Assembly (NCBI GenBank): GCA_018816335.1 | Contig: JAHIVP010000023.1 | Coordinates: 1-58,423, forward strand | DNA: 58,423 bases | Source of the DNA: Nanobdellota archaeon | GTDB taxonomy: Archaea; Nanobdellota; Nanobdellia; Pacearchaeales; GW2011-AR1 | Direction of reading: 5' to 3' | Shown here: one piece after another, positions 1-58,423 of the stretch | Position numbering within the stretch: position 1 is the first letter of the stretch | Layout of the letters: every line of letters starts with the position of its first letter | Program-made: the position numbers and the translations under genes | Notes under the pieces: model-generated | Seen by the model: only the letters and a program-made list of their open reading frames with translations | What the model was told of the DNA's origin: nothing | Database searches by the model: none

Positions 1-1
1 A

Positions 2-433
2 GCTAAGAAAGCTGAAAAGAAGAAAGTTGTAAAAGTTAAAAGAGGAGGTTCTTCATTAGCTGTAGGTAGAGGTGTGTTGGCTGGGATTTTGTTGTGGGTT
101 TTGATTTTTGTTGAGGTTTCTATTGTTTTGTTTGTGTTTAAATTAGGAGCTGGAAGTTTATGGTATTTAATTGTGCATTATGCTTTGCTTGCAATTATAA
201 TTGGGGTTGCTGCTAATTTTTATTTTAATAAAAGAAGTGTTAAGCCAAATGCTAAAACTGGTTTGTTGTTAGGTTTGGTTATGGTTGTAGTTGCTGTTGT
301 TTTAGATATTTTGATAACTGTTCCTGCTTTTATTGGTGGTGATTATTCTTTATTTTTTAATGATCCTTCTATGTTGGCGGGGTTGGTGGAGGTTGTTATT
401 ATTTCTATGTTGATGGGTGTGGTTAGGAAGTAG
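2..433 (+). CDS. Integral membrane protein, 5' end outside the window
   Basis: The frame is open to the left edge, and the first 24 codons encode a Lys-rich, probably cytoplasmic stretch, so the gene starts upstream of the window. An internal GTG at 74 is not needed as a start. The visible part holds about four hydrophobic segments: near 'LLWVLIFVEVSIVLFVF', 'YLIVHYALLAIIIGVAA', 'GLLLGLVMVVVAVVLDIL' and the C-terminal 'LVEVVIISMLMGVV'. It ends in VRK and converges on gyrA. I do not recognise the family; only a multi-spanning membrane location can be inferred. Confidence 0.7.
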   Translation, partial: AKKAEKKKVVKVKRGGSSLAVGRGVLAGILLWVLIFVEVSIVLFVFKLGAGSLWYLIVHYALLAIIIGVAANFYFNKRSVKPNAKTGLLLGLVMVVVAVVLDILITVPAFIGGDYSLFFNDPSMLAGLVEVVIISMLMGVVRK

Positions 434-452
434 AGTTTGTTTACCACCCCAG

Positions 453-520
453 ACAAAATCAGCTCGTTGCTCGCTGATTTTGTTTTTAGGAGATTATTAA
501 TTGAAAGAAATTTTTGATTT
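453..520 (+). repeat. Variable-stem hairpin repeat, copy 1 (loop TCGTTGCTC)
   Basis: After ACCACCCC there is an 11-bp perfect stem (453-463 with 473-483) around a 9-nt loop. It is followed by the family tail TTTTAGGAGATTATTAATTG and AAATTTTTGAT. It sits between convergent genes and could also act as a terminator. The same architecture recurs at least ten times in the window (see findings). Confidence 0.75.
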
Positions 521-595
521 TAGTTGGTTTTTATAATTATTAATTCTTAGAATATCAGTTTTCGTCAGCTAATTCCTAACCACGCTCGCTTTGAT

Positions 596-3500
596 TTAAA
601 GTTCTCCATTCCCATTAATAATTTCACTTTCTTGTACCCTCGCTAAATCAGAAACTTTATCACCTTCTTGCAACTTAACAATTCTAACTCCTTGAGTTGC
701 CCTGCCCATTATTCTTAATTGTCTAACTTGTGTTCTAATAACTATTCCTTTTGATGTTGAAACAATTATGTCATCTTTTTCTGCAACTGAAACTGTTGTA
801 ACTACTGGGCCTGTTTTTGATGAGACTTTGAGATTGATTACTCCTTTTCCAGCACGTCCTGTTAATCTGTAAGAATCTTTTTCAGAACGTTTTCCATAAC
901 CTTTTTCTGTGATTGTAAGAACTGTGTTTTTTGATTCAGGGTTTAATATTTCTAAAGATATAACTTCATCCCCTGCTCCTAATTTTATTCCTGTGACTCC
1001 GTAAGAAGCCCGACCCATTGGACGAACTGCTGGAGATTTGAAGTGTATTGCTTGTCCTTTTTTTGTTACTAATAATGTTTCATCATTATCTTTGATTATT
1101 TTTACATCTATTAGTTCGTCGGAATTGTCCATAGGTAGATTAATTGCTTTAACACCTGAAGCTCTTGGTTTTGATAATTGTGCTAGAGGAAGTTTTTTTA
1201 CTATTCCTTTTTTAGTTGCAAACATTAGGTGGTCTTCAAATTTTCTAATTGAGATTACTGATTGGACTTCTTCATCTTTTAGGTTTAGTAAGTTGATTAA
1301 AGCTTTTCCTTTACTGTATTTTTCTGCTGCAGGAATTTCGTGAGCTTTTAGCCAGTAAACTTTTCCTTTTGATGTGAATAAAAGTAAGTAGTCGTGAGTT
1401 GAGCAAGTTAGTAATTGTTTTACAAAATCTCCTGTTGATAAATCTGAACCTATTACTCCTTTGCCTCCTCTTTTTTGTTCTCTGTAGTTTTTCACGTCGA
1501 TTCTTTTGCAGTATCCTTTATCTGTTATTGTAATTACAACATCTTTTTTTTGAACTAAATCTTGTTCTTTTATTTCTGAAAGTTTTCCAATTATTTTTGT
1601 TCTTCTTTCATCTCCGTATTTTCTTTTTATTTCTGAGATATCTTTTTTAATTAAACTTAGAACTTCTTGTATACTTCCTAAGATTTTTTGTAGTTCTTTT
1701 ATTCTTGCTTCTAGGTCTGATTTTTCTTTTTTTAGTTTGTCTGCTTCTAATCCTGTTAAATTTGATAGTTTCATATCTAAGATTGCTTGAGCTTGGTTTC
1801 TTGTTAAAGAGAATTTCTTTACTAAATTTTCTAGAGCAAGAGTTGGGTTTTTGCTAGCTTTGATTAGCTTTACAATTTCATCAATGTGTTGAAGTGCTTT
1901 TAGTAAGCCAAGAACAATTTCTAGACGAGCCTCTGCTTTTTTTAGTTCAAACTTTGATCTTTTTGTGATTACTATTCTTCTGTGTTTGATATATTCTTCA
2001 AGAATCATTTTTAGATTTAGAACTCTTGGTTTTCCTGCAACTAGAGCAATCATGTTTGCATTAAAATTGTCTTGTAATCTTGTGTTTTTGTAGATTCTGT
2101 TTAATGTGAATTTTTCTCCTGCTCCTTTTCTTAATTCTATAACTATTCTTATTTTTCCTTTTGCTGATTCATCTCTTATATCTGAAACATCTGGAAGTTT
2201 TTTATCTTGAGCAAGTTTTGCAATTTGTATAATTAAATCTGATTTGTTTAACATGTATGGAATTTCTGTGATTATTATTTTTGTTCTTCCTTTTGATTCT
2301 TCTGTTGTTGTTCTTCCCCTCATTACAATTCTTCCTTTTCCTGTTTTGTACATATCAATAATTCCTTCTGATGTTATTGAAGCTCCTGTTGGAAAGTCTG
2401 GACCTGTTACTACATTTGCTAGTTTTTCAATTGTTATGTCTGGCTTGTCAATTAGTTTTGTAATTGCATCACAAACTTCTGTTAGATTGTGAGGAGGGAT
2501 GTTTGTTGCCATTCCTACTGCAATTCCTGATGCTCCGTTGATTAGTAAGTTTGGAAGTTTTCCTGGAAGTACTTCTGGTTCTTTTAGAGAGTTGTCGAAG
2601 TTAGGTAACATTTTTACTGTTTCTTTATCTAAATCTTGAAGTAGTTCAGATGAGATAGATGCTAGTTTTGCTTCTGTATTATGACTAATAAATCCCCCAG
2701 AGATAAAAGAATGACAATCACTATCAACTTTTATGGAGTAGACCTTTTGTATTCCAGCTTTTTCAATTTTAGATACTTTATCAAATAAATATTGGTAAGT
2801 TAAGAAATATTCAAATATTGAGGAATAATCTTCTCCTGTTTTTTGTTTTAAAATTTGACAAACTTTTTGATAATTAGAACCCATAGAAGAATATCTATCA
2901 AAGTTATTAGTTGAAATAAATTTAGAATTGTCAATTTCTCTGATAAAATCGGATATAAAAGGAACATAATCTGTTAAAGAGCTATCTTTTTTATAATTTA
3001 AAATTACTAATTCTAATTTTTTGTTTTTCTTTTCAAAAAGAAACCCTATATCTTTATAGAATCTAAATACATTTCTTTTTCCTCTGAGATATAATTTATG
3101 GATTAATTTGTATTTATCATATCTTTTTGTAGCATCAATTCCAAATCTTAATAACAATATTTGTAAAGTGTCAATGAGCTTCTCACTTTTTGAACAGCAA
3201 CTTAATTCAATCATTTTTCTAGAAAAACTAATACTTCCATCTCCTTCAAAATAAGCTCTTAAAAATTCTTTAACAATATTTTTCGGGGACTCTAATATTA
3301 ATTGAGAGATTTCTTTTCCAGCAGAATTTATAGTTAATAATCCTATGTTTCTAAGAAATTCAATTGTATATCTACAATGACATTCTAATCTAAAATAAGA
3401 AAGTTTACCATAAGAAGAAGGTTCTTTTTTGAATTTATGTAGTTTACTATCTGGGAAAGTATTGTTCCATTTATTTTTAAATTCTTGTATCCATTTAATA

Positions 3501-4441
3501 TCAGAATTACAAAATTCAATTTTATTTTTCCCTATATATGCTTCTGAAACTAAACTTCCTAGAATAAATGCTAAATCTTCATCTAATTTTTTTGGAAGAA
3601 TTCTTTTTTTACTTCTATTATCTTTTAAATTTGGGTAAAATCTTTTAAGATCAATGTTGTTTTTTGGAAAGAAATTATCTGTTAATCTATCTAAAACAAC
3701 AATATCTCCTTCTTTAATTTTTTCTAATAACTTCCAGCAAAATACTGGTTTTCCATAAGAATTTTTTGTTAATATTAATAATGGATGATTATAACTTCCT
3801 GTAATGGAGTAGCCCTTGTTTGTAGTTAATTTTAATGTTTCATGTTTTCCAGAATCAAACCATTTAGAAGCATTATTTAATTTTTTGTCTTTACTGAGAA
3901 TTTTTAGGTTGATGTTTTCTTTATTTGAAATTTTATCAATTCTTTTTAAACCTTTTTCTGTTACAATTAAAGAATCTCCTGCTACACAATATCTCATTGC
4001 AGCTTGGGGGTCTCCGTCAACTGATCCGAAATTTCCTTGTCCGTGAATTAAAGGGTATCTTAAAGAGAAATTTTGAGCCATTCTAACTAATGCGTCGTAA
4101 ACAGCTGTGTCTCCGTGAGGGTGGTATTTACCTAAAACATCTCCAACAATTCTTGCACATTTTTTTGTTGGTTTTGAATTTTGTAATCCTATTAAATTCA
4201 TTGCGTGTAAGATTCTTCTATGAACTGGCTTAAGTCCGTCTTCAACAGAAGGAAGTGCTCTTGAAACTATAACTGACATAGCATAATCTATGTAAGCTTT
4301 TTCCATTTCTCCTCTAATTTCTGCTCTGATTACTCCTTCTCCATCTCCTGGTTCAATTAGATTTTTCTGGATTTCCTTTTTTTCTTCTTGTTCTATTTCT
4401 TTATCTAGATTTCCATTTTCTTCTGGTTGTTTTGGTGTCAT
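596..4441 (-). CDS. gyrA: DNA gyrase subunit A with in-frame intein
   Basis: GyrA breaks and rejoins DNA in the A2B2 gyrase. The extein parts total about 844 residues, normal for GyrA. The N-terminal breakage-reunion domain ([21 protein letters not shown], then [16 protein letters not shown]) ends in catalytic Tyr151, directly followed by an intein (152-588). The sequence resumes at [14 protein letters not shown] coiled coil and six-bladed C-terminal domain follow. The GyrA-box QKRGGKG at 989-995 supports gyrase rather than topoisomerase IV. gyrB lies 1.6 kb upstream on the same strand but is separated by a tRNA and other genes. Activity requires intein splicing. Confidence 0.97.
2678..3988 (-). 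other. GyrA intein with LAGLIDADG homing endonuclease (437 aa)
   Basis: The intein runs from Cys152 (CVAGDSLI, block A) to Asn588 (FISHN, block G) and is followed by Thr as +1 residue. Block B is seen as GSYNHPLL. Two LAGLIDADG-like helices are visible ([12 protein letters not shown] and [11 protein letters not shown]), spaced as in a single-chain homing endonuclease. The insertion point, between the catalytic Tyr and Thr of the RYTEA motif, is the one known for mycobacterial GyrA inteins. All splice-junction residues (Cys1, block B His, penultimate His, Asn) are present, so splicing is expected. Confidence 0.95.
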
Positions 4442-4483
4442 TTTTCTTAGTATTATATTTTTCTTATTTATTATTTAATTTAT

Positions 4484-4798
4484 CTATACATCTATACTGT
4501 AAGGTGGACATTGGTATTTTGAACACTTCAATAATCTTGAGGTATATTGATTTTGTGTTTCATTCAAACAAAAGTCACCTACAACTTCAAATCCTTCTGG
4601 ACAAACAATATGGTTTCTTTCTATACATTCGCAGTTTTCGATTAACCAGTCTTTATCTGGTTTGCAAAACTCATCTTTGTCTATGTCATCTTGGTCTGAT
4701 ATTTGTTCAGATAGATTTCTGTTTTCATTGTAGAGATAGATAGCTGCTATTACTAGAACTACTATCAATCCAATGTAGATTAGTTTATTGTTTTTCAT
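4484..4798 (-). CDS. Membrane-anchored cysteine-rich small protein
   Basis: This is 104 aa from the ATG at 4798. The longer open frame upstream runs into the tRNA gene and is rejected. One N-terminal membrane segment (LIYIGLIVVLVIAAIYLY) is followed by an acidic outside domain with seven Cys (FCKPDKDW, ENCECIE, VCPEGF, DFCLNE, LKCSKYQCPP), probably paired in disulfides. The order resembles short Cys-rich ectodomains common in DPANN genomes. Function is unknown. It lies between the type II tRNA and gyrA on the same strand. Confidence 0.7.
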   Translation of the reverse strand: MKNNKLIYIGLIVVLVIAAIYLYNENRNLSEQISDQDDIDKDEFCKPDKDWLIENCECIERNHIVCPEGFEVVGDFCLNETQNQYTSRLLKCSKYQCPPYSIDV

Positions 4799-4820
4799 TT
4801 TAAATAGTAAATGTAAAGTG

Positions 4821-4918
4821 CGCCGGGTGCGGGATTTCCGTTGAAAAATTCGAACCCACAAAGTCGCTAGACTTCCAGTTTTTCAAACTGGTGTGTATAC
4901 CAATTCCACCAACCCGGC
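4821..4918 (-). tRNA. Type II tRNA-like gene, anticodon loop reads GAA, identity unresolved
   Basis: On the - strand there is a 7-bp acceptor (GCCGGGT/ACCCGGC), a D-arm, a 5-bp anticodon stem CCAGT/ACTGG with loop TTGAAAA (positions 34-36 GAA, which would read Phe), and a 5-bp variable arm AAGTC-TAGC-GACTT. The T stem is GTGGG/CCCGC. The variable arm and the GGTGGAATTGGTA D-region are Leu/Ser-like and the discriminator is G, so GAA is unexpected. The T-loop has 21 nt instead of 7, an apparent 14-nt insertion. A TATA box about 26 nt upstream indicates it is transcribed. Confidence 0.65.
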
Positions 4919-4937
4919 TTTGCACAACACCCAAAGA

Positions 4938-4947
4938 TTTATATAAT
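4938..4947 (-). promoter_or_regulatory. TATA box for the type II tRNA
   Basis: On the - strand this reads ATTATATAAA. Its centre is about 25 nt before the tRNA 5' end at 4918, the normal archaeal TATA-to-start distance. Confidence 0.6.
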
Positions 4948-4966
4948 CTTAGAGCATTTTTGTAAC

Positions 4967-5012
4967 ATAAGTTCGCTAGACTTTTGTGTATGCCAATTCC
5001 ATTGAACCTGCA
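4967..5012 (-). pseudogene. Degenerate partial copy of the type II tRNA
   Basis: Read on the - strand, this has a D-arm-like stretch (TGGAATTGGCATACACA) directly joined to a variable-arm-like AAGTCTAGCGAACTT. Both are nearly identical to the neighbouring tRNA. The anticodon arm is missing and no T arm or 3' acceptor follows. It looks like a deleted duplicate; a split-tRNA fragment is a less likely alternative. Confidence 0.5.
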
Positions 5013-5088
5013 CTTTATCATTGTGGTTTTTTCTTTATTTATTAATATTTGTTTTGGTGTCATTTTGATAATTAGTGTATAAGTTTTG

Positions 5089-5147
5089 AAATTTTTGTAC
5101 CATACAAATAACCCCCCCACCCACCCTTATTTATGGTGCAAAAATTT
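5089..5147. repeat. Hairpin with C-rich loop (G-quadruplex motif on - strand)
   Basis: The arms AAATTTTTG and CAAAAATTT (plus ACC/GGT around a T·G) enclose a loop with CCCCCCCACCCACCC. The - strand has four G-runs separated by single bases. It lies just downstream of the gene ending at 5155. Confidence 0.6.
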
Positions 5148-5154
5148 AAATTAT

Positions 5155-5427
5155 TTATTCTAAACCTCCATAATCTAATTTTTCTCCAGGATCATACTCA
5201 TAGTGATCTAATGAACTAGATTTTTTTAACCATCCTTCTTCAACTAATAATCCTAAACAATATTCTAATAGGGTTACATCTTCTGAGGATAATTTTAGTT
5301 GTTCACTTAAAGTTATAAGGGTGCTATCAAATGCTTTTCCTTCTTTGAATAATTTTATTATTCTTTTCTTTAGTTCTTCTATTTCAATTTTTCGAGCATC
5401 ATAACTGTTTTTTATTTCTCCTTCCAT
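5155..5427 (-). CDS. Small winged-helix-like protein
   Basis: This is 90 aa from ATG 5427, one base after the upstream stop. An in-frame ATG further up lies inside the neighbour and is less likely. Helices IEELKKRIIKLFKEGK, ITLSEQLKLSSEDVTLLEYCLGLLVEEGWLKKS and a terminal EYDPGEK hairpin resemble a helix-turn-helix with wing. It is the last gene of the gyrB operon. A DNA- or RNA-binding role is plausible, but I do not recognise the family. Confidence 0.65.
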   Translation of the reverse strand: MEGEIKNSYDARKIEIEELKKRIIKLFKEGKAFDSTLITLSEQLKLSSEDVTLLEYCLGLLVEEGWLKKSSSLDHYEYDPGEKLDYGGLE

Positions 5428-5428
5428 C

Positions 5429-5716
5429 TTAACTTGTTTCTTCTCCTTTATCATCTAAATATTTCATAAATTCTTCTTCTGATAATTCTTCTTTTTCTGT
5501 TTCCATTCCTTCCCATTTACATTTATTGCATTTCCAGAGTCCGTTTCCTCCAACTACCATTACAACATCATCACTTTTACATTCAGGGCATCTTCGAATA
5601 TTAAATGTTTTTCCTGTTTTTTTTTCTTTGGTTATACCTTTAGATTTGTTGTATTCTTCTAGGGAATCAAATCCTTGTATTATCCATTCTGGTGTTGCTA
5701 GTTTATTTTTTGGCAT
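5429..5716 (-). CDS. Zinc-ribbon protein
   Basis: This 95-aa protein has a central four-cysteine ribbon (RRCPECKSDD ... WKCNKCKWEG) like those of transcription and translation factors. An acidic C-terminal tail (EKEELSEEEFMKYLDD) follows. It is packed one base from its neighbours in the gyrB operon, so it is co-transcribed. The binding partner is unknown. Confidence 0.75.
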   Translation of the reverse strand: MPKNKLATPEWIIQGFDSLEEYNKSKGITKEKKTGKTFNIRRCPECKSDDVVMVVGGNGLWKCNKCKWEGMETEKEELSEEEFMKYLDDKGEETS

Positions 5717-5717
5717 T

Positions 5718-6068
5718 TTATGCTAATTTTTTTATATTATTTATTGAGATAATTATTGCTCCTTTGCAAGGTTCTTCTTTATTTTCTTCAATTGATTTAA
5801 CAAAGTCTAACCATTCTCCTTCTTCAAAATATTCTGCGGTTCCATCAATCCCATAACCTTTCCAATCTTTATTCCAAACAGCTAAACTAACTTTAGAGTT
5901 TCCTTTAATATTATTTATTGTTAAATTCATATGATTATTAGTAATAATTATTTTTTCGTTTTTAATCTTAACAAATGCTACTGCAATAACATGAGGATTT
6001 CCTTCTGAATTAACTGTTGCTAAAGCTACTGGATTTTCTTCAATTATCTTTTTAGTTTCTTCTTCCAT
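5718..6068 (-). CDS. Pyridoxamine 5'-phosphate oxidase-like FMN-binding split-barrel protein
   Basis: This is 116 aa from ATG 6068; the longer frame reads back into gyrB. The pattern VALATVNSEGNPHVIAVAFVKI ... KIIITNNHMNLTINNIKGNSKVSLAVWN ... GYGIDGTAEYFEEGE is typical of small split-barrel flavin proteins. Related proteins bind FMN or F420, but no substrate can be assigned. It directly follows gyrB with one base between stop and start. Confidence 0.8.
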   Translation of the reverse strand: MEEETKKIIEENPVALATVNSEGNPHVIAVAFVKIKNEKIIITNNHMNLTINNIKGNSKVSLAVWNKDWKGYGIDGTAEYFEEGEWLDFVKSIEENKEEPCKGAIIISINNIKKLA

Positions 6069-6069
6069 C

Positions 6070-7956
6070 TTAAATATCAACAAGAGCTTCGTGAGCATGT
6101 TCTTGTATAAAGTGTTTTCTTAATTCAACATTATCTCCCATTAGGATTGAGAAGATTTGGTCTGCTTCAACAGCGTCTTCAATTGTGATTCTTTTTAATG
6201 TTCTTTTTTTAGGGTTCATTGTTGTGTCCCAAAGTTGTTCTGAGTCCATTTCTCCTAATCCTTTGAATCTTATTACCTCTACGTTTCCTAGTTTTGCTAT
6301 TAGTTTTTGTAGAGCATTGTCAGAATAAACATAATGGTCTTTTTTCTTTTTGACTTTATATAAAGGAGAGACAGCGACGTAGATATTTCCGTTTTCAATT
6401 AGTTGAGGCATGAATCTGAAAAAGAATGTTAGTAATAGTGTTTTAATGTGTTGTCCGTCTACATCTGCATCTGTCATGATTATTACTTTATTGTATCTTA
6501 ATTTTTCTATATTAAATTGTTCTCCAATTCCTGTTCCTATTGCTGTGATTAGGTTTGCAATTTCTTCTGATGAGAATACTTTTGCTGGTGGTGCTTTTTC
6601 AACGTTAAGAATTTTTCCTTTTAGAGGTAGTATTGCTTGTATTTCTTTGTCTCTTGCTTCTTTAGCTGTTCCACCTGCTGATTGACCTTCTACAATATAT
6701 ACTTCTGTTCTTTCTTTTTTCTTTGATGAACAGTCTGCTAATTTTCCTGGTAATCCTGAACCGCCGAAAGCTGATTTTCTTCTAACTAAATCTTTTGCTC
6801 TTTTAGCTGCTGCTCGAGCTTTAGCTGCTTCTGAAGCTTTTATTGCTATCTTTCTTGCAATTGCTGGATTTTCTTCAAAGAATTCTGATAAACATGATGA
6901 AACAATTGAATCTAAAATTCCTTTAATTTCAGAGTTTCCTAATTTTGTTTTTGTTTGTCCTTCGAATTGTGGTTCTGGAACTTTTACTGAGACTATTGCT
7001 GTTAGCCCTTCTCTGACATCGTCGCCTGTTAGATTTTCTGATTTGATTATGTTTTGTTTTTTTGAGTAGTCGTTTATTACTCTTGTTAAAGCTGTTTTGA
7101 AACCAATAATATGAGTTCCACCTTCAACTGTGTTAATTGTATTTACAAATCCAAATATGTTTTCTTGGTATGAGTTTGTATATTGAATTGCAACTTCAGC
7201 TATAATACTGTCTTGTGTTTTTTTGAAGTAGACTGGTTTGTGTATTGCTTCTTTACTTTTATTTATCCATTTAACAAATTCTTGAAGTCCTCCTTCATAA
7301 TGGAATTCTTCTTTTTTCCCTGATTTTTCATCTAATAATATTATTTTTAATCCTGCGTTTAAGAAAGCTATTTCTCTGAATCTTGTTGCGAGGACATTGA
7401 AGTCGTAGTCTGTTGTTGAGAAAATTGTGTCGTCTGCAGTGAAGTTTATTGTTGTTCCTGTTTCTGATTTTTGACAGTTTCCTACTGTTTTTATTTTGTA
7501 TTGTGTTTTTCCAATTTTGTATTCTTGTTGGTGTATTTTTCCGTTTCTTTTTACTTGTGCTATCATGTGTTTACTTAGAGCTGATACAACAGAAATTCCT
7601 ACTCCGTGGAGTCCTCCTGAGATTTGATATGCTTTTTTGTCGAATTTTCCACCTGCGTGTAGTTTTGTGATTACAACTTCTAGGGCTGGAATTTTATATT
7701 TTGGGTGTGGATCTACTGGGATACCTCTTCCATTGTCTTCGACTGTTACTGATTTATTTTTATGAAGTGTTACTTTGATTAATGTGCATGTTCCTGCTAA
7801 TGCTTCGTCTACTGAGTTGTCTACTACTTCGTATACAAGGTGATGTAAGCCATCTTTTCCTGTTGAACCTATATACATTGCAGGACGGTGTCTAACTCCT
7901 TCAAGTCCTTCTAGAACTTTTATTTCATCTGCTGAATATTTTTTTGTTTCTGGCAT
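6070..7956 (-). CDS. gyrB: DNA gyrase subunit B
   Basis: This is 628 aa from ATG 7956 (MPETKKYSADEIK). GHKL ATPase motifs are EVVDNSVDEALAG and GGLHGVGISVVSALS. The transducer follows, then the Toprim metal-binding domain with VEGQSAGGTAKEARD (Glu423) and MTDADVDGQHIK. The residue after Glu-Gly, normally Asp in EGDSAGG, is Gln425. It pairs with GyrA to introduce negative supercoils using ATP. First gene of a four-gene operon with 1-nt spacings, behind a leader of about 150 nt holding a C-rich palindrome. Confidence 0.97.
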   Translation of the reverse strand: MPETKKYSADEIKVLEGLEGVRHRPAMYIGSTGKDGLHHLVYEVVDNSVDEALAGTCTLIKVTLHKNKSVTVEDNGRGIPVDPHPKYKIPALEVVITKLHAGGKFDKKAYQISGGLHGVGISVVSALSKHMIAQVKRNGKIHQQEYKIGKTQYKIKTVGNCQKSETGTTINFTADDTIFSTTDYDFNVLATRFREIAFLNAGLKIILLDEKSGKKEEFHYEGGLQEFVKWINKSKEAIHKPVYFKKTQDSIIAEVAIQYTNSYQENIFGFVNTINTVEGGTHIIGFKTALTRVINDYSKKQNIIKSENLTGDDVREGLTAIVSVKVPEPQFEGQTKTKLGNSEIKGILDSIVSSCLSEFFEENPAIARKIAIKASEAAKARAAAKRAKDLVRRKSAFGGSGLPGKLADCSSKKKERTEVYIVEGQSAGGTAKEARDKEIQAILPLKGKILNVEKAPPAKVFSSEEIANLITAIGTGIGEQFNIEKLRYNKVIIMTDADVDGQHIKTLLLTFFFRFMPQLIENGNIYVAVSPLYKVKKKKDHYVYSDNALQKLIAKLGNVEVIRFKGLGEMDSEQLWDTTMNPKKRTLKRITIEDAVEADQIFSILMGDNVELRKHFIQEHAHEALVDI

Positions 7957-7972
7957 TTTTGATTTTTTTTGC

Positions 7973-8023
7973 TTTTGCTTCAATATATAATTCCCTCCCA
8001 CCCTCCTATTTATGGAAGCAAAA
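7973..8023. repeat. Palindrome with C-rich loop in the gyrB leader
   Basis: TTTTGCTTC and GAAGCAAAA (9 bp) flank CCCTCCCACCCTCC. In the gyrB transcript the loop is G-rich with GG and three GGG runs, about 35-50 nt before the start codon. It could fold as a hairpin or a G-quadruplex. The 8024-8231 remainder has a hairpin near 8072-8092 and a promoter, and no gene that I can see. Confidence 0.6.
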
Positions 8024-8134
8024 TTAATCTTTGTATTTTCAAATCAAATTAGATAATTTCCACTAAATGGCTTTAGTTTTTGCTAAAGTCAAGGTAGAAG
8101 ATTACAACCTGTTGATATGTAAAAAACAACTTTG

Positions 8135-8142
8135 TTTATAAA
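8135..8142 (-). promoter_or_regulatory. Probable gyrB operon promoter (TATA)
   Basis: On the - strand, TTTATAAA is preceded by the purine-rich GGGGAAAAC, a fair BRE. Initiation would be near 8112 and would leave a leader of about 155 nt before gyrB. Confidence 0.45.
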
Positions 8143-8231
8143 GTTTTCCCCTTGTTTTTTTTGATTTGTCGACGGTAAATGAGAAAAATAGGGGATATGT
8201 ATAGTACAGTATATATGTTGTAGTATATAGA

Positions 8232-8549
8232 TTAAAATAGGGAATGTTTATCTCTGTAATGACCTTGGACTGCGTGTTCTCCGGGGGATGTTAGTAAATA
8301 TTTTGCTTGTCGAGGGTCATATTTTGCAAATTCTAGGAATTCTAGTGTTTTTATTGTATCTGTAATATCTCCTGGTTTCCAGTTTCTATTTGATCTTTTT
8401 GATACTTTTTTTAAAAGTTCTGTTGATCCTAAAGGTCCGTGTTCATAAAGTGTTTTTGCTACATGGGTTATTCTTTTTCTTACTTCTCTATCTTGAATTC
8501 CTTCGTCTTTTAAATGTTTAGAAAATCCATCTTTTTTTTGTTTAGACAT
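8232..8549 (-). CDS. Winged-helix-like DNA-binding protein
   Basis: This 105-aa basic protein has helices in EVRKRITHVAKTLYEHGPLGSTELLKKVSKRS and DITDTIKTLEFLEFAKYDP, followed by a wing-like YLLTSPGEHAVQGHY. This fits a winged helix-turn-helix. It lies upstream of the gyrB leader on the same strand, separated by a promoter, so it is probably an independent transcript. The target is unknown. Confidence 0.65.
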   Translation of the reverse strand: MSKQKKDGFSKHLKDEGIQDREVRKRITHVAKTLYEHGPLGSTELLKKVSKRSNRNWKPGDITDTIKTLEFLEFAKYDPRQAKYLLTSPGEHAVQGHYRDKHSLF

Positions 8550-8602
8550 AACACAAAGAAATAATTTTTGTTTATAATGATTTATATTGTGAGAAATATA
8601 TT

Positions 8603-8824
8603 TTAATTTTCAGAATCAGATTTTTCTTGTTTTTGTTGTTCGAGTTTGCTTGATTTTATACTGTGGAATGTTTCTGTCCATTTTACTTTTTTTGATTTTC
8701 TTAGATTGTTGTTTTTTTTACATTTGCCTGAACATAAATATGTTATTTTTCCTGTTGCACTATTTACTAAAGTAAGTCCTTTGTGCTGTTCATAATCTTT
8801 TCCGCAGAATGTACATTTAGGCAT
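8603..8824 (-). CDS. rpl24e: Ribosomal protein L24e
   Basis: This is 73 aa from ATG 8824 (MPKCTFCGKDYEQHKG). The zinc-finger Cys pairs CTFC and CSGKCKKN and the KVKWTETFHS stretch are typical of eL24. It binds 23S rRNA in the large subunit. It belongs to the L7Ae-S28e-L24e cluster common in archaea. Here the ndk that often follows is absent and an unrecognised gene separates it from S28e. Confidence 0.93.
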   Translation of the reverse strand: MPKCTFCGKDYEQHKGLTLVNSATGKITYLCSGKCKKNNNLRKSKKVKWTETFHSIKSSKLEQQKQEKSDSEN

Positions 8825-8892
8825 TTTCAAAATTTTCCATTATATTTATTTTGAAGATGTCCAGAAAATGAACTTGTGAATTTTTTGGCATT

Positions 8893-9174
8893 TTATTTTA
8901 TTCCTCCGTATGGATGTGTTCTTGAAGACTCTGATGCTTGAGTTATTGCTCTTCCTACTTTATATAAAAAAGCAACTAAAGGAACTCCAACATAGTCTCT
9001 CATAAGTTCTCCGAATCTTGATAAATTTGATTCGTCAACTTGAACTTTTTTTAATCTTGGAGATGATTCAAAATGTCCATCACTTGATAATCTTCCTGAT
9101 CTTATACTTCCTTTACTCCAGTCTTTTGAAAGACTATCTAGTGTTTGACTTAATCCTCTGTTTTTACCTTTCAT
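8893..9174 (-). CDS. Unknown protein within the ribosomal cluster
   Basis: This is 93 aa from ATG 9174, one base after the S28e stop. The N-terminal half is basic and Ser-rich (KGKNRGLSQTLDSLSKDWS). The C-terminal half (FGELMRDYVGVPLVAFLYKVGRAITQA) could form an amphipathic or membrane-contacting helix. I do not recognise the family. The tight coupling with rps28e suggests a translation-related or co-regulated product. Confidence 0.6.
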   Translation of the reverse strand: MKGKNRGLSQTLDSLSKDWSKGSIRSGRLSSDGHFESSPRLKKVQVDESNLSRFGELMRDYVGVPLVAFLYKVGRAITQASESSRTHPYGGIK

Positions 9175-9175
9175 C

Positions 9176-9466
9176 TTAACTAAACGCTCCTTTTGAAACT
9201 GATGATTTAATTCTTCTTGCTTCAATTTGAGTTTCTCTTAACATTAAAATATCTTTTAATCTTATTGGACCTTTGACATTTCGTCTCATTAATTTTCCTT
9301 TATCATTTCCTTGAAGAATTCTACATCTGATTTGTGTGATTTCTCCTCTGAAACCTGTTCGTCCAACTATATTTTCAACAACTGCTGGAACTGCTGTTCC
9401 GACTATACTTTCAGCTCCTTTTGTTGATTCTTTATTTCCTTGCTTAACTTTTTGTTCTCTTGCCAT
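9176..9466 (-). CDS. rps28e: Ribosomal protein S28e
   Basis: This 96-aa protein has the S28e core: [58 protein letters not shown]. It is a small-subunit protein near the mRNA exit channel. The N-terminal extension is about 25 residues longer than minimal archaeal forms, and there is a short C-terminal tail. It lies directly downstream of L7Ae. Confidence 0.95.
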
Positions 9467-9481
9467 GTTAATTTATTTAAA

Positions 9482-9763
9482 CTATTTTTTAGGTTGTTCT
9501 TTTTCAACAACTGCTATTGCTGAGCATGGAATGTTTATTCCTGCTGAAATTCCTAATTTTTGTTTGCTGTCGACTTCTCCTAACTTCACTCCTTTTTCTT
9601 TGCATAATGGTGCAATGTGAGCTATGATTTCTTTAGGTTCGACATCTTGAGCAACAACTACAAGTTTAGCTGTGCCTCTTTCTATGGCTTTAGTAACTTC
9701 GTTAATACCTTTTTCAATTTTTCCGGTTTTCTTTGCTTTATCTATTTCTATGTAAAAATCCAT
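9482..9763 (-). CDS. rpl7ae: Ribosomal protein L7Ae / kink-turn RNA-binding protein
   Basis: This is 93 aa from ATG 9763; the longer frame with a TTG start is judged a leader. The L7Ae signature GTAKLVVVAQDVEPKEIIAHIAPLCKEKGV is clear. In archaea it binds kink-turns in 23S rRNA, C/D and H/ACA guide RNPs and RNase P. A GGAGGAGG sequence about 28 nt upstream of the ATG is too far for a normal ribosome binding site and may be a leader element. Confidence 0.95.
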   Translation of the reverse strand: MDFYIEIDKAKKTGKIEKGINEVTKAIERGTAKLVVVAQDVEPKEIIAHIAPLCKEKGVKLGEVDSKQKLGISAGINIPCSAIAVVEKEQPKK

Positions 9764-9911
9764 TTTGTTATATATTGAGAATAAATTAATATCCTCCTCC
9801 AAATTTAATTTGGTTCATTGGATAATATGTTATTTGAATTTTGGTTTATAAAGTTATCGCCAAGAAACATAAGTAATAAAAATTTATAAATGGAACTCTC
9901 AATGATTGATC

Positions 9912-10238
9912 ATGGTAACCGAAGCTTTATTAAAGAAAAGTAGAGAATTTTCTAGAGACTCTCATGGAACAACTAGTCAATTGCTAGTTTTTGTTAAAAC
10001 AATGCAGGAATTAAAGGATTTAGAAAATTTAGCAGATACATTTGAGGATGGGAATCCAAGTATAAGGAGTGAGTTAATACAAAAACACTTTTTTGTAGCT
10101 ATTGATATTGAACAGGCGTCTGGGTGGGTAGAATCTGAAGACTGGGGGATGCCTAAACATTATGCAATTTTATATGGTTATGCTGCTGAAAGATTAGCTG
10201 AGTTTGAAAGAAAATATAATTCTCTATTACAAATTTAA
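9912..10238 (+). CDS. Unknown soluble protein
   Basis: This is 108 aa from ATG 9912, preceded by AATTTATAAATGG about 27 nt upstream, consistent with a TATA box and a nearly leaderless mRNA. It is predicted mainly helical (TEALLKKSREFSRDS; LLVFVKTMQELKDLENLADTFED; AERLAEFERKYNSLL). I do not recognise a domain. It converges with tsaD. Confidence 0.55.
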   Translation: MVTEALLKKSREFSRDSHGTTSQLLVFVKTMQELKDLENLADTFEDGNPSIRSELIQKHFFVAIDIEQASGWVESEDWGMPKHYAILYGYAAERLAEFERKYNSLLQI

Positions 10239-10251
10239 TTTCTTTAGTTAG

Positions 10252-11457
10252 TTACTTCCAACTAACTACCACGTCATCAGTTCGTTCTCTTGGTTTGATG
10301 TCAATCTTGTTTATGTCTTTTTCAAAGCTGCTGGAGTGGAACATAATCTCTCCGGTATAAGCAATCATTGCAGCATTGTCGACTAATAAAGATTTTTCAG
10401 GACAAAAGAAGGCCGCCCCCCTTTCTTTACACATTATCTTACACATTTCTTGTAACCTTGTATTGCAACAAACTCCTCCGCCTAATGCTAGCTCGTTTTT
10501 TCCTGTGTGTGCTAGAGCACGTTCTGCTGCTTCTACCATCATTGCGAAAACTGTTTCTTGTAAAGAGTATGCTAAGTTTTCGACAGTATATTGTTGCTCC
10601 AAATCAGGCTTGCGCCATGATTTTTCGTTAGGAATTTTATTAATCTGAAAAACTTTTGAAGATGTTGATGAGTTAACTTTATTTAATTTAGATTTATCAG
10701 GTAATTTATCATAGAGTTGTTTGAGTTTTGTTAGTAATCCTGAAACTGAGACATCCATTCCTTTTATTGAATAAGGGAGTTCTATTAGGTCTGGAATTTG
10801 TTTTTTAGATGGGTCCCACCCACCCACCCTATCAGTTTGGTTATTAATAGAAGAAGATCTGTTATCAGATTGATTTTTATTAATAGGATTGTTTTTGTTG
10901 TTGGTTATAAATTTCTCAGCTAGTTCAGCAATCTTAGGGCCTCCTGGGAATCCTAAGCCTATGTAACGAGCAAATGTGTCAATCATGTTTCCTACACCCA
11001 TGTCTAGTGTTTCTCCGAAGATTCTGTATTTTTCTGCAGCATAAGAAATTATTTGTGTATTTGCTCCACTTACATAGAGAAGAACTGGGTCTTTTGCTCC
11101 AACAATTTTTGTAATTTCTAAATGAGCTATGCAGTGATTGACAGGAATTATTGGGATTGATAATTTTTCTGCTAATTGTTTTGCGAATTTCATTCCTTCT
11201 AATAATGAAGGAGCTAAACCAGGTGCGTTTGATAGAGCTATAGCTTTTATTTCAGATTCTTTTATATTTGCTTTTTCTAAAGCTTGTTTGTAGATTTTAT
11301 CTTTAACTTTTTCGTGATGTTCTGCTACTTCTGTTGGTATCATTCCACCTTGTCCTGATTTTGTTGTGAAGCTGTCACTGATGTTGCTTAGTATTTCTCC
11401 TTCTTTGACAACAGCCACACCAAAGGTGTGTGCTGTTGATTCAATTCCTAGTATCAT
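10252..11457 (-). CDS. kae1: Kae1/TsaD tRNA t6A threonylcarbamoyltransferase, with two insertions
   Basis: It transfers threonylcarbamoyl to A37 of ANN-decoding tRNAs within KEOPS. The ASKHA fold begins MILGIESTAHTFGVAVV. Metal ligands are H108 and H112 (NHCIAH) and the distal Asp lies in LLVDNAAMIAYTGEIM. MDVSVSG and GGGVCCNTRL are conserved. At 401 aa it is about 70 longer than usual because of a Ser/Asn-rich insertion (about 185-222) and a second at about 250-288. The first contains a perfect four-run GGGT DNA motif on the coding strand. No Bud32 kinase fusion is present. Confidence 0.92.
   Translation of the reverse strand: MILGIESTAHTFGVAVVKEGEILSNISDSFTTKSGQGGMIPTEVAEHHEKVKDKIYKQALEKANIKESEIKAIALSNAPGLAPSLLEGMKFAKQLAEKLSIPIIPVNHCIAHLEITKIVGAKDPVLLYVSGANTQIISYAAEKYRIFGETLDMGVGNMIDTFARYIGLGFPGGPKIAELAEKFITNNKNNPINKNQSDNRSSSINNQTDRVGGWDPSKKQIPDLIELPYSIKGMDVSVSGLLTKLKQLYDKLPDKSKLNKVNSSTSSKVFQINKIPNEKSWRKPDLEQQYTVENLAYSLQETVFAMMVEAAERALAHTGKNELALGGGVCCNTRLQEMCKIMCKERGAAFFCPEKSLLVDNAAMIAYTGEIMFHSSSFEKDINKIDIKPRERTDDVVVSWK
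10815..10829 (-). repeat. Canonical G-quadruplex motif inside tsaD insertion
   Basis: The coding strand carries four GGG runs separated by single T. It encodes RVGGW within the non-conserved insertion of Kae1 and resembles the C-rich loops of the intergenic palindromes. Confidence 0.7.
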
Positions 11458-11575
11458 AAAATAAATATAGAATTAGTATATATAAAACTTAATAAAAAAT
11501 CTTTGATTTTTTAAAACTTAAAATCTAAAGATTGAAACTTAATAAAAATATTAAAAGAAAATAAAAAATAAAAAT

Positions 11576-11716
11576 TTACTTTTTCTTCTTTTTTGCAGCT
11601 TTCTTTTTTCTTCCGCCTCTAGCCATCTTTGCTTCACATACATTTCCTTTTCCATCTACATAGTATAGATAACCAGATTTTCTTTCAACCACGTTTTTAG
11701 CTATAATTTTTCCCAT
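11576..11716 (-). CDS. 46-aa basic protein, GYLYYVDGKGNVCEAKM type
   Basis: A strong GGAGG site ends 5 nt before ATG 11716. The protein begins MGKIIAKNVVERKSGYLYYVDGKGNVCEAK. Its C-terminal half (ARGG, then a run of Lys and Arg) should bind nucleic acid. The first half looks like a small conserved β-domain. I infer a nucleic-acid-binding or chromatin/ribosome-associated role; no named family is assigned. Confidence 0.7.
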   Translation of the reverse strand: MGKIIAKNVVERKSGYLYYVDGKGNVCEAKMARGGRKKKAAKKKKK

Positions 11717-11783
11717 TTTGACCTCCTTTTTTTGTAATTATTATTTTTCTGACGTCGGTTTAGTATTTAAACTTTGTGGGGGT

Positions 11784-12119
11784 TTATTTGCCGACGATAA
11801 AATCAATTATTTTTTTATTTTTGTTATTAATTGGTATTTCTATTAATCTAGTGAATGGTTTTTTTGGAGAAACAGCGAGTTTAAATGGATGAACTATTTT
11901 AAAATCTATAATTTTATTTTCATTTAACCATATTGCTAAGAAAGAGTAGAAGACAAAAAAAGAGTGAATTGAAGTTTTTGTAGGGGTTTGAAAATCAAAT
12001 AATAATGGGGTGGTCAAGGATGTTGTGAACATTAAACCTTTTATTTTTCCTAGTTCTGAAACCTTTTTTATTTTAGGAATTTCTATTGATTTGTTTTTAT
12101 AGGAAATTCTTAGTTTCAT
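11784..12119 (-). CDS. DUF192 family protein
   Basis: This 111-aa protein matches the DUF192 pattern: IKGLMFTTSLTTPLLFDFQTPTKTSIHSFFVFYSFLAIWLNENKIIDFKIVHPFK ... FTRLIEIPI. These include the GLMF start, the I-H-S-F-F strand, the xWLNE turn and the final IEIP. The family is widespread in archaea and bacteria and has no firm biochemical role. No signal peptide is seen, unlike many bacterial members. Confidence 0.8.
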   Translation of the reverse strand: MKLRISYKNKSIEIPKIKKVSELGKIKGLMFTTSLTTPLLFDFQTPTKTSIHSFFVFYSFLAIWLNENKIIDFKIVHPFKLAVSPKKPFTRLIEIPINNKNKKIIDFIVGK

Positions 12120-12212
12120 TTTAAGAATTTACTAGACTAAAATTTTTAATTTTTGGATAGTTGAGTTTGTTTTTCATTTTTTGAATTTTAATTATGATTC
12201 CACCTCCCTTGG

Positions 12213-12254
12213 CAATTTGATTGTAATTATATTTTTGTATCTACAATCAAATTG
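12213..12254 (-). repeat. CAATTTGATTG hairpin element, copy 1
   Basis: A 13-bp perfect inverted repeat (12213-12225 with 12242-12254) is flanked by CCACCTCCCTTGG on the left and TTTTTATTAATTCCC on the right. The flanks recur at 43549 and 48501. As - strand RNA it is a hairpin followed by AAGGGAGGUGGAAUCAU, in the leader region of the DUF192 gene. Confidence 0.65.
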
Positions 12255-12310
12255 TTTTTATTAATTCCCTATGATTTTTATGATGAGTCTAAGTGAGGGT
12301 ATGATTTAAT

Positions 12311-12700
12311 TTAGGTTAAATTATCTTGAAATTCTTTCTTTGATTTATATTCTTGGAAGAGTTGATCAACACTTCTGTCTGTGACTTTGTTATGATGGAC
12401 AAATCCTCCTCCGAAAGTTTTTGGAATGTGCATCATTTCGTGGACAATTATTTTCATTTGATCTTCTTGACTCATTTTATCAAATCTTTCACTTAGGAAT
12501 TCTAAAACATAAAATCCTTTTCTTCCTAAAGCTTTTTGCATAACTTTGTTTAATGCATGGCAACGAGCAATTGTTCCTCTGGATTTTGTTCCGTGGGCTC
12601 TAATGCAAACTACATCATTTAGCTTAACATGATGATATCCGAGAGTTAGGACTATGTGATTTAATCTTTCTTGTATGTCTTGTGCAAATTCGTATTTCAC
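12311..12700 (-). CDS. Predicted zinc metallopeptidase (COG4900-like)
   Basis: The 129-aa protein has the zinc motif VHEMMH (H87, E88, H91) followed by a His-rich GGGFVHHNK (H102, H103) that may supply the third ligand. The N-terminal half contains CIRAHGTKSRGTIARCHAL. This pattern matches the archaeal 'predicted metallopeptidase' family related to SprT-like proteases. The substrate is unknown. It follows the next listed gene with about 6 nt between them. Confidence 0.75.
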   Translation of the reverse strand: MKYEFAQDIQERLNHIVLTLGYHHVKLNDVVCIRAHGTKSRGTIARCHALNKVMQKALGRKGFYVLEFLSERFDKMSQEDQMKIIVHEMMHIPKTFGGGFVHHNKVTDRSVDQLFQEYKSKKEFQDNLT

Positions 12701-12706
12701 TTTTTT

Positions 12707-13084
12707 TTATATACTAGTTTTTACCTTTTTTTTATGATTTGTTTCTCTTTGATGTCTTTTAAATATCTTCATTGTCGAGACTTGAAATCCTCTTGCTATT
12801 TCTTCGGAAAGCATTTCATCTGATTCTCCTGCTCTTTTTATATTATGAACTACTGCAGTAACATGGTATTTTGGAACTAAAAAATGATTATTTCGATTGC
12901 GTTTTCCTAAACTATTAAGCACTTCTGAAAATTCATCAGTTCTTGTAGACCCAGAGATGTACCCTGTTCTTTGATTATAACTTAGTAATAATTTTCCAGG
13001 AATATATAATAAAAAATCTCCATTTTCACCATATAATGGATATACTTTTTCTGTCATTTCAGTTAATAATTCTTTGTTTAACAT
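12707..13084 (-). CDS. Unknown protein
   Basis: This 125-aa soluble protein is mostly β-rich (NGDFLLYIPGKLLLSYNQRTGYISGSTR; NHFLVPKYHVTAVVHNIKRAG) with a basic C-terminus (FKRHQRETNHKKKVK). Its start overlaps the 3' end of the DUF167 gene by 7 nt, so the two are translationally coupled. I do not recognise it. Confidence 0.6.
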   Translation of the reverse strand: MLNKELLTEMTEKVYPLYGENGDFLLYIPGKLLLSYNQRTGYISGSTRTDEFSEVLNSLGKRNRNNHFLVPKYHVTAVVHNIKRAGESDEMLSEEIARGFQVSTMKIFKRHQRETNHKKKVKTSI

Positions 13085-13290
13085 TTTACTTCTAATATTT
13101 TATTTTTAGATTTTAATCCTGATTTAATTTTAACTTCTTTTTTTAGATGTTTTTTCATTATTTTAATTAGTTCTATGTTTGCTTTGTTGTTTTCTGGAGG
13201 AGATTTTAATGATATTTGATATTCTGTTTCTGATATTTTTGTGATTTCTTGTTTTTTTGAATTTGGTTTTACTTTGATTTTTATTTGCAT
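13078..13290 (-). CDS. DUF167 (YggU-like) protein
   Basis: This 70-aa protein contains the family pattern IKVKPNSKKQEI ... YQISLKSPPENNKANIELIKIMKKHLKK ... IKSGLKSKNKILEV. It is a small α/β protein of unknown function, conserved in archaea and bacteria. The stop of the GTPase gene at 13292 is one base before its start, so it belongs to that operon. Confidence 0.88.
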   Translation of the reverse strand: MQIKIKVKPNSKKQEITKISETEYQISLKSPPENNKANIELIKIMKKHLKKEVKIKSGLKSKNKILEVKC

Positions 13291-13291
13291 A

Positions 13292-14482
13292 TTAATTAGT
13301 ATGAATCTCTATTGCATCTCTGTGTTTAAGTTCGTGATCTTTTCCTATTGATTTTTTTGTTTTGACGTCTGTTGCTCTGGCAAAGTTGTCTCCGAAGTCT
13401 GAATGGAGTTTGTAAGCAAAGTCTAGTGCTGTTGAACCTGCTGGAACTAGGAAGCAGTCTGGAAGAACATTTCCTTTTGAATCTGCCAGCTTGTTTACTC
13501 CTGCAGGAAATATTGCAATGTAGTTTAGTAATTCAAATACTGTTTTATTTAATACATTTTGGATTCCTGTTGAATTGTAAATATCTAAAACATTTTTTTG
13601 AACAAAATCTAATGCTGTCTTCTGTTTGTCATTTAACTTTTCTTTTTCTAATATTTTGAACTCTTTATCTCCTGAGATATACTCTATTAATTTGTCTTTG
13701 TGAGCCTCTCTTAATGCTAGCTCTGCTTCTGATGAACACGGGATTATTGGATATTCTGGAAATTCATTTTTTATGATTTCTAGGTTTTCTTTTGCTTTTG
13801 GAGTATCACATTTATTTGCAGCAATTATCATAGGTTTTGAGATTTGTCTTAGTTTTCTTGCAAATCCAAAGACCTCTTCCTCGGTCCAAGAAGTTGGTTT
13901 TTCATAATCTAATTTTACTTTTAACATTACTTCTTTGACTAAATTTTCATCTATTTTTAATCCAGAGAATTGAGTTGCTATTTGTTCTGAAAATTTGCTT
14001 TTTGATGTTTCAATACTTTTTGCAAATGTTTTCCATACTTTTTTTAAAATGTTTGAAAACCATAAATCTAATTCTTTTTCTAGAAATTTTATGTCATTTC
14101 TTATATCTGTGTTTTCTGCATTTTGTCCTTGTTCATTTGTTTTTCCTGATAAGTCAACTATTTGAATAAATGCGTTTGCTTGTCTTAAGTCATCTAAGAA
14201 TTGGTTTCCTAATCCTTTTCCTTCGCTGGCTCCTGGGACTAGGCCTGCTACATCCATTAGCTCTACTGGGACAAATCTTTGATGGTTTATACAGTATCCT
14301 TCTCGGGGATTACATTGTTCATTGAAGTCTTTGTCTATACAGTCTATTCTTACATATCCCACCCCGTGATTTGGTTTGATTGTTGTAAAAGGGTATGAAG
14401 CTATTTCTACTTCTGCTAGAGTTGCTGCTTTGAAGAATGTTGATTTCCCTGAGCTTGGTTTTCCTACAAGTCCGATTAACAT
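13292..14482 (-). CDS. OBG/YchF-type GTPase with TGS domain
   Basis: This 396-aa protein has G1 [12 protein letters not shown], the switch [11 protein letters not shown]3 DVAGLV and G4 NKCD. It has the YchF-like insert [19 protein letters not shown] carrying two Cys. The C-terminal TGS domain is [24 protein letters not shown] ... [13 protein letters not shown]. Relatives act with ribosomes. First gene of an operon with the DUF167 protein and probably the two genes after it. Confidence 0.9.
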
Positions 14483-14604
14483 AGAAATGTTGAGAATTAA
14501 AGGTTAATAAATTTAATTAAAAAAAGAAAAAAGAAAACCTCAATATTGGAGGTTTAAGTTTAAATAAAAAATAAAAAAATTTAAAACTGTTTTGAAGAGT
14601 TTAC

Positions 14605-14751
14605 TTATTCAGCGTCATCTGCATCATCTGCTGGTGCATCATCTGCTGGTGCATCATCGTCACCTGATTCTTCTTCTTCAGAATCATCAGCTTCAGGTGT
14701 TTCTTCTTCTTTCTCTTCTTCTTCTTCGTTTGTTTCTTCTTCGCCTTCCAT
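14605..14751 (-). CDS. Very acidic 48-aa protein
   Basis: ATG 14751 opens a short frame dominated by Glu and Asp (MEGEEETNEEEEEKEEETPEA) and ending in a DDAPADDAPADDADDAE repeat. The repeat is a 15-nt tandem at DNA level. Such acidic proteins or tails occur in archaeal ribosomal stalk and chaperone contexts, but nothing specific can be said. It could be a low-complexity frame; it is kept because it is clean and isolated. Confidence 0.5.
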   Translation of the reverse strand: MEGEEETNEEEEEKEEETPEADDSEEEESGDDDAPADDAPADDADDAE

Positions 14752-14888
14752 TTTTATCACGTTTCCATAAATTAAAATTAGTTTTTAAATCTTTCTCTGT
14801 ACTAAGAGTAACAACATTGAGGTTATTAAACGAATACTTTAAATATCTTTAATATAATTTAATTATTGTAGCTCATTGCTATAATAAT

Positions 14889-15006
14889 GAGCCTGTAGCT
14901 CAGCCTGGTTAGAGCACCAGTCTTATAAGACACTGATTCATAAGAATCGGAAACCAAAACTTTCTAGGAAAGCTGGGGGTCCGCAGTTCAAATCTGCGCA
15001 GGCTCA
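14889..15006 (+). tRNA. tRNA-Ile(UAU) with 43-nt intron
   Basis: Acceptor GAGCCTG/CAGGCTC, D stem GCTC/GAGC and T arm CGCAG-TTCAAAT-CTGCG are intact. The anticodon stem CCAGT/GCTGG closes on CTTATA|A, giving anticodon TAT. An intron at 14928-14970 occupies the canonical 37/38 site and contains hairpin GATTC-ATAA-GAATC. Most archaea read AUA with an agmatidine-modified CAU tRNA; a genomic UAU is uncommon. Confidence 0.85.
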
Positions 15007-15063
15007 TTTATTTTTTAATTGTTTTAGATAAATTTAAAAGTAGATTTTTTGTTAGTTTAATAT

Positions 15064-15174
15064 GCCCCGTTAGTCTAGAGGCCAAGGATTCTGCCCTTTC
15101 AAGTGAACCTTTTTAAAAGGTTCCCAAAAAGACGAAGAAAGGCAGTGACCCGGGTTCGAATCCCGGACGGGGCA
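15064..15174 (+). tRNA. tRNA-Glu(UUC) with 38-nt intron
   Basis: Acceptor GCCCCGT/ACGGGGC, T arm CCGGG-TTCGAAT-CCCGG and anticodon stem CTGCC/GGCAG are intact, with loop CTTTCA|A (anticodon TTC). The intron, 15102-15139, folds as GAACCTTTT/AAAAGGTTC. A TATA-like stretch lies in the AT-rich spacer behind tRNA-Ile; the two may be co-transcribed. Confidence 0.93.
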
Positions 15175-15207
15175 TGTTTAAATAACTTAAATATAATATA
15201 ATATAAA

Positions 15208-15327
15208 ATGGCAAGAAAAAGATTAAAAAGAAATGTTCAAAGAGCAATGGCTCGTAGAAGGCGAGGAGCAAAACAAAGTAAGAAAGGTCTTGTGAAAAAA
15301 CAAAGTTTGAAAAAAGTATCTCTGTGA
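15208..15327 (+). CDS. 39-aa Arg/Lys-rich protein
   Basis: ATG 15208 opens a frame starting MARKRLKRNVQRAMARRRRG and ending in KKVSL. About half of the residues are Arg or Lys. A TATA-like ATAATATAATATAAA immediately precedes it. It could be a small nucleic-acid-binding or ribosomal-type protein. There is no homology evidence and no clear ribosome binding site. Confidence 0.5.
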   Translation: MARKRLKRNVQRAMARRRRGAKQSKKGLVKKQSLKKVSL

Positions 15328-15360
15328 AATCTTTGTAATTTTCGAAACTCTTGAAACTTT

Positions 15361-15527
15361 GTTAAACTTTAAATTCATAAAGTTTAAATTGAAAGACACC
15401 AAGGTTTCTTTCTATCTTCCTTAAATTTTGTTAAACTTTAAATTCATAAAGTTTAAATTGAAAGACACCAAGGTTTCTTTCTATCTTCCTTAAATTTTGT
15501 TAAACTTTAAATTCATAAAGTTTAAAT
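15361..15527. repeat. 69-bp tandem repeat, 2.4 copies
   Basis: Units begin at 15361, 15430 and 15499 with GTTAAACTTTAAATTC; the first two appear identical. Each holds an internal inverted repeat AAACTTTA/TAAAGTTT and a GAAAGA...TCTTTC pair. It occupies most of the 220-nt gap before hisI, so it lies in the hisI promoter or leader region. Confidence 0.9.
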
Positions 15528-15549
15528 AAGCTCTAAATTCTACAAAAAT

Positions 15550-15936
15550 ATGATAGATCTAAATTTTGATAAACTTGATGGCTTAGTTCCAGCAATTGCT
15601 CAGGATTATAAAAGTGGAGAGGTTTTGATGTTGGCTTTTATGAATAAAGAAGCTTGGGATAAAACTTTGGAAACAGGGAAAGCTCATTATTTTAGTAGAA
15701 CTAAAGATAAGTTATGGATGAAAGGGGAAACTTCTGGAAATTTTCAGATTGTTAAGGAAATATTAATTGATTGTGATGATGATAGTGTAGTTTTGAAGAT
15801 TGAACAAATTGGAGGTGCTGCTTGTCATACTGGTTATAATAGTTGTTTTTATAAAAAAGTAGATGAGAATAAAGATATTAAGATAATTAAGAGTGAGAAG
15901 GTTTTTAAACCAGAAGAGGTGTATAAAGAAAAATGA
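15550..15936 (+). CDS. hisI: Phosphoribosyl-AMP cyclohydrolase
   Basis: The 128-aa protein carries the HisI metal-binding residues in DCDDDS (74-78) and [10 protein letters not shown] (C92, H93, C99). It opens the adenine ring of PR-AMP, the third step of histidine synthesis. It is monofunctional, with no HisE domain. hisG follows with only about 13 nt between, so the two form an operon. No other his-synthesis gene is in the window. Confidence 0.95.
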
Positions 15937-15949
15937 AAATTATAATAAA

Positions 15950-16900
15950 ATGAAAATTTTGAAAATTGGGTTGCCTGCAGGAAGTTTGAAAGATGCTACT
16001 TTTGAGTTATTTAAAAAAGCTGGATTTAATATTACAATGAATGGGAGAAATTATAAACCTCAAATTGATGATGATGAAATAGATTGTACATTGATTAGGG
16101 CTCAGGAAATTCCAAAATATGTTGAGAATGGTGTTTTAGATGCTGGGTTAACAGGTGAGGATTGGATAAATGAGACAAGTTCTGATGTTAAGGAAATTGA
16201 GGAATTGTTATATGCTAAACAAAGGTTAAAGAAAGTTAAGTTGGTTATTGCTGTTGCTAATGATTCTAATATTAAGTCTGTTAAGGATTTGGAAGGAAAA
16301 AGAATAGCAACTGAGTATGTTAATATTACAAAAAGATATTTAGAGAAGAATAATGTAAAAGCTTTAGTTGAATTTTCTTGGGGTGCTACTGAAGTTAAGG
16401 TTCCTGAGTTGGCTGAAGCAATTGCTGAGTTGACTGAAACTGGTGCTTCATTAAAAGCTAATAATCTTAAGATTATAGATACAATTATGGAATCTTCAAC
16501 TAAATTTATTGCTAATAAAAATTCTATAAAAGACCCTTGGAAATATGATAAGATAAATAAGATTGCTTTGTTGTTGAAGGGAGCTTTGCTTGCTGAAGAA
16601 AAAGTTGGTTTGAAAATGAATATTGATGATCATCAGTTGAAAGATGTTTTGGAAATTTTGCCTGCATTAAAGCATCCTACAATTTCTCCATTAGGTAAAG
16701 ATGGTTGGTTAGCTCTTGATTCTATTGTTGATGAAGCTGTTGTTAGAGATATTATCCCGAAGTTGAAAGAGTTAGGTGCTGAGGGTATTGTTGAGTATCC
16801 TGTTAATATTGTAGGAAAGGAAAGTCGGCGAAGCCGATTTGGGAGAGCGATATTGCGAAGCAAAGAGCGAACTCTTTTCCTGATATTCAGAGAAGTTTGA
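15950..16900 (+). CDS. hisG: ATP phosphoribosyltransferase, long form, with extra C-terminal tail
   Basis: This is 316 aa from ATG 15950 (MKILKIGLPAGSLKDATFELF); the longer frame overlaps hisI. It catalyses the committed step of histidine synthesis. The periplasmic-binding-like catalytic fold is followed by a HisG_C regulatory domain (HPTISPLGKDGWLALDSIVDEAVVRDIIPKLKELGAEGIVEYPV). The family normally ends near here. About 22 more residues (SRRSRFGRAILRSKERTLFL...) are encoded by a palindromic repeat, so the tail is probably acquired. Confidence 0.93.
   Translation: MKILKIGLPAGSLKDATFELFKKAGFNITMNGRNYKPQIDDDEIDCTLIRAQEIPKYVENGVLDAGLTGEDWINETSSDVKEIEELLYAKQRLKKVKLVIAVANDSNIKSVKDLEGKRIATEYVNITKRYLEKNNVKALVEFSWGATEVKVPELAEAIAELTETGASLKANNLKIIDTIMESSTKFIANKNSIKDPWKYDKINKIALLLKGALLAEEKVGLKMNIDDHQLKDVLEILPALKHPTISPLGKDGWLALDSIVDEAVVRDIIPKLKELGAEGIVEYPVNIVGKESRRSRFGRAILRSKERTLFLIFREV
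16821..16875. repeat. Palindromic repeat inside the hisG 3' end
   Basis: AAAGTC-GGCGAAGCC-GATTT forms a hairpin whose loop, read on the - strand, is GGCTTCGCC. This is the loop seen in the intergenic repeat at 47175. More GCGAAGC/GAGCGAAC words follow and recur at 17161-17180. Confidence 0.6.
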
Positions 16901-16910
16901 AAAATGGCGA

Positions 16911-17147
16911 TTATTCATTTTGTATATCCTTATCGTCGTCAATGACTTTTATTTCTGCATCATAACCTTTTATAAATTCTCCTTCATACACTTTTGCATT
17001 ATGTCCTTGTTTAGCCATTTGTCTTGCAAAAGTTATGGCATCCTTTTTATTCCACCGAATGTTATGATGCGTTCCTGCTACATCATAATCTAAAACGATG
17101 AAGTATTTTTTCACTTTCTGTTTAGTTTTTAACGATTTACGAGCCAT
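16911..17147 (-). CDS. Unknown small α/β protein
   Basis: This 78-aa protein begins with a basic MARKSLKTKQKVKK. A core follows: YFIVLDYDVAGTHHNIRWNKKDAITFARQMAKQGHNAKVYEGEFIKGYDAEIKVID, reading as β-strand, helix, strand, strand. I do not recognise the family. It is convergent with hisG (10 nt apart), and a 13-bp inverted repeat TTTGAAAAATGGC flanks it. Confidence 0.6.
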   Translation of the reverse strand: MARKSLKTKQKVKKYFIVLDYDVAGTHHNIRWNKKDAITFARQMAKQGHNAKVYEGEFIKGYDAEIKVIDDDKDIQNE

Positions 17148-17241
17148 TTTTCAAATTTGGTGAGCGAAGCGAACGCTCTGAATAAGATTATTCCTTAGTT
17201 CTTTAGATTAATTTTTGATTTTAAATCCACCACCCCAACTC

Positions 17242-17311
17242 GTTTGTTTCCATGGTCAACAAACTCGTTTTAGGATTTTGTTAATAAATAAGAATTTTTA
17301 TGATAGGTTTG
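17242..17311 (+). repeat. Variable-stem hairpin repeat, copy 2 (loop TCCATGGTC)
   Basis: CCACCACCCC precedes GTTTGTT (17242-17248) and AACAAAC (17258-17264) around a 9-nt loop TCCATGGTC. Tail words TTTTAGGATTTTGTTAAT and TTTTTATGATAGGTT follow. It lies between two - strand genes. Confidence 0.65.
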
Positions 17312-17358
17312 ATTTGTTTAGAATAGAATATAAATATTCTTTAAATTAATTTATAAAT

Positions 17359-17979
17359 CTAATTTTTTAAATATAAAACTTCCCATTTTCTGAGCTGGTG
17401 TTCTGGAATTTCAATTTTATGTACATATGATTTCTTTTTTGGAGAATTTACTCTGTAGAATATTCCCATTATAAATCCTATTCCAATTCCTGATAAATGG
17501 GCTAGGTTAGCTATGTTTGTTGGGTTGAAGTAGCCTATTACATCTGCTCCTACCCATAATATTGATGCTATGAATAAAGGCATTGGAATTCCAAATGCAA
17601 AAACAGCTATTGTCGGACGCATGATTGTTAGAGCTCCAATTACTCCAAATATTGCTCCTGAAGCTCCTAGAGCTGCATCATAAAAGAATACAGAGAATAT
17701 TGAGGCTATAATTCCAGATACAAAGAATACAATTAGGAAATTATTTGATTTGATTTCTTTTTCTAATATTAATCCAAATAAAATAAGTGCGAATAAGTTG
17801 AATAGTAAGTGGGTTATTGAGCTGTGTAAGAAAATTGATGTTACAATTCTCCATGGTTCTGATAGTGTTTTTGATGAATCTAAGAGAAATGTTTCTGTTA
17901 GTCCGGGGATGATGTTTTGAAGGAAGAAGATTATTATCATTATAAAAGATAACCAAAGAGCGTAGAATTTTACTTTCAT
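17359..17979 (-). CDS. Rhomboid intramembrane serine protease
   Basis: This 206-aa membrane protein has about six transmembrane helices. Motifs are HSSITHLLFN (H52, H57, N61), GASGAIFG with catalytic Ser107, and NLAHLSG with catalytic His161. It cleaves transmembrane substrates within the bilayer. The C-terminal cytoplasmic tail is short and basic. Substrates are unknown. It is monocistronic, with TATA-like sequence upstream. Confidence 0.92.
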   Translation of the reverse strand: MKVKFYALWLSFIMIIIFFLQNIIPGLTETFLLDSSKTLSEPWRIVTSIFLHSSITHLLFNLFALILFGLILEKEIKSNNFLIVFFVSGIIASIFSVFFYDAALGASGAIFGVIGALTIMRPTIAVFAFGIPMPLFIASILWVGADVIGYFNPTNIANLAHLSGIGIGFIMGIFYRVNSPKKKSYVHKIEIPEHQLRKWEVLYLKN

Positions 17980-18237
17980 TTTATTATTAATTCAGAAAGG
18001 TTTTTAAATTTAAGTTTGTGAGAGTTTTTTAAGAATTTTATTAATGTAAAGAGAATTTTAATGATAGGTGAGCAGTTTAGGTAGAAAGATTTATATATGA
18101 GATTTTTGATATAAAGTTATGACAGCGAAAACTTTAGGGAGTTATCCCCATTGTTGAAATAGAAGATAATTTTTTTAGCTGTTGCTTTCTTGGAAATGAT
18201 AAGGTTTTTAATGTTCTCTTAACTAAAGAGATATATA

Positions 18238-18403
18238 GTGGATGTTGTGTAACGGTAGCACGCTTGGTTGTGGCGAGCGATTTCGCGAGTGGAGTGGTGG
18301 GTTATCCATTACTCAAAGGCGAGCGAGGTCGGGAGTTGAGGGATTTTGCCCTCAAAACAAATTGCAAAATCCAAGCAGACAGAGTTCGAGTCTCTGCTTC
18401 CAC
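18238..18403 (+). tRNA. tRNA-His(GUG) with 96-nt intron
   Basis: The acceptor GTGGATG/CTTCCAC has one U·U mismatch if G18238 is position 1. If G18238 is the histidine-specific G-1 paired with C73, the T stem shortens by one pair. D stem GTG/CAC, anticodon stem CTTGG/CCAAG with loop TTGTGG|T (anticodon GTG) and T arm CAGAG-TTCGAGT-CTCTG are clear. The intron, 18274-18369, is GC-richer than its surroundings and carries GCGAGCGATTTCGCGAG and GAGGGATTTTGCCCTC palindromes. hisS lies 1.6 kb downstream. The 18000-18237 gap holds only a weak copy of the conserved repeat tail. Confidence 0.88.
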
Positions 18404-18544
18404 TTTTTATATTTTAGATAAATTTTTGGGGTTAAAGCAAAATGACTGCTGATTGTATTCATAGTACCTATAACAAGAGATAGTATAGGAAGACTTTCAA
18501 AACTTTATAGAGATGTTTTTTCTGGCTTCCCGTGGTATGAAGAT

Positions 18545-19153
18545 ATGGCTTGCAAAGGATGTAAAGCATTATACACTAACAAATCTATTCCAGAACAGTC
18601 AAGAGATAGAGTTAATCCATTAAGAGATTTAGAAAACTGTGTCAAGTGTGGGGTTCTGTTAGTATCTTATTATCCCGATATAGTTGATCAAACAAAATTA
18701 ATTCAAGAAGCGACAGGTCTTGAGGGATTTATTGGAAATTTGGCTATTGTTGGAGATTTTCCAGTCGGATTTAGTTGGGGATATAGAATGCCTATTGATA
18801 GAACACAGAGTGTAAATTTTCCTTTGATAAGATCTCTTTTTGTTGAAAGAGGAATAAATCCAGAAAAAGCATTTTATGGTGCTGAAACAGGGGTAGTTGA
18901 ACAATATCAAGGTAGAGGAATAGGCTCTGCTTTGGTTTCTAAGAGAATTCTTGAAGCCTCTAAATCAGGACTTGAGTATTTCACATTTAGAACAATTAAT
19001 CCCCAAATGAGAAAAATTATCTCTGATTTATTTTCAGGAAATTCTCCTATTGAATTATTTAACGATCCAGAAACACAAAGTCTGTGGTTTTCTTGGGATT
19101 TTAAAGATTTTAATTGCGAGACTGCTGAGAAGAAAATCCGGGGGTTAAAATGA
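18545..19153 (+). CDS. GNAT family N-acetyltransferase
   Basis: This is 202 aa from ATG 18545, but the frame is open back to 18446. The upstream codons read IVFIVPITRDSIGRLSKLYRDVFSGFPWYED, a convincing first strand and helix of a GNAT. No ATG, GTG or TTG occurs there, so the true start is non-canonical or a frameshift separates it from ATG 18442. Two Cys pairs (CKGCKA, CVKCGV) form a zinc-ribbon-like insert. The acetyl-CoA motif is VVEQYQGRGIGSALVSKRI. The acceptor is unknown. It overlaps the next gene by 4 nt. Confidence 0.82.
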   Translation: MACKGCKALYTNKSIPEQSRDRVNPLRDLENCVKCGVLLVSYYPDIVDQTKLIQEATGLEGFIGNLAIVGDFPVGFSWGYRMPIDRTQSVNFPLIRSLFVERGINPEKAFYGAETGVVEQYQGRGIGSALVSKRILEASKSGLEYFTFRTINPQMRKIISDLFSGNSPIELFNDPETQSLWFSWDFKDFNCETAEKKIRGLK

Positions 19154-20010
19154 AAAACATAAAAGTTATTGAGAAAAAAGGAATCTATCCTGGAAAAAAT
19201 GTTGTAGTTTTAGCTGGAGTACATGGAAATGAATCATTTGGAGTGAGAATGTTAGAAAAAGTTATTCCTAACTTAAAAATAGTTAGGGGAAAGGTTAATT
19301 TCATATTTGCAAATTTAGAAGCAATAAAACAAGACAAAAGATTTGTTGAATATAATTTGAATAGATGTTTTTATAAAAATCAACCTGTAAAGATAGTTAA
19401 TACTCTTGAAGGCAAAACAGCAAGAGAAATAATTCCTTATTTAGATGAAGCTGATTTGATGTTAGATGTCCATGCTAGTAATAATCCTGAATCTGTAGAA
19501 TTTGTTATTTGCATGCCCCAAAGTTTTGAATTTGCTAATATACTTCCTTTTGAAAAAGTTAGTTGGAACTGGGACGAGTTTGAACCTGGATCAACAGATT
19601 ATTATATGAATCTTCAAAAGAAAGTCGGAATATGTATAGAGTGTGGTTATACAAAAGATAAAGAAAGTGAGAAGCGAGGAGAAAAAGCATTAATGAATTT
19701 TTTAATTAATTCTGGATCAATTAATGGATATTTTATTGGCTTAAAGAAACAGACTTATTTTAAGATAGTTGATTTGTATAAAAATAAAAATGTGTTTAAA
19801 AAATTTAAGGATTTTGATGATTTTGGAAAATTAAATGACAAAACTTTAATTGGATTTGATGGAGATAAAAAAGTTTATGCTAATGAAGGAGATTTTTTGT
19901 TATTTGTTAAGGATTCTGATAATTTAGGAGATGAGTGTTTTTTAGTTGCTAGAGAGGAAACATTATTAAATAAAGAAAGTTTAAATAAAGAAAAGAGGAA
20001 TGGAGAGTAA
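19150..20010 (+). CDS. Succinylglutamate desuccinylase/aspartoacylase-like metallohydrolase
   Basis: This 286-aa M14-like zinc hydrolase has the metal motif AGVHGNE (residues about 22-28), LNRCF, and DVHAS carrying the third ligand. Family members remove acyl groups from N-acyl amino acids. The neighbouring GNAT (ATGA overlap) suggests an acylation/deacylation pair. The specific substrate cannot be read from sequence. A C-terminal β-domain resembles that of AstE. Confidence 0.87.
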   Translation: MKNIKVIEKKGIYPGKNVVVLAGVHGNESFGVRMLEKVIPNLKIVRGKVNFIFANLEAIKQDKRFVEYNLNRCFYKNQPVKIVNTLEGKTAREIIPYLDEADLMLDVHASNNPESVEFVICMPQSFEFANILPFEKVSWNWDEFEPGSTDYYMNLQKKVGICIECGYTKDKESEKRGEKALMNFLINSGSINGYFIGLKKQTYFKIVDLYKNKNVFKKFKDFDDFGKLNDKTLIGFDGDKKVYANEGDFLLFVKDSDNLGDECFLVAREETLLNKESLNKEKRNGE

Positions 20011-20011
20011 A

Positions 20012-21163
20012 ATGAAAACAGAAACTGTTAAAGGATTTAGAGATATAGAAAATGCTTCGAAAAGGTTTGAGATAAGGAAGATTATTGAGGAAACTTTCAA
20101 GCTTTATGGTTTTGAGGGTGTTGAGACTCCTGTTGTAGAATATGAAGAGTTTGTTAAAGGAGAGAATTCTGGAGATGATGCTGTGTCTGATATTTTTAAA
20201 TTAGAAGATAAGGGAAAGAGAAAGTTGGCTTTGAGATATGAATTTACTTTTCAGTTGAAGAGACTTGCTAAGAATAAGAAGTTGCCTTGGAAAAGATATC
20301 AGATTGGTGAGGTTTTTAGAGATGAGCCTGTTAAGGCAAATCGATGGAGGCAGTTTACTCAGTGTGATATTGATACAATTGGATCTAGTGTTAGAGATGA
20401 AGCTGAGATTTTGAAGATTGTTTCTGAGTTAATGGATAAGTTAGGAATTAAAGTTGAAATTAATGTTAATAATAGAAAGTTGTTAAATGAGATTATAGAT
20501 GAATTAAAAATTAAAAAGAAAGAACAAGTAATGAGAGAGATAGATAAGCTTGATAAATTAGATGAAAAAGAAGTTAAGGCTAATTTGAAAAAGTATGAAG
20601 CTGAGAAAATTATTGATATATTAAAGAAACCTAAATCTTATTTTAAGAAATATGAATCTTATAATGAAATTGAGGAGTTGGAGAAGTATTGTAAGTTTTA
20701 TAATATTAAAATTAATTTTGTGGCTTTTTTAGTTAGGGGTTTGAGTTATTATAATGGAAGTGTTTTTGAGATAAAGGTTCCAAAGGTTGATGGGAGTGTG
20801 GCGGGAGGAGGAAGTTATTTGGTTAATGGAGTTCAGTCAACTGGAATTGCTTTTGGTTTAGATAGAATTGAGCAACTTGCTAATGTAGAAGTTGATAATA
20901 AAAAAGTTTTAATTATTTCAATTGGAAAAGATAAAGAAACTGTTGAATTAGCTGATAAATTAAGAGGAGAGGGAGTTGCTTGTGTTGTTAGTTTTGATAA
21001 AGTTGGGAAGGCTTTAGAGTATGCTAATTCTTATTCTATTCCTTATGTTGTTTTTGTTGGGGAAGAAGAAGTTAAGAAAAAGAAGTTTAAGTTGAAGGAT
21101 ATGGGAAGTGGAGAGGAGAGTTTTGTAAGTGAAAGAGATATTGGGAAGAAGCTTCGAATTTGA
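20012..21163 (+). CDS. hisS: Histidyl-tRNA synthetase
   Basis: This is 383 aa from ATG 20012 with GGAGAG upstream. Class II motif 2 appears as RYQIGEVFRDEPV. Histidine-binding sequences are LVRGLSYYNGSVFEI and GIAFGLDRIEQLA, and a C-terminal anticodon-binding domain follows (VLIISIGKDKETVELADKLRGEGV). The anticodon domain favours HisRS over the HisZ regulator. It follows the hydrolase by 1 nt and lies near the tRNA-His gene. It is slightly shorter than typical (about 400-430). Confidence 0.93.
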   Translation: MKTETVKGFRDIENASKRFEIRKIIEETFKLYGFEGVETPVVEYEEFVKGENSGDDAVSDIFKLEDKGKRKLALRYEFTFQLKRLAKNKKLPWKRYQIGEVFRDEPVKANRWRQFTQCDIDTIGSSVRDEAEILKIVSELMDKLGIKVEINVNNRKLLNEIIDELKIKKKEQVMREIDKLDKLDEKEVKANLKKYEAEKIIDILKKPKSYFKKYESYNEIEELEKYCKFYNIKINFVAFLVRGLSYYNGSVFEIKVPKVDGSVAGGGSYLVNGVQSTGIAFGLDRIEQLANVEVDNKKVLIISIGKDKETVELADKLRGEGVACVVSFDKVGKALEYANSYSIPYVVFVGEEEVKKKKFKLKDMGSGEESFVSERDIGKKLRI

Positions 21164-21226
21164 CTTTGTCAAAATTCTTCGCTAAGAAATTATTAATTGA
21201 GAAAAATTTAAAGATAGGTTGTGAGT
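21159..21226 (+). repeat. Variable-stem hairpin repeat, copy 3 (loop GACTTTGTC)
   Basis: AATTT-GACTTTGTC-AAAATT overlaps the end of hisS and is followed by TTCGCTAAGAAAT and the tail ATTATTAATTGAG, AAATTTAAAGATAGG. The remainder to 21348 shows nothing else recognisable. Confidence 0.6.
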
Positions 21227-21348
21227 ATATGTAAATATTAAATGATAATGGTTGAAAATTATTGGGTTTATTTATTCAACCAAACATAAATCTCATCAAA
21301 GTGTTTTTGACTATTTTTTATTGTTGAATATCATCTTTATTTGTTTTA

Positions 21349-21804
21349 CTATCTTTCTCTGTCTTCTGTTCTAGATTGACTGCCTTTTAAATCTAAAAAT
21401 TCTGCATCAATATCTGAAGGAATTCCTTTAATTTCTTTTTCTAATTTCCCATCTTTGTATATTTTAGTTGTTACTTTATCTGAGCTTAATCCTCTACTTT
21501 CTTGCACTTGTTTTATATGATTTATTTTTATATGATATGTTGCTACTCTTTTTTCTTTTCCATCTTTTTGTTTTTCATATTTTTTTATTTTAATCCAAGT
21601 TGCAATAGGTGTTGGGATTCTGACACTTTCATATCTTCTTATAACATCTCCGTGATAATCTCCGTGTATTTTGTAGTTTTTTATTGTAAATGGAGCATCA
21701 AGTGTAAAATAAGTTGCTTCTCCTGTTTCTAATCGTGTACATCCAATTGCTAAAATAGTGTTTAATGCTAATCCTACTAATCCTAATTTTCCTTTTTTTC
21801 TCAT
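21349..21804 (-). CDS. Lipoprotein
   Basis: This is 151 aa from ATG 21804. The basic N-terminus MRKKGK, hydrophobic GLVGLALNTILA and lipobox IGC indicate membrane anchoring by a lipid-modified Cys. The outside part is β-rich (ATYFTLDAPFTIKNYKIHGDYHGDV; KIYKDGKLEKEIKGIP). It is one base behind another lipoprotein, forming a pair downstream of scpA. Function is unknown. Confidence 0.75.
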   Translation of the reverse strand: MRKKGKLGLVGLALNTILAIGCTRLETGEATYFTLDAPFTIKNYKIHGDYHGDVIRRYESVRIPTPIATWIKIKKYEKQKDGKEKRVATYHIKINHIKQVQESRGLSSDKVTTKIYKDGKLEKEIKGIPSDIDAEFLDLKGSQSRTEDRER

Positions 21805-21805
21805 T

Positions 21806-22168
21806 TTATTTTCCTGATTTTTCTTTTGCAATTCTCCATAACCAATAATCAAATTGACTTTGATGAACATCTTTTGGTTCTCCACTACTATTTGTTCTTG
21901 AACTGGATTCTACAACTTTGTCAACTTTTAAATCATTATCTTTATCTATATATGATGTGCTTCTTTTTCCTTCTACTACTCTTAACATGTTTGTTGAATA
22001 ACATCTGCTTATTGGATGTCTTGTTCTGAATTCAACATGTGTTTCATCTATTTTTCCTTTAAATTGATATTCACTTCTGCTTTGATTTCTAGGAACACAG
22101 AGAACCATACATCCTTGATATAGTAGAGTTGTTGCAAGAGTTAGTCCTAATAATAATTTTTTAATCAT
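21806..22168 (-). CDS. Lipoprotein
   Basis: This is 120 aa from ATG 22168 (MIKKLLLGLTLATTLLYQGC), a clean signal peptide with lipobox LYQGC. The mature part has two further Cys and a DKDNDLKVD stretch resembling a calcium-loop-like acidic turn. Its start overlaps the scpA stop by 8 nt, suggesting coupling. Function is unknown. Confidence 0.72.
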   Translation of the reverse strand: MIKKLLLGLTLATTLLYQGCMVLCVPRNQSRSEYQFKGKIDETHVEFRTRHPISRCYSTNMLRVVEGKRSTSYIDKDNDLKVDKVVESSSRTNSSGEPKDVHQSQFDYWLWRIAKEKSGK

Positions 22169-22895
22169 TTTTATGTAACCAAATAAAAATTTCTTCAAAG
22201 TGTTTTTCTTGTTGTAATGTGAGATGTTTTTGACAGTCTAAATGAAGAATAGGAAGAAAGCAGGTTATTTTTTCTTCTTTGTCTTTTGCTAGTGTTGAGT
22301 AAGGTATTTTATCATTGTTATGGAGTTTTTTTAGTCTTTGTTTTATTTCTCTAATTCTGTCATGAACACTTATTTGTGTTCTAGGAAGAACAAGGTCTGT
22401 TAGTTTTTTTGCTTGAGTGTCTGTTATTTCTCTTTTTATTCTTCTTGTTTCTGTATTTATTGCTTTATCAAGAGCTGACATTAATTCATTTAGTGTTACT
22501 TTTCTGTATCTTGGGAGAGGGGTTTTGGGGTAGAGTTCTGGTAGTTCATTTTCATCAATTTCTATTCTTTCGTATTCATATTTCTTTTTTTCTTCTTGTC
22601 CAAATAAGATTTCATCTAGTGTTTTGATTTCTTTATTTAGCAATATATCTGATTTTAGTCTTAATAATATCGAGGCTGCTAATAGAATTTTGCTTGAGAT
22701 AAAGAAGTTTGCTTCTTCTAATTCACTTATTTTTTCTAGATATTTTTTTGCTAATAGTCCTAGATCTATGTCCCAAGGGACTAATTGTTCTGTGTTTATT
22801 AGCTCGTAAATCAGAGCTTGCCAGCTTACATCGTCGTTAGTTAGAATATTGTATACTTGATCTTGGTTTAGTCTCTCTTTTTTGTTATCTTCCAT
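22161..22895 (-). CDS. scpA: Segregation and condensation protein A (kleisin)
   Basis: This 244-aa protein has the ScpA N-terminal domain YELINTEQLVPWDIDLGLLAKKYLEKI followed by FISSKILLAASILLRLKSDILL. A charged linker and a C-terminal winged-helix part (ISVHDRIREIKQRL ... HFEEIFIWLHK) follow. It bridges the two heads of SMC to form condensin. smc and scpB are not in the window. The region upstream to 23416 has no gene that I can see. Confidence 0.88.
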   Translation of the reverse strand: MEDNKKERLNQDQVYNILTNDDVSWQALIYELINTEQLVPWDIDLGLLAKKYLEKISELEEANFFISSKILLAASILLRLKSDILLNKEIKTLDEILFGQEEKKKYEYERIEIDENELPELYPKTPLPRYRKVTLNELMSALDKAINTETRRIKREITDTQAKKLTDLVLPRTQISVHDRIREIKQRLKKLHNNDKIPYSTLAKDKEEKITCFLPILHLDCQKHLTLQQEKHFEEIFIWLHKND

Positions 22896-23014
22896 TATAT
22901 ATGTTTGATTACAATCAAATATTTAAAGGTTGATGTGGCTAAATATATACTTTAGAAGAGAGAGGACTATCTAAGGTCATTTGAAAAGTGACGTCATTGT
23001 ACAAGAGTAACATT

Positions 23015-23031
23015 ACCGAAAACTTTAAATA
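23015..23031 (+). promoter_or_regulatory. Strong BRE/TATA promoter
   Basis: ACCGAAAAC followed by TTTAAATA is a textbook archaeal BRE plus TATA. Initiation is expected near 23050. It points into a 370-nt stretch without a gene, so it drives a long leader or an RNA. Confidence 0.65.
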
Positions 23032-23049
23032 GTATTATAACATCATTTT

Positions 23050-23200
23050 ATTATCACCTCTTTTTTCCCGGGAGAGACTGTTCAGCTACTCTTTTTGATC
23101 GGTTGTTCAGTCTCTTCAAGGGTTTGAAATGTTAAACGAATGTTAGATGATTTCTGATTTTGTTTAGAGGTTTTATGATCTATATAGATAAAAAAGAGTA
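23050..23200 (+). ncRNA. Candidate leader or small RNA
   Basis: Downstream of a strong promoter, AGAGACTG (23073-23080) pairs with CAGTCTCT (23108-23115), extended by CCC/GGG. A GATGATTTCTGA stretch near 23147 resembles C and D boxes side by side. There is no ORF. It may be the 5' part of the leader for the small membrane protein gene at 23417. Confidence 0.35.
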
Positions 23201-23212
23201 AAAATATGATTT

Positions 23213-23375
23213 GTTCCCGGTCTAAAATTCGGTACGATATAGATGTTATTTACTCTTAAAAAAGTGGTTAGTATGATTTGCAACCAGTCTAAATTCTGGT
23301 ACAGTATGGATATTAGTTGCTTTTTCTTAACATATTTACATCCCTTCTAAATTGGGGCATGGTGGGTATGTTTTG
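23213..23375 (+). repeat. TCTAAATT mini-hairpin repeats, three copies
   Basis: Three units share a TCTAAAATT or TCTAAATT loop with changing stems, CCG/CGG, CCAG/CTGG and CCC/GGG, each followed by GGYA and a GTATGGATATT-like stretch. They start near 23216, 23283 and 23342. A fourth lies at 23775-23805. They precede the orphan small-protein genes. Confidence 0.6.
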
Positions 23376-23382
23376 CATTATG

Positions 23383-23434
23383 ATAATTTTTATAAACTCT
23401 GAGATTATTGATAAATATGGATAATCAAGATAGA
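23383..23434 (+). promoter_or_regulatory. Duplicated promoter and gene start, copy 1
   Basis: A 52-nt block with TTTATAAA about 27 nt before the ATG plus the first codons (MDNQDR) is identical to 24255-24306. The spacing implies a leaderless mRNA. Confidence 0.75.
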
Positions 23435-23590
23435 CCTAAGATTTCAATAATTTCAAGAAGAGAGTTAATTTCTGATACTGCTGGAGAGATACTTGGGAGA
23501 GGACTTGTTGCAGTAAATGCTCTTTATTATCTTGGGATTGTTGCATTAGTTGGAGGTGTTATTGCTTATACATCTGGAGGTGGAAATTAG
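23417..23590 (+). CDS. Small single-span membrane protein, MDNQD type
   Basis: The 57-aa protein has a polar MDNQDRPKISIISRREL head and a C-terminal membrane segment (ALYYLGIVALVGGVIAY) ending in SGGGN. The N-terminus and promoter are duplicated at 24289. I do not recognise it. The stop abuts the next start with no gap, so the two are co-translated. Confidence 0.55.
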   Translation: MDNQDRPKISIISRRELISDTAGEILGRGLVAVNALYYLGIVALVGGVIAYTSGGGN

Positions 23591-23773
23591 ATGGAAATCC
23601 AAGAGAGAGATGATAATTCTGTAGGAAGAGAAGATCCAGTAAAACGGGCTTTGGTATTGCCTACCGCAGTTACTTTGATGTATACTGCGCATCATTTAGT
23701 TAATGAATTAGTTCCTGGATATGTTTTGAAAGTTTTAGAAGCGTGCGGTCAAGCTTGTAGTAAATTATCTTGA
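23591..23773 (+). CDS. Small protein with one possible membrane segment
   Basis: This 60-aa protein starts directly after the previous stop. A charged head (MEIQERDDNSVGREDPVKR) is followed by LVLPTAVTLMYTAHHLV and a C-terminal part with two Cys. No family is recognised. Coupling to the preceding gene suggests a two-subunit membrane product. Confidence 0.5.
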   Translation: MEIQERDDNSVGREDPVKRALVLPTAVTLMYTAHHLVNELVPGYVLKVLEACGQACSKLS

Positions 23774-23842
23774 TTCTTCTAAATTGGGGCACTGTAAGTC
23801 TATTATAATAATTCTTATAAACCCTTAATTTATTAGTTTAAG

Positions 23843-24235
23843 ATGGCAGTTCATACTTTTGAAATAACTCCTGAAGAAGCAAGATTTGATGTTCCTTTAG
23901 AAGTTGTTACAGATAGGATTGCCGAATTCTTGAAAACTACGGATTGTGCTACTGTTAAAGCAGTTGCTCTTAATCTAAGATTTCCTTTAGATCATGAAGG
24001 TTATAGAATTGGAGAAGACGGATCACAAGCTGCTTGGGAATGGGTAGATAAAGTTTATGAATTCCCTACTATTGCAGAGGATAGTCGAGAAAATGGAAAA
24101 AGATTAATTGCTACTCCTGTTAGAGCATTAGAAAAACTATTATATGAAAGAGGATATAATATGATTCATGATCGTGGGGATTATCATGATGGAAAAATTT
24201 GGTTGGATATAGGAAAAAGATTTTCTTTTACTTAG
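23843..24235 (+). CDS. Unknown soluble protein
   Basis: This 130-aa protein (MAVHTFEITPEEARFDVPLEVVTDRIAEFLKTTDCATV...) has alternating helices and strands. Its C-terminal half includes RALEKLLYERGYNMIHDRGDYHDGKIWLDIGKR. A TTATAAA box lies about 30 nt upstream, like the neighbouring promoters. I do not recognise a domain. Confidence 0.55.
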   Translation: MAVHTFEITPEEARFDVPLEVVTDRIAEFLKTTDCATVKAVALNLRFPLDHEGYRIGEDGSQAAWEWVDKVYEFPTIAEDSRENGKRLIATPVRALEKLLYERGYNMIHDRGDYHDGKIWLDIGKRFSFT

Positions 24236-24254
24236 ACCCTGTGAGCGTACTATA

Positions 24255-24306
24255 ATAATTTTTATAAACTCTGAGATTATTGATAAATATGGATAATCAA
24301 GATAGA
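24255..24306 (+). promoter_or_regulatory. Duplicated promoter and gene start, copy 2
   Basis: It appears identical over 52 nt to 23383-23434, covering the TATA, spacer, ATG and first codons. Divergence begins right after codon 6. Confidence 0.75.
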
Positions 24307-24507
24307 GATGATGATCTTGGATGTGGATTTGTTGATGAAAGAGAAACTCTTGATGCTCTAGCTTGGATTGATTTTAAAAGAAGAGCGAAAAAAGTAATTT
24401 ATGTTGGAGCTGTTGCAGCTGGAGTTTTAGCTATAGGTTATGGTTGTAGTCAGCTTCCTGAAGGAAGTTTTGATAGAATGATGGAAAATATCTCTAGGAT
24501 GTTTTGA
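24289..24507 (+). CDS. Small single-span membrane protein, MDNQD type
   Basis: The 72-aa protein shares only MDNQDR with the 23417 product. The rest has an acidic head, a membrane segment VIYVGAVAAGVLAIGYGC and an outside tail QLPEGSFDRMMENISRMF. The Cys after the hydrophobic stretch is not at an N-terminal lipobox position. Function is unknown. Confidence 0.55.
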   Translation: MDNQDRDDDLGCGFVDERETLDALAWIDFKRRAKKVIYVGAVAAGVLAIGYGCSQLPEGSFDRMMENISRMF

Positions 24508-24595
24508 TTAGTTAAGTTATAATTTGGCTCGTTCCACTCACATATATTATCCCCCACCAGTTATTAATTAATTTTAAAAAAAGTTACTATGGGGG

Positions 24596-24720
24596 GGCTA
24601 TATTCCAAGTTTCTGTTTTTACGTTTGGTCTTTTATCCCACCCTCCTCACCCTATTACCATCGGCTCCGCCGATGAATATATTATGAAAAGACCAAACTT
24701 AATTAATCTGGGATATAGCC
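24596..24720. repeat. Nested palindromic element with C-rich core
   Basis: The outer arms GGCTATATTCCA/TGGGATATAGCC and the middle arms GTTTGGTCTTTT/AAAAGACCAAAC (12 bp, perfect) enclose CCCACCCTCCTCACCC and a third hairpin CATCGGC-TCC-GCCGATG. G-runs lie just outside both ends. It resembles a MITE; no clean target duplication was found. Confidence 0.75.
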
Positions 24721-24764
24721 TTATAGGGGGGTTGGTTTTAATAAAGAGTTTATTTATAATTGGA

Positions 24765-25016
24765 TTACTTAGCTTCTTCTTTCATAAATTCAGTATAGTG
24801 GCATTTACCACAGTAAACTCTTGCTTTGTGTTTTGCTAAGAATGTTCCTGGTCCGCATCTTGGACAGTATTTATCTCTTTTTACTTCATCACCCTCTACT
24901 TTGTAATGTTTGTATTTTTTAGAAGCTGGTTTATTTTTATGAGGTTTTTTCCCTGTTTTTTCTATTTTCTTTTTTACTTCTTTCTTTTCTTCTGTTGGTT
25001 TTTCTTCTTGTGCCAT
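24765..25016 (-). CDS. rps27ae: Ribosomal protein S27ae
   Basis: This is 83 aa from ATG 25016 (MAQEEKPTEEKKEVKK). The C-terminal zinc ribbon is YCPRCGPGTFLAKHKARVYCGKCHYTEF. The N-terminal 45 residues are an unusual Lys/Glu-rich extension, longer than in most archaeal forms (about 50 aa). It is a small-subunit beak protein. A GGGTGGAGG sequence 20-30 nt upstream lies next to a hairpin AAAATTCGC/GCGAATTTT. Confidence 0.93.
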   Translation of the reverse strand: MAQEEKPTEEKKEVKKKIEKTGKKPHKNKPASKKYKHYKVEGDEVKRDKYCPRCGPGTFLAKHKARVYCGKCHYTEFMKEEAK

Positions 25017-25120
25017 TTTTATTATTATATATCTTTCCTCCACCCTTGAAAATTCGCTTGTTTTTATATTATAGTTTGTAACTCGCGAATTTTGTTATTA
25101 TCTCCCACAACAATTAGATA

Positions 25121-25687
25121 TTATTTAGTGTCCTCCTTATTTTCTTTTACATCAGTATTAGGTTGTTCAGTAGGTTTTTCTTCAGGCTTAGGAGTTTCTT
25201 TTGGTTCTTTTTTTGAAGCTTCCTTTGGTTGTTCAGCTGGTTTTTCTTCTGGTTTAGATTCTTGTTTAGGAGCTTCTACTTCAGGTTTTGTTTGTTCTCC
25301 TTCTGCAGGTTCAGCTTTGAATATATCTTCTAATTTTTTAGTTCCATCTTTTTTTACTATAGTATTAATTTGAGAAGTTTTTTCTGAAATTTGGTTTCCT
25401 CTAACTGTTTTTCTTTTTCTAAAACCTTTCATTGGGATTTTTCTAATTCCAACATCTCCTTTTTTAACAAGTTTTTTAGTTAATTGAGGTGTGTCAATAT
25501 CTATTAATCCTGGGAATCCTGCTGAATCTGATGTTCCTGTTATTTCTAATTCATAACCTACTAGTTTTGTATCAATTTCTTCACCTTTTATGGTTTCACC
25601 TATTTTCTTTCCAACTAGAGAATCTGATTCTATTTCTATTTTGTATGTTTTTCCATCTTTATTTGAGATGTTAATTTTAAAAGCCAT
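25121..25687 (-). CDS. rps6e: Ribosomal protein S6e with long PE-rich tail
   Basis: The first about 125 residues are S6e: MAFKINISNKDGKTYKIEIESDSLVGKKIGETI ... GTSDSAGFP ... RKIPMKGFRKRKTVRGNQISEKTSQINTIV. The last about 65 residues are a Pro/Glu/Lys repeat (EEKPAEQPKEASKKEPKETPKPEEKPTEQ), an unusual disordered tail. It is on the same strand as S27ae, about 100 nt away. Confidence 0.95.
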   Translation of the reverse strand: MAFKINISNKDGKTYKIEIESDSLVGKKIGETIKGEEIDTKLVGYELEITGTSDSAGFPGLIDIDTPQLTKKLVKKGDVGIRKIPMKGFRKRKTVRGNQISEKTSQINTIVKKDGTKKLEDIFKAEPAEGEQTKPEVEAPKQESKPEEKPAEQPKEASKKEPKETPKPEEKPTEQPNTDVKENKEDTK

Positions 25688-25797
25688 TCTAATGATATTT
25701 TATTGAAAAGTAGCTTTAAAAAACTTTGGACTCGTTTTTTAACTCATTCTAATCTGTAAATTAGAAGATTTAAAAAGCTTTGTGACTAATATGTTTT

Positions 25798-26172
25798 ATG
25801 GGGTGGTTGTCAATTTTAAATGCGGTTATTCTTTCTTTTTTGTTAGCTGAGCTGATTAGAGTTTTGTTTTTTACTCAGAAATGGAAATTTAGATTTCATA
25901 AAAATCCTAGGCCTATTGAGCATTGGAAAAAGGCTCTTGTTGTTATGCTTCTTTTTGTTTTTATTTTTCCTTTTGTGAATTGGTTTTTTGTTAATTATAT
26001 TTCTTCTATGTTGGATAATTTGGGATTTTATCAGATTTCTTTATTTTTTGTTTTATTTCCTGTAACATATTTATGGATAGATAAATGGATTTTAGGAAGT
26101 GATTGGGAAAATATTGATGTTCTTCCTGTTTTTGTTATTGTTGTTGATTTGATTTTGACTATTATTTTGTAA
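25798..26172 (+). CDS. Four-span membrane protein
   Basis: This 124-aa protein has hydrophobic segments at about 4-24, 45-65, 75-92 and 107-124, and a basic loop TQKWKFRFHKNPRPIEHWKK facing the cytoplasm. I do not recognise the family. It is followed by the VTT protein on the same strand, 40 nt away with its own possible TATA. Confidence 0.6.
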   Translation: MGWLSILNAVILSFLLAELIRVLFFTQKWKFRFHKNPRPIEHWKKALVVMLLFVFIFPFVNWFFVNYISSMLDNLGFYQISLFFVLFPVTYLWIDKWILGSDWENIDVLPVFVIVVDLILTIIL

Positions 26173-26211
26173 TTTCACTAAGTTTTAATAATAACAAATC
26201 TTTGTAATTAC

Positions 26212-26895
26212 ATGAATAAAAAAACTAAATTTGGGATTTTTGTAGCTTTTTTATTAGTTTCGATTTTTATTGCTTTTTTTCCTGATTATTTATTTAATTT
26301 ATTAGAGAGTGTTTTGAATTATTATTCTTATAGTCATTTTTTTGGAGCGTTGATTTTTATTTTGATTTTTATTGGTTTGACAACTTTTGCTTTTAGTGTT
26401 AGTCTATTAGTTGTTGCAGGAGCATTCTTTTTTGGTTTTTGGGAAATTTTGATTTATGCTATGATTGGGATTATAGGAAGTTCAAGTATTGTTTTTTATA
26501 TTTCTAAAAGGTTAGGTAGAGATTATGCTAGAGATTATTTTAAGAAGAGAGGGACATTGTTGTGTGATATTGATGGTATAATTGAAAAGAATACTTTTAG
26601 GACAATTACTGTTTTGTCGACGGTATTTTTTGTTCCTCCAATGATTCCTAATCTTTTGGGGGGGATTATTAAGATAAGTTATAAGAAATATTTGTTAGCT
26701 ACTTTTATTGGGAATTTGCCTACTACTTTTTTCACTGTTTTGATTGTAGTTGGTGCTGTAATGTTAGATGAAGTTTATGTTATTTCTGGAATTATTGGAG
26801 TTGTTATGGTTTCTCTTATTGCTTTGTATTTTTATAAGGGGGAGATTCAGTGTTTGTTGAGGTTGAGTTTTCCTTGGGCTTTTCGGAGGAAGTGA
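26212..26895 (+). CDS. VTT-domain (TVP38/DedA-like) membrane protein
   Basis: This 227-aa protein has six or so membrane segments with the VTT core: VVAGAFFFGFWEILIYAMIGIIGSSSIVFYISKRLGRDYARDYF and FVPPMIPNLLGGIIKISYKKYLLATFIGNLPTTFFTVLIVVGA. Relatives act as lipid scramblases or flippases. It may handle polyprenyl-phosphate carriers or lipids here; this is inference. Confidence 0.85.
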   Translation: MNKKTKFGIFVAFLLVSIFIAFFPDYLFNLLESVLNYYSYSHFFGALIFILIFIGLTTFAFSVSLLVVAGAFFFGFWEILIYAMIGIIGSSSIVFYISKRLGRDYARDYFKKRGTLLCDIDGIIEKNTFRTITVLSTVFFVPPMIPNLLGGIIKISYKKYLLATFIGNLPTTFFTVLIVVGAVMLDEVYVISGIIGVVMVSLIALYFYKGEIQCLLRLSFPWAFRRK

Positions 26896-26924
26896 TTTAT
26901 GATAATGGCTCAAATCCTTCTCGT

Positions 26925-27041
26925 GTTTGCAGTTCGTCGGGGCATATTATTATAGTTTCATAGAACTACAAACGCTCGCCTCTGCTCAGTTTTTCGCTTT
27001 TAGAGAAATTGTTAATCTAAAAAATTCTTGAAGTGTTGAGT
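26925..27041 (+). repeat. Repeat with hairpin and family tail
   Basis: GTTTGCAGTTC pairs with GAACTACAAAC (one mismatch). CAGTTTTTCGCTTTTAGAG and AAATTGTTAATCT follow, matching the second tail type of the dispersed repeats. There is no gene between 26896 and 27099. Confidence 0.5.
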
Positions 27042-27099
27042 TTATAAATAATTAATGTTGGATTATTAGTAATTTTAGATATGAAAAATCTGCTGAAAT

Positions 27100-28299
27100 T
27101 TATTTATTCTCAACAACCAAATAAACTTCGTCATTAACTCTAACTTTATTTGGAAGTTTGATTCCCACATCTTCTCCCTTTTTTATTTCACTTACAGATT
27201 TTCCATCAATTTCCATTGATATTATTTTTGTTTGGATGAAGGTTTCTTTTCCTATTATTAGTATTTCATCTCCGACTTTTAGTTTGCCTGCATTGAGGTG
27301 TATTCCTGCGACTTTTGGTTTGGGCCAGAATTTGAAAACTTTTCCTATGAATTGTTTTGATTGTGTTTGTTCTCCGTGGTCAGATTTTGATAAGTCATCT
27401 GAAGTTGGAGAGTTTATATAAAATCCTAATGAGAAACCACGGTTGTAAACTTTTTCCAGTTCTTTTAATAATTTGTTTATTTCTGATTTTGTTAGTTTTT
27501 TATCTATTGCTTGTCTGTATGCTGATGTTACTGCAAAAACATATTCTGGATCTCTGTTTCTTCCTTCTATTTTGAAACTTGAAACAAAAGGTTTTAGTTT
27601 ATCTATAAATGGGAGTGTGCATAAGTCTTTAGCAGACATGACTTTTGAGTTTTCAAGTTTTAGTTTGTTTCCGTCTTTGTCTGTTATTGTGTATGATTCT
27701 CTGCATGGTTGTTGGCACATTCCTCTGTTTGCTGATTTACAATGAAGAAATTGAGAAGTGAAACAACGTCCTGAATATGAAACACATAAAGCTCCGTGAC
27801 AGAATATTTCTATTGGGATGATTTTTGATAATTGTTTCATTTGCTTTATGTTTAGTTCTCGAGCAGGAATTATTCTTTTTGCTCCTAGTTTTTTATAGAA
27901 CTTAGCTGAATCTTGATTGCTTACTGAAGCTTGTGTTGAAATAAAGAAAGGAATTTTGTATTTTTTACATAGCTGGATTACTGAAGGGTCCCAGCAGATT
28001 ATTGCGTCAACTAATGATTTAGCTTTAGGGATTAGTTTTGAGAGTTTAGGAATTTCGTTTGAGTATATGATTGTATTTAGAGTTAAGTAAAGTTTTACGT
28101 TTGAAGAGGAGCAGACTGAATGAACTTTTTTTAATTCTGTTAATGTGAAGTTTTTTGCTGAATCTCTCATTGAGAATTCTTTTAGGCCTAGATATACTGC
28201 ATCACATCCTGCTTTTATGGCGGCGTGGAGGGTTTGAAAGTTTCCTACTGGGGATAATAATTCAGGGGTTGGAATTTTGTGAGTTTTTTTTATTGACAT
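27100..28299 (-). CDS. U32 family protein (TrhP/RlhA type)
   Basis: This 399-aa protein has a TIM-barrel start (PELLSPVGNFQTLHAAIKAGCDAVYLG). The U32 signature is EIFCHGALCVSYSGRCFTSQFLHCKSANRGMCQQPCRESY with four conserved Cys. A C-terminal β-barrel is also visible (GKVFKFWPKPKVAGIHLNAGKLKVGDEILI). Studied bacterial members hydroxylate tRNA U34 or 23S rRNA C using prephenate; older annotation is 'peptidase U32'. The exact target here is unknown. Confidence 0.9.
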   Translation of the reverse strand: MSIKKTHKIPTPELLSPVGNFQTLHAAIKAGCDAVYLGLKEFSMRDSAKNFTLTELKKVHSVCSSSNVKLYLTLNTIIYSNEIPKLSKLIPKAKSLVDAIICWDPSVIQLCKKYKIPFFISTQASVSNQDSAKFYKKLGAKRIIPARELNIKQMKQLSKIIPIEIFCHGALCVSYSGRCFTSQFLHCKSANRGMCQQPCRESYTITDKDGNKLKLENSKVMSAKDLCTLPFIDKLKPFVSSFKIEGRNRDPEYVFAVTSAYRQAIDKKLTKSEINKLLKELEKVYNRGFSLGFYINSPTSDDLSKSDHGEQTQSKQFIGKVFKFWPKPKVAGIHLNAGKLKVGDEILIIGKETFIQTKIISMEIDGKSVSEIKKGEDVGIKLPNKVRVNDEVYLVVENK

Positions 28300-28356
28300 A
28301 TTCTTTTATTAACCACAAGATTTATATATGTTTTTGATTATATAATAGTATTAATC

Positions 28357-28387
28357 GCTCGGTGCTGTTTTCGGACAGCACTGGAGC
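28357..28387 (-). terminator. Stem-loop between NYN and U32 genes
   Basis: GCTC-G-GTGCTGT-TTTCGG-ACAGCAC-TG-GAGC makes a long imperfect hairpin immediately after the NYN stop (- strand). It is terminator-like or an mRNA-end structure, and lacks a clear T-run on the - strand. Confidence 0.4.
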
Positions 28388-28388
28388 T

Positions 28389-28925
28389 TTATGAATCTTT
28401 CTTTTCCATAAACTCTCCAACTAATTTATATAATTTAATTGATGAATTGCAAGTATTTCTTAATTTATATGCGGAGCTTGATCTAAAATAAGCATTTTCT
28501 ACTTTTTTATTTATCTTTTTTACTCTTTTTATTGCAGGAAGGAAATCAGCATCTCCACTAACAATTATTGCAGTATCGTATTTATTTTCGTAAGCATCCC
28601 CTACTAAATCAACTGCTAGATGAACATCATCTTCTTTTATACCATAAGCTTTATCCTCTTTTTTTAATTCACATAATACCACATTGAATTTTGGAATTTG
28701 CCTAAGAAAATTTAGAAACTTCCCATGGTCAAGATATTTTTGATAATTATATTGCTTGTCTAATGGAGCAACATAGTAGAATATTGATATAATCTCTCTG
28801 TCTTTTGCTAATAAAGTTATTAATTTAGCATAATTAACTCTCTCATTTTTTCTTTTTATTAATTTAATATTATTATAGAAATTGCTTCCATCGATGTATA
28901 TTGATACTCTTTCTTTTTTGTCCAT
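28389..28925 (-). CDS. NYN-domain (PIN-like) nuclease, LabA type
   Basis: This 178-aa protein starts MDKKERVSIYIDGSNFYNNIK with the first catalytic Asp. DDVHLAVDLVGDAYENKYDTAIIVSGDADFLPAIKRVKK carries the other acidic residues. This is the NYN fold, a metal-dependent RNase related to PIN domains. It is probably involved in RNA processing or decay. It is monocistronic. Confidence 0.88.
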   Translation of the reverse strand: MDKKERVSIYIDGSNFYNNIKLIKRKNERVNYAKLITLLAKDREIISIFYYVAPLDKQYNYQKYLDHGKFLNFLRQIPKFNVVLCELKKEDKAYGIKEDDVHLAVDLVGDAYENKYDTAIIVSGDADFLPAIKRVKKINKKVENAYFRSSSAYKLRNTCNSSIKLYKLVGEFMEKKDS

Positions 28926-28970
28926 CAATAAATAAAAGAAATATTGTATTAAAACTTTGTGAATAGTAAG

Positions 28971-28998
28971 CCCGGCATTGTCTTGCGACCATACCGGG
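28971..28998. repeat. Short hairpin upstream of NYN gene
   Basis: CCCGG and CCGGG, extended by GC...CC pairing, enclose CATTGTCTTGCGACCATA. This is GC-rich against an AT-rich background in the gap between the ABC gene's 3' end and the NYN gene. It could be the ABC transcript's terminator or the NYN leader. Confidence 0.35.
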
Positions 28999-29040
28999 GA
29001 GTTAATATTATAATTAGTTATAGGAAGTATTTAAGTTTTT

Positions 29041-30789
29041 TCATTTTCTTTCTTGTTTTTTCCATAATTCATAGAAATAACCTTTTTTGTTTATAAGTTC
29101 TTTGTATGTTCCTTTTTCAATAACTTTTCCTTTGCTTAAAACTATGATTTGATCCATGTTTTGAAGAGTTGATAGCCTGTGAGCTGAAACTATTAGTGTT
29201 TTGTTTTCAAGTTTGTCTAGTTGTTTTTGAATGTTTTTTTCTGTTTCATAATCTAAATTTGAGGTTGCTTCATCAAATATTATTATATCTGAGTCTTTGT
29301 ATATTGCTCTAGCTATTCCTAATCTTTGTCTTTCTCCTCCTGATAATCTTATTCCTTTTTCTCCGATTAGTGATAAGTCTCTAAGTTTTAGTTTTTTAAT
29401 TACTGAGTCTAATTGACTTGCTTCAATTGCTTTATCATATTTATCATAATCTATTATGTTTTGCGATGAGATTGTTATGTTTTGTTTTATACTTAGATTG
29501 AATAGTTCTGTTTCTTGTGGGACTATTGAGAATTTTTCTAAAATTGAATCTCTTGTTAAACTTTCTATTGGTTTGTTGTCAAAATATATTGCTCCTTGTT
29601 TTGGTAGATATAACTTTAGTAATAATTTGAATAGTGTTGATTTTCCTGAACCTGATTTTCCTACTATTCCTAATTTTTGTCCTTTTTTTAAATTTAAGTT
29701 GAAATTCTCTAAAACTTCTTCTGATTTGTATTTGAATCCTAGATTTTTTATTTTTATTTCATTCCAATCTTTTAGATCTTTTGTATTTGATTCATCTATT
29801 TGAGGAATTGCTTTGTAAATCTGCATTAATCTGTACATTGAATATTTTATATTTATTAGATTCATGGATTCTCTTGATATCATGTTTAGTGTTTCTTGAA
29901 GTCTTCTTATGTAATCAATGTAGATTACAATTGCTCCTACTGTCATTGCTCCTGCTAAAATATCTTTTCCAACTAGTAATATAAATAGAGAATAAAATAG
30001 GATTGCTACTAATTGAACTACTACCCATTTTTTTGTAGATGCTTTTCTTTTTGCTTTTTTTGCTTCTAGAAGTTTTTGTTCTTTTCTTGCTATTTGTGAG
30101 CTTGAAGCTGATTCAATTCCAAGAGATTTTATTGTTGATATATTTGAAGAGAATTCAAATGCTTTTCCTGATGCTCTTTCTTTTGCTATTTTTGCCTCAA
30201 GAGTTTTTTCTGCTACTTTTTTGTTCATTATGTATTCTATTGCTAGGTATATAATTATGAAGAGGATTGCTATTATTCCGTATTTTATGTTGAAGAATGA
30301 GAATATAATTATTATTGCTATTAGACTTATTATTGCTCCTAATCCTTGGTTTATGTAAAAGTTCATAAAGTTTCCGATTGCTTTTTCACCTCCGCTGACT
30401 TTTTCGATTTTTTCTCCTGTGTTTTGTTTTTCGTGCCAGAATAAATCGTTTTGAATTACTTTTTCAAATGATTCTACCTTGAGTTCTTTTTGATATTTAT
30501 TTGTTAATAGAGCCATGAAGTATTTTCCTGTGTGTCTTACAATTGTGTATAAGATTCCTCGGCCAAGATATATTCCTAATAATATATAGAATACTGAGAT
30601 TGATTGTCCTGTGTTGTTTGTGAAGAAGTTGATTATTTCAGCGAGAATTATAGGCCCTGCTAATCCGAGTAAGGTTCCTATTGTTAGAATAATTGACCAA
30701 CCAATGAATTCTTTTTTTCTTTTTCCAATGAAGTACCAGAGGTCTTTTATGAATTCTTGATTAGTATATTTCGGTCTAGTTTTTACCAA
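29041..30789 (-). CDS. ABC-type exporter (fused TMD-NBD half transporter)
   Basis: This 582-aa protein has a six-helix transmembrane domain (about 30-310) and an ATPase domain. Motifs are Walker A GIVGKSGSGKSTLF, Q-loop VPQETELF, signature LSGGERQRLGIARAI, Walker B DIIIFDEATSNLD and the switch His (SAHRLST). It is probably a homodimeric exporter of lipid, drug or peptide. A TrmB-type regulator lies directly upstream on the same strand and may control it. Confidence 0.93.
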   Translation of the reverse strand: MVKTRPKYTNQEFIKDLWYFIGKRKKEFIGWSIILTIGTLLGLAGPIILAEIINFFTNNTGQSISVFYILLGIYLGRGILYTIVRHTGKYFMALLTNKYQKELKVESFEKVIQNDLFWHEKQNTGEKIEKVSGGEKAIGNFMNFYINQGLGAIISLIAIIIIFSFFNIKYGIIAILFIIIYLAIEYIMNKKVAEKTLEAKIAKERASGKAFEFSSNISTIKSLGIESASSSQIARKEQKLLEAKKAKRKASTKKWVVVQLVAILFYSLFILLVGKDILAGAMTVGAIVIYIDYIRRLQETLNMISRESMNLINIKYSMYRLMQIYKAIPQIDESNTKDLKDWNEIKIKNLGFKYKSEEVLENFNLNLKKGQKLGIVGKSGSGKSTLFKLLLKLYLPKQGAIYFDNKPIESLTRDSILEKFSIVPQETELFNLSIKQNITISSQNIIDYDKYDKAIEASQLDSVIKKLKLRDLSLIGEKGIRLSGGERQRLGIARAIYKDSDIIIFDEATSNLDYETEKNIQKQLDKLENKTLIVSAHRLSTLQNMDQIIVLSKGKVIEKGTYKELINKKGYFYELWKKQERK

Positions 30790-30924
30790 TTTGGTAATTT
30801 TGGGTTTTACCTCTTAAAGTAATATACTAAGCTTTTCTATTTAAAGTTTTCCCTGGGTAGTAATAACAGGGGAAAAGTTTATAAAGTTTAGGTGTTTTTA
30901 GTTGTTATAGATTGAAGATTCTTG

Positions 30925-31671
30925 TTATTTTTTACTCCTCTTCCAAATAAGATCAAAGTATTTTTTAAAATTATCAGCGATTTTTTGGTTTTCTATTTTG
31001 ATTGATATATAATCATCTTCAATAATTACTATAACTACTTTGTCTTTGTAAGTTATTATTCCCATGGGAACTTTTTGATCTTTTGGAAGGAATCTTATTT
31101 GTTGGAGTTTTTGTTTTCCTTGTTCTTTTCCTCTTAGTTCATTATCCATAATAATTCTTCTCTTTACACCTTGTGCTATTCTTCTTTTTGCAAAACCTGG
31201 AAGAAAGTATTTTAGTGTTTCATCTGATTTCCCTGTAAATCCCATAACTAAATATTCTTCCCCTTTTTTTAGAGTTCTTAATATCTCGTTTAATTGAGAC
31301 ATAAATCCTTGTTTTTCTTGATAAATTGAGGCTAGAGCTTTTGTTTTAGATTCATGGGTTATTTTGTTTAAGTCTTGGATTAGCTCGCTTAGATCTTTTT
31401 TGTTTTCATCTAATTCTTCTTGTTTCTTTGCTAAAAGTGATTCAAGTTTCTTTGGTTCTACCCCTATGAAGAATTTTTTGTTTTCTTTTTTTATTGAGGA
31501 CACAATTGATCTTTTTTCTAAGCTTTCCAATAAATCATATACATGAGTCCTATGGAGTTTTGTTAATGATGCTATCTCGTTTGCTGTTGATTCTCCTTTT
31601 TTTAGTAATGTTATATATATCTGAATATGGTTTTGATTCAGGCCTAGTTTTGATAATATTTCTGTTTCCAT
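30925..31671 (-). CDS. TrmB-family transcriptional regulator
   Basis: This 248-aa protein has an N-terminal winged helix (LGLNQNHIQIYITLLKKGESTANEIASLTKLHRTHVYDLLESLEKRSIV), a coiled coil (about 75-110) and a C-terminal effector-like domain. In the family the HTH binds palindromic operators and the C-terminus senses sugars or other ligands. A palindrome sits in the divergent intergenic region. Likely targets are the adjacent exporter, itself or the divergent gene. Confidence 0.88.
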   Translation of the reverse strand: METEILSKLGLNQNHIQIYITLLKKGESTANEIASLTKLHRTHVYDLLESLEKRSIVSSIKKENKKFFIGVEPKKLESLLAKKQEELDENKKDLSELIQDLNKITHESKTKALASIYQEKQGFMSQLNEILRTLKKGEEYLVMGFTGKSDETLKYFLPGFAKRRIAQGVKRRIIMDNELRGKEQGKQKLQQIRFLPKDQKVPMGIITYKDKVVIVIIEDDYISIKIENQKIADNFKKYFDLIWKRSKK

Positions 31672-31709
31672 GTTTTATTTAGAGATTTAGGTTTTTTATA
31701 TGTTTTGGT

Positions 31710-31731
31710 GTTGTAGTTGTTCTCCTACAAC
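31710..31731. promoter_or_regulatory. Putative operator palindrome
   Basis: GTTGTAG-TTGTTCTC-CTACAAC, a perfect 7-bp inverted repeat, lies between the TrmB regulator and the divergent gene at 31796. It overlaps the region just upstream of a TTATATTTATATAGG box. Confidence 0.5.
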
Positions 31732-31795
31732 TTATATTTATATAGGTTATATTCTGTATCTTTTCATAACTAAATAGTGGTTAAATAATGAAAAA

Positions 31796-32308
31796 ATGAA
31801 ATGGATAAAAAATTTGTTTGGAAGAAGAGAAGAACTTTCTAGGGTAGAGGCTGCTCTAGCAGAAGTAAAAGAACCTTCTTTAGAACGAGCTTTATTATTA
31901 AAGCAATATCTTGGTGAGTATAATGCAAGATATGGTGCTGGAGTTTTTATGGAAGAAGATTATCTTATAGGACTACAATCTAAACCCCCTAGACCTCCTT
32001 TATCTCCGAGAGTAATCACAGAGAATCCCGAGCCAACTCTTTCTGAAGATCGCAGTAATTTCTTAGGGATTATGGAACATGTTCAAGGACATGTTGGTTT
32101 ACCCCAAGGAGTTGTTCAAACAGTGCATTCATTAGATAGATATTGCCGTGAATCAAGGATACTTGGATTAGCAAATCCCCGAGAGAGTGAGGGCTATTCT
32201 GTTAAGGTTAGATTGGGAAAGGGTTTGTTTGATATAGATTATGATTCAAGAGGGGCATGGCAAAGTATGGATTCTGAATTTATGGTGGAGGGTCCTGTAG
32301 CTGTGTAA
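31796..32308 (+). CDS. Unknown soluble protein
   Basis: This 170-aa protein has a basic amphipathic N-terminus (MKWIKNLFGRREELSR), a helical segment, a Pro-rich linker (KPPRPPLSPRVI) and a C-terminal α/β part (GYSVKVRLGKGLFDIDYDSRG). No family is recognised. It is divergent from the TrmB regulator across a palindrome, which suggests regulation by it. Confidence 0.55.
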   Translation: MKWIKNLFGRREELSRVEAALAEVKEPSLERALLLKQYLGEYNARYGAGVFMEEDYLIGLQSKPPRPPLSPRVITENPEPTLSEDRSNFLGIMEHVQGHVGLPQGVVQTVHSLDRYCRESRILGLANPRESEGYSVKVRLGKGLFDIDYDSRGAWQSMDSEFMVEGPVAV

Positions 32309-32386
32309 AATGAAACATAAAAACCCATTGTGGGCATTAGATGAATCATTCCAATTATCTTCTTATTTTTGAAATCTAATTTCATT

Positions 32387-34123
32387 CTAACCCCCCCACC
32401 CCATATCTTTCTTTTGCTTGATTGATTTTATCTCCTGCAAAGTTTGAATCTCTGATTGAGATAAAACATCTTTGTTTTCTTTGAACTTTTTGAATTGTTT
32501 TGTTCCGAGATCTGAATATAATAGAGTTACTTTGTCTTTAATTTGTCTTTCATAGTTTGTTCCGGGAAGAGAAATTGCTACTTCTTGTCCTTGGCTTGCT
32601 TCTTCTACAGAGTTATTATCAGCTTGAATTGCTTTGACTCTTGCTATGCCCTCCCCAAGTTGATTAATTAGAGGTGTGTTTGATTTTAATTTTCCTGCTT
32701 CAATTTTAACTCCAAAAACAGCTGGGTTTGAATTTCTAAAAACATATTCAGGAAGAACTTTTAGTTTGCATACTGTTGCTAGTTCCATTAATTTTTGCTT
32801 TTCTATTTCTTTTGCTGATTCTTGTTGCCATTTTTGTAAATCTTCAATTAATTTGTAGACAACTTCATCTTCTAATACTTTAACATTTCCCATGATTTCT
32901 TTTGCTTCTTCATCTAATTTTACATTAAATCCTAGAATTATTGCGTTTAGTGGATCATGTTCTTGATTTGCTTTAGCTGAGATTATGTCTGATTTTTTAA
33001 TTGAGCCGATTCCTGCTTTGACAACTTTTATGTTTTCTTGTTTTAACAAAGTTAATAGTGCTTCTAGACTTCCTAGAGAGTCTGCTTTTATAATTATTCC
33101 TTGTTTGTCTGTTTTGATTTCTTCTGCAAGTTCTTTTTTGAATTCTTTTTGAATTTGTTCAATATTGTCTTTGTAAATTTGGAAAGGCATTCCAGGGAGA
33201 ACTTCTTCTCTTTCTGAAAATTGGATTCTTATTCCAGTAGCTGCTGTTACTTTTTCTGCATTTTTGTATTTGAAAGATAGGGATTGGATTTCTTGGATAG
33301 ATTTTATTTTTGCTATAATTGGTTCTTCTGAAAATGTTGCTATTGCGATTTTATCTCCCACTTTTAGTTCTCCGTCGTATAATATTGCTTCAAGATGTTG
33401 TTGGGCTTTTTCTTTTTTTAATTCTAGAGCTATTCCTTTTGCATCTTTTGCTAAGCTTAATCTTTGTTTTAAGAATCTTTGAGATAAACCACACAGCATC
33501 ATTAATAATTCTTGAATTCCTTGGCCTGTTTTTGCTGACATTGGTATCATTGCTACTTTTTTAGTGAAATCTTCAACTTTGTAATATAAATCAGATTCAT
33601 ATCCGTGAGATTGTAATGCTCCTATTAAAGTATAAAATTTTTCTTCAAATTCTTGTTTTGCATTTTGTGGAAGTGTTTCTATGATTTCTTTTATTTCAGA
33701 TTTGCTTTGCTGAGGCCAACCTTTTATGAAGTCACATTTATTTAGGGCAATTATGAAAGGGGTTTTTGAGTTTTTTAGAATTTGTAATACTTCTGCTGTT
33801 TGAGGTTTTATTCCTTCTTTTATATCTATAACTAGAACTGCTAAGTCTGCTAAACTTCCTCCTCGTTTTCTTAGATTTGTAAATGCTGCGTGTCCTGGGG
33901 TGTCTATGAATAAGAATCCTGGGATTTCTAGAGCTACATTGTATTTATCTAATAATCCACATCCTGATTTTATTTTATCTGCTGGGAATTTTGTAAATGA
34001 TATTTTTTGAGTTATTCCTCCTGCTTCTCCTTCTTGGACAGAGCTGCCTCTAATTTGATCAAGGATAGATGTTTTTCCGTGATCTACATGCCCTGCAATT
34101 GTTACTATTGGTTGTCTTATCAT
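32387..34123 (-). CDS. infB: Translation initiation factor aIF5B
   Basis: This 578-aa protein opens with the G-domain: G1 GHVDHGKTS, G3 DTPGHAAF, G4 NKCD. Domains II-IV follow, as in archaeal/eukaryotic IF5B, including LGSLEALLTLL and GVKIEAGKL. It promotes subunit joining and initiator tRNA positioning. AGGAG lies about 8 nt before the ATG. The 3' end encodes MGWGG from a GGGGTGGGGGGG run. Confidence 0.96.
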   Translation of the reverse strand: MIRQPIVTIAGHVDHGKTSILDQIRGSSVQEGEAGGITQKISFTKFPADKIKSGCGLLDKYNVALEIPGFLFIDTPGHAAFTNLRKRGGSLADLAVLVIDIKEGIKPQTAEVLQILKNSKTPFIIALNKCDFIKGWPQQSKSEIKEIIETLPQNAKQEFEEKFYTLIGALQSHGYESDLYYKVEDFTKKVAMIPMSAKTGQGIQELLMMLCGLSQRFLKQRLSLAKDAKGIALELKKEKAQQHLEAILYDGELKVGDKIAIATFSEEPIIAKIKSIQEIQSLSFKYKNAEKVTAATGIRIQFSEREEVLPGMPFQIYKDNIEQIQKEFKKELAEEIKTDKQGIIIKADSLGSLEALLTLLKQENIKVVKAGIGSIKKSDIISAKANQEHDPLNAIILGFNVKLDEEAKEIMGNVKVLEDEVVYKLIEDLQKWQQESAKEIEKQKLMELATVCKLKVLPEYVFRNSNPAVFGVKIEAGKLKSNTPLINQLGEGIARVKAIQADNNSVEEASQGQEVAISLPGTNYERQIKDKVTLLYSDLGTKQFKKFKENKDVLSQSEIQTLQEIKSIKQKKDMGWGG

Positions 34124-34188
34124 TTTACTACTCCTGTAGATTAAATTAGGATAGAATTTGAGGTTATAAGGTTTTTGGATATTGTTTC

Positions 34189-34260
34189 GGAGCTGACTGT
34201 GTCAAGTTCCTTTGCTAAGAAATTTATTAATAGAAGGGAATCTTAAAGATAGGTTGTGAG
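34189..34260 (+). repeat. Variable-stem hairpin repeat, copy 4 (loop GACTGTGTC)
   Basis: GGAGCT-GACTGTGTC-AAGTTCC is followed by TTTGCTAAGAAATTTATTAAT and TCTTAAAGATAGG. It lies upstream of infB, in the opposite direction to the gene. Confidence 0.6.
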
Positions 34261-34394
34261 TTTAATTGTATTAATTTATAGATTTAGATGGTTATCTTTA
34301 TTATTTTTCCCAAATTGAATCAAAATAATCTTTATTTGGTACCACTTAATAGTAACATTTATAAATACTTTTAATTTAAATAAATCATATAAAA

Positions 34395-34541
34395 ATGGCA
34401 GATAGATTTAATGAATCCGAACGTGAAGATGATAAATGGTTTAATGATGACCTAGCTTCTCTGAAAAATCGTAATTATTTTCATGGAGAAGAACCATTGA
34501 CATATAGACGGTTTCCAGCGCCTAGGTATATAACTTATTAA
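34395..34541 (+). CDS. 48-aa polar protein
   Basis: ATG 34395 follows a TTTATAAATA box and a short leader. The sequence MADRFNESEREDDKWFNDDL leads to a C-terminal YRRFPAPRYITY rich in Tyr and Arg. There are no homologues that I recognise. Promoter spacing and the clean frame are the only support. Confidence 0.45.
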   Translation: MADRFNESEREDDKWFNDDLASLKNRNYFHGEEPLTYRRFPAPRYITY

Positions 34542-34569
34542 ATATGTTGATTTTGTTTATTTTTTATTC

Positions 34570-35223
34570 TTACCTTGACTTCCCCACACCAACCCTCGGA
34601 CAGTATTGAGAAATCATACATTGAGAACATTTAGGAGAAATGGGAACACAGATTGATTTGCCATGGAGAATCATTGTTGCATTAAATTCTTCCCAGAACT
34701 TTTTAGGAAGAATATTTCTTAATTCTTCTTCTGATTTATCTGCGTCTTTTGTTTGAACCCAGCCTAATCTATTTACAACACGGTGAACATTAACATCAAC
34801 TGGAAGAGCGTCTGATTTGTTATATGCAAATCTTCTGACTATATTTGCTGTTTTTCTTCCTACTCCTTTAATTGTTAGTAGCTCTTCTTCTGATTGCGGA
34901 ACTTTATTGTTGAATCTTTCTAAGATTTCTTTGCTAACGCTTTTGAGAATTCTTGATTTCTTTTTGTAGTGTCCTGATGAGTAGATTAATTTTTCAAGTT
35001 TTTTTAATGGAAGTTTTATAATTTGTTGAGGTGTTGTTGCTTGTGCAAAAAGTCTATTTGAAGCAATTGCTGTATTTTTGTCTTGAGTTCTTAGAGATAT
35101 TAGACAAGAAACAAGTATTTTGAAAGGGTCTGGATTTTGACGCATTGAATTAAGTGTGGTTCTGTTTTTATCTAGGTAGTTTGATTCAAGAAGTTGCATA
35201 ATTTTGCTGATTTGGTTTTTCAT
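34570..35223 (-). CDS. nth: Endonuclease III
   Basis: This is 217 aa from ATG 35223; the longer frame crosses a palindromic leader. It is a DNA glycosylase/AP lyase for oxidised pyrimidines. The helix-hairpin-helix LLTIKGVGRKTANIV contains catalytic Lys124, and Asp143 lies in PVDVNVHR. The 4Fe-4S cluster uses C192, C199, C202 and C208. The start codon touches one arm of a 12-bp inverted repeat. Confidence 0.94.
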   Translation of the reverse strand: MKNQISKIMQLLESNYLDKNRTTLNSMRQNPDPFKILVSCLISLRTQDKNTAIASNRLFAQATTPQQIIKLPLKKLEKLIYSSGHYKKKSRILKSVSKEILERFNNKVPQSEEELLTIKGVGRKTANIVRRFAYNKSDALPVDVNVHRVVNRLGWVQTKDADKSEEELRNILPKKFWEEFNATMILHGKSICVPISPKCSQCMISQYCPRVGVGKSR

Positions 35224-35336
35224 TTTAATCCTATAATAAAACCCAAACTCCCAACCACGCTCGCCTTGAGTTGAGGAATTCACCCCCCACCTCTCGCGTA
35301 ATTGCTCGCCCACCCTCCCTTTTGATAGGATTAAAA
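35223..35336. repeat. Long palindrome with C-rich core in the nth leader
   Basis: TTTTAATCCTAT and ATAGGATTAAAA (12 bp, perfect) flank 90 nt with CACCCCCCACC and CGCCCACCCTCCC. In nth mRNA the 3' arm lies immediately before the AUG, so the stem could hide the start while the core is G-rich. Confidence 0.7.
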
Positions 35337-35371
35337 TTAATAGGATGAGGGATTTAAAGATTTATTGATTA

Positions 35372-35716
35372 TCACAAAGATCTAATTTGTTTCTTTGCAG
35401 ACTTACTCCAGGATTCAACTAATTTGATAATTTCAGTTTTTATTTGATTTTTATTTCTTGAATTGTATAGATAAGTGTATCCTCCTTTATCTAGAATTAT
35501 TTTCTCTCTAGTGACTAGGTTTTTGTCCATTAGTTTTGTTATTGCTTTTTGTATTGATGTTCTTTCTAATTTTAGTTTTGATGCAATGTTATTTAGAGGA
35601 ACTTTTTTTGTTTTTAGTAATACTATTAGGACATTGTATTCTGTTTTAGTTAAATCAAATGAGCATTTAATTAGCTCTTCTATTTTTATTGTTTTGCATG
35701 CGAAATTAATTGACAT
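35372..35716 (-). CDS. Winged-helix transcriptional regulator
   Basis: This 114-aa protein has a single HTH domain (FDLTKTEYNVLIVLLKTKKVPLNNIASKLKLERTSIQKAITKLMDKNLVTREKIILDKGGYTYLYNS), MarR/TrmB-like, with a C-terminal dimerisation helix. Two Cys (C7 and C18) near the N-terminus could allow redox or metal sensing. Its position directly after trxB-trxA hints at control of thiol genes; this is inference. Confidence 0.82.
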   Translation of the reverse strand: MSINFACKTIKIEELIKCSFDLTKTEYNVLIVLLKTKKVPLNNIASKLKLERTSIQKAITKLMDKNLVTREKIILDKGGYTYLYNSRNKNQIKTEIIKLVESWSKSAKKQIRSL

Positions 35717-35733
35717 TTTTTAGTTTGTATTAT

Positions 35734-36633
35734 TTATTTTTCTTTAGAGATCTCAAGATATGCTGAATATGCTGCGATTGCTCCGTCTGCGCAGGCTGTG
35801 ACTGCTTGTTTTAAGGAATTGTTTGTTGCATCTCCTGCTGCAAATACTCCTTTAATATTTGTTTCTTTTTTTTCATTTACAATTATATAACATTTTTCAT
35901 TTGTTTTTATTCCAATATTTTTTGGAAGAGAGTCACATGGTTTTGAGCCTATCTCAATAAATACTCCATCTAATTTTATATCTTTTCCTGATTCTAATTT
36001 TGTTCCTTTTACAATCTTTTCCCCATATATTTCTGAGATATTATCTTCAAAGAGAGGAGTGATTTTTTTATTTTTTTCAACTTGTTCTATCCAAGTTGGA
36101 TCTCCTCTAGAGAATTTTTTTTGTCTATATATTATGTAGACTTTTTTTGCATGTTCTGATAATAAAAGAGCTGCTGTTAGTGCTGCATCTGAGCCTCCTA
36201 CAACTGCTACTGTTTTATCTTTGAAAAATGCTGCATCACAAGTTGCACAGTATGAAACTCCTTTTCCTAAGAATTCTTTTTCTCCTGGAACATTTAGTTT
36301 TAATCTTTCTGTTCCTATTGCTAAAATTAATTTTTTTGTTTTAAATTCTTCTGTTGATGATTTTAAGATAAATTGAGAATCTTTTTTTTGGATATCTGAA
36401 ATGTCTGTGTTTTTTATTTCTACATTGAGTTTTTTTACTTGGTCTATCATTTTTTTTGTTAGTTCTGAACCTAGAACTCTATCATATGTTGGGAAATTAC
36501 AGACTTCGTAGGCTTCTGATATCATACCTCCGTTTATTTTTCCGATTACTAAAGTGTTTAATTTATATCTTGCAGCATAAACTGCAGCTGTTAATCCTGC
36601 TGGTCCTGCTCCTAAGATAATAAGGTCATACAT
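35734..36633 (-). CDS. trxB: Thioredoxin reductase
   Basis: This 299-aa flavoprotein has FAD motif GAGPAGLTAAVYA, redox pair C129-A-T-C132 (CATCD), a NAD(P)H-binding GGSDAALTAA and the C-terminal GVFAAGDATNN. The dinucleotide site GGSDAAL with RQKKFSR leaves NADPH versus NADH preference open. It reduces the thioredoxin encoded just upstream (9 nt apart). Confidence 0.95.
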   Translation of the reverse strand: MYDLIILGAGPAGLTAAVYAARYKLNTLVIGKINGGMISEAYEVCNFPTYDRVLGSELTKKMIDQVKKLNVEIKNTDISDIQKKDSQFILKSSTEEFKTKKLILAIGTERLKLNVPGEKEFLGKGVSYCATCDAAFFKDKTVAVVGGSDAALTAALLLSEHAKKVYIIYRQKKFSRGDPTWIEQVEKNKKITPLFEDNISEIYGEKIVKGTKLESGKDIKLDGVFIEIGSKPCDSLPKNIGIKTNEKCYIIVNEKKETNIKGVFAAGDATNNSLKQAVTACADGAIAAYSAYLEISKEK

Positions 36634-36642
36634 TTTATTTTC

Positions 36643-36960
36643 CTATAGATTTTTATCTATAAATTTTTTAATATTTTCTTTATCCATTAGTCCTACAAAT
36701 TCATCTGCTACTTTCCCGCCTTTGAATAATTTTACTGCTGGGATTGACATTACATCATATTCTATTGCTTGTTCTTTGTTTTCATCGATGTTTAACTTTA
36801 CAACAGAAATTTTATCTGTGTATTCTTTTGCAATTTCTTGTATTATTGGGCCTAACATTTGGCAAGGTCCACACCAAGGTGCCCAGAAATCTACTAGAAC
36901 TGGTTTTTGTTTTGATACTTCAAGAACTTTCTCATTAAAATCTTTATCATTAATTTCCAT
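36643..36960 (-). CDS. trxA: Thioredoxin
   Basis: This 105-aa protein has the active site WCGPC (C30, C33) and cis-Pro in SIPAVKLF. It is a cytoplasmic disulfide reductant, partner of the adjacent reductase. First gene of a trxA-trxB-regulator run. Confidence 0.96.
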   Translation of the reverse strand: MEINDKDFNEKVLEVSKQKPVLVDFWAPWCGPCQMLGPIIQEIAKEYTDKISVVKLNIDENKEQAIEYDVMSIPAVKLFKGGKVADEFVGLMDKENIKKFIDKNL

Positions 36961-37080
36961 TTTTTTTATTTAGTATGTGAATATTTTAGTCACATCCCTT
37001 TAAATATGTTTGGTTGTGATTTATTTAACCCTTTATTTCCACGCCTTTTACACAACTTTTTTGAAGTGGTAAAATTATAT

Positions 37081-37096
37081 TCGAAAGCTTTATATA
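37081..37096 (+). promoter_or_regulatory. BRE/TATA promoter of RNA candidate
   Basis: TCGAAAGC followed by TTTATATA is a strong archaeal promoter. Initiation is expected at about 37118-37122. Confidence 0.65.
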
Positions 37097-37117
37097 CTAT
37101 TTATGTTCTATTAAATT

Positions 37118-37285
37118 ATCAATTTGGCTAACAGAGCAATTGGTTGAATTCCTTCGGGTGTTTAATCAGCTTCGGATGTTAGTTGATTGTTATATTCAAG
37201 ACTGGCCGACTGGAGAAATAATTATTGGATCTTCGGGTTTTTTAATTATCTTCGGAAGTCGGTTGGTTATTGTTTTTCTTTTTGA
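37118..37285 (+). ncRNA. Candidate structured RNA with four CUUCGG motifs
   Basis: Stem 1 pairs CAATTGGTT (37138-37146) with AGTTGATTG (37181-37189). Stem 2 pairs CCGACT (37206-37211) with AGTCGG (37257-37262). Inside, hairpins are capped by C(UUCG)G at 37152 and 37231; two more CTTCGG occur at 37170 and 37250. ATAATTA/TAATTAT extends the second arm. A T-rich stretch at 37271-37285 could end the transcript. A 61-codon frame across it looks incidental. The rest of 36961-37379 has no gene. Confidence 0.5.
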
Positions 37286-37379
37286 TTTATGTGGAGTTGG
37301 AGATGATGGTATTCTATTTTTGTAAGATAAATTTTTTAATGAGTATAAATTTTTAAAGTTGTATTTTAATTAAAACTTC

Positions 37380-37598
37380 ATGGCAAAATTGATTGTTGGA
37401 TATGATAAAGTTTCAGATTATTATTATTTTGTTATAAAAGGGAATCCTATTTATAGAATCAGTACTGGATTTGAAACTCCTGAAGATTGTGGTGAATTTG
37501 TTAGAGCTTGTAAAATAGAAGAAGCAATTACTGGGGTTGGTTTTGATGATTTTTCTAACGAAGAGATTAGAAGATTTTGGACGGTTGTTAATAGGTAG
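37380..37598 (+). CDS. Small unknown protein, paralogue of next gene
   Basis: This 72-aa protein (MAKLIVGYDKVSDYYYFVIKG...) shares a C-terminal pattern, FETPEDCGEFVRAC ... DFSNEEIRRFW, with the following gene. An AT-rich TATA-like stretch and short leader precede it. No family is known to me. Confidence 0.55.
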   Translation: MAKLIVGYDKVSDYYYFVIKGNPIYRISTGFETPEDCGEFVRACKIEEAITGVGFDDFSNEEIRRFWTVVNR

Positions 37599-37645
37599 TC
37601 TTTTAGTATAGATTAATTTTTAAAGTGTTATTTTAGTTACAAATT

Positions 37646-37981
37646 ATGGAAATTGTTGTTGGGAAGGATAATGGAAGATATTTTGTTTTAGCTTATATTA
37701 ATCATTATGAGAATAAGAATAGTATTAGAGAGTTAGATGGGATGTTATCTCCTAAAGGTTGTCGTTCTCATGATGAGTTTAGGGATTCATTAACAGTTCA
37801 TGGAGCTAGAGATATTTTTGCTGGGGGTTTAGAAAGTCCTGAAGAGTGTGGTGCTGAAGTTCAACGATTTGTTAGAGAATCAAGACAAAAAATAGAGGAT
37901 ATTGATTTAAATGAATTGACTGAAGTTGATTTAGCTAGATTTATGAATGGATTAATGTCTGATTATCTTGAGGATAGATAA
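37646..37981 (+). CDS. Small unknown protein, paralogue of previous gene
   Basis: This 111-aa protein (MEIVVGKDNGRYFVLAYINHYENK...) contains LESPEECGAEVQRFV and NELTEVDLARFMNG, aligning with the previous protein's FETPEDCGEFV and NEEIRRFW. The upstream gaps of both genes share TTTTTAAAGTTGTATTTTAATT-like sequence, so promoter and gene were duplicated together. Function is unknown. Confidence 0.55.
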   Translation: MEIVVGKDNGRYFVLAYINHYENKNSIRELDGMLSPKGCRSHDEFRDSLTVHGARDIFAGGLESPEECGAEVQRFVRESRQKIEDIDLNELTEVDLARFMNGLMSDYLEDR

Positions 37982-38011
37982 TTATTTAAGGTTTGTTTTT
38001 ATGATTTGTTT

Positions 38012-38182
38012 ATGGGAGAAATTAAGTCTAGGAGTGCTTTGGATATTCCTCAGCCTCCTCCTATGAGTAAAAATGAGTCAATGAGTACAAGAATGTGGAG
38101 GGAGTATAGGATGGTTCATCCTTTGCCAGAGCCAGAATATCGGCCTAAAATAAGTGATGATTCTAAACAAGTTAAAGATTAA
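38012..38182 (+). CDS. 56-aa Pro-rich protein
   Basis: ATG 38012 opens a frame beginning MGEIKSRSALDIPQPPPMSK, with a later HPLPEPEYRPKISDD. It is polar and Pro-rich, probably disordered. It ends 5 nt before the truncated dph2. The codon use matches neighbours, but there is no homology evidence. Confidence 0.45.
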   Translation: MGEIKSRSALDIPQPPPMSKNESMSTRMWREYRMVHPLPEPEYRPKISDDSKQVKD

Positions 38183-38187
38183 TTAAA

Positions 38188-38466
38188 ATGAATAAAACTT
38201 TTCAAGAAATAAGTAAGGAGTATGATTTTAAGATTGATAAGCTAGTTGGGGAGATAAAAAAGAAAAATGCTAAGAGAGTTGTGTTGCAGTTTCCTGATGG
38301 GTTGAAACCTTATGCTATTGTTATTTCTGAGGAGATTGAGAAGAAAGTTAAAAATGTTGAGTTGTTTATTTGGATGGATTCTTGTTTTGGTGGTTGTGAT
38401 GTTCCTTCTGAAATTGATGATGTTGATTTAGTTGTTCAGTTTGGTCATAGTGAGTGGAAGTATTAG
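38188..38466 (+). pseudogene. dph2: Truncated diphthamide synthase Dph2 (domain 1 only)
   Basis: The 92 residues match the N-terminal domain of Dph2: KRVVLQFPDGLKPYAIVISEEIEKK, then DSCFGGCDVPSEIDDVDLVVQFGHSE. The first cluster Cys lies in FGGC. Archaeal Dph2 is about 320-340 aa with three domains and three cluster Cys; here the frame stops just after GHSE. The stop lies inside the first copy of a TTAGATACTAAGGATTAT repeat, so an insertion or deletion removed the rest. No downstream remnant is visible. Confidence 0.8.
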
Positions 38467-38523
38467 ATACTAAGGATTATGTTATTTTCTAATATACACA
38501 TAATATCACAATAATCCTTAAAT
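38463..38523. repeat. TTAGATACTAAGG hairpin repeat, copy 1
   Basis: It starts with TTAGATACTAAGGATTAT and ends AATCCTTAAAT; TAAGGATTAT pairs with ATAATCCTTA. It overlaps the stop of the truncated dph2. Confidence 0.75.
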
Positions 38524-38557
38524 GCAAGACAACTACGTTTTCTTGCGCACTTTCCTT

Positions 38558-38616
38558 TTAGATACTAAGGATTATATAGTTTCATTATAGATGTTAATTC
38601 ACATAAATCCTTAAAT
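38558..38616. repeat. TTAGATACTAAGG hairpin repeat, copy 2
   Basis: It has the same 18-nt start and AATCCTTAAAT end as copy 1, with a different middle. A GCAAGA/TCTTGC hairpin lies between the copies. It ends just before the next gene. Confidence 0.75.
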
Positions 38617-38638
38617 ATTTCTTTTTGAGAATTAATCT

Positions 38639-39397
38639 ATGGGATTGTTTGGGTTATTTGGAAAAAGAGGAAAGACTTTGTATTTTGCTGGGTGTACATC
38701 TAGAAGATTTTTGAGGGATAGTGATGATGAATATAAGCAGATTTTGAATAAGTTAGAGATTGGATATATTGAATTAGATAAGGAGATTTGTTGTGGTTTG
38801 GGTTTGATTGATGCTGGTTTTGAGAAAGATGCTAGGAAATTAGCTAGAAAGAATTATGATTTGTTTAAAGAGCTTAATGTTAATAAAATAATTACTTCTT
38901 GCCCTGGTTGTTTTAAAATGTTTAGTGAGTATAAGGATTTTGTTTTAGATTGGGGTATTGAAGTTGAGCATGTTATTGTTTCTATTGCTGAGAATTTAGA
39001 TGCTGATGATATTATTTATTCAAATAGTTCTAATGTTACTTATCATGATCCGTGTTATCTTTCTAGGTTTGGAAATGTTGTTGATGCTCCAAGAAAAATA
39101 TTAAGAATGATTGGGTATAATGTTGTTGAGATGTGGCATAATAAAGAAGATACATTGTGTTGTGGGGCTGGAGGTGGTATGATATTTAACAATAAAATAT
39201 TAGCTAATAGAATTGCTAAAAAAAGAATTCAGGAAGCTGAAGATGTTAGTGTTAATAAAATTGTAACTTCTTGTCCTATGTGTGTTCATCACTTATCTGA
39301 GAATTCTTCTGAGATAGTTATTGAAAGTATGTCAAATGTTATTTCTAGTGCTTTAGGAATTAAATTAGAGGTATCAAAAGATGAAGGAGAAGATTGA
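38639..39397 (+). CDS. CCG-domain Fe-S oxidoreductase subunit (GlcF/HdrB-like)
   Basis: This 252-aa protein has two cysteine-rich CCG domains: TLYFAGCTS ... EICCGLG ... SCPGCFKMF, then TYHDPCYLSR ... LCCGAGGGM ... SCPMCVHHL. In heterodisulfide reductase B and glycolate/lactate oxidase subunits these bind [4Fe-4S] clusters. It overlaps the FAD subunit by 17 nt. Together with the ferredoxin gene it makes a split GlcF-like module. Confidence 0.9.
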   Translation: MGLFGLFGKRGKTLYFAGCTSRRFLRDSDDEYKQILNKLEIGYIELDKEICCGLGLIDAGFEKDARKLARKNYDLFKELNVNKIITSCPGCFKMFSEYKDFVLDWGIEVEHVIVSIAENLDADDIIYSNSSNVTYHDPCYLSRFGNVVDAPRKILRMIGYNVVEMWHNKEDTLCCGAGGGMIFNNKILANRIAKKRIQEAEDVSVNKIVTSCPMCVHHLSENSSEIVIESMSNVISSALGIKLEVSKDEGED

Positions 39398-40532
39398 CAT
39401 TTCTATAGTTCCTGTGAAAATTGATGCTTCTGGAGAAAAAGGAAGTAATGCTAATGTTTTATTTCCTGCAAGTGTTTTAGAAGTTCAGCAATTAGTTAAA
39501 GCTGGGAATAGTATTTATATTCGTGGTGGAGGGACTGGATTTAGAGGGGGGTGTGTTGCTCATAAAAATTCTATTGTTATTGATATGAAAAAGTTTGATA
39601 GTTTATATGATGTAGATTTAGGAAAGAGTATTGCTTATGTTGGAGTTGGGATTACTTTAGATGAATTAAATAGAAAAGTTTCTAAATATGGATTAGAGTT
39701 TCCTGTAGATTTAGCTTCAAAAAAAGTAGCAACTATTGGTGGTATGATTGCTATGAATGCTTCTGATTCTAGAGAGATGAAATATGGAAAAACAGGAGAT
39801 TGGATTCAAGAATTAGAAGCTGTTAAAGGAAATGGGGATTTGGTTAAAGTTGGGATAACTGATATGAGTGATTTTTCAGGAGTTGAAGGTATTTCAGGAA
39901 TTATTGTTAATGCAAAAGTTAGATTAGTTGAAAAGAAAAAGAGAACTGCTTCTTTTTTTAAAGTTGATAATTTTCATCGTGTTATTGAAATTGCTAAGAA
40001 ATTGAAATTAAATAAAAATGTTTCAATGATTGAATTTTATGATAAGAAGGTTTCTAAGTTTTTAGATTTAGAAGAAGGTTATTATATTTTGGTTGAATAT
40101 GAAAGTGATGAAGGAAGATTGAAAGGTGAAGATTATATTAAAATTTTGAAATTGAAAAAGAGTGTTTATTTTAAATTGATGAGTAATAATTTTAATTATA
40201 TTGAGGATTTTAAGTTGTATTTAGAGAAACTTGATAGTGTTGTTGATTATCTTGAAGAATTGAAAATACCTTTTACAATTTCTTTGGGTAATGGTGTTGT
40301 TCATCCTTTTTTGAATAAAGTTCAGAAGAAATTATTGAGCTCTATTTATAGATTAGTTAGGCATAATCAGGGGAAGTTGTATGGGAAGTTTGGAGTTGGT
40401 GTTATGAAGAGAGAGCATGTTGATAGTATTGATAAAAAAGTTATGTTTAGTATGAAAAAAAGATATGATTCTGAGTTTAAATTTAATCCTGATGTTTTTG
40501 TAAATATTAAGGAGGCTGCTGAGTTAAAGTGA
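39381..40532 (+). CDS. FAD-linked oxidase (GlcD/D-lactate dehydrogenase-like)
   Basis: The 383-aa protein has a PCMH-type FAD domain (IYIRGGGTGFRGGCVAHKNSIVIDMKK ... VGVGITLDELNRKVSKYGLEFPVDLASKKVATIGGMIAMNASDSREMKYGKTGDWI). A shortened cap domain follows, ending HNQGKLYGKFGVGVMKREHV. Family members oxidise 2-hydroxy acids. At 383 aa it is shorter than bacterial GlcD (about 480). Electrons would pass to the two Fe-S partners. Confidence 0.9.
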   Translation: MKEKIDISIVPVKIDASGEKGSNANVLFPASVLEVQQLVKAGNSIYIRGGGTGFRGGCVAHKNSIVIDMKKFDSLYDVDLGKSIAYVGVGITLDELNRKVSKYGLEFPVDLASKKVATIGGMIAMNASDSREMKYGKTGDWIQELEAVKGNGDLVKVGITDMSDFSGVEGISGIIVNAKVRLVEKKKRTASFFKVDNFHRVIEIAKKLKLNKNVSMIEFYDKKVSKFLDLEEGYYILVEYESDEGRLKGEDYIKILKLKKSVYFKLMSNNFNYIEDFKLYLEKLDSVVDYLEELKIPFTISLGNGVVHPFLNKVQKKLLSSIYRLVRHNQGKLYGKFGVGVMKREHVDSIDKKVMFSMKKRYDSEFKFNPDVFVNIKEAAELK

Positions 40533-40561
40533 TGCTGAGATGCATTTAAAGGAATTTGAAA

Positions 40562-40915
40562 ATGAATAGTATTGAAGGAGAAAACGCAAAAGAAGAAATA
40601 GAAGAGATTTTGTCTAAATGTATTTATTGTGGTTTGTGTAATAGTAATTGTGGTGTTTTTAGAATTTTAAAAGAAGAAAAGGTAAGTCCTCGAGGACAGA
40701 TTTTGATTTTGCAAGATGAGATTATTGATAAGATTATTTATGCTTGTAATCTTTGTTTGGCTTGTGAGGAAAAGTGTCCTGTTAATGTTAAGGTTTGTGA
40801 TGCTATTAAGAAAGCTAGGTTTGCTATGGTTGAGAGTGGGAAGGTTTCAAAGGGGAATAAGGAGATTTTGGATAATGTTAGGAAATTTGGGAATGTGCAT
40901 GGGAAAATTTCCTGA
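40562..40915 (+). CDS. 2[4Fe-4S] ferredoxin-like subunit (GlcF N-terminal/HdrC-like)
   Basis: This is 117 aa from ATG 40562 with GGA upstream. Two cluster motifs are visible, CIYCGLCNSNC and ACNLCLACEEKCPVNV, with a short helix in between. It corresponds to the ferredoxin part of GlcF/LutB-like subunits. It is third in the operon. The stop is followed at once by a folded repeat element. Confidence 0.9.
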   Translation: MNSIEGENAKEEIEEILSKCIYCGLCNSNCGVFRILKEEKVSPRGQILILQDEIIDKIIYACNLCLACEEKCPVNVKVCDAIKKARFAMVESGKVSKGNKEILDNVRKFGNVHGKIS

Positions 40916-40920
40916 GCACT

Positions 40921-41024
40921 AAAAACTCTTAGGACTGCGCTTCTAAAAAATTCTAAGGAATTTTTGGAAACTTCAACTCTAAAGAGATTGAAGTCTACGC
41001 GCAGAGTTAATTGAGCGAGTTTTT
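40921..41024 (+). repeat. Branched structured element, copy 1
   Basis: Outer stem AAAAACTC/GAGTTTTT, second stem CTGCGC/GCGCAG, then two hairpins AAAAATTC/GAATTTTT and CTTCAACTCT/AGAGATTGAAG. The core is almost identical to 42814-42883 while the outer stems differ but still pair. It is not coding. Confidence 0.75.
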
Positions 41025-41067
41025 TGTGTGAGAAAATATGGGAATGTTTGGGGGAAGGGAGAATGAG

Positions 41068-41135
41068 AGCAATCAGCTCGGGGCTCGCTGATTGCTTTTT
41101 TGGAGATTTATTAATTGGTAAATTTTAATGATAAG
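41068..41135 (+). repeat. Variable-stem hairpin repeat, copy 5 (loop TCGGGGCTC)
   Basis: AGCAATCAGC/GCTGATTGCT (10 bp) is followed by TTTTTGGAGATTTATTAATT and AAATTTTAATGATAAG. It lies in the 440-nt gap between the ferredoxin and the convergent PC4-like gene. Confidence 0.75.
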
Positions 41136-41214
41136 TGATGGTTGAAATATATTAATATAGAATTTATTAATAAGAAAATTTTATGATAATTTTTATGGAA
41201 AATATAATGGCTAC

Positions 41215-41285
41215 AAACTGGACTTTGTCACAGTTTTTCGCTTAAAGAGTTTATTATCTGGAAAAATTTTAAAGATAGAAGATTA
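41215..41285 (+). repeat. Variable-stem hairpin repeat, copy 6 (loop GACTTTGTC)
   Basis: AAACTG-GACTTTGTC-ACAGTTT is followed by TTCGCTTAAAGAGTTTATTA and AAAAATTTTAAAGATAG. Confidence 0.65.
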
Positions 41286-41354
41286 GTTGGGATAGATGAT
41301 TAAAGAATTAATTATTTGAAATAGGTGGTTATAGAATTATTTAGAAATAATAAA

Positions 41355-41672
41355 TCAAAATTCCTCAACATCTACTTTTTCATCTGTAGGTTTTTCAGTT
41401 GGTGTTTGTTCTGCTGGTGTTTCAGGTTTATTAGCAGAAGAAGATGGTTCTGATTTTTTTAGGTCTCCTAGATCAATAGAATTAATTAATTCTCTGAACT
41501 CTACAAACTTCTCAGCTGGAATACGAGTTCCTGATTTTGTGAATCCTGTATAACGTTCAGATGTTGTGAATTCTCTGATTGTTACTCCTGGATATCCTGC
41601 ATATTCATCTACTCTGACTATTATATCTGTGTCTTCTTTTTTTTGTATTTTTCCTATGTCTTTTTCTACCAT
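41355..41672 (-). CDS. PC4/YdbC-like single-strand nucleic-acid-binding protein
   Basis: This 105-aa protein carries a PC4 fold pattern: TDIIVRVDEYAGYPGVTIREFTTSERYTGFTKSGTRIPAEKFVEFRELINSIDL. A disordered Pro/Glu/Thr tail follows (PSSSANKPETPAEQTPTEKP), similar in style to the S6e tail. PC4 family proteins bind ssDNA and assist transcription. It is monocistronic. Confidence 0.82.
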   Translation of the reverse strand: MVEKDIGKIQKKEDTDIIVRVDEYAGYPGVTIREFTTSERYTGFTKSGTRIPAEKFVEFRELINSIDLGDLKKSEPSSSANKPETPAEQTPTEKPTDEKVDVEEF

Positions 41673-41718
41673 TCTATTAAATTATTATATTATATGGAGT
41701 TTATATAATTTGTTGTGG

Positions 41719-42537
41719 TTAAATCATCATCAAAACACCAGCTAGCAAAACCAATATAGCAAAGATTAAAACAAAATATCCAAAGTTGATTTTTCTTGAG
41801 AGTTTCATTAGTATGTGGATTGTTAGGATTCCAAAGATAAATGAGAAAGCTAGACCTACTAGGGAGAATGAGGTTAGTGTGACGTCTTCAATTGCTAGGA
41901 CAATGTTTCCTAGGAAAACTATTGGTAAAGACATTAGGAATGATAGTTTTAGTGCTGTTGTGTCGTTGAATTTTTTTAAAAGAAGTGTTGAGATTGTTGT
42001 TCCTGAACGAGAGACTCCTGGAAGAACTGCTAGACTTTGCATAATTCCTAAAAGAATTGAGTCAGATTTTTTTATGTCTTTTGATTTTCTTAGAGTTGAA
42101 TCTTGTTTTGATGCTTGAATTTGTATTATTGCTGTGAATAAAAGAAGGATTCCAATTGCAAATGTGATTATTATTCCTGAGATTTCAAAATATTGTTCTA
42201 GTGATTTTAAACCTATTAATATTATTAAACCTAGAACTGAAGTTATGATTGTTGTGATTATTAAGAATTTTAAAACTGATTTTGTTTCGCTTTCTGATTT
42301 TTTATATTGAAAAATAGTTTTTGTTAGTTTCCATACTTGTTTTCTAAAGTAGATTAAAGCTGCAAAAAATGTTCCGAGATGTAGGAAGAGAGCTTGTCTT
42401 ATTACTATGTCCAGATTGGTGTTGTTGAATATGTTTGCGTTTACTAGAAATAGTATTCCTTCTGAGCTTATTGGGAGCCATTCAAATATTCCTTGGAGTG
42501 TTCCTAGGATTATGTATTGAATTAGTTCTGTTACCAT
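41719..42537 (-). CDS. uppP: Undecaprenyl-diphosphatase-like (BacA/UppP) membrane phosphatase
   Basis: This 272-aa protein has about seven transmembrane helices. Catalytic motifs are LQGIFEWLPISSEG (Glu) and LPGVSRSGTTIS. In archaea it should recycle polyprenyl (dolichyl) diphosphate carriers used for surface glycosylation, fitting the sequon-rich surface protein at 54325. The link is inference. Confidence 0.93.
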   Translation of the reverse strand: MVTELIQYIILGTLQGIFEWLPISSEGILFLVNANIFNNTNLDIVIRQALFLHLGTFFAALIYFRKQVWKLTKTIFQYKKSESETKSVLKFLIITTIITSVLGLIILIGLKSLEQYFEISGIIITFAIGILLLFTAIIQIQASKQDSTLRKSKDIKKSDSILLGIMQSLAVLPGVSRSGTTISTLLLKKFNDTTALKLSFLMSLPIVFLGNIVLAIEDVTLTSFSLVGLAFSFIFGILTIHILMKLSRKINFGYFVLIFAILVLLAGVLMMI

Positions 42538-42591
42538 ATTTTAGATTAGAATTAGTAGGTTTTAAGTTTTGTGAAATATGGATGGGATGCT

Positions 42592-42668
42592 AGAGATTGC
42601 CTCCATGGTCGGCAATCTCTTTTTGAGGAATTTATTAATTGGAAAAATTTTAAAGATAGGTTGTGAGT
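42592..42668 (+). repeat. Variable-stem hairpin repeat, copy 7 (loop TCCATGGTC)
   Basis: AGAGATTGCC/GGCAATCTCT (10 bp, perfect) is followed by TTTTGAGGAATTTATTAATT and AAAAATTTTAAAGATAGG. Confidence 0.8.
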
Positions 42669-42730
42669 TTATATAAAAAAGAGATGGGTTGAATATAGAA
42701 ATGTAGTTTCCCCTCCACCCCTTTGACTCA

Positions 42731-42770
42731 ATAACCTCGTAGCTCGGTTATCTTGTTTTAGGAATTTATT
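42731..42770 (+). repeat. Variable-stem hairpin repeat, copy 8 (loop TCGTAGCTC), interrupted
   Basis: ATAACC/GGTTAT is followed by TTTTAGGAATTTATTAA. The rest of the tail (GAAGAAATTTTAATGATAGG) appears only at 42909, after the branched element. The latter seems inserted into this copy. Confidence 0.65.
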
Positions 42771-42801
42771 AACCCTAAAAATCTTCAGGATTTTTGGGCC
42801 A

Positions 42802-42901
42802 CAAAATCCAAGACTACACTTCTAAAAAATTCTAAGGAATTTTTGGAACCTTCAACTCTGAAGAGATTGAAGTCTTTGTGCAGAATTAGTTGAGGATTTT
42901 G
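42802..42901 (+). repeat. Branched structured element, copy 2
   Basis: Outer stem CAAAATCC/GGATTTTG, second stem CTACAC/GTGCAG (one mismatch), same two inner hairpins as copy 1. It lies between the two halves of the copy-8 tail. No gene occupies 42538-42959. Confidence 0.75.
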
Positions 42902-42959
42902 TTGGTGTGAAGAAATTTTAATGATAGGTGATTAGTAGGGAGGTATAAATATAGTTGTA

Positions 42960-43520
42960 TTAAATTATCTCAGCAGAAATTATTTTAACTTCTTCAAGAG
43001 GACGGTCGTTTTGGTCTGTTTGCACTTTAGCTATTTTATCTACTATAATCATTCCTTCTTCTGAGATTTCTCCGAAAGCTGGGTGTTTTGTGTCAAGGAA
43101 GTTGTTGTCTACTAGGTTTATGAAGAATTGTGAGCCTCCTGTGTTTGGGCCTGAGTTTGCCATTGAAATTGTGGCTCTATTGTTTTTGTTTCCTCCAGCA
43201 TGTGTGAATTCATCTTTGATATTATATCCAGGGCCTCCTGTGCCTGTTCCTTGAGGGTCTCCTCCTTGTATCATAAATCCATCTATAATTCTGTGAAAGA
43301 TAACTCCGTTGTAAGTTCCCTCTGAAACTAGTTTTTCAAAGTTTCCTGTTGTGATTGGCATGTCAGAATATAATTCTAGGGTTATATCTCCGTGATTTGT
43401 TTTTAATAAAACTTTTTTTGTTTCTGTGTTTGAATTGTTTGTCATTGTTAAGATTGCTCCTATTGCTATGATTAAAATTATAATTGCTGTTATAAAGATT
43501 GTGGTTTTATTTATTTTCAT
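42960..43520 (-). CDS. Membrane-anchored cyclophilin-type peptidyl-prolyl isomerase
   Basis: This 186-aa protein has an N-terminal anchor (TTIFITAIIILIIAIGAIL) and a cyclophilin domain (VLLKTNHGDITLELYSDMPITTGNFEKLVSEGTYNGVIFHRIIDGFMIQGGDPQGTGTGGPGY ... GSQFFINLVDNNFLD). It probably folds proteins outside the membrane. The catalytic region FHRII and the QFFI segment are intact. A hairpin element lies just upstream. Confidence 0.93.
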   Translation of the reverse strand: MKINKTTIFITAIIILIIAIGAILTMTNNSNTETKKVLLKTNHGDITLELYSDMPITTGNFEKLVSEGTYNGVIFHRIIDGFMIQGGDPQGTGTGGPGYNIKDEFTHAGGNKNNRATISMANSGPNTGGSQFFINLVDNNFLDTKHPAFGEISEEGMIIVDKIAKVQTDQNDRPLEEVKIISAEII

Positions 43521-43548
43521 TTTTGTTTATGATTCTTCCCCTCCTTGA

Positions 43549-43590
43549 CAATTTGATTGAAGTTATATTAAAATTTGTTCAATCAAATTG
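43549..43590 (-). repeat. CAATTTGATTG hairpin element, copy 2
   Basis: The 13-bp stem CAATTTGATTGAA/TTCAATCAAATTG has the flanks CCTCCTTGA and TTTTTATTA. In RNA sense it precedes AAGGAGGGG and the cyclophilin start about 25 nt on. Confidence 0.65.
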
Positions 43591-43688
43591 TTTTTATTAT
43601 CTCCTATATTTTGAAAGATGATGGTTAGATTAGGGGTTAAGGTTATTTGTTTATATTTGATTTTCATTTTTGTTTATATGTTTTTACA

Positions 43689-44042
43689 TTAACATCCTGT
43701 GAGTTGTTTTAATTGAGCTATTGATTTTATTCCTGGGTAGAGTTGGTTGTTTATTTCCCATGTTGGTGTTTTTCTAATTTTTTTGTTTATACAATCTTGG
43801 TTTGCTGTTGTGCAGTCAATAATTGTTAGTTTGTCTAAGTGGGCTAATATTATATTTTTTTGCATTGAACATTCTTCACATTCTCTTGAAGTATAGAGTT
43901 TTGCTTTTGAATATATACAACTGAGATAATTTTCTTGTGAGTTATCTTCTGAATCTTTTTCATCTAGTGAGAGGTTTATTAAAAAAATCAAAATGACTAA
44001 TATAATTGCTGTTATTATTAAAATTAAATTTGATTTCTTCAT
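43689..44042 (-). CDS. Membrane-anchored thioredoxin-like protein
   Basis: This 117-aa protein has an N-terminal membrane segment (LILIITAIILVILIFLI). A reduced thioredoxin-like domain follows with SRECEECSMQK as CxxC, then DCTTANQDCINKKIRKTPTWEINNQLYPG. The latter resembles the domain found with VKOR-type proteins. It is likely part of extracellular disulfide formation. The adjacent cyclophilin and secreted genes fit a protein-folding theme. Confidence 0.78.
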   Translation of the reverse strand: MKKSNLILIITAIILVILIFLINLSLDEKDSEDNSQENYLSCIYSKAKLYTSRECEECSMQKNIILAHLDKLTIIDCTTANQDCINKKIRKTPTWEINNQLYPGIKSIAQLKQLTGC

Positions 44043-44073
44043 GAGATTAAAGACTAAGTAAGTTTAAAAATAT

Positions 44074-44880
44074 TTATAATTCTCCTCGTTGGAGTTTGTC
44101 TAGTTCTGCTTTTTCATTAGCTATTCTTTGTTCGATTTGTTTAATTCTGTCTTCGTTTTTTAATTTGTTAATTTGAGCTTGAGCTTCTTTAATTCTTTTT
44201 TCTGCTTCAATTATTTCTTGTCTTGTTGATATTTCTGATTGTGATAGTTGAGGACTTTTGCCTAGTTTTCTTATGTTTATTTGATTTGGTGATTGAGAAG
44301 TTCTAACTTTTTTTATTACAAAGAATATTACAACAAGACCTACTACTAATCCTATAATTGTGAAGTATACAGTGCTGTTTGAAAAAAAGTCACCAACTTT
44401 TGATACTGCATTTCCTGTAATTCCTGCTGAAGTATCTTCTGTTGTTTCTTCAACTGTTTCTTCTGGAGATTCTATTGGTTCTTCTGGTTCTTCAACTGTT
44501 TCTTCTGGTTCAACTGGAGCTAGAGCAGGGTCTCCTCCTTCTGAAATTGTTGCTTCAAATCCTGGGACCATTTCAATATAATATTGTTTTCCTGTTACAT
44601 ATTCCTCAAATCTTTCTTTTAGGACTTCTCTTTTACCTTGTGTAACTTTTACTATTATATCAATAGCTTCTTGTTCTCCGGGATATACTACTGTTACTTT
44701 TCCTGTTGGTCCTGCGTTTTCATGGAAACTTTTAAAGAATTCATATTTTTCTGTAGCTCCTAATATGTTAATTGTGATATCATAATTAACAACTGTTTTA
44801 ACTGTTATTTCTGTATTTGCTGCAGATGCTACATTAACTAATAATAAAAATAATAAAGTTGTTAGCAATATTTTCCTCAT
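44074..44880 (-). CDS. Secreted/membrane protein with signal peptide, PE-rich linker and coiled coil
   Basis: The 268-aa protein has a signal peptide (MRKILLTTLLFLLLVNVASA) and an outside β-domain (about 22-115). A Glu/Pro repeat linker (EETVEEPEEPIESPEETVEE) and ITGNAV motif follow, then a membrane helix (YFTIIGLVVGLVVIFFVI) and a cytoplasmic coiled coil (AEKRIKEAQAQINKLKNEDRIKQIEQRIANEKAEL). ITGNAV-like words near the membrane occur in many DPANN surface proteins, to my knowledge. Function is unknown. Confidence 0.75.
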   Translation of the reverse strand: MRKILLTTLLFLLLVNVASAANTEITVKTVVNYDITINILGATEKYEFFKSFHENAGPTGKVTVVYPGEQEAIDIIVKVTQGKREVLKERFEEYVTGKQYYIEMVPGFEATISEGGDPALAPVEPEETVEEPEEPIESPEETVEETTEDTSAGITGNAVSKVGDFFSNSTVYFTIIGLVVGLVVIFFVIKKVRTSQSPNQINIRKLGKSPQLSQSEISTRQEIIEAEKRIKEAQAQINKLKNEDRIKQIEQRIANEKAELDKLQRGEL

Positions 44881-44980
44881 TTTATGTTTTTCTTAAGATT
44901 TATTTATTTATAAATATTCCTATAGTTGTTTTTTGAGAAGAGGTAGGAAGATTTTATATAAAATCTTTGAGAAATGAAGA

Positions 44981-45286
44981 TTACTTCATTTCGATTTTAA
45001 TTGAAACAGAACGAGGGATTTGCATTTTCATTACAGTGTGAAGGACTCTGTCATTAGAAGGAAGGTCAATAATTCTTTTGTGGATTCTCATTTCAAAGTT
45101 GTCGAATGTTGCTGTTCCGCTACCACAAGGAGATTTTCTAGTTGTGATTTTCATTTTTTTAGTAGGAAGAGGAATAGGTCCTGAAATATTTATACCAGCA
45201 TTAGTTGCTATATCTTTAATAGAATTGGAAATAAAATTAAGAGCAGTTATATCTGCGCTTTTCAACTTTATTCTTACTTTTGACAT
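44981..45286 (-). CDS. rps10: Ribosomal protein S10 (archaeal type)
   Basis: This is 101 aa from ATG 45286 (MSKVRIKLKSADITALNF). Core motifs are GPIPLPTKKMKITTRKSPCGSGTATFDNFEMRIHKRIIDL and the C-terminal MQIPRSVSIKIE. It is a head protein of the small subunit. It is separate from EF-1α, with which it is usually linked in archaea. Confidence 0.95.
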   Translation of the reverse strand: MSKVRIKLKSADITALNFISNSIKDIATNAGINISGPIPLPTKKMKITTRKSPCGSGTATFDNFEMRIHKRIIDLPSNDRVLHTVMKMQIPRSVSIKIEMK

Positions 45287-45445
45287 TTTGATTTTCATAA
45301 CAGTTTGTTATAATGTTACGTCTAATATTTAGTAAAAAATTTGTTACAGAAAATCAATGATTTTCTGTTCCTGAAATTTACTTAAGATTGTGAGTAAATT
45401 TCAGTTTTTAAAGTTTGCTGTTTGAAATTATTGAGCCACCACCCC

Positions 45446-45525
45446 AAGAAATCAGCTCGGGGCTTACTGATTTCTTTTTAGGAATTTATTAGTTGAAGAG
45501 AATTTATGATAAGTTGGAGGTTGAG
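45446..45525 (+). repeat. Variable-stem hairpin repeat, copy 9 (loop TCGGGGCTT)
   Basis: CCACCACCCC precedes AAGAAATCAG/CTGATTTCTT (10 bp). TTTTTAGGAATTTATTAG and GAATTTATGATAAG follow. It is in the divergent rps10-mgtC gap. Confidence 0.78.
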
Positions 45526-45588
45526 TATAATATTAATTTAGATTGAGAATAAGATTAAGATTATTGTGATTAAAAATAGATTAGTCAG

Positions 45589-45741
45589 GAGCGTGTCTAA
45601 AAATAAATTAAATTCAACATATTTCTACGGCGCAGTTTCATATCTCACCACCATCCCCCAACCCCCCCTCCCGAATGAAGATAAAATTAATGAAACTGCG
45701 TCAATAAAGTAAAAAGTTATTTTGAATTATTAGACACGCTC
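45589..45741. mobile_element. 153-bp MITE with terminal inverted repeats and 9-bp target duplication
   Basis: Terminal repeats GAGCGTGTCTAA/TTAGACACGCTC (12 bp, perfect, with looser pairing continuing inward) are flanked on both sides by ATTAGTCAG (45580-45588 and 45742-45750). An inner pair CGCAGTTTCAT/ATGAAACTGCG encloses a C-rich core. There is no ORF. It is non-autonomous and inserted just upstream of the MgtC-like gene. Confidence 0.88.
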
Positions 45742-45784
45742 ATTAGTCAGATAATTATATAAATAGTTTTTTATTATATTCTTC

Positions 45785-47113
45785 ATGGAGGTGAATATCT
45801 TATTTGACTTTTTGTTAGCATTAGGTATAGGAGCGATTATTGGGTTGGAGAGGGAGATTCAGCAGCAACATGAGAAAGAGAAGGATTTTGCTGGGATTAG
45901 GACATTTATTTTGATTTCTATTTTGGGTTTTTTGTCTGCGTTTATTTCAATTAGGTTATTTGATTCTATTATTACTTTTATTATTGCATTTGCTGTTTTT
46001 GCTCTTTTTATTTCAACTGCTTATGTTATATTGGCTTTGAAAAAGGGAAAGTTTGGGACTACAACTGAGATTGCTGCTTTTATTGCATTTTTATTATCTG
46101 CTGCTGTTGCTTTTGATATTACTAATAATATGAAGTTGGTTGCTGTTGGAGTTGCTGTGATTGTTGCTTCACTTTTGGTTTTGAAAAGAAAGTTACATAA
46201 GTTTGCTGGTGGGATTAAGATTGTTGAGGTTTATGCTGCGATTAAAATGGCTGTGATTAGTATTATTATTTTACCTCTTCTTCCAAATTATAATTATACT
46301 TTGCTTGAGATTCCTATTGTTGATAAGATTGTTGGTTTGTTTCCGAAGATTATTCCTATTGTTGAGCAGCTTGATGTTTTTAATCCATTTAAGATTTGGT
46401 TGATGGTTGTGTTTATTACTGGTTTGAGTTTTATTGGATATATTTTGATTAAAAGTATTGGAATGAATAAGGGAATTAAGTTGACAAGTATTTTAGGTGC
46501 TTTGGTTTCTTCAACAGCTGTGACTGTTTCTTTGTCTGATAAGAGTAAGGGGAAGAAAGTTTATACTCCGTTTGTAATTGGAATTGTGTTGGCTTCTTCG
46601 ATTATGTTTGTTAGAGTTTTAATTGAGATTATTGTTGTTAATCCTTCTTTGTTTCATTTAGCTTTGATTCCGATTGGAGGGATGGCTATAACTGGTTTGT
46701 TAGTTAGTTTTTTATTTAGCAAGTTTATGAAACAGGAAAAAGATGAGAGAATTGATTTGAAGAGTCCGTTTGCAATTGGGCCTGGGATTAAGTTTGGTTT
46801 GTTTTTTGCTTTTATTTTAGTTATCTCTAAATTGTTGTTTATTTTATTTGGGAACTCTGGAATTTTTATTGCTGCTCTGGTTTCTGGGTTGGCTGATGTT
46901 GATGCTATTACTTTGACATTAGCTAGTTTGGCTGCTGGAGGAACAGTGTCTGCTGTTGTTGCTGTTTTAGGGATTACAATTGCTGTTGCTTCTAATACTG
47001 TTGTTAAGGCTGGGATTGCAATGGTAATGGCTGATAAAAGAGTTGGGAAGTGGGTTGCTATTATATTTGCATTAATATTGGCGGTGGGGTTGGGGGTTTT
47101 GTTGTTTTTGTAA
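45785..47113 (+). CDS. MgtC/SapB and DUF4010 membrane protein
   Basis: This 442-aa protein has an N-terminal MgtC-like domain (LLALGIGAIIGLEREIQQQHEKEKDFAGIRTFILISILGF) and a C-terminal DUF4010 membrane domain (GALVSSTAVTVSLSD ... AALVSGLADVDAITLTLASLAAGG). It has about twelve membrane helices. The fusion is a known family whose transport role is unclear. The last codons and stop are duplicated 50 bp downstream. Confidence 0.88.
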   Translation: MEVNILFDFLLALGIGAIIGLEREIQQQHEKEKDFAGIRTFILISILGFLSAFISIRLFDSIITFIIAFAVFALFISTAYVILALKKGKFGTTTEIAAFIAFLLSAAVAFDITNNMKLVAVGVAVIVASLLVLKRKLHKFAGGIKIVEVYAAIKMAVISIIILPLLPNYNYTLLEIPIVDKIVGLFPKIIPIVEQLDVFNPFKIWLMVVFITGLSFIGYILIKSIGMNKGIKLTSILGALVSSTAVTVSLSDKSKGKKVYTPFVIGIVLASSIMFVRVLIEIIVVNPSLFHLALIPIGGMAITGLLVSFLFSKFMKQEKDERIDLKSPFAIGPGIKFGLFFAFILVISKLLFILFGNSGIFIAALVSGLADVDAITLTLASLAAGGTVSAVVAVLGITIAVASNTVVKAGIAMVMADKRVGKWVAIIFALILAVGLGVLLFL

Positions 47114-47164
47114 GTTTCTTATTTGTCGTGGTGGTGGGGTTGGGGGTTTTGTTGTTTTTGTAAG
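47083..47164 (+). repeat. 32-bp direct repeat at the 3' end of the MgtC-like gene
   Basis: Two identical copies start at 47083 and 47133 (GGTGGGGTTGGGGG then TTTTGTTG...). The first encodes the end of the protein and its stop. Both contain G-runs. Confidence 0.9.
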
Positions 47165-47174
47165 AGAAGAACTT

Positions 47175-47240
47175 AAAATCAGGCTTCGCCATGATTTTTC
47201 GTTTAAGAAATTTATTAATTAAAGAAAATTTCATGATAGG
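47175..47240 (+). repeat. Variable-stem hairpin repeat, copy 10 (loop GGCTTCGCC)
   Basis: AAAATCA-GGCTTCGCC-A-TGATTTT is followed by TTCGTTTAAGAAATTTATTA and AAATTTCATGATAGG. Confidence 0.68.
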
Positions 47241-47297
47241 GTTGATTGATTTTGTTCAATTAGATAATAATAAATATTTAGTTGATTAAGATAATTT

Positions 47298-47987
47298 ATG
47301 AATACTTATGTTCGTGGGTTGTGTTTTATTATAATTGTAATATTAATAGTTGTTGTTCCTGGTTTGTTTTATTCTGATGAGATTGAGGGAGATATTGTTG
47401 TTAGGGTTTTAGATGGAGATACTGTTGAAGTTAGTGGAGAAGATCATATTAGATTATTAGGAATTAATGCTCCTGAGAGAGGGATGAAGTTGTATCAGGA
47501 AGCTAAGGATTATTTATTGTTTTTGGAGGGGAAGGAAGTTGAGATGGAGTTTTTTGAAGAAGAGTATGATAAGTATGGAAGGAAGTTGAGGTATGTTTTT
47601 TATAATAATAGAAATATTAATCGTGAGTTGGTTTTGAATGGGCTTGCTAATGTTTTGATTTATCAAGAAGATGATTATAGTGATGAGTTGATTGAAGCTG
47701 AAGATTATGCAAGGGATAATGAGTTAGGAATATGGAAGAAGAGTTTTAGTAAGTGTTCAGATTGTGTTAAGATAGTTTTTGCTAATAAAGATATTGAGTT
47801 TAGAAATAATTGTGGGTTTGGTTGTGATTTATCTGGTTGGAGGGTTAAAGATAGACAGAGACATTATTTTGAATTTGGAGATAGGGTTTTAGAAAAGGGA
47901 GATAATTATGTTTTAGATTGGGATTATGATTCTGAGAATATTTTTGTTTGGGATGGGGTGGGGTTGGTTTATTTTTCAGATAAATAA
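47298..47987 (+). CDS. Secreted thermonuclease-like protein with C-terminal lamin-tail domain
   Basis: The 229-aa protein has an N-terminal signal/anchor (GLCFIIIVILIVVVPGLF) and an SNase domain. Catalytic features are RVLDGDTVEV (Asp), IRLLGINAPERG (Arg, Glu) and YGRKLRYVF (Arg). Residues about 150-229 (IEFRNNCGFGCDLSGWRVKDRQRHYFEFGDRVL) match the lamin-tail fold. It may degrade external DNA or RNA for nucleotide salvage. It overlaps the convergent next gene by 12 nt. Confidence 0.9.
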   Translation: MNTYVRGLCFIIIVILIVVVPGLFYSDEIEGDIVVRVLDGDTVEVSGEDHIRLLGINAPERGMKLYQEAKDYLLFLEGKEVEMEFFEEEYDKYGRKLRYVFYNNRNINRELVLNGLANVLIYQEDDYSDELIEAEDYARDNELGIWKKSFSKCSDCVKIVFANKDIEFRNNCGFGCDLSGWRVKDRQRHYFEFGDRVLEKGDNYVLDWDYDSENIFVWDGVGLVYFSDK

Positions 47988-48284
47988 CTCAATATCAAAC
48001 TTGACAGCTTCTTGTTTGAATTGTTCGCAGAGAGTTGGTTGAGATATGCACCAGTTTTCGCAGATAGCTTTGTTGTCTGGAACAGAACAAAATATCATAC
48101 AGTCTGGGCCTTCACAATGTGGAGACATTGAGATTTGTTCAAAGAGTTCTGAGTTTAGTGAGTCAAGTTGTAGATAGTCTTGTGAGTTGTTGATTATTTT
48201 TTGAGATATTGTTAAGTCTATGAATAATAAGATTATGATTGCTAGGAATATTATTGTGATTGTTATTAAGGTTGTTTTTTTCAT
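47976..48284 (-). CDS. Membrane-anchored Cys-rich small protein
   Basis: This 102-aa protein has an N-terminal anchor (TLITITIIFLAIIILLFIDLTI) and an outside domain with six Cys (PHCEGPDCMIFCSVPDNKAICENWCISQPTLCEQF). It resembles in style the 4484 protein. Its 3' end overlaps the nuclease gene on the other strand. Function is unknown. Confidence 0.65.
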   Translation of the reverse strand: MKKTTLITITIIFLAIIILLFIDLTISQKIINNSQDYLQLDSLNSELFEQISMSPHCEGPDCMIFCSVPDNKAICENWCISQPTLCEQFKQEAVKFDIELFI

Positions 48285-48337
48285 GGGGTTATATAGTGTT
48301 TTAGTTTTATAAACTTATTTGGTTTTTCTCCACCTTA

Positions 48338-48405
48338 TAAAATCACCTCGGGGCTTGGTGATTTTATTTGAAGAGATTTGTTAGTTGAAGAAAATTCAAG
48401 ATAGG
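48338..48405 (+). repeat. Variable-stem hairpin repeat, copy 11 (loop TCGGGGCTT)
   Basis: TAAAATCACC/GGTGATTTTA (10 bp, perfect) is followed by AGAGATTTGTTAGTTGAAG and AAATTCAAGATAGGTTG. Confidence 0.75.
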
Positions 48406-48500
48406 TTGTAGTTATGGATAGGATAGATTAAAGGGAAAATTATGTTGATAGGTTTGAGATTATTTATAATAAATTTTATTAATGTTTCCGCCACCCTTGA

Positions 48501-48541
48501 CAATTTTCCCATTATATATAGTAAATTGAATTGGAAAATTG
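48501..48541 (-). repeat. CAATTT hairpin element, copy 3
   Basis: CAATTTTCC/GGAAAATTG (9 bp) has the family flanks CCACCCTTGA and TTTTTATTAATTCCC. The stem sequence differs from copies 1 and 2 but pairs. No gene is seen between 48285 and 48613. Confidence 0.6.
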
Positions 48542-48613
48542 TTTTTATTAATTCCCAAGATATTATTGAGCTGATAGTTTTAGAAAGGTTAGTAAAATAT
48601 AGTAATACTGAAG

Positions 48614-49426
48614 TTAGATTTTTATTTCACCTTGTTGCCAATCTCTTAGAATCTTTCTAGCTGTTCTATCTGTATCAACTTGGTTGCCTTTTTTTAGATA
48701 GTTAAGTTTTCTACCTAATTTTTCTAAGAAAACTTCTGAGTCTCCTTTTTCTTTAATTTTATAATGGTCTTCTAATTTATCTGGGTATTCTATAATTATA
48801 TTATGAATTACCATTTCAGGGTTTTTTGCTTTTGAGTAATCTCGTGCTGCTATTTTTGTGTGTTTGATTAGTGCATCTTTTTTTGTTCCTGAATATTCAG
48901 AGCTTGGGATAACTCCTGGAGAATCAAATAAGTAAATTTTGTCTGTTAGTTTTAGTTTTTGAATTCCTCTTGTGAATCCTGATGATGAAGATGTTCGTGC
49001 TGATTTTTTGCCTCTTAGTAAATTTATAACTGAGGATTTTCCTGTGTTTGGGAATCCTATTACTCCAACTTCTACTCTTTCTTTTCCTAATCTGGTTGCT
49101 TCAATTTTTAATCTGTCTATTAGTTGTGATTTTCCTTGTTTTGTTTTTGTTGAGAATATTATGAAGGGTTTAGGATATTCTTTTATTTTTGAGACTAAGT
49201 CTGCTTTATTTAAGATGAATATTAGAATTTTGTGTAAGCTTTTTATTTCATTTTCAACTTCTTTGTTTCTTGTTTCTCTTATGAATCTAGCATCTAAAAC
49301 TTCGAGAATAATATCTGATGTTGTGATGATTTTACTTAATAATGCTGGGAATTTTGGTCTTTGTTTTTTTATTCCTAGTTTTGCTGTTCTTGTGTGTCTT
49401 GAACCAAAGTTGTATCTAACTCTCAT
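48614..49426 (-). CDS. Circularly permuted GTPase, YlqF/RbgA-like
   Basis: This 270-aa protein has the G-motif order G4-G1-G3: NKADLV (about 74), GFPNTGKSSVINLL (about 125) and DSPGV (about 170). This is the permuted arrangement of ribosome-assembly GTPases. The basic N-terminus (MRVRYNFGSRHTRTAK) and C-terminal RNA-binding helices fit 50S maturation. Confidence 0.9.
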   Translation of the reverse strand: MRVRYNFGSRHTRTAKLGIKKQRPKFPALLSKIITTSDIILEVLDARFIRETRNKEVENEIKSLHKILIFILNKADLVSKIKEYPKPFIIFSTKTKQGKSQLIDRLKIEATRLGKERVEVGVIGFPNTGKSSVINLLRGKKSARTSSSSGFTRGIQKLKLTDKIYLFDSPGVIPSSEYSGTKKDALIKHTKIAARDYSKAKNPEMVIHNIIIEYPDKLEDHYKIKEKGDSEVFLEKLGRKLNYLKKGNQVDTDRTARKILRDWQQGEIKI

Positions 49427-49515
49427 GGGGTTGTTAAGATAGTTAGTTTTATAAATGCTTTTTTACTATGAAATTTAACTAAGTTAGCAGGTTTGACTTG
49501 TTCTTAGGAGAATAA

Positions 49516-49563
49516 ATGTACGCAGGAGAAAGTTTTAATGGGAAACAAGATATATGTTGGTAA
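49516..49563 (+). CDS. Possible 15-codon upstream ORF overlapping the RRM gene
   Basis: AGGAG lies 6 nt before ATG 49516. The frame MYAGESFNGKQDICW overlaps the RRM start (49538) in another frame and ends inside it. The RRM gene's own GGAGA site lies within the uORF, so translation of one would affect the other. Confidence 0.35.
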   Translation: MYAGESFNGKQDICW

Positions 49564-49885
49564 TTTACCTTATAGTGTGACTTTTGATAAGTTGAAAGAA
49601 CTTTTCCAAGAATTTGGAGATATTGAAGAAGCAACTGTAATTACTGACAAGTATTCTGGTAGATCAAAGGGATTTGGCTTTGTTACTTTCAAAGATGATG
49701 CAAGTGTTGAGAAAGCAGTTGCAGATATGAATGGAAAGGAAATCGATGGAAGAGAAATCAAAGTTAATGAAGCTAGACCAAGAGAAGGCGACGACGGCGA
49801 TAGTGCTGTAGCTGGAAAGATTGGTTCTGAAGATGCTGAAGAAGATGCCGATGATGAATCAGATGATATGAAAGCAGCTGCTTAA
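49538..49885 (+). CDS. RRM-type RNA-binding protein
   Basis: The 115-aa protein has one RRM with RNP2 IYVGNL (5-10) and RNP1 KGFGFVTF (44-51). A short acidic tail follows (EDAEEDADDESDDMKAAA). The length and form resemble cyanobacterial cold-induced Rbp proteins. RRM proteins are rare in archaea, so this may be acquired. A GGAGA site precedes the ATG. Confidence 0.93.
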   Translation: MGNKIYVGNLPYSVTFDKLKELFQEFGDIEEATVITDKYSGRSKGFGFVTFKDDASVEKAVADMNGKEIDGREIKVNEARPREGDDGDSAVAGKIGSEDAEEDADDESDDMKAAA

Positions 49886-49981
49886 TTGTAGTTGTTTATT
49901 TTATTTTTATTTTTTTTATGTTTTTATTTTTTATTTTTGGTTTAGTAAGTTTTTTAAACTAATATATGTAAGAATAAATAA

Positions 49982-50090
49982 GCCTCTGTGGTCTAACGGC
50001 TATGACTTGGCCCTGTCGTGTAAAAAGGAAACCAAAAACTCTTATTTACACAGAACGGCCACGACCCGGGTTCAACTCCCGGCAGAGGCG
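49982..50090 (+). tRNA. tRNA-Asp(GUC) with 37-nt intron
   Basis: Acceptor GCCTCTG/CAGAGGC, anticodon stem TGGCC/GGCCA with loop CTGTCG|C (anticodon GTC), T arm CCGGG-TTCAACT-CCCGG and G73 are present. The intron, 50019-50055, folds as GTGTAAA/TTTACAC and contains GGAAACCAAAA, also found in the tRNA-Ile intron. Confidence 0.93.
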
Positions 50091-50124
50091 TTTAATTTAT
50101 AAATTACATTATCTTAAAATATAT

Positions 50125-51081
50125 ATGAGGTGGGCATTGATTGTACTTGGTTTTTTATTAGTTGTTTTAGGGGTAGCTGTGTATATATTTATGATAGTGA
50201 TTTCTGACTTTTATGCTGAGCCTGTTCATGGAGGTTCTGGGAATTATTCGTCAGGGGTGGATTTTTGGGATGATTCAATTGTGTTTTCTGGAAATGTGAG
50301 TTTTCCTTATGGAGATTTTCAATTTCATCCAAATATGAGATTTCCTCGAGGAGTTGTTACATTTAAATTTTATCCTGGATGTAATAATGTTAAAGCTACT
50401 AATATGAGAAATGCTATGAGAAACTTAACTATGTTGGTTCCTGGTTTGAATTTTATGGAAGTTTATGAAAATGAGGAGATTGAGATTTCTTGTGATGATG
50501 AGGAGATTGAAATTGATGAGATTTATTTTGTTGCTGGTGAAGGTGGGCCAATAGATATAATTAATACTAGTTTGTTTACTATAATTAAGAAAGGAAAGAT
50601 TTTGTTGTTGTATGAAAGTTCTTGTAATAATAATGTGGATATGCATGAGTTGTTGCATGTTTTTGGTTTTAAGCATTCTAATAATAAAGATAGTATTATG
50701 TATTCGATAAACTCGTGTGAGCAGGTTATGACAGATGATATTGTTGCGAAGTTGAGTAAGCTATATTCTTATCCTTCTGATCCTGATTTGTATTTTTTTA
50801 ATGTTTCTGCAACTAAAAAAGGAAGGTATCTTGATTTTGATATTGGGATAAAAAATCAGGGATTAGGTGAGGCTAGAATTGTTAAACTTTCTGTTTATTC
50901 AAATGATGAACTTGTTGAAATTTTTCCTTATGGTAATTTGAATTATGGGGCTGGTAGAGTTGTTAGAGTTAATAATTTAAGAATTCCAGGAGATACAACA
51001 AAAGTTAAGTTTATTATTAATGAAGATAATTTATTTGAGGAATTAAGTTTAAGTAATAATATGGTTGTTCTTGATTTCTGA
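50125..51081 (+). CDS. Membrane-anchored metzincin-type metalloprotease
   Basis: This is 318 aa from ATG 50125; the longer frame reads back through tRNA-Asp. The N-terminal anchor is WALIVLGFLLVVLGVAVYIFMIVI. The zinc motif HELLHVFGFKH (H174, E175, H178, H184) is followed by Met192 in SIMYS, the Met-turn of metzincins. The C-terminal about 100 residues (LYFFNVSATKKGRYLDFDIGIKNQGLGEARIVKLSVYSNDEL) match a CARDB-like β-sandwich. It probably acts outside the cell on surface proteins. Confidence 0.85.
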   Translation: MRWALIVLGFLLVVLGVAVYIFMIVISDFYAEPVHGGSGNYSSGVDFWDDSIVFSGNVSFPYGDFQFHPNMRFPRGVVTFKFYPGCNNVKATNMRNAMRNLTMLVPGLNFMEVYENEEIEISCDDEEIEIDEIYFVAGEGGPIDIINTSLFTIIKKGKILLLYESSCNNNVDMHELLHVFGFKHSNNKDSIMYSINSCEQVMTDDIVAKLSKLYSYPSDPDLYFFNVSATKKGRYLDFDIGIKNQGLGEARIVKLSVYSNDELVEIFPYGNLNYGAGRVVRVNNLRIPGDTTKVKFIINEDNLFEELSLSNNMVVLDF

Positions 51082-51083
51082 AA

Positions 51084-51857
51084 ATGGAAAAGAAAATTTT
51101 AGAATTAGTTAAGAAAAATAAAAAGTATAGATATTTAGATGATAGTTTGATTAATGATAAGATTAGGAAGAGAATTAAGAATGAGAAGTTGTTGGGCAAG
51201 AGGGAAGTTGAGAGTATTGTTAAGGAGGTCAGGGGAGAGTTACATAGTTCTTATGGAAGTTTTCAGTTGGGAAAGAAGAAGAGAGAGAAGTTGTTGGAGA
51301 AAAAAGATTTTTTATCTATTATGAAGACAAATGTTTCAACAAAAGAAAGATTGAATTATTATGAAGATGTTTATAAAAAGATTTTTTCTATAACTGGAAA
51401 GCCTGCTAAGATTGTTGATTTAGGTTGTGGTTTAAATGTTTTTTCATTTCAGTTTATGAGATTGAAGAAGTTGGAGTATTATGGTTATGATATTGGAGGA
51501 GATGATGTTGAGTTTATTAATAAGTTTATTAAGATGAATTCTAAAATTAGTGGGAAGGCTTTTTTGTGGAATGCTTTGAGTGATGATGTTGATATGCTTC
51601 CTAAGTGTGATGTTGTTTTTATGTTTAAGTTGTTGGATTCTTTAGGAAAAGATTATAAATTCAATGAGTCTCTTATATTGAAAGTTATGAAGAAGACAAA
51701 ATTTATTGTTGCTTCGTTTCCGACTATTAAGTTGTCAAATAGAAAGATGAAGTTTAAAGAGAGGCGGTGGTTGGAGTATATGTTGGAACGTGTTGGTTTG
51801 AAGTTTGAGAAGTTTGAGATTGAAAATGAGATATTTTATGTTGTGAGTAAAAAATAG
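51084..51857 (+). CDS. SAM-dependent methyltransferase resembling 16S rRNA m7G1405 enzymes (FmrO/Arm family)
   Basis: This 257-aa protein has a helical N-terminal domain (about 1-80), then STKERLNYYEDVYKKIFSITGKPAKIVDLGCGLNVFSFQFM. The latter matches the S-T-x-E-R-L and DLGCGLNP patterns of aminoglycoside-resistance methyltransferases. YYGYDIGGDDVEFINKF is the second SAM-contact region. Known relatives methylate G1405 at the decoding site; the target here is inferred. It begins 2 nt after the metzincin stop. Confidence 0.78.
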   Translation: MEKKILELVKKNKKYRYLDDSLINDKIRKRIKNEKLLGKREVESIVKEVRGELHSSYGSFQLGKKKREKLLEKKDFLSIMKTNVSTKERLNYYEDVYKKIFSITGKPAKIVDLGCGLNVFSFQFMRLKKLEYYGYDIGGDDVEFINKFIKMNSKISGKAFLWNALSDDVDMLPKCDVVFMFKLLDSLGKDYKFNESLILKVMKKTKFIVASFPTIKLSNRKMKFKERRWLEYMLERVGLKFEKFEIENEIFYVVSKK

Positions 51858-51891
51858 AAATTTTATTAAAGCAATTTTTCTTAGTAATTAG

Positions 51892-52125
51892 ATGAATAAG
51901 AAGTATTTTTTATGGATTGCATTAATAGTTGTTGTTGCATTAATAATATTAATTAATTTATCAGTTGATAGTGTAGATGAGGATTCAAAATTATCTGGAC
52001 AAGTTTCTGCTGATTTAGAGTTAGATGATGAAACAAGTTATGGTTTGTTTGAGTATGTTCTTTTTGGAGTTGTTGGGTTGGTTGTTTTAGTTTTTATTGG
52101 GATTTATTTTTATGTCATAAATTGA
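51892..52125 (+). CDS. Small two-span membrane protein
   Basis: This 77-aa protein has helices at about 5-24 and 54-75, separated by an acidic loop (DSVDEDSKLSGQVSADLELDDETSYG). A SGQVSADL-type word recalls the motif next to membrane spans in other surface proteins. Function is unknown. It follows the methyltransferase by 35 nt. Confidence 0.6.
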   Translation: MNKKYFLWIALIVVVALIILINLSVDSVDEDSKLSGQVSADLELDDETSYGLFEYVLFGVVGLVVLVFIGIYFYVIN

Positions 52126-52135
52126 AACCGTATCA

Positions 52136-52240
52136 TTTAGGATGTGGTCTCTTTAAATTTAGTTGTTTCAATTTCTGAGCATCCTAAAAACGAGCGCCTT
52201 TAAACCACACACTAAAGTGTGTGGTGGCGCATCGTTTTTT
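52136..52240 (+). terminator. Compound hairpins ending in a T-run
   Basis: TTTAGGATG (52136) pairs with CATCCTAAA (52180). GCGCC...GGCGC encloses the perfect 9-bp hairpin ACCACACAC-TAAA-GTGTGTGGT (52204-52225), followed by ATCGTTTTTTT. A still wider CTCTTTAAATTTA/TAAATTAAAGAG pairing surrounds it. Terminator-like; it could also be a decayed mobile element. The remaining gap to 52453 is G-rich and holds no gene that I can see. Confidence 0.55.
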
Positions 52241-52453
52241 TGATTATAAATTAAAGAGGTAGTTTTTTTGTTTCTTGACTTAATTTTTTTGGGAAGAGTG
52301 GGGGTTGGTGGGTTAGAGTTTGGAGGAGGGGAGGTTGGGGGTTTTGGTTTTGATGGTGATGTTTTTTATTGTCGTTGGAGGTTATCTTGTTTTCACTAAG
52401 GAGGGGTGTTTTATGGAAAGGTTTTTAAGGTTAGGTTTTATTGTTGGATTAAT

Positions 52454-53389
52454 ATGAGATTTCCATTTGGAAGAAGACGAAGAAGAGAAGATTTAGGAGA
52501 TAGAGATAGTGAGGAATCTAAACCTGGAGATGATTTAGTTGGACAGATGCAGAAATTGATGGAGGGGAGTGATGGGTTTTCTGTTATGGATGTTGGGTCT
52601 GATAAGGGGAGAGTTTTGGAAGGGCATTCTGGGGGTGGGGGGGGTGGAGATGATGGTAGTGAAAGACAGCAGCAAGTTATAAGAGATAATAATATAAGAA
52701 ATCGTAGGAGAATTTTAAAGTGGAGTTTATTATGTGGTCTAGGAGCTGGAGCTGGTTATGTGGGGTGGGGGTTGGCTAGTATGGGTGATCCAAATCCAAG
52801 TCCTTTTGTTCAGCCAGTGATAGATGGATTTAGTAAACTTGTAGAAGTTCTTGAGCCTCCTGCTGGGAGAGACAATGTGGATATAAAACGAGAACAAGAA
52901 AGAGTATATGTAAAACAATGTCCAAATTCCTTATTGGTTAATGAGTGTGATGTTCCTTTGGATATGTTTAATAGATATAAGGTACTTGGATCTCGTAATG
53001 ATTTAATTTTAATGGAATCTAGAAAAGGAGATCATGTAGAAGATAGATATTTTGTTATGGAATTAACTGATGGAAAAAAGGTTTATTATGTTTTTAATAA
53101 AAGATATCTTGAAAAATCTGGCCATTTTTCTCCTCCTAGAGGTATGGAAGTTGGATCTGATGGATATAATAGAGATAAAAAAGGATACACCCAATCTAAT
53201 TCATTATACCAAGGACTATCTATTCCAGGAGTAATGGTTGCGACAAGACATGATTTAAAACCTTCGAGAAAAAGAGTAAACTTGGATAGTTATGATAAAT
53301 TAATTTACTTGGATGAATCTGGGTTAAGAATGGATAATTTTATCCATTTTCCAACAGATGATTTTGTAGTTTATGAGGGTGGAGAATAA
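52454..53389 (+). CDS. Single-span membrane protein with duplicated N-terminal cassette (A)
   Basis: This is 311 aa from ATG 52454. The cytoplasmic head (GRRRRREDLGDRDSEESKPGDDLVGQMQKLMEGSDGFSVMDVGSD) is nearly identical to the next gene's. A Gly run, one membrane segment (LLCGLGAGAGYVGWGLASM) and a unique outside domain of about 190 residues follow. No family is recognised. The Arg-rich head may bind nucleic acid or lipid heads. It ends one base before the paralogue. Confidence 0.68.
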   Translation: MRFPFGRRRRREDLGDRDSEESKPGDDLVGQMQKLMEGSDGFSVMDVGSDKGRVLEGHSGGGGGGDDGSERQQQVIRDNNIRNRRRILKWSLLCGLGAGAGYVGWGLASMGDPNPSPFVQPVIDGFSKLVEVLEPPAGRDNVDIKREQERVYVKQCPNSLLVNECDVPLDMFNRYKVLGSRNDLILMESRKGDHVEDRYFVMELTDGKKVYYVFNKRYLEKSGHFSPPRGMEVGSDGYNRDKKGYTQSNSLYQGLSIPGVMVATRHDLKPSRKRVNLDSYDKLIYLDESGLRMDNFIHFPTDDFVVYEGGE

Positions 53390-53390
53390 A

Positions 53391-54275
53391 ATGTTTGGAA
53401 GAAGACGAAGAAGAGAAGATTTAGGAGAGAGAGATAGTGATGAATCTAAACCAGGAAAGGATTTAGTTGGACAGATGCAGAAATTGATGGAGGGGAGTGA
53501 TGGGTTTTCTGTTATGGATGTTGGGTCTGATAAGGGGAGAGTTTTGGAAGGGCATCCTGGGGGTGGGGGGGGTGATGTTGAAGTTCCTCAAAAAATTGCC
53601 AGAGTTCCTAGATTTTGGACTCCTAAAAGAATACTTTCTTATACTTTGTTTGCAGCTGCTGTTAGTTTGCCTGTTTCTTATTTAACTTGTCAGCCTGTTA
53701 GAAATTTTGTTAGTGATAATCTTCCAAATGTTAATAAGAGTCTAGAGGATTTATATTTAAAAATTGAAAAAGGGTTGCCACGTCCTCTTTGGATGACTGA
53801 GCGTGAAAAGATGGAAGCTGAAGTTAGTAGAAGAATTCCAGATTCAATTGTTGTTAGGGGGTTTGAGCCTCCAAGAGATATGGTTGAAGCTCAAGTTTTG
53901 TCTCATCGGTTTGTATACTTTCCAGATGTACCTTATGAGAAATATCATGTTGATTTTAAATTAGATGGTAAAAATTATTGTTTAATTGTTGGTGAGACAA
54001 ATGGACGTGAAGAGGAAATTCTACCTTCTCCAGATCATTCAAGATTGAGACAAAGAGAGTTAAAAATTAATAACCAATTTCTACGTTCACTTAAGGAGAG
54101 AAAAAGATTTTTAGTTCCTAAAGAATGGACTGGTTTTGATCCAAAATTTGATTATAAATTTCCTAATCATCAAAACAAAATTGATTTAATAACCTCAAAC
54201 TCAAGAGATGGTTCAGTAATCAATGTTACTGTTGAAATTGGGAGACCTATTGTTAGGTTTTATGATGGAGAGTAA
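53391..54275 (+). CDS. Single-span membrane protein with duplicated N-terminal cassette (B)
   Basis: This is 294 aa from ATG 53391 with GGTGGAG upstream. The first about 65 residues match protein A, including a stretch of about 95 identical nucleotides. Then a different membrane segment (ILSYTLFAAAVSLPVSYLT) and a different outside domain follow, ending VRFYDGE (A ends VVYEGGE). This suggests ancient paralogy with recent gene conversion of the 5' part. Confidence 0.68.
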   Translation: MFGRRRRREDLGERDSDESKPGKDLVGQMQKLMEGSDGFSVMDVGSDKGRVLEGHPGGGGGDVEVPQKIARVPRFWTPKRILSYTLFAAAVSLPVSYLTCQPVRNFVSDNLPNVNKSLEDLYLKIEKGLPRPLWMTEREKMEAEVSRRIPDSIVVRGFEPPRDMVEAQVLSHRFVYFPDVPYEKYHVDFKLDGKNYCLIVGETNGREEEILPSPDHSRLRQRELKINNQFLRSLKERKRFLVPKEWTGFDPKFDYKFPNHQNKIDLITSNSRDGSVINVTVEIGRPIVRFYDGE

Positions 54276-54324
54276 ATTAGATTTGTTGAGTAAGATTTAT
54301 AACTGATTCTTTATTAAATTAAAC

Positions 54325-57300
54325 ATGAAACTACATAAAAAGAGGATAGCTGTAGCTTTGATGTTATTGGTTGTATCTGTTATATTGTTAAGTTTGGCTG
54401 TTTCTGAGTTTAGTTCTGATAGTGTTGTTTTAAATGATTGGTTAATGTTTGGACGAACATTGAATGGAACAAGTTATACTTCTGCGACTGCTCCGATTAA
54501 TATTTCAAATGGAAATGTTGTGACTTATACAACTTTAGGTGATGTAAATTGGAATCCTTTGATTTATGGTGATTTTTTATATGTTTCTGATAATATTGCT
54601 AATGGGAGTGTTTATCAATTGAATTCTTCAAATGTTTCTCATTATTTAGATAATTATACTGTGGGTAATGAACAAGAAATAAGTGTTCAAGGAGCTGTTG
54701 CAAATAATTCTTTATATTTTAGTTCTTCAAGTACTGAAAAGGGGGTATATCTTTATCAAGTAAACTCTTCAAATGTTAGTCAAATATTTTATAATAGAAG
54801 TATTGGTGGGGCTGTTGATGCAACTTCAGGATATATTATTGTTTGGAATGATAAAACATATCTTTCTGTTTCAGATATAACAGGAGGTTATTCAACTATA
54901 TATCAGTATAATGCTACAAACATAACACATCAATATGATAGTATGAATTTAGGGGGTGATGGAGCTGCTGTTCCTATTGGTTTTTCAAATCCAATTATAT
55001 CAAATGGATTTTTATATATTGGAAATGGATCTTATGTTAGTCAGTTAAACGCTACTAATGTATCTCATTATTTTGATGTTTATTTAACTGGAGGGAATGT
55101 TCTTGAATTATCTTATTCAGATTCAATGATTTATGCTGCAGCTGCTAATGGTATTTTATATCAATTAAATGCTACAAATGTTTCTCACTACTTTGATAAT
55201 TATACAACTGGAGCTAGGATTGATTCTAAGCCATCAATTAGAGGAGATGTTGTGTTTTTTGGAAGTGATGATAATGCTGTTTATCAGTTGAATGCTTCTA
55301 ATGTTTCACATTATTTTGATAATTATACAACTGGGGGAGATGTTGATAGTAGTCCTGCTGTTACTGATAATTATGTTTTTGTTGGTAGTGATGATAATTC
55401 TATGTATCAACTTAACTCTACAAATATTTCTTTTTTAATTGGAAGTTATGCGACTGGTGGGGATGTTGATAGTTCTGCTACTGTTTCAAATGGTTATGTG
55501 TTTTTTGGAAGTGATGATGATAAGGTTTATCAGATTAGTGGTGGTTCTACTAGAGTTCCGCTAAGTTCTGATTCTCAAAATGAAGGAGACTGGTTGATGT
55601 TTGGGAGAACTTTAAATGGAACAAGTTATACAAATGCTAGTGGTCCTGTTAATATTTCAAATGGGGTTGTTGTGAATTTCTCTGCTGGGGGAGATGTAGA
55701 TTCTTCTTTAGCTGTTTCAAGTGGTTTTGTATATGTTGGTAGTGATGATTATCAGTTTTACCAGTTGAATGCTTCTAATGTTTCTCAATTAATTCTGAAT
55801 TTTTCTACTGAGGGGACTGTTGATTCTTCTCCTGCTGTTGCAAATGAATATGTTTATATGTGGGCTACAGAACTGTCTAATTATTATATCTATCAATTAA
55901 ACTCAACTAATGTTAGTCATAAAATTACTAATGTTAGCCGTATTGGATCTTTTAGCCTTGCAGATATTTTAGTTTGGGAGAATTCTTTATATTCTTCTGA
56001 ATATGAAGACACCCCAATTCATAGAATAAGACAATTAAATGCTTCAAATATTAGTCAGGTGATTGCTTCAATTAATTTTGATGACTTTGGAGCAAGTGGA
56101 AGTGTAAGTATATCTTCTCCTTCAATTTGGAATAATTTCATTTATGTTATTAACACAACTATTCTTTTACAATTAAATGCTTCAAATATTAGTCAAGAAA
56201 ACATAGCATCATTTGATTTTGGTTCAGGGAATCAAGTATTTTCTTCATCTGTAGTATCAAATGGTTATATCTATATTGGAAATACTGATAATAAATTGTA
56301 TCAACTTAATGCTTCAAATATTAGTCAATTGATTTCAACTTATACAACAGGAGGGAATGTAGATAGTAGTGCTGCGATTAAAGGAGATGTTTTATATATT
56401 GGGTCAGATGACAATGCAATTTATCAATTGAATGCTTCTAATGTTTCTCACTACTTTGATAATTATACAACTGGTGGAGATGTAGATTCAAGTCCTGCTG
56501 TGACTGATAATTATGTTTTTGTTGGTAGTGATGACAATAATATGTATCAATTAAATGTAACAAATATTTCTTTTTTGATTGGGAGTTATACAACTGGTGG
56601 AGATGTAGATTCAAGTCCTGTTGTTGTTGGGGGTTATGTTTATTTTGGGAGTGATGATGATCAGGTTTATCAAATTGGGGGTGGGACTGCAGAGGGAGAT
56701 ACAACTTCTCCGATGGCAAATCATTCATTACCTGGAAATTTTACTAATGTTAGTTCAAGGACTGTTGAGTTTTTTATTAATTCTTCTGATGATATTAATT
56801 TGAAGAATATTACATTGTTTATCTGGAATTCTTCAGGAAGTTTGATACATAGAAATTCAACTAATATAACTGGTACTTGGAATATAACTAATTGGAATTA
56901 TACATTTGCTTATGATGATTTATATAACTGGACTGGGTTGGTTTATGATAATTCTGATAATTATAATATTACTGATGAGAGGGATGGTTTAGGTGTTTGG
57001 AATTGGACAATTAATGTTACTTTTGTTGACACAACTCCACCTGTAATCAACTTATCAACACCTGCTAATCCTACTTCGACAACTACGACTTCAACTAATT
57101 TTATATTTAATGTGACTGATGATTCTAATGTTGTTAATTGTAGTTTGTTGATTGATCATGCTATTGTTGCTTATAATGCGTCTGCTATAACTAAGTCTGA
57201 GTTAAATACTATCACTAGAACAATGGCTGTTGGAAGTTATACTTGGAATATTAATTGTACTGATGCTTCTAATAATATTGGGAATTCAACTAATTATTCT

Positions 57301-58290
57301 TTGACTATTGCTTCATCTAGTTCGTCTTCTAGTTCAGGTGGAGGGAGTTCTGGAGGAGGAAGTAGTACATCTTCAACTAGTTCAACATCTTCAGGGGGTG
57401 GGGATGATGAGGAAGAGGAGGAGGGATGTGATTATGAAGCTGATTGTGAGTTGTGGAGTTTATGTCAAGATGGTGAGCAGAGTAGGAGTTGTATTATAAC
57501 TAATACAGATTGTTCTAGTAGTTCAAGTCTTGAGAATAGGAATTGTATTGAGTGTTCTGAATCTTGGGTTTGTGATGATTGGACAGAATGTATTTTAGGA
57601 GGTAAGAGTAGAAATTGTTTTGATGAGAATTCTTGTTTGATTTTAAATGATAAGCCTGATGAGTTTGAAGATTGTGATACTAATTTAAGTCCTCAAGATG
57701 ATGTTAGTGGTGTGGATGGTGTTAAAGATGAGAGAGAGAGTTGGGAATGTGATGATTGGAGTGATTGTGATGCTAGTTATGATTTTGAAGATATTTTATT
57801 AGAGGTTAGTTCTGTTAGTGGGGAGATTAGAAGAAGTTGTAATAAAGGAAGTGAGCAAATTGTTCAGAGAGATAGTTGTAGTTTGAAAGTTGGGATTGAG
57901 ATGATTAAGAAAGAAAGATGTGGTAAAGAATTTTTAGAGTTTTATGATGTTGATTGGGGTTTGTTAGGAAGGTTTTCTAAGGAGGGTGTGAAGATGGATA
58001 TTGAGTTTACTGATGATGTTGGTTATTGTGCTTATTGTTATGATGGGATTATAAATTATGATGAAGTTGAAATTGATTGTGGAGGTAGTTGTCCTGAATG
58101 TGTTGATTATGTTGATAAGTTTAATTGGTGGATTTATGTGAAGTGGGGGTTGTGGATTTTGTGGTTGTTATTATTGTTGGTTTTGTTGTATTTGATTTAT
58201 AGTGAGTATAGGGAGAGATATATAAGTTATTATAGAAGTTTTCATAAGTATGTTAAGGAGTATAGGGTTAGGAAGTTTATTGGGAGTTGA
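54325..58290 (+). CDS. Giant surface protein: two β-propellers, Ig-like domains, TSP1-like Cys repeats
   Basis: The 1321-aa protein has a signal peptide (AVALMLLVVSVILLSLAVS). Two PQQ-type propellers start at residues 38 and 422 with DWLMFGRTLNGTSYT and are built from YQLNASNVSHYFDNYTTGG-like blades. Ig/Big-like parts span about 790-990. A Ser/Gly linker, an acidic EEEEEGCD stretch and three W-C-W-C repeats (ELWSLCQDG, ESWVCDDWTEC, ESWECDDWSDC) follow, then a C-terminal membrane helix (WILWLLLLLVLLYLIY). Dozens of N-x-S/T sequons suggest heavy glycosylation. A probable adhesin or envelope protein. Confidence 0.85.
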   Translation: MKLHKKRIAVALMLLVVSVILLSLAVSEFSSDSVVLNDWLMFGRTLNGTSYTSATAPINISNGNVVTYTTLGDVNWNPLIYGDFLYVSDNIANGSVYQLNSSNVSHYLDNYTVGNEQEISVQGAVANNSLYFSSSSTEKGVYLYQVNSSNVSQIFYNRSIGGAVDATSGYIIVWNDKTYLSVSDITGGYSTIYQYNATNITHQYDSMNLGGDGAAVPIGFSNPIISNGFLYIGNGSYVSQLNATNVSHYFDVYLTGGNVLELSYSDSMIYAAAANGILYQLNATNVSHYFDNYTTGARIDSKPSIRGDVVFFGSDDNAVYQLNASNVSHYFDNYTTGGDVDSSPAVTDNYVFVGSDDNSMYQLNSTNISFLIGSYATGGDVDSSATVSNGYVFFGSDDDKVYQISGGSTRVPLSSDSQNEGDWLMFGRTLNGTSYTNASGPVNISNGVVVNFSAGGDVDSSLAVSSGFVYVGSDDYQFYQLNASNVSQLILNFSTEGTVDSSPAVANEYVYMWATELSNYYIYQLNSTNVSHKITNVSRIGSFSLADILVWENSLYSSEYEDTPIHRIRQLNASNISQVIASINFDDFGASGSVSISSPSIWNNFIYVINTTILLQLNASNISQENIASFDFGSGNQVFSSSVVSNGYIYIGNTDNKLYQLNASNISQLISTYTTGGNVDSSAAIKGDVLYIGSDDNAIYQLNASNVSHYFDNYTTGGDVDSSPAVTDNYVFVGSDDNNMYQLNVTNISFLIGSYTTGGDVDSSPVVVGGYVYFGSDDDQVYQIGGGTAEGDTTSPMANHSLPGNFTNVSSRTVEFFINSSDDINLKNITLFIWNSSGSLIHRNSTNITGTWNITNWNYTFAYDDLYNWTGLVYDNSDNYNITDERDGLGVWNWTINVTFVDTTPPVINLSTPANPTSTTTTSTNFIFNVTDDSNVVNCSLLIDHAIVAYNASAITKSELNTITRTMAVGSYTWNINCTDASNNIGNSTNYSLTIASSSSSSSSGGGSSGGGSSTSSTSSTSSGGGDDEEEEEGCDYEADCELWSLCQDGEQSRSCIITNTDCSSSSSLENRNCIECSESWVCDDWTECILGGKSRNCFDENSCLILNDKPDEFEDCDTNLSPQDDVSGVDGVKDERESWECDDWSDCDASYDFEDILLEVSSVSGEIRRSCNKGSEQIVQRDSCSLKVGIEMIKKERCGKEFLEFYDVDWGLLGRFSKEGVKMDIEFTDDVGYCAYCYDGIINYDEVEIDCGGSCPECVDYVDKFNWWIYVKWGLWILWLLLLLVLLYLIYSEYRERYISYYRSFHKYVKEYRVRKFIGS

Positions 58291-58423
58291 ACTTTATTGA
58301 AAGATGAACTTTATTGAAAGATGAACTTTATTGAAAGATGAACTTTATTGAAAGATGAACTTTATTGAAAGATGAACTTTATTGAAAGATGAACTTTATT
58401 GAAAGATGAACTTTATTGAAAGA
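58288..58423. repeat. 17-bp tandem repeat, eight exact copies
   Basis: The unit TGAACTTTATTGAAAGA begins with the stop codon of the surface-protein gene and repeats eight times without visible change to the last base of the window (136 bp). The array probably continues beyond; the end may be an assembly break. Confidence 0.95.

Follow-up and report, generated by a model that had tools for sequence, protein, structure and literature searches.

The bulge-helix-bulge (BHB), the site at which the tRNA-splicing endonuclease acts, is defined as a helix of 4 bp between two bulges of 3 nt, and introns excised in this way circularise (PMC6379350; PMC7714728). In Methanosarcina, a GNRA tetraloop is reported to cap the circle of 23S rRNA at its BHB junction (PMC12918454), and in Haloferax the 5' UTR of HVO_1309 contains a BHB-flanked intron of 46 nt that is cleaved in vitro (PMC7714728). 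Here we describe a family of archaeal hairpin RNAs that came to light in a window of 58,423 nucleotides (by window we mean the whole stretch of DNA that was analysed) and that shares features with each of these systems. As in archaeal tRNA introns with a BHB, two opposed bulges would flank a short helix located between two longer helices, and the enzymes are present; likewise, the cuts predicted in the tRNA introns of the window and of the related genome G031 read as NA/N and NN/A (the slash marking the cut), like those predicted in the hairpin family. In contrast to these introns, the family consists of stand-alone genes with their own promoter and without a tRNA, has an extra nucleotide in its common form and a conserved core sequence, and is predicted to gain a UUCG cap upon ligation. 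The predicted appearance of a capping tetraloop when a BHB junction is ligated is shared with circular pre-23S/23S rRNA (PMC12918454), whereas the present RNA is a small hairpin for which UUCG caps are predicted at both ends. The HVO_1309 intron is also a small BHB element of about equal size outside tRNA and rRNA, but it sits in the leader of an mRNA, in one species, and is not a conserved multi-copy gene. As a separate observation, the window carries two intron-bearing tRNA genes (14889-15006 and 15064-15174) that Rfam finds and ARAGORN misses, and both introns read as canonical BHB after position 37.

The RNA locus consists of two tandem hairpins. An archaeal TATA box precedes them by about 30 nt, with a TATA-to-hairpin distance of 37 nt. 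An earlier note on this DNA had proposed a BRE and TATA box ahead of a non-coding stretch with a T-rich end, and these elements are indeed in place, in a region (37081-37285) that no plausible gene overlaps. The parts are the following:

37082-37096, forward strand: promoter, with BRE-like CGAAAGC and the TATA box TTTATATA (read from the sequence)
37126-37184, forward strand: hairpin 1 (65.8 bits with covariance model R1, 44 bits with R3; fold)
37126-37133, forward strand: hairpin 1, 5' strand of the lower stem, paired with 37177-37184 (covarying 8-bp stem)
37134-37139, forward strand: hairpin 1, 5' loop strand GAGCAA (GRRNAA; from the 47-hairpin table), with a predicted 5' cut after 37139
37140-37175, forward strand: hairpin 1, predicted excised segment with the upper stem, the UUCG cap (37153-37156) and the terminal CUUCGG (37170-37175), placed by the BHB register; its circular fold closes a second UUCG loop
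37176-37184, forward strand: hairpin 1, A of the 3' bulge and 3' strand of the lower stem (47-hairpin table, covariation)
37204-37264, forward strand: hairpin 2 (R1 60 bits, R3 38.1 bits)
37212-37217, forward strand: hairpin 2, 5' loop strand GGAGAA (47-hairpin table), with a predicted 5' cut after 37217
37218-37255, forward strand: hairpin 2, predicted excised segment with the UUCG cap (37232-37235) and the terminal CUUCGG (37250-37255) (circular fold)
37256-37264, forward strand: hairpin 2, A of the 3' bulge and 3' strand of the lower stem (47-hairpin table, covariation)
37270-37284, forward strand: T-rich stretch, the likely 3' end of the transcript (read from the sequence)

The region 37115-37285 folds with -49 kcal/mol (z -4.96), a value that none of 200 shuffles reaches, and its opposite strand is ordinary (z -1.2). 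What had been described as multi-branched stems are in fact two simple hairpins, each broken by a single conserved internal loop. The word CTTCGG, considered too frequent for chance, occurs ten times on both strands of the 58-kb window against 4.7 expected, and four of these occurrences (37152, 37170, 37231 and 37250) fall within 104 nt of one strand, a density far above chance. Only those at 37152 and 37231 are C(UUCG)G hairpin caps; those at 37170 and 37250 are not caps but the 3' strands of the internal loops.

Plain DNA searches of relatives returned mostly noise apart from one weak BLAST match in G031, the first homologue, in which the same two-hairpin design lies directly upstream of the 5S rRNA. 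Model R1 was built from the four hairpins of the window and G031, those of the window being shortened by a mismatched pair or two for equal length, and with it further members came to light, one of them a second copy in the window's own genome (G000, contig C19, 13433-13493). The rebuilt models R2 and R3 recognised members in 18 of the 181 genomes of the taxonomic family and homologues in 20 of 200 genomes order-wide, and covariance models also placed homologues in nine further families of the class; the named records with members are Candidatus Pacearchaeota and Nanoarchaeota archaea. The true number of members is probably higher, because only few candidates were scored per genome; a gentler search, applied to 30 genomes that had given no match, added nothing convincing. 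Copy number ranges from single hairpins to arrays, with three hairpins in G560 and five, the maximum, in G465. Three kinds of candidates were set aside: a BLAST match in G008 (L013) that lies inside a protein gene, pattern matches in viral contigs that obtain no score with the covariance model, and pattern matches in bacterial genomes that reach at most 23 bits and were taken as chance. No family of Rfam 15 was matched at gathering or relaxed thresholds, none scoring above its gathering threshold, which agrees with the earlier note's impression of a structured RNA of none of the kinds recognisable by eye (tRNA, SRP, RNase P, C/D).

The conservation of the fold is evident from covariation. In an alignment of 26 members, 17 of the 18 pairs show changes on both sides, and the covariation score of 0.66 (0.30 when shuffled) collapses if the partner is slid by one base. 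A larger set comprised 46 hairpins, trimmed so as to retain the lower stem, the core and the start of the upper stem; here each of the eight pairs of the lower stem and of the five pairs at the foot of the upper stem varies on both sides, and 95% of the cells pair. The upper stems of the models had been trimmed to equal length, which favours their distal pairs; the lower stem was left unedited. The resulting plan is a covarying lower stem of 8 bp, the conserved core and a covarying upper stem of at least 12 bp with, mostly, a UUCG cap. In 27 of 30 leaders, a box-A-like YTTAWA precedes the first hairpin by 30-40 nt, compared with at most seven in most other 11-nt bins. The checks suggested in the earlier note, folding significance and a covariance-model search of relatives, have thus both spoken for the RNA, the latter through homologues with stems that pair by way of many compensatory changes and TATA boxes at a fixed distance. 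It is nearly certain that the hairpin RNA represents a real, previously uncatalogued family of small RNA genes in one archaeal class, Pacearchaeota and relatives.

The most constrained part of the RNA is the internal loop, for which the 47-hairpin table gives the core 5'-G9 R10 R11 N12 A13 A14 and 3'-C43 U44 U45 C46 G47 G48 A49. In this loop, 5'-GRRNAA / 3'-CUUCGGA, the CUUCGG of the 3' strand is nearly invariant and the sequences of the stems drift. Because the stem sequences are free to vary, core and shape seem to be what selection keeps, and this same freedom argues against base-pairing with a fixed target. Pairs 9-46, 10-45 and 11-44 are possible in 47 of 47 hairpins (46 of 46 in the trimmed set), with R being only A or G opposite U. 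Residue 12 is a G able to pair with C43 in 25 of the 47 and a C or U in the remaining 22, every one of which has G42 and can form a 12-42 pair with C43 bulged; conversely, all 18 hairpins with A or U at residue 42 have G at residue 12 (Fisher 1e-7 with kinship ignored). Read as a BHB, the loop would have a 3' bulge GGA of 3 nt in all members, and pair 15-42 would decide whether the 5' bulge AA(U) has 2 or 3 nt. Pairs 12-46, 13-45 and 14-44, which make up the competing register, fail in 22, 1 and 2 members, respectively. Readings of the loop as a K-turn or as a simple sheared-GA loop were also considered and fit the observed variation more poorly.

We assign a probability of about 0.5 to the reading of this loop as a near-canonical BHB at which the tRNA-splicing endonuclease would excise the upper stems for closure into circles. 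The helix would be formed by G9-C46, R10-U45, R11-U44 and residue 12 with C43 or G42, flanked by A13 A14 (U15) as 5' bulge and G47 G48 A49 as 3' bulge. The endonuclease would then cut at AA/U and GG/A: the first cut, between A14 and U15, would fall where the upper stem begins, and the second, between G48 and A49, right behind CUUCGG. In the excised piece, C43(UUCG)G48 would close the cut end and bring the 5' and 3' ends side by side, allowing RtcB to ligate them into a circle of dumbbell shape, capped by UUCG at both ends; in the leftover flanks, a stem of 8 bp would close a loop of 7 nt, GRRNAAA, in the geometry of an anticodon loop. The conservation of CUUCGG would be explained by this process, since the hexamer forms a second C(UUCG)G cap after excision.

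Several observations speak for the BHB reading, among them the core pairs possible throughout and the coupling of residues 12 and 42. Flanking helices are present on both sides, as the covarying lower (8 bp) and upper stems. G465, in the same array as the common type, and G388 contain hairpins of an exactly canonical type B (GAGC with GCUC or GCUU, bulges AAC and UGA), with an exact 4-bp helix and bulges of 3 + 3 nt; both type B hairpins of G465 are BHB also at minimum energy, and no canonical BHB motif arises in 200 shuffles of the G465 or G388 array. Of 43 predicted circles, 40 have the second tetraloop at the junction, and among 63 registers compared it is the BHB register whose circles have the lowest mean energy, although this minimum is shallow (-7.9, with the runner-up at -7.7) and is itself dependent on the tetraloop that is to be explained. 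Also in favour, 34 of 36 genomes have a splicing endonuclease (EndA) and 15 of 17 have RtcB, G000 having both. Against the reading, the predicted circles of type B have no UUCG cap, and the common form carries one extra nucleotide (C43 or residue 42) opposite the 5' bulge and is not strictly 3-4-3. Endonuclease matches number one per genome with or without the RNA, so that gene number is not linked to the RNA; such a single match suggests an endonuclease of the narrow-specificity type, which counts against the BHB reading, as does the patchy occurrence of the RNA genes compared with the nearly universal splicing enzymes.

Nearly as likely as splicing, if a lesser possibility, is an unprocessed and stable RNA that acts in trans, in which the purine-rich loop (GRR/GGA, of the tandem G-A type) would be a putative protein site and its one to five repeats in one RNA would bind several copies of the protein. 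Tandem arrays of copies suit such a function, as does a loop that is far more conserved than the stems. Energy points in the same direction, since ViennaRNA favours a 3x3 GRA/GGA loop with GAA-UUC pairs in 22 of the 47 hairpins, the others adopting an open loop (21) or the BHB register (4), which also counts against the BHB reading. However, a protein site leaves unexplained the exact CUUCGG of the 3' strand, the coupling of residues 12 and 42 and the existence of exactly canonical BHB sister hairpins, as well as the changes tolerated at residues 13 and 14, by which the competing pairs are broken.

An unusual H/ACA-type pseudouridylation guide, with the internal loop as the pocket and its strands pairing with rRNA, is very improbable. 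Archaeal H/ACA guides typically have a spacing of 15 nt and consist of one to several hairpins with an internal loop, a design resembled by the present hairpins, in which the 7-nt 3' strand and the 8-bp lower stem add up to this same spacing. Nevertheless, the aligned hairpins lack an ACA/ANA box 3' of the lower stem, and a K-turn or K-loop is likewise missing from their upper stems, plain helices that end in a UUCG-type cap. Moreover, the search for targets in the 16S/23S loci of the genomes tested was negative, with maxima equal to those of shuffled rRNA and no target common between genomes.

Equally little credence can be given to the RNA as a 5' leader that regulates infB or another downstream gene in cis, because, although it lies on the same strand just upstream of infB in several genomes (81 nt in G154, 106 nt in G014), the downstream gene differs or points away in the window, the C19 copy, G031 (next to the 5S rRNA), G012, G153 and others, and the RNA has its own TATA box and T-rich tail. 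The neighbours are infB and dph2 in about half of the cases and otherwise SMC, 5S rRNA, LigT, uS2 and others, and since they vary, the RNA is an independent, promoter-driven gene and not a leader.

The neighbourhoods themselves yielded some further observations. About half of the members are situated between a dph2-like gene (diphthamide synthesis) and infB, and the window has the same neighbours in rearranged order, as well as two small genes 3' of the RNA (37380-37598 and 37646-37981) without a Pfam match. The dph2-like gene of the window (38188-38466) matches only residues 1-56 of a 302-position Pfam model, and the Dph2-like gene adjoining the RNA is similarly short (about 92-113 aa) in G007, G014, G154, G168, G163, G120, G013, G179 and G183; it is either a conserved single-domain piece of Dph2 or a split gene. 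In two distant families, the RNA (L037, the C19 copy of G000 at 13433-13493, and L089 in G375) adjoins genes for a LigT-type 2'-5' RNA ligase/cyclic phosphodiesterase and an arginase-family protein; the RNA ends on which LigT-type enzymes act are of the kind known from splicing. In G477 (L090), the RNA is flanked by a nucleotide-kinase-like gene and RNase P p30, and in G373 (L092) and G392 (L094) its neighbour reads as S-adenosylmethionine synthetase. In the latter genome (L094, 1570-1720), a large multi-branched RNA comes after the hairpin and has at least three perfect UUCG-capped hairpins; L098 contains a degenerate form of it.

In all, the hairpins constitute a covariation-supported RNA family in a class for which we found no comparable small-RNA catalogue in the literature, where no paper combining DPANN, covariance models and noncoding RNA was found. 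Going beyond the BHB reading of the loop, it is conceivable, at odds that we place slightly on the unfavourable side, that this is a dedicated gene family of Nanoarchaeia whose sole product is the 'intron', the tandem hairpins of a short transcript being released and closed by the host's tRNA-splicing machinery as circles capped twice by UUCG without any tRNA, rRNA or mRNA exon. Should the splicing reading hold, the tRNA-splicing endonuclease would have a dedicated client other than tRNA, the circle would cap itself, one junction read would be predicted for each hairpin, and small circular RNAs of great stability might be obtained by this route. The family may also shed light on the relation between stand-alone introns, split tRNAs and circular RNAs in reduced archaeal genomes.
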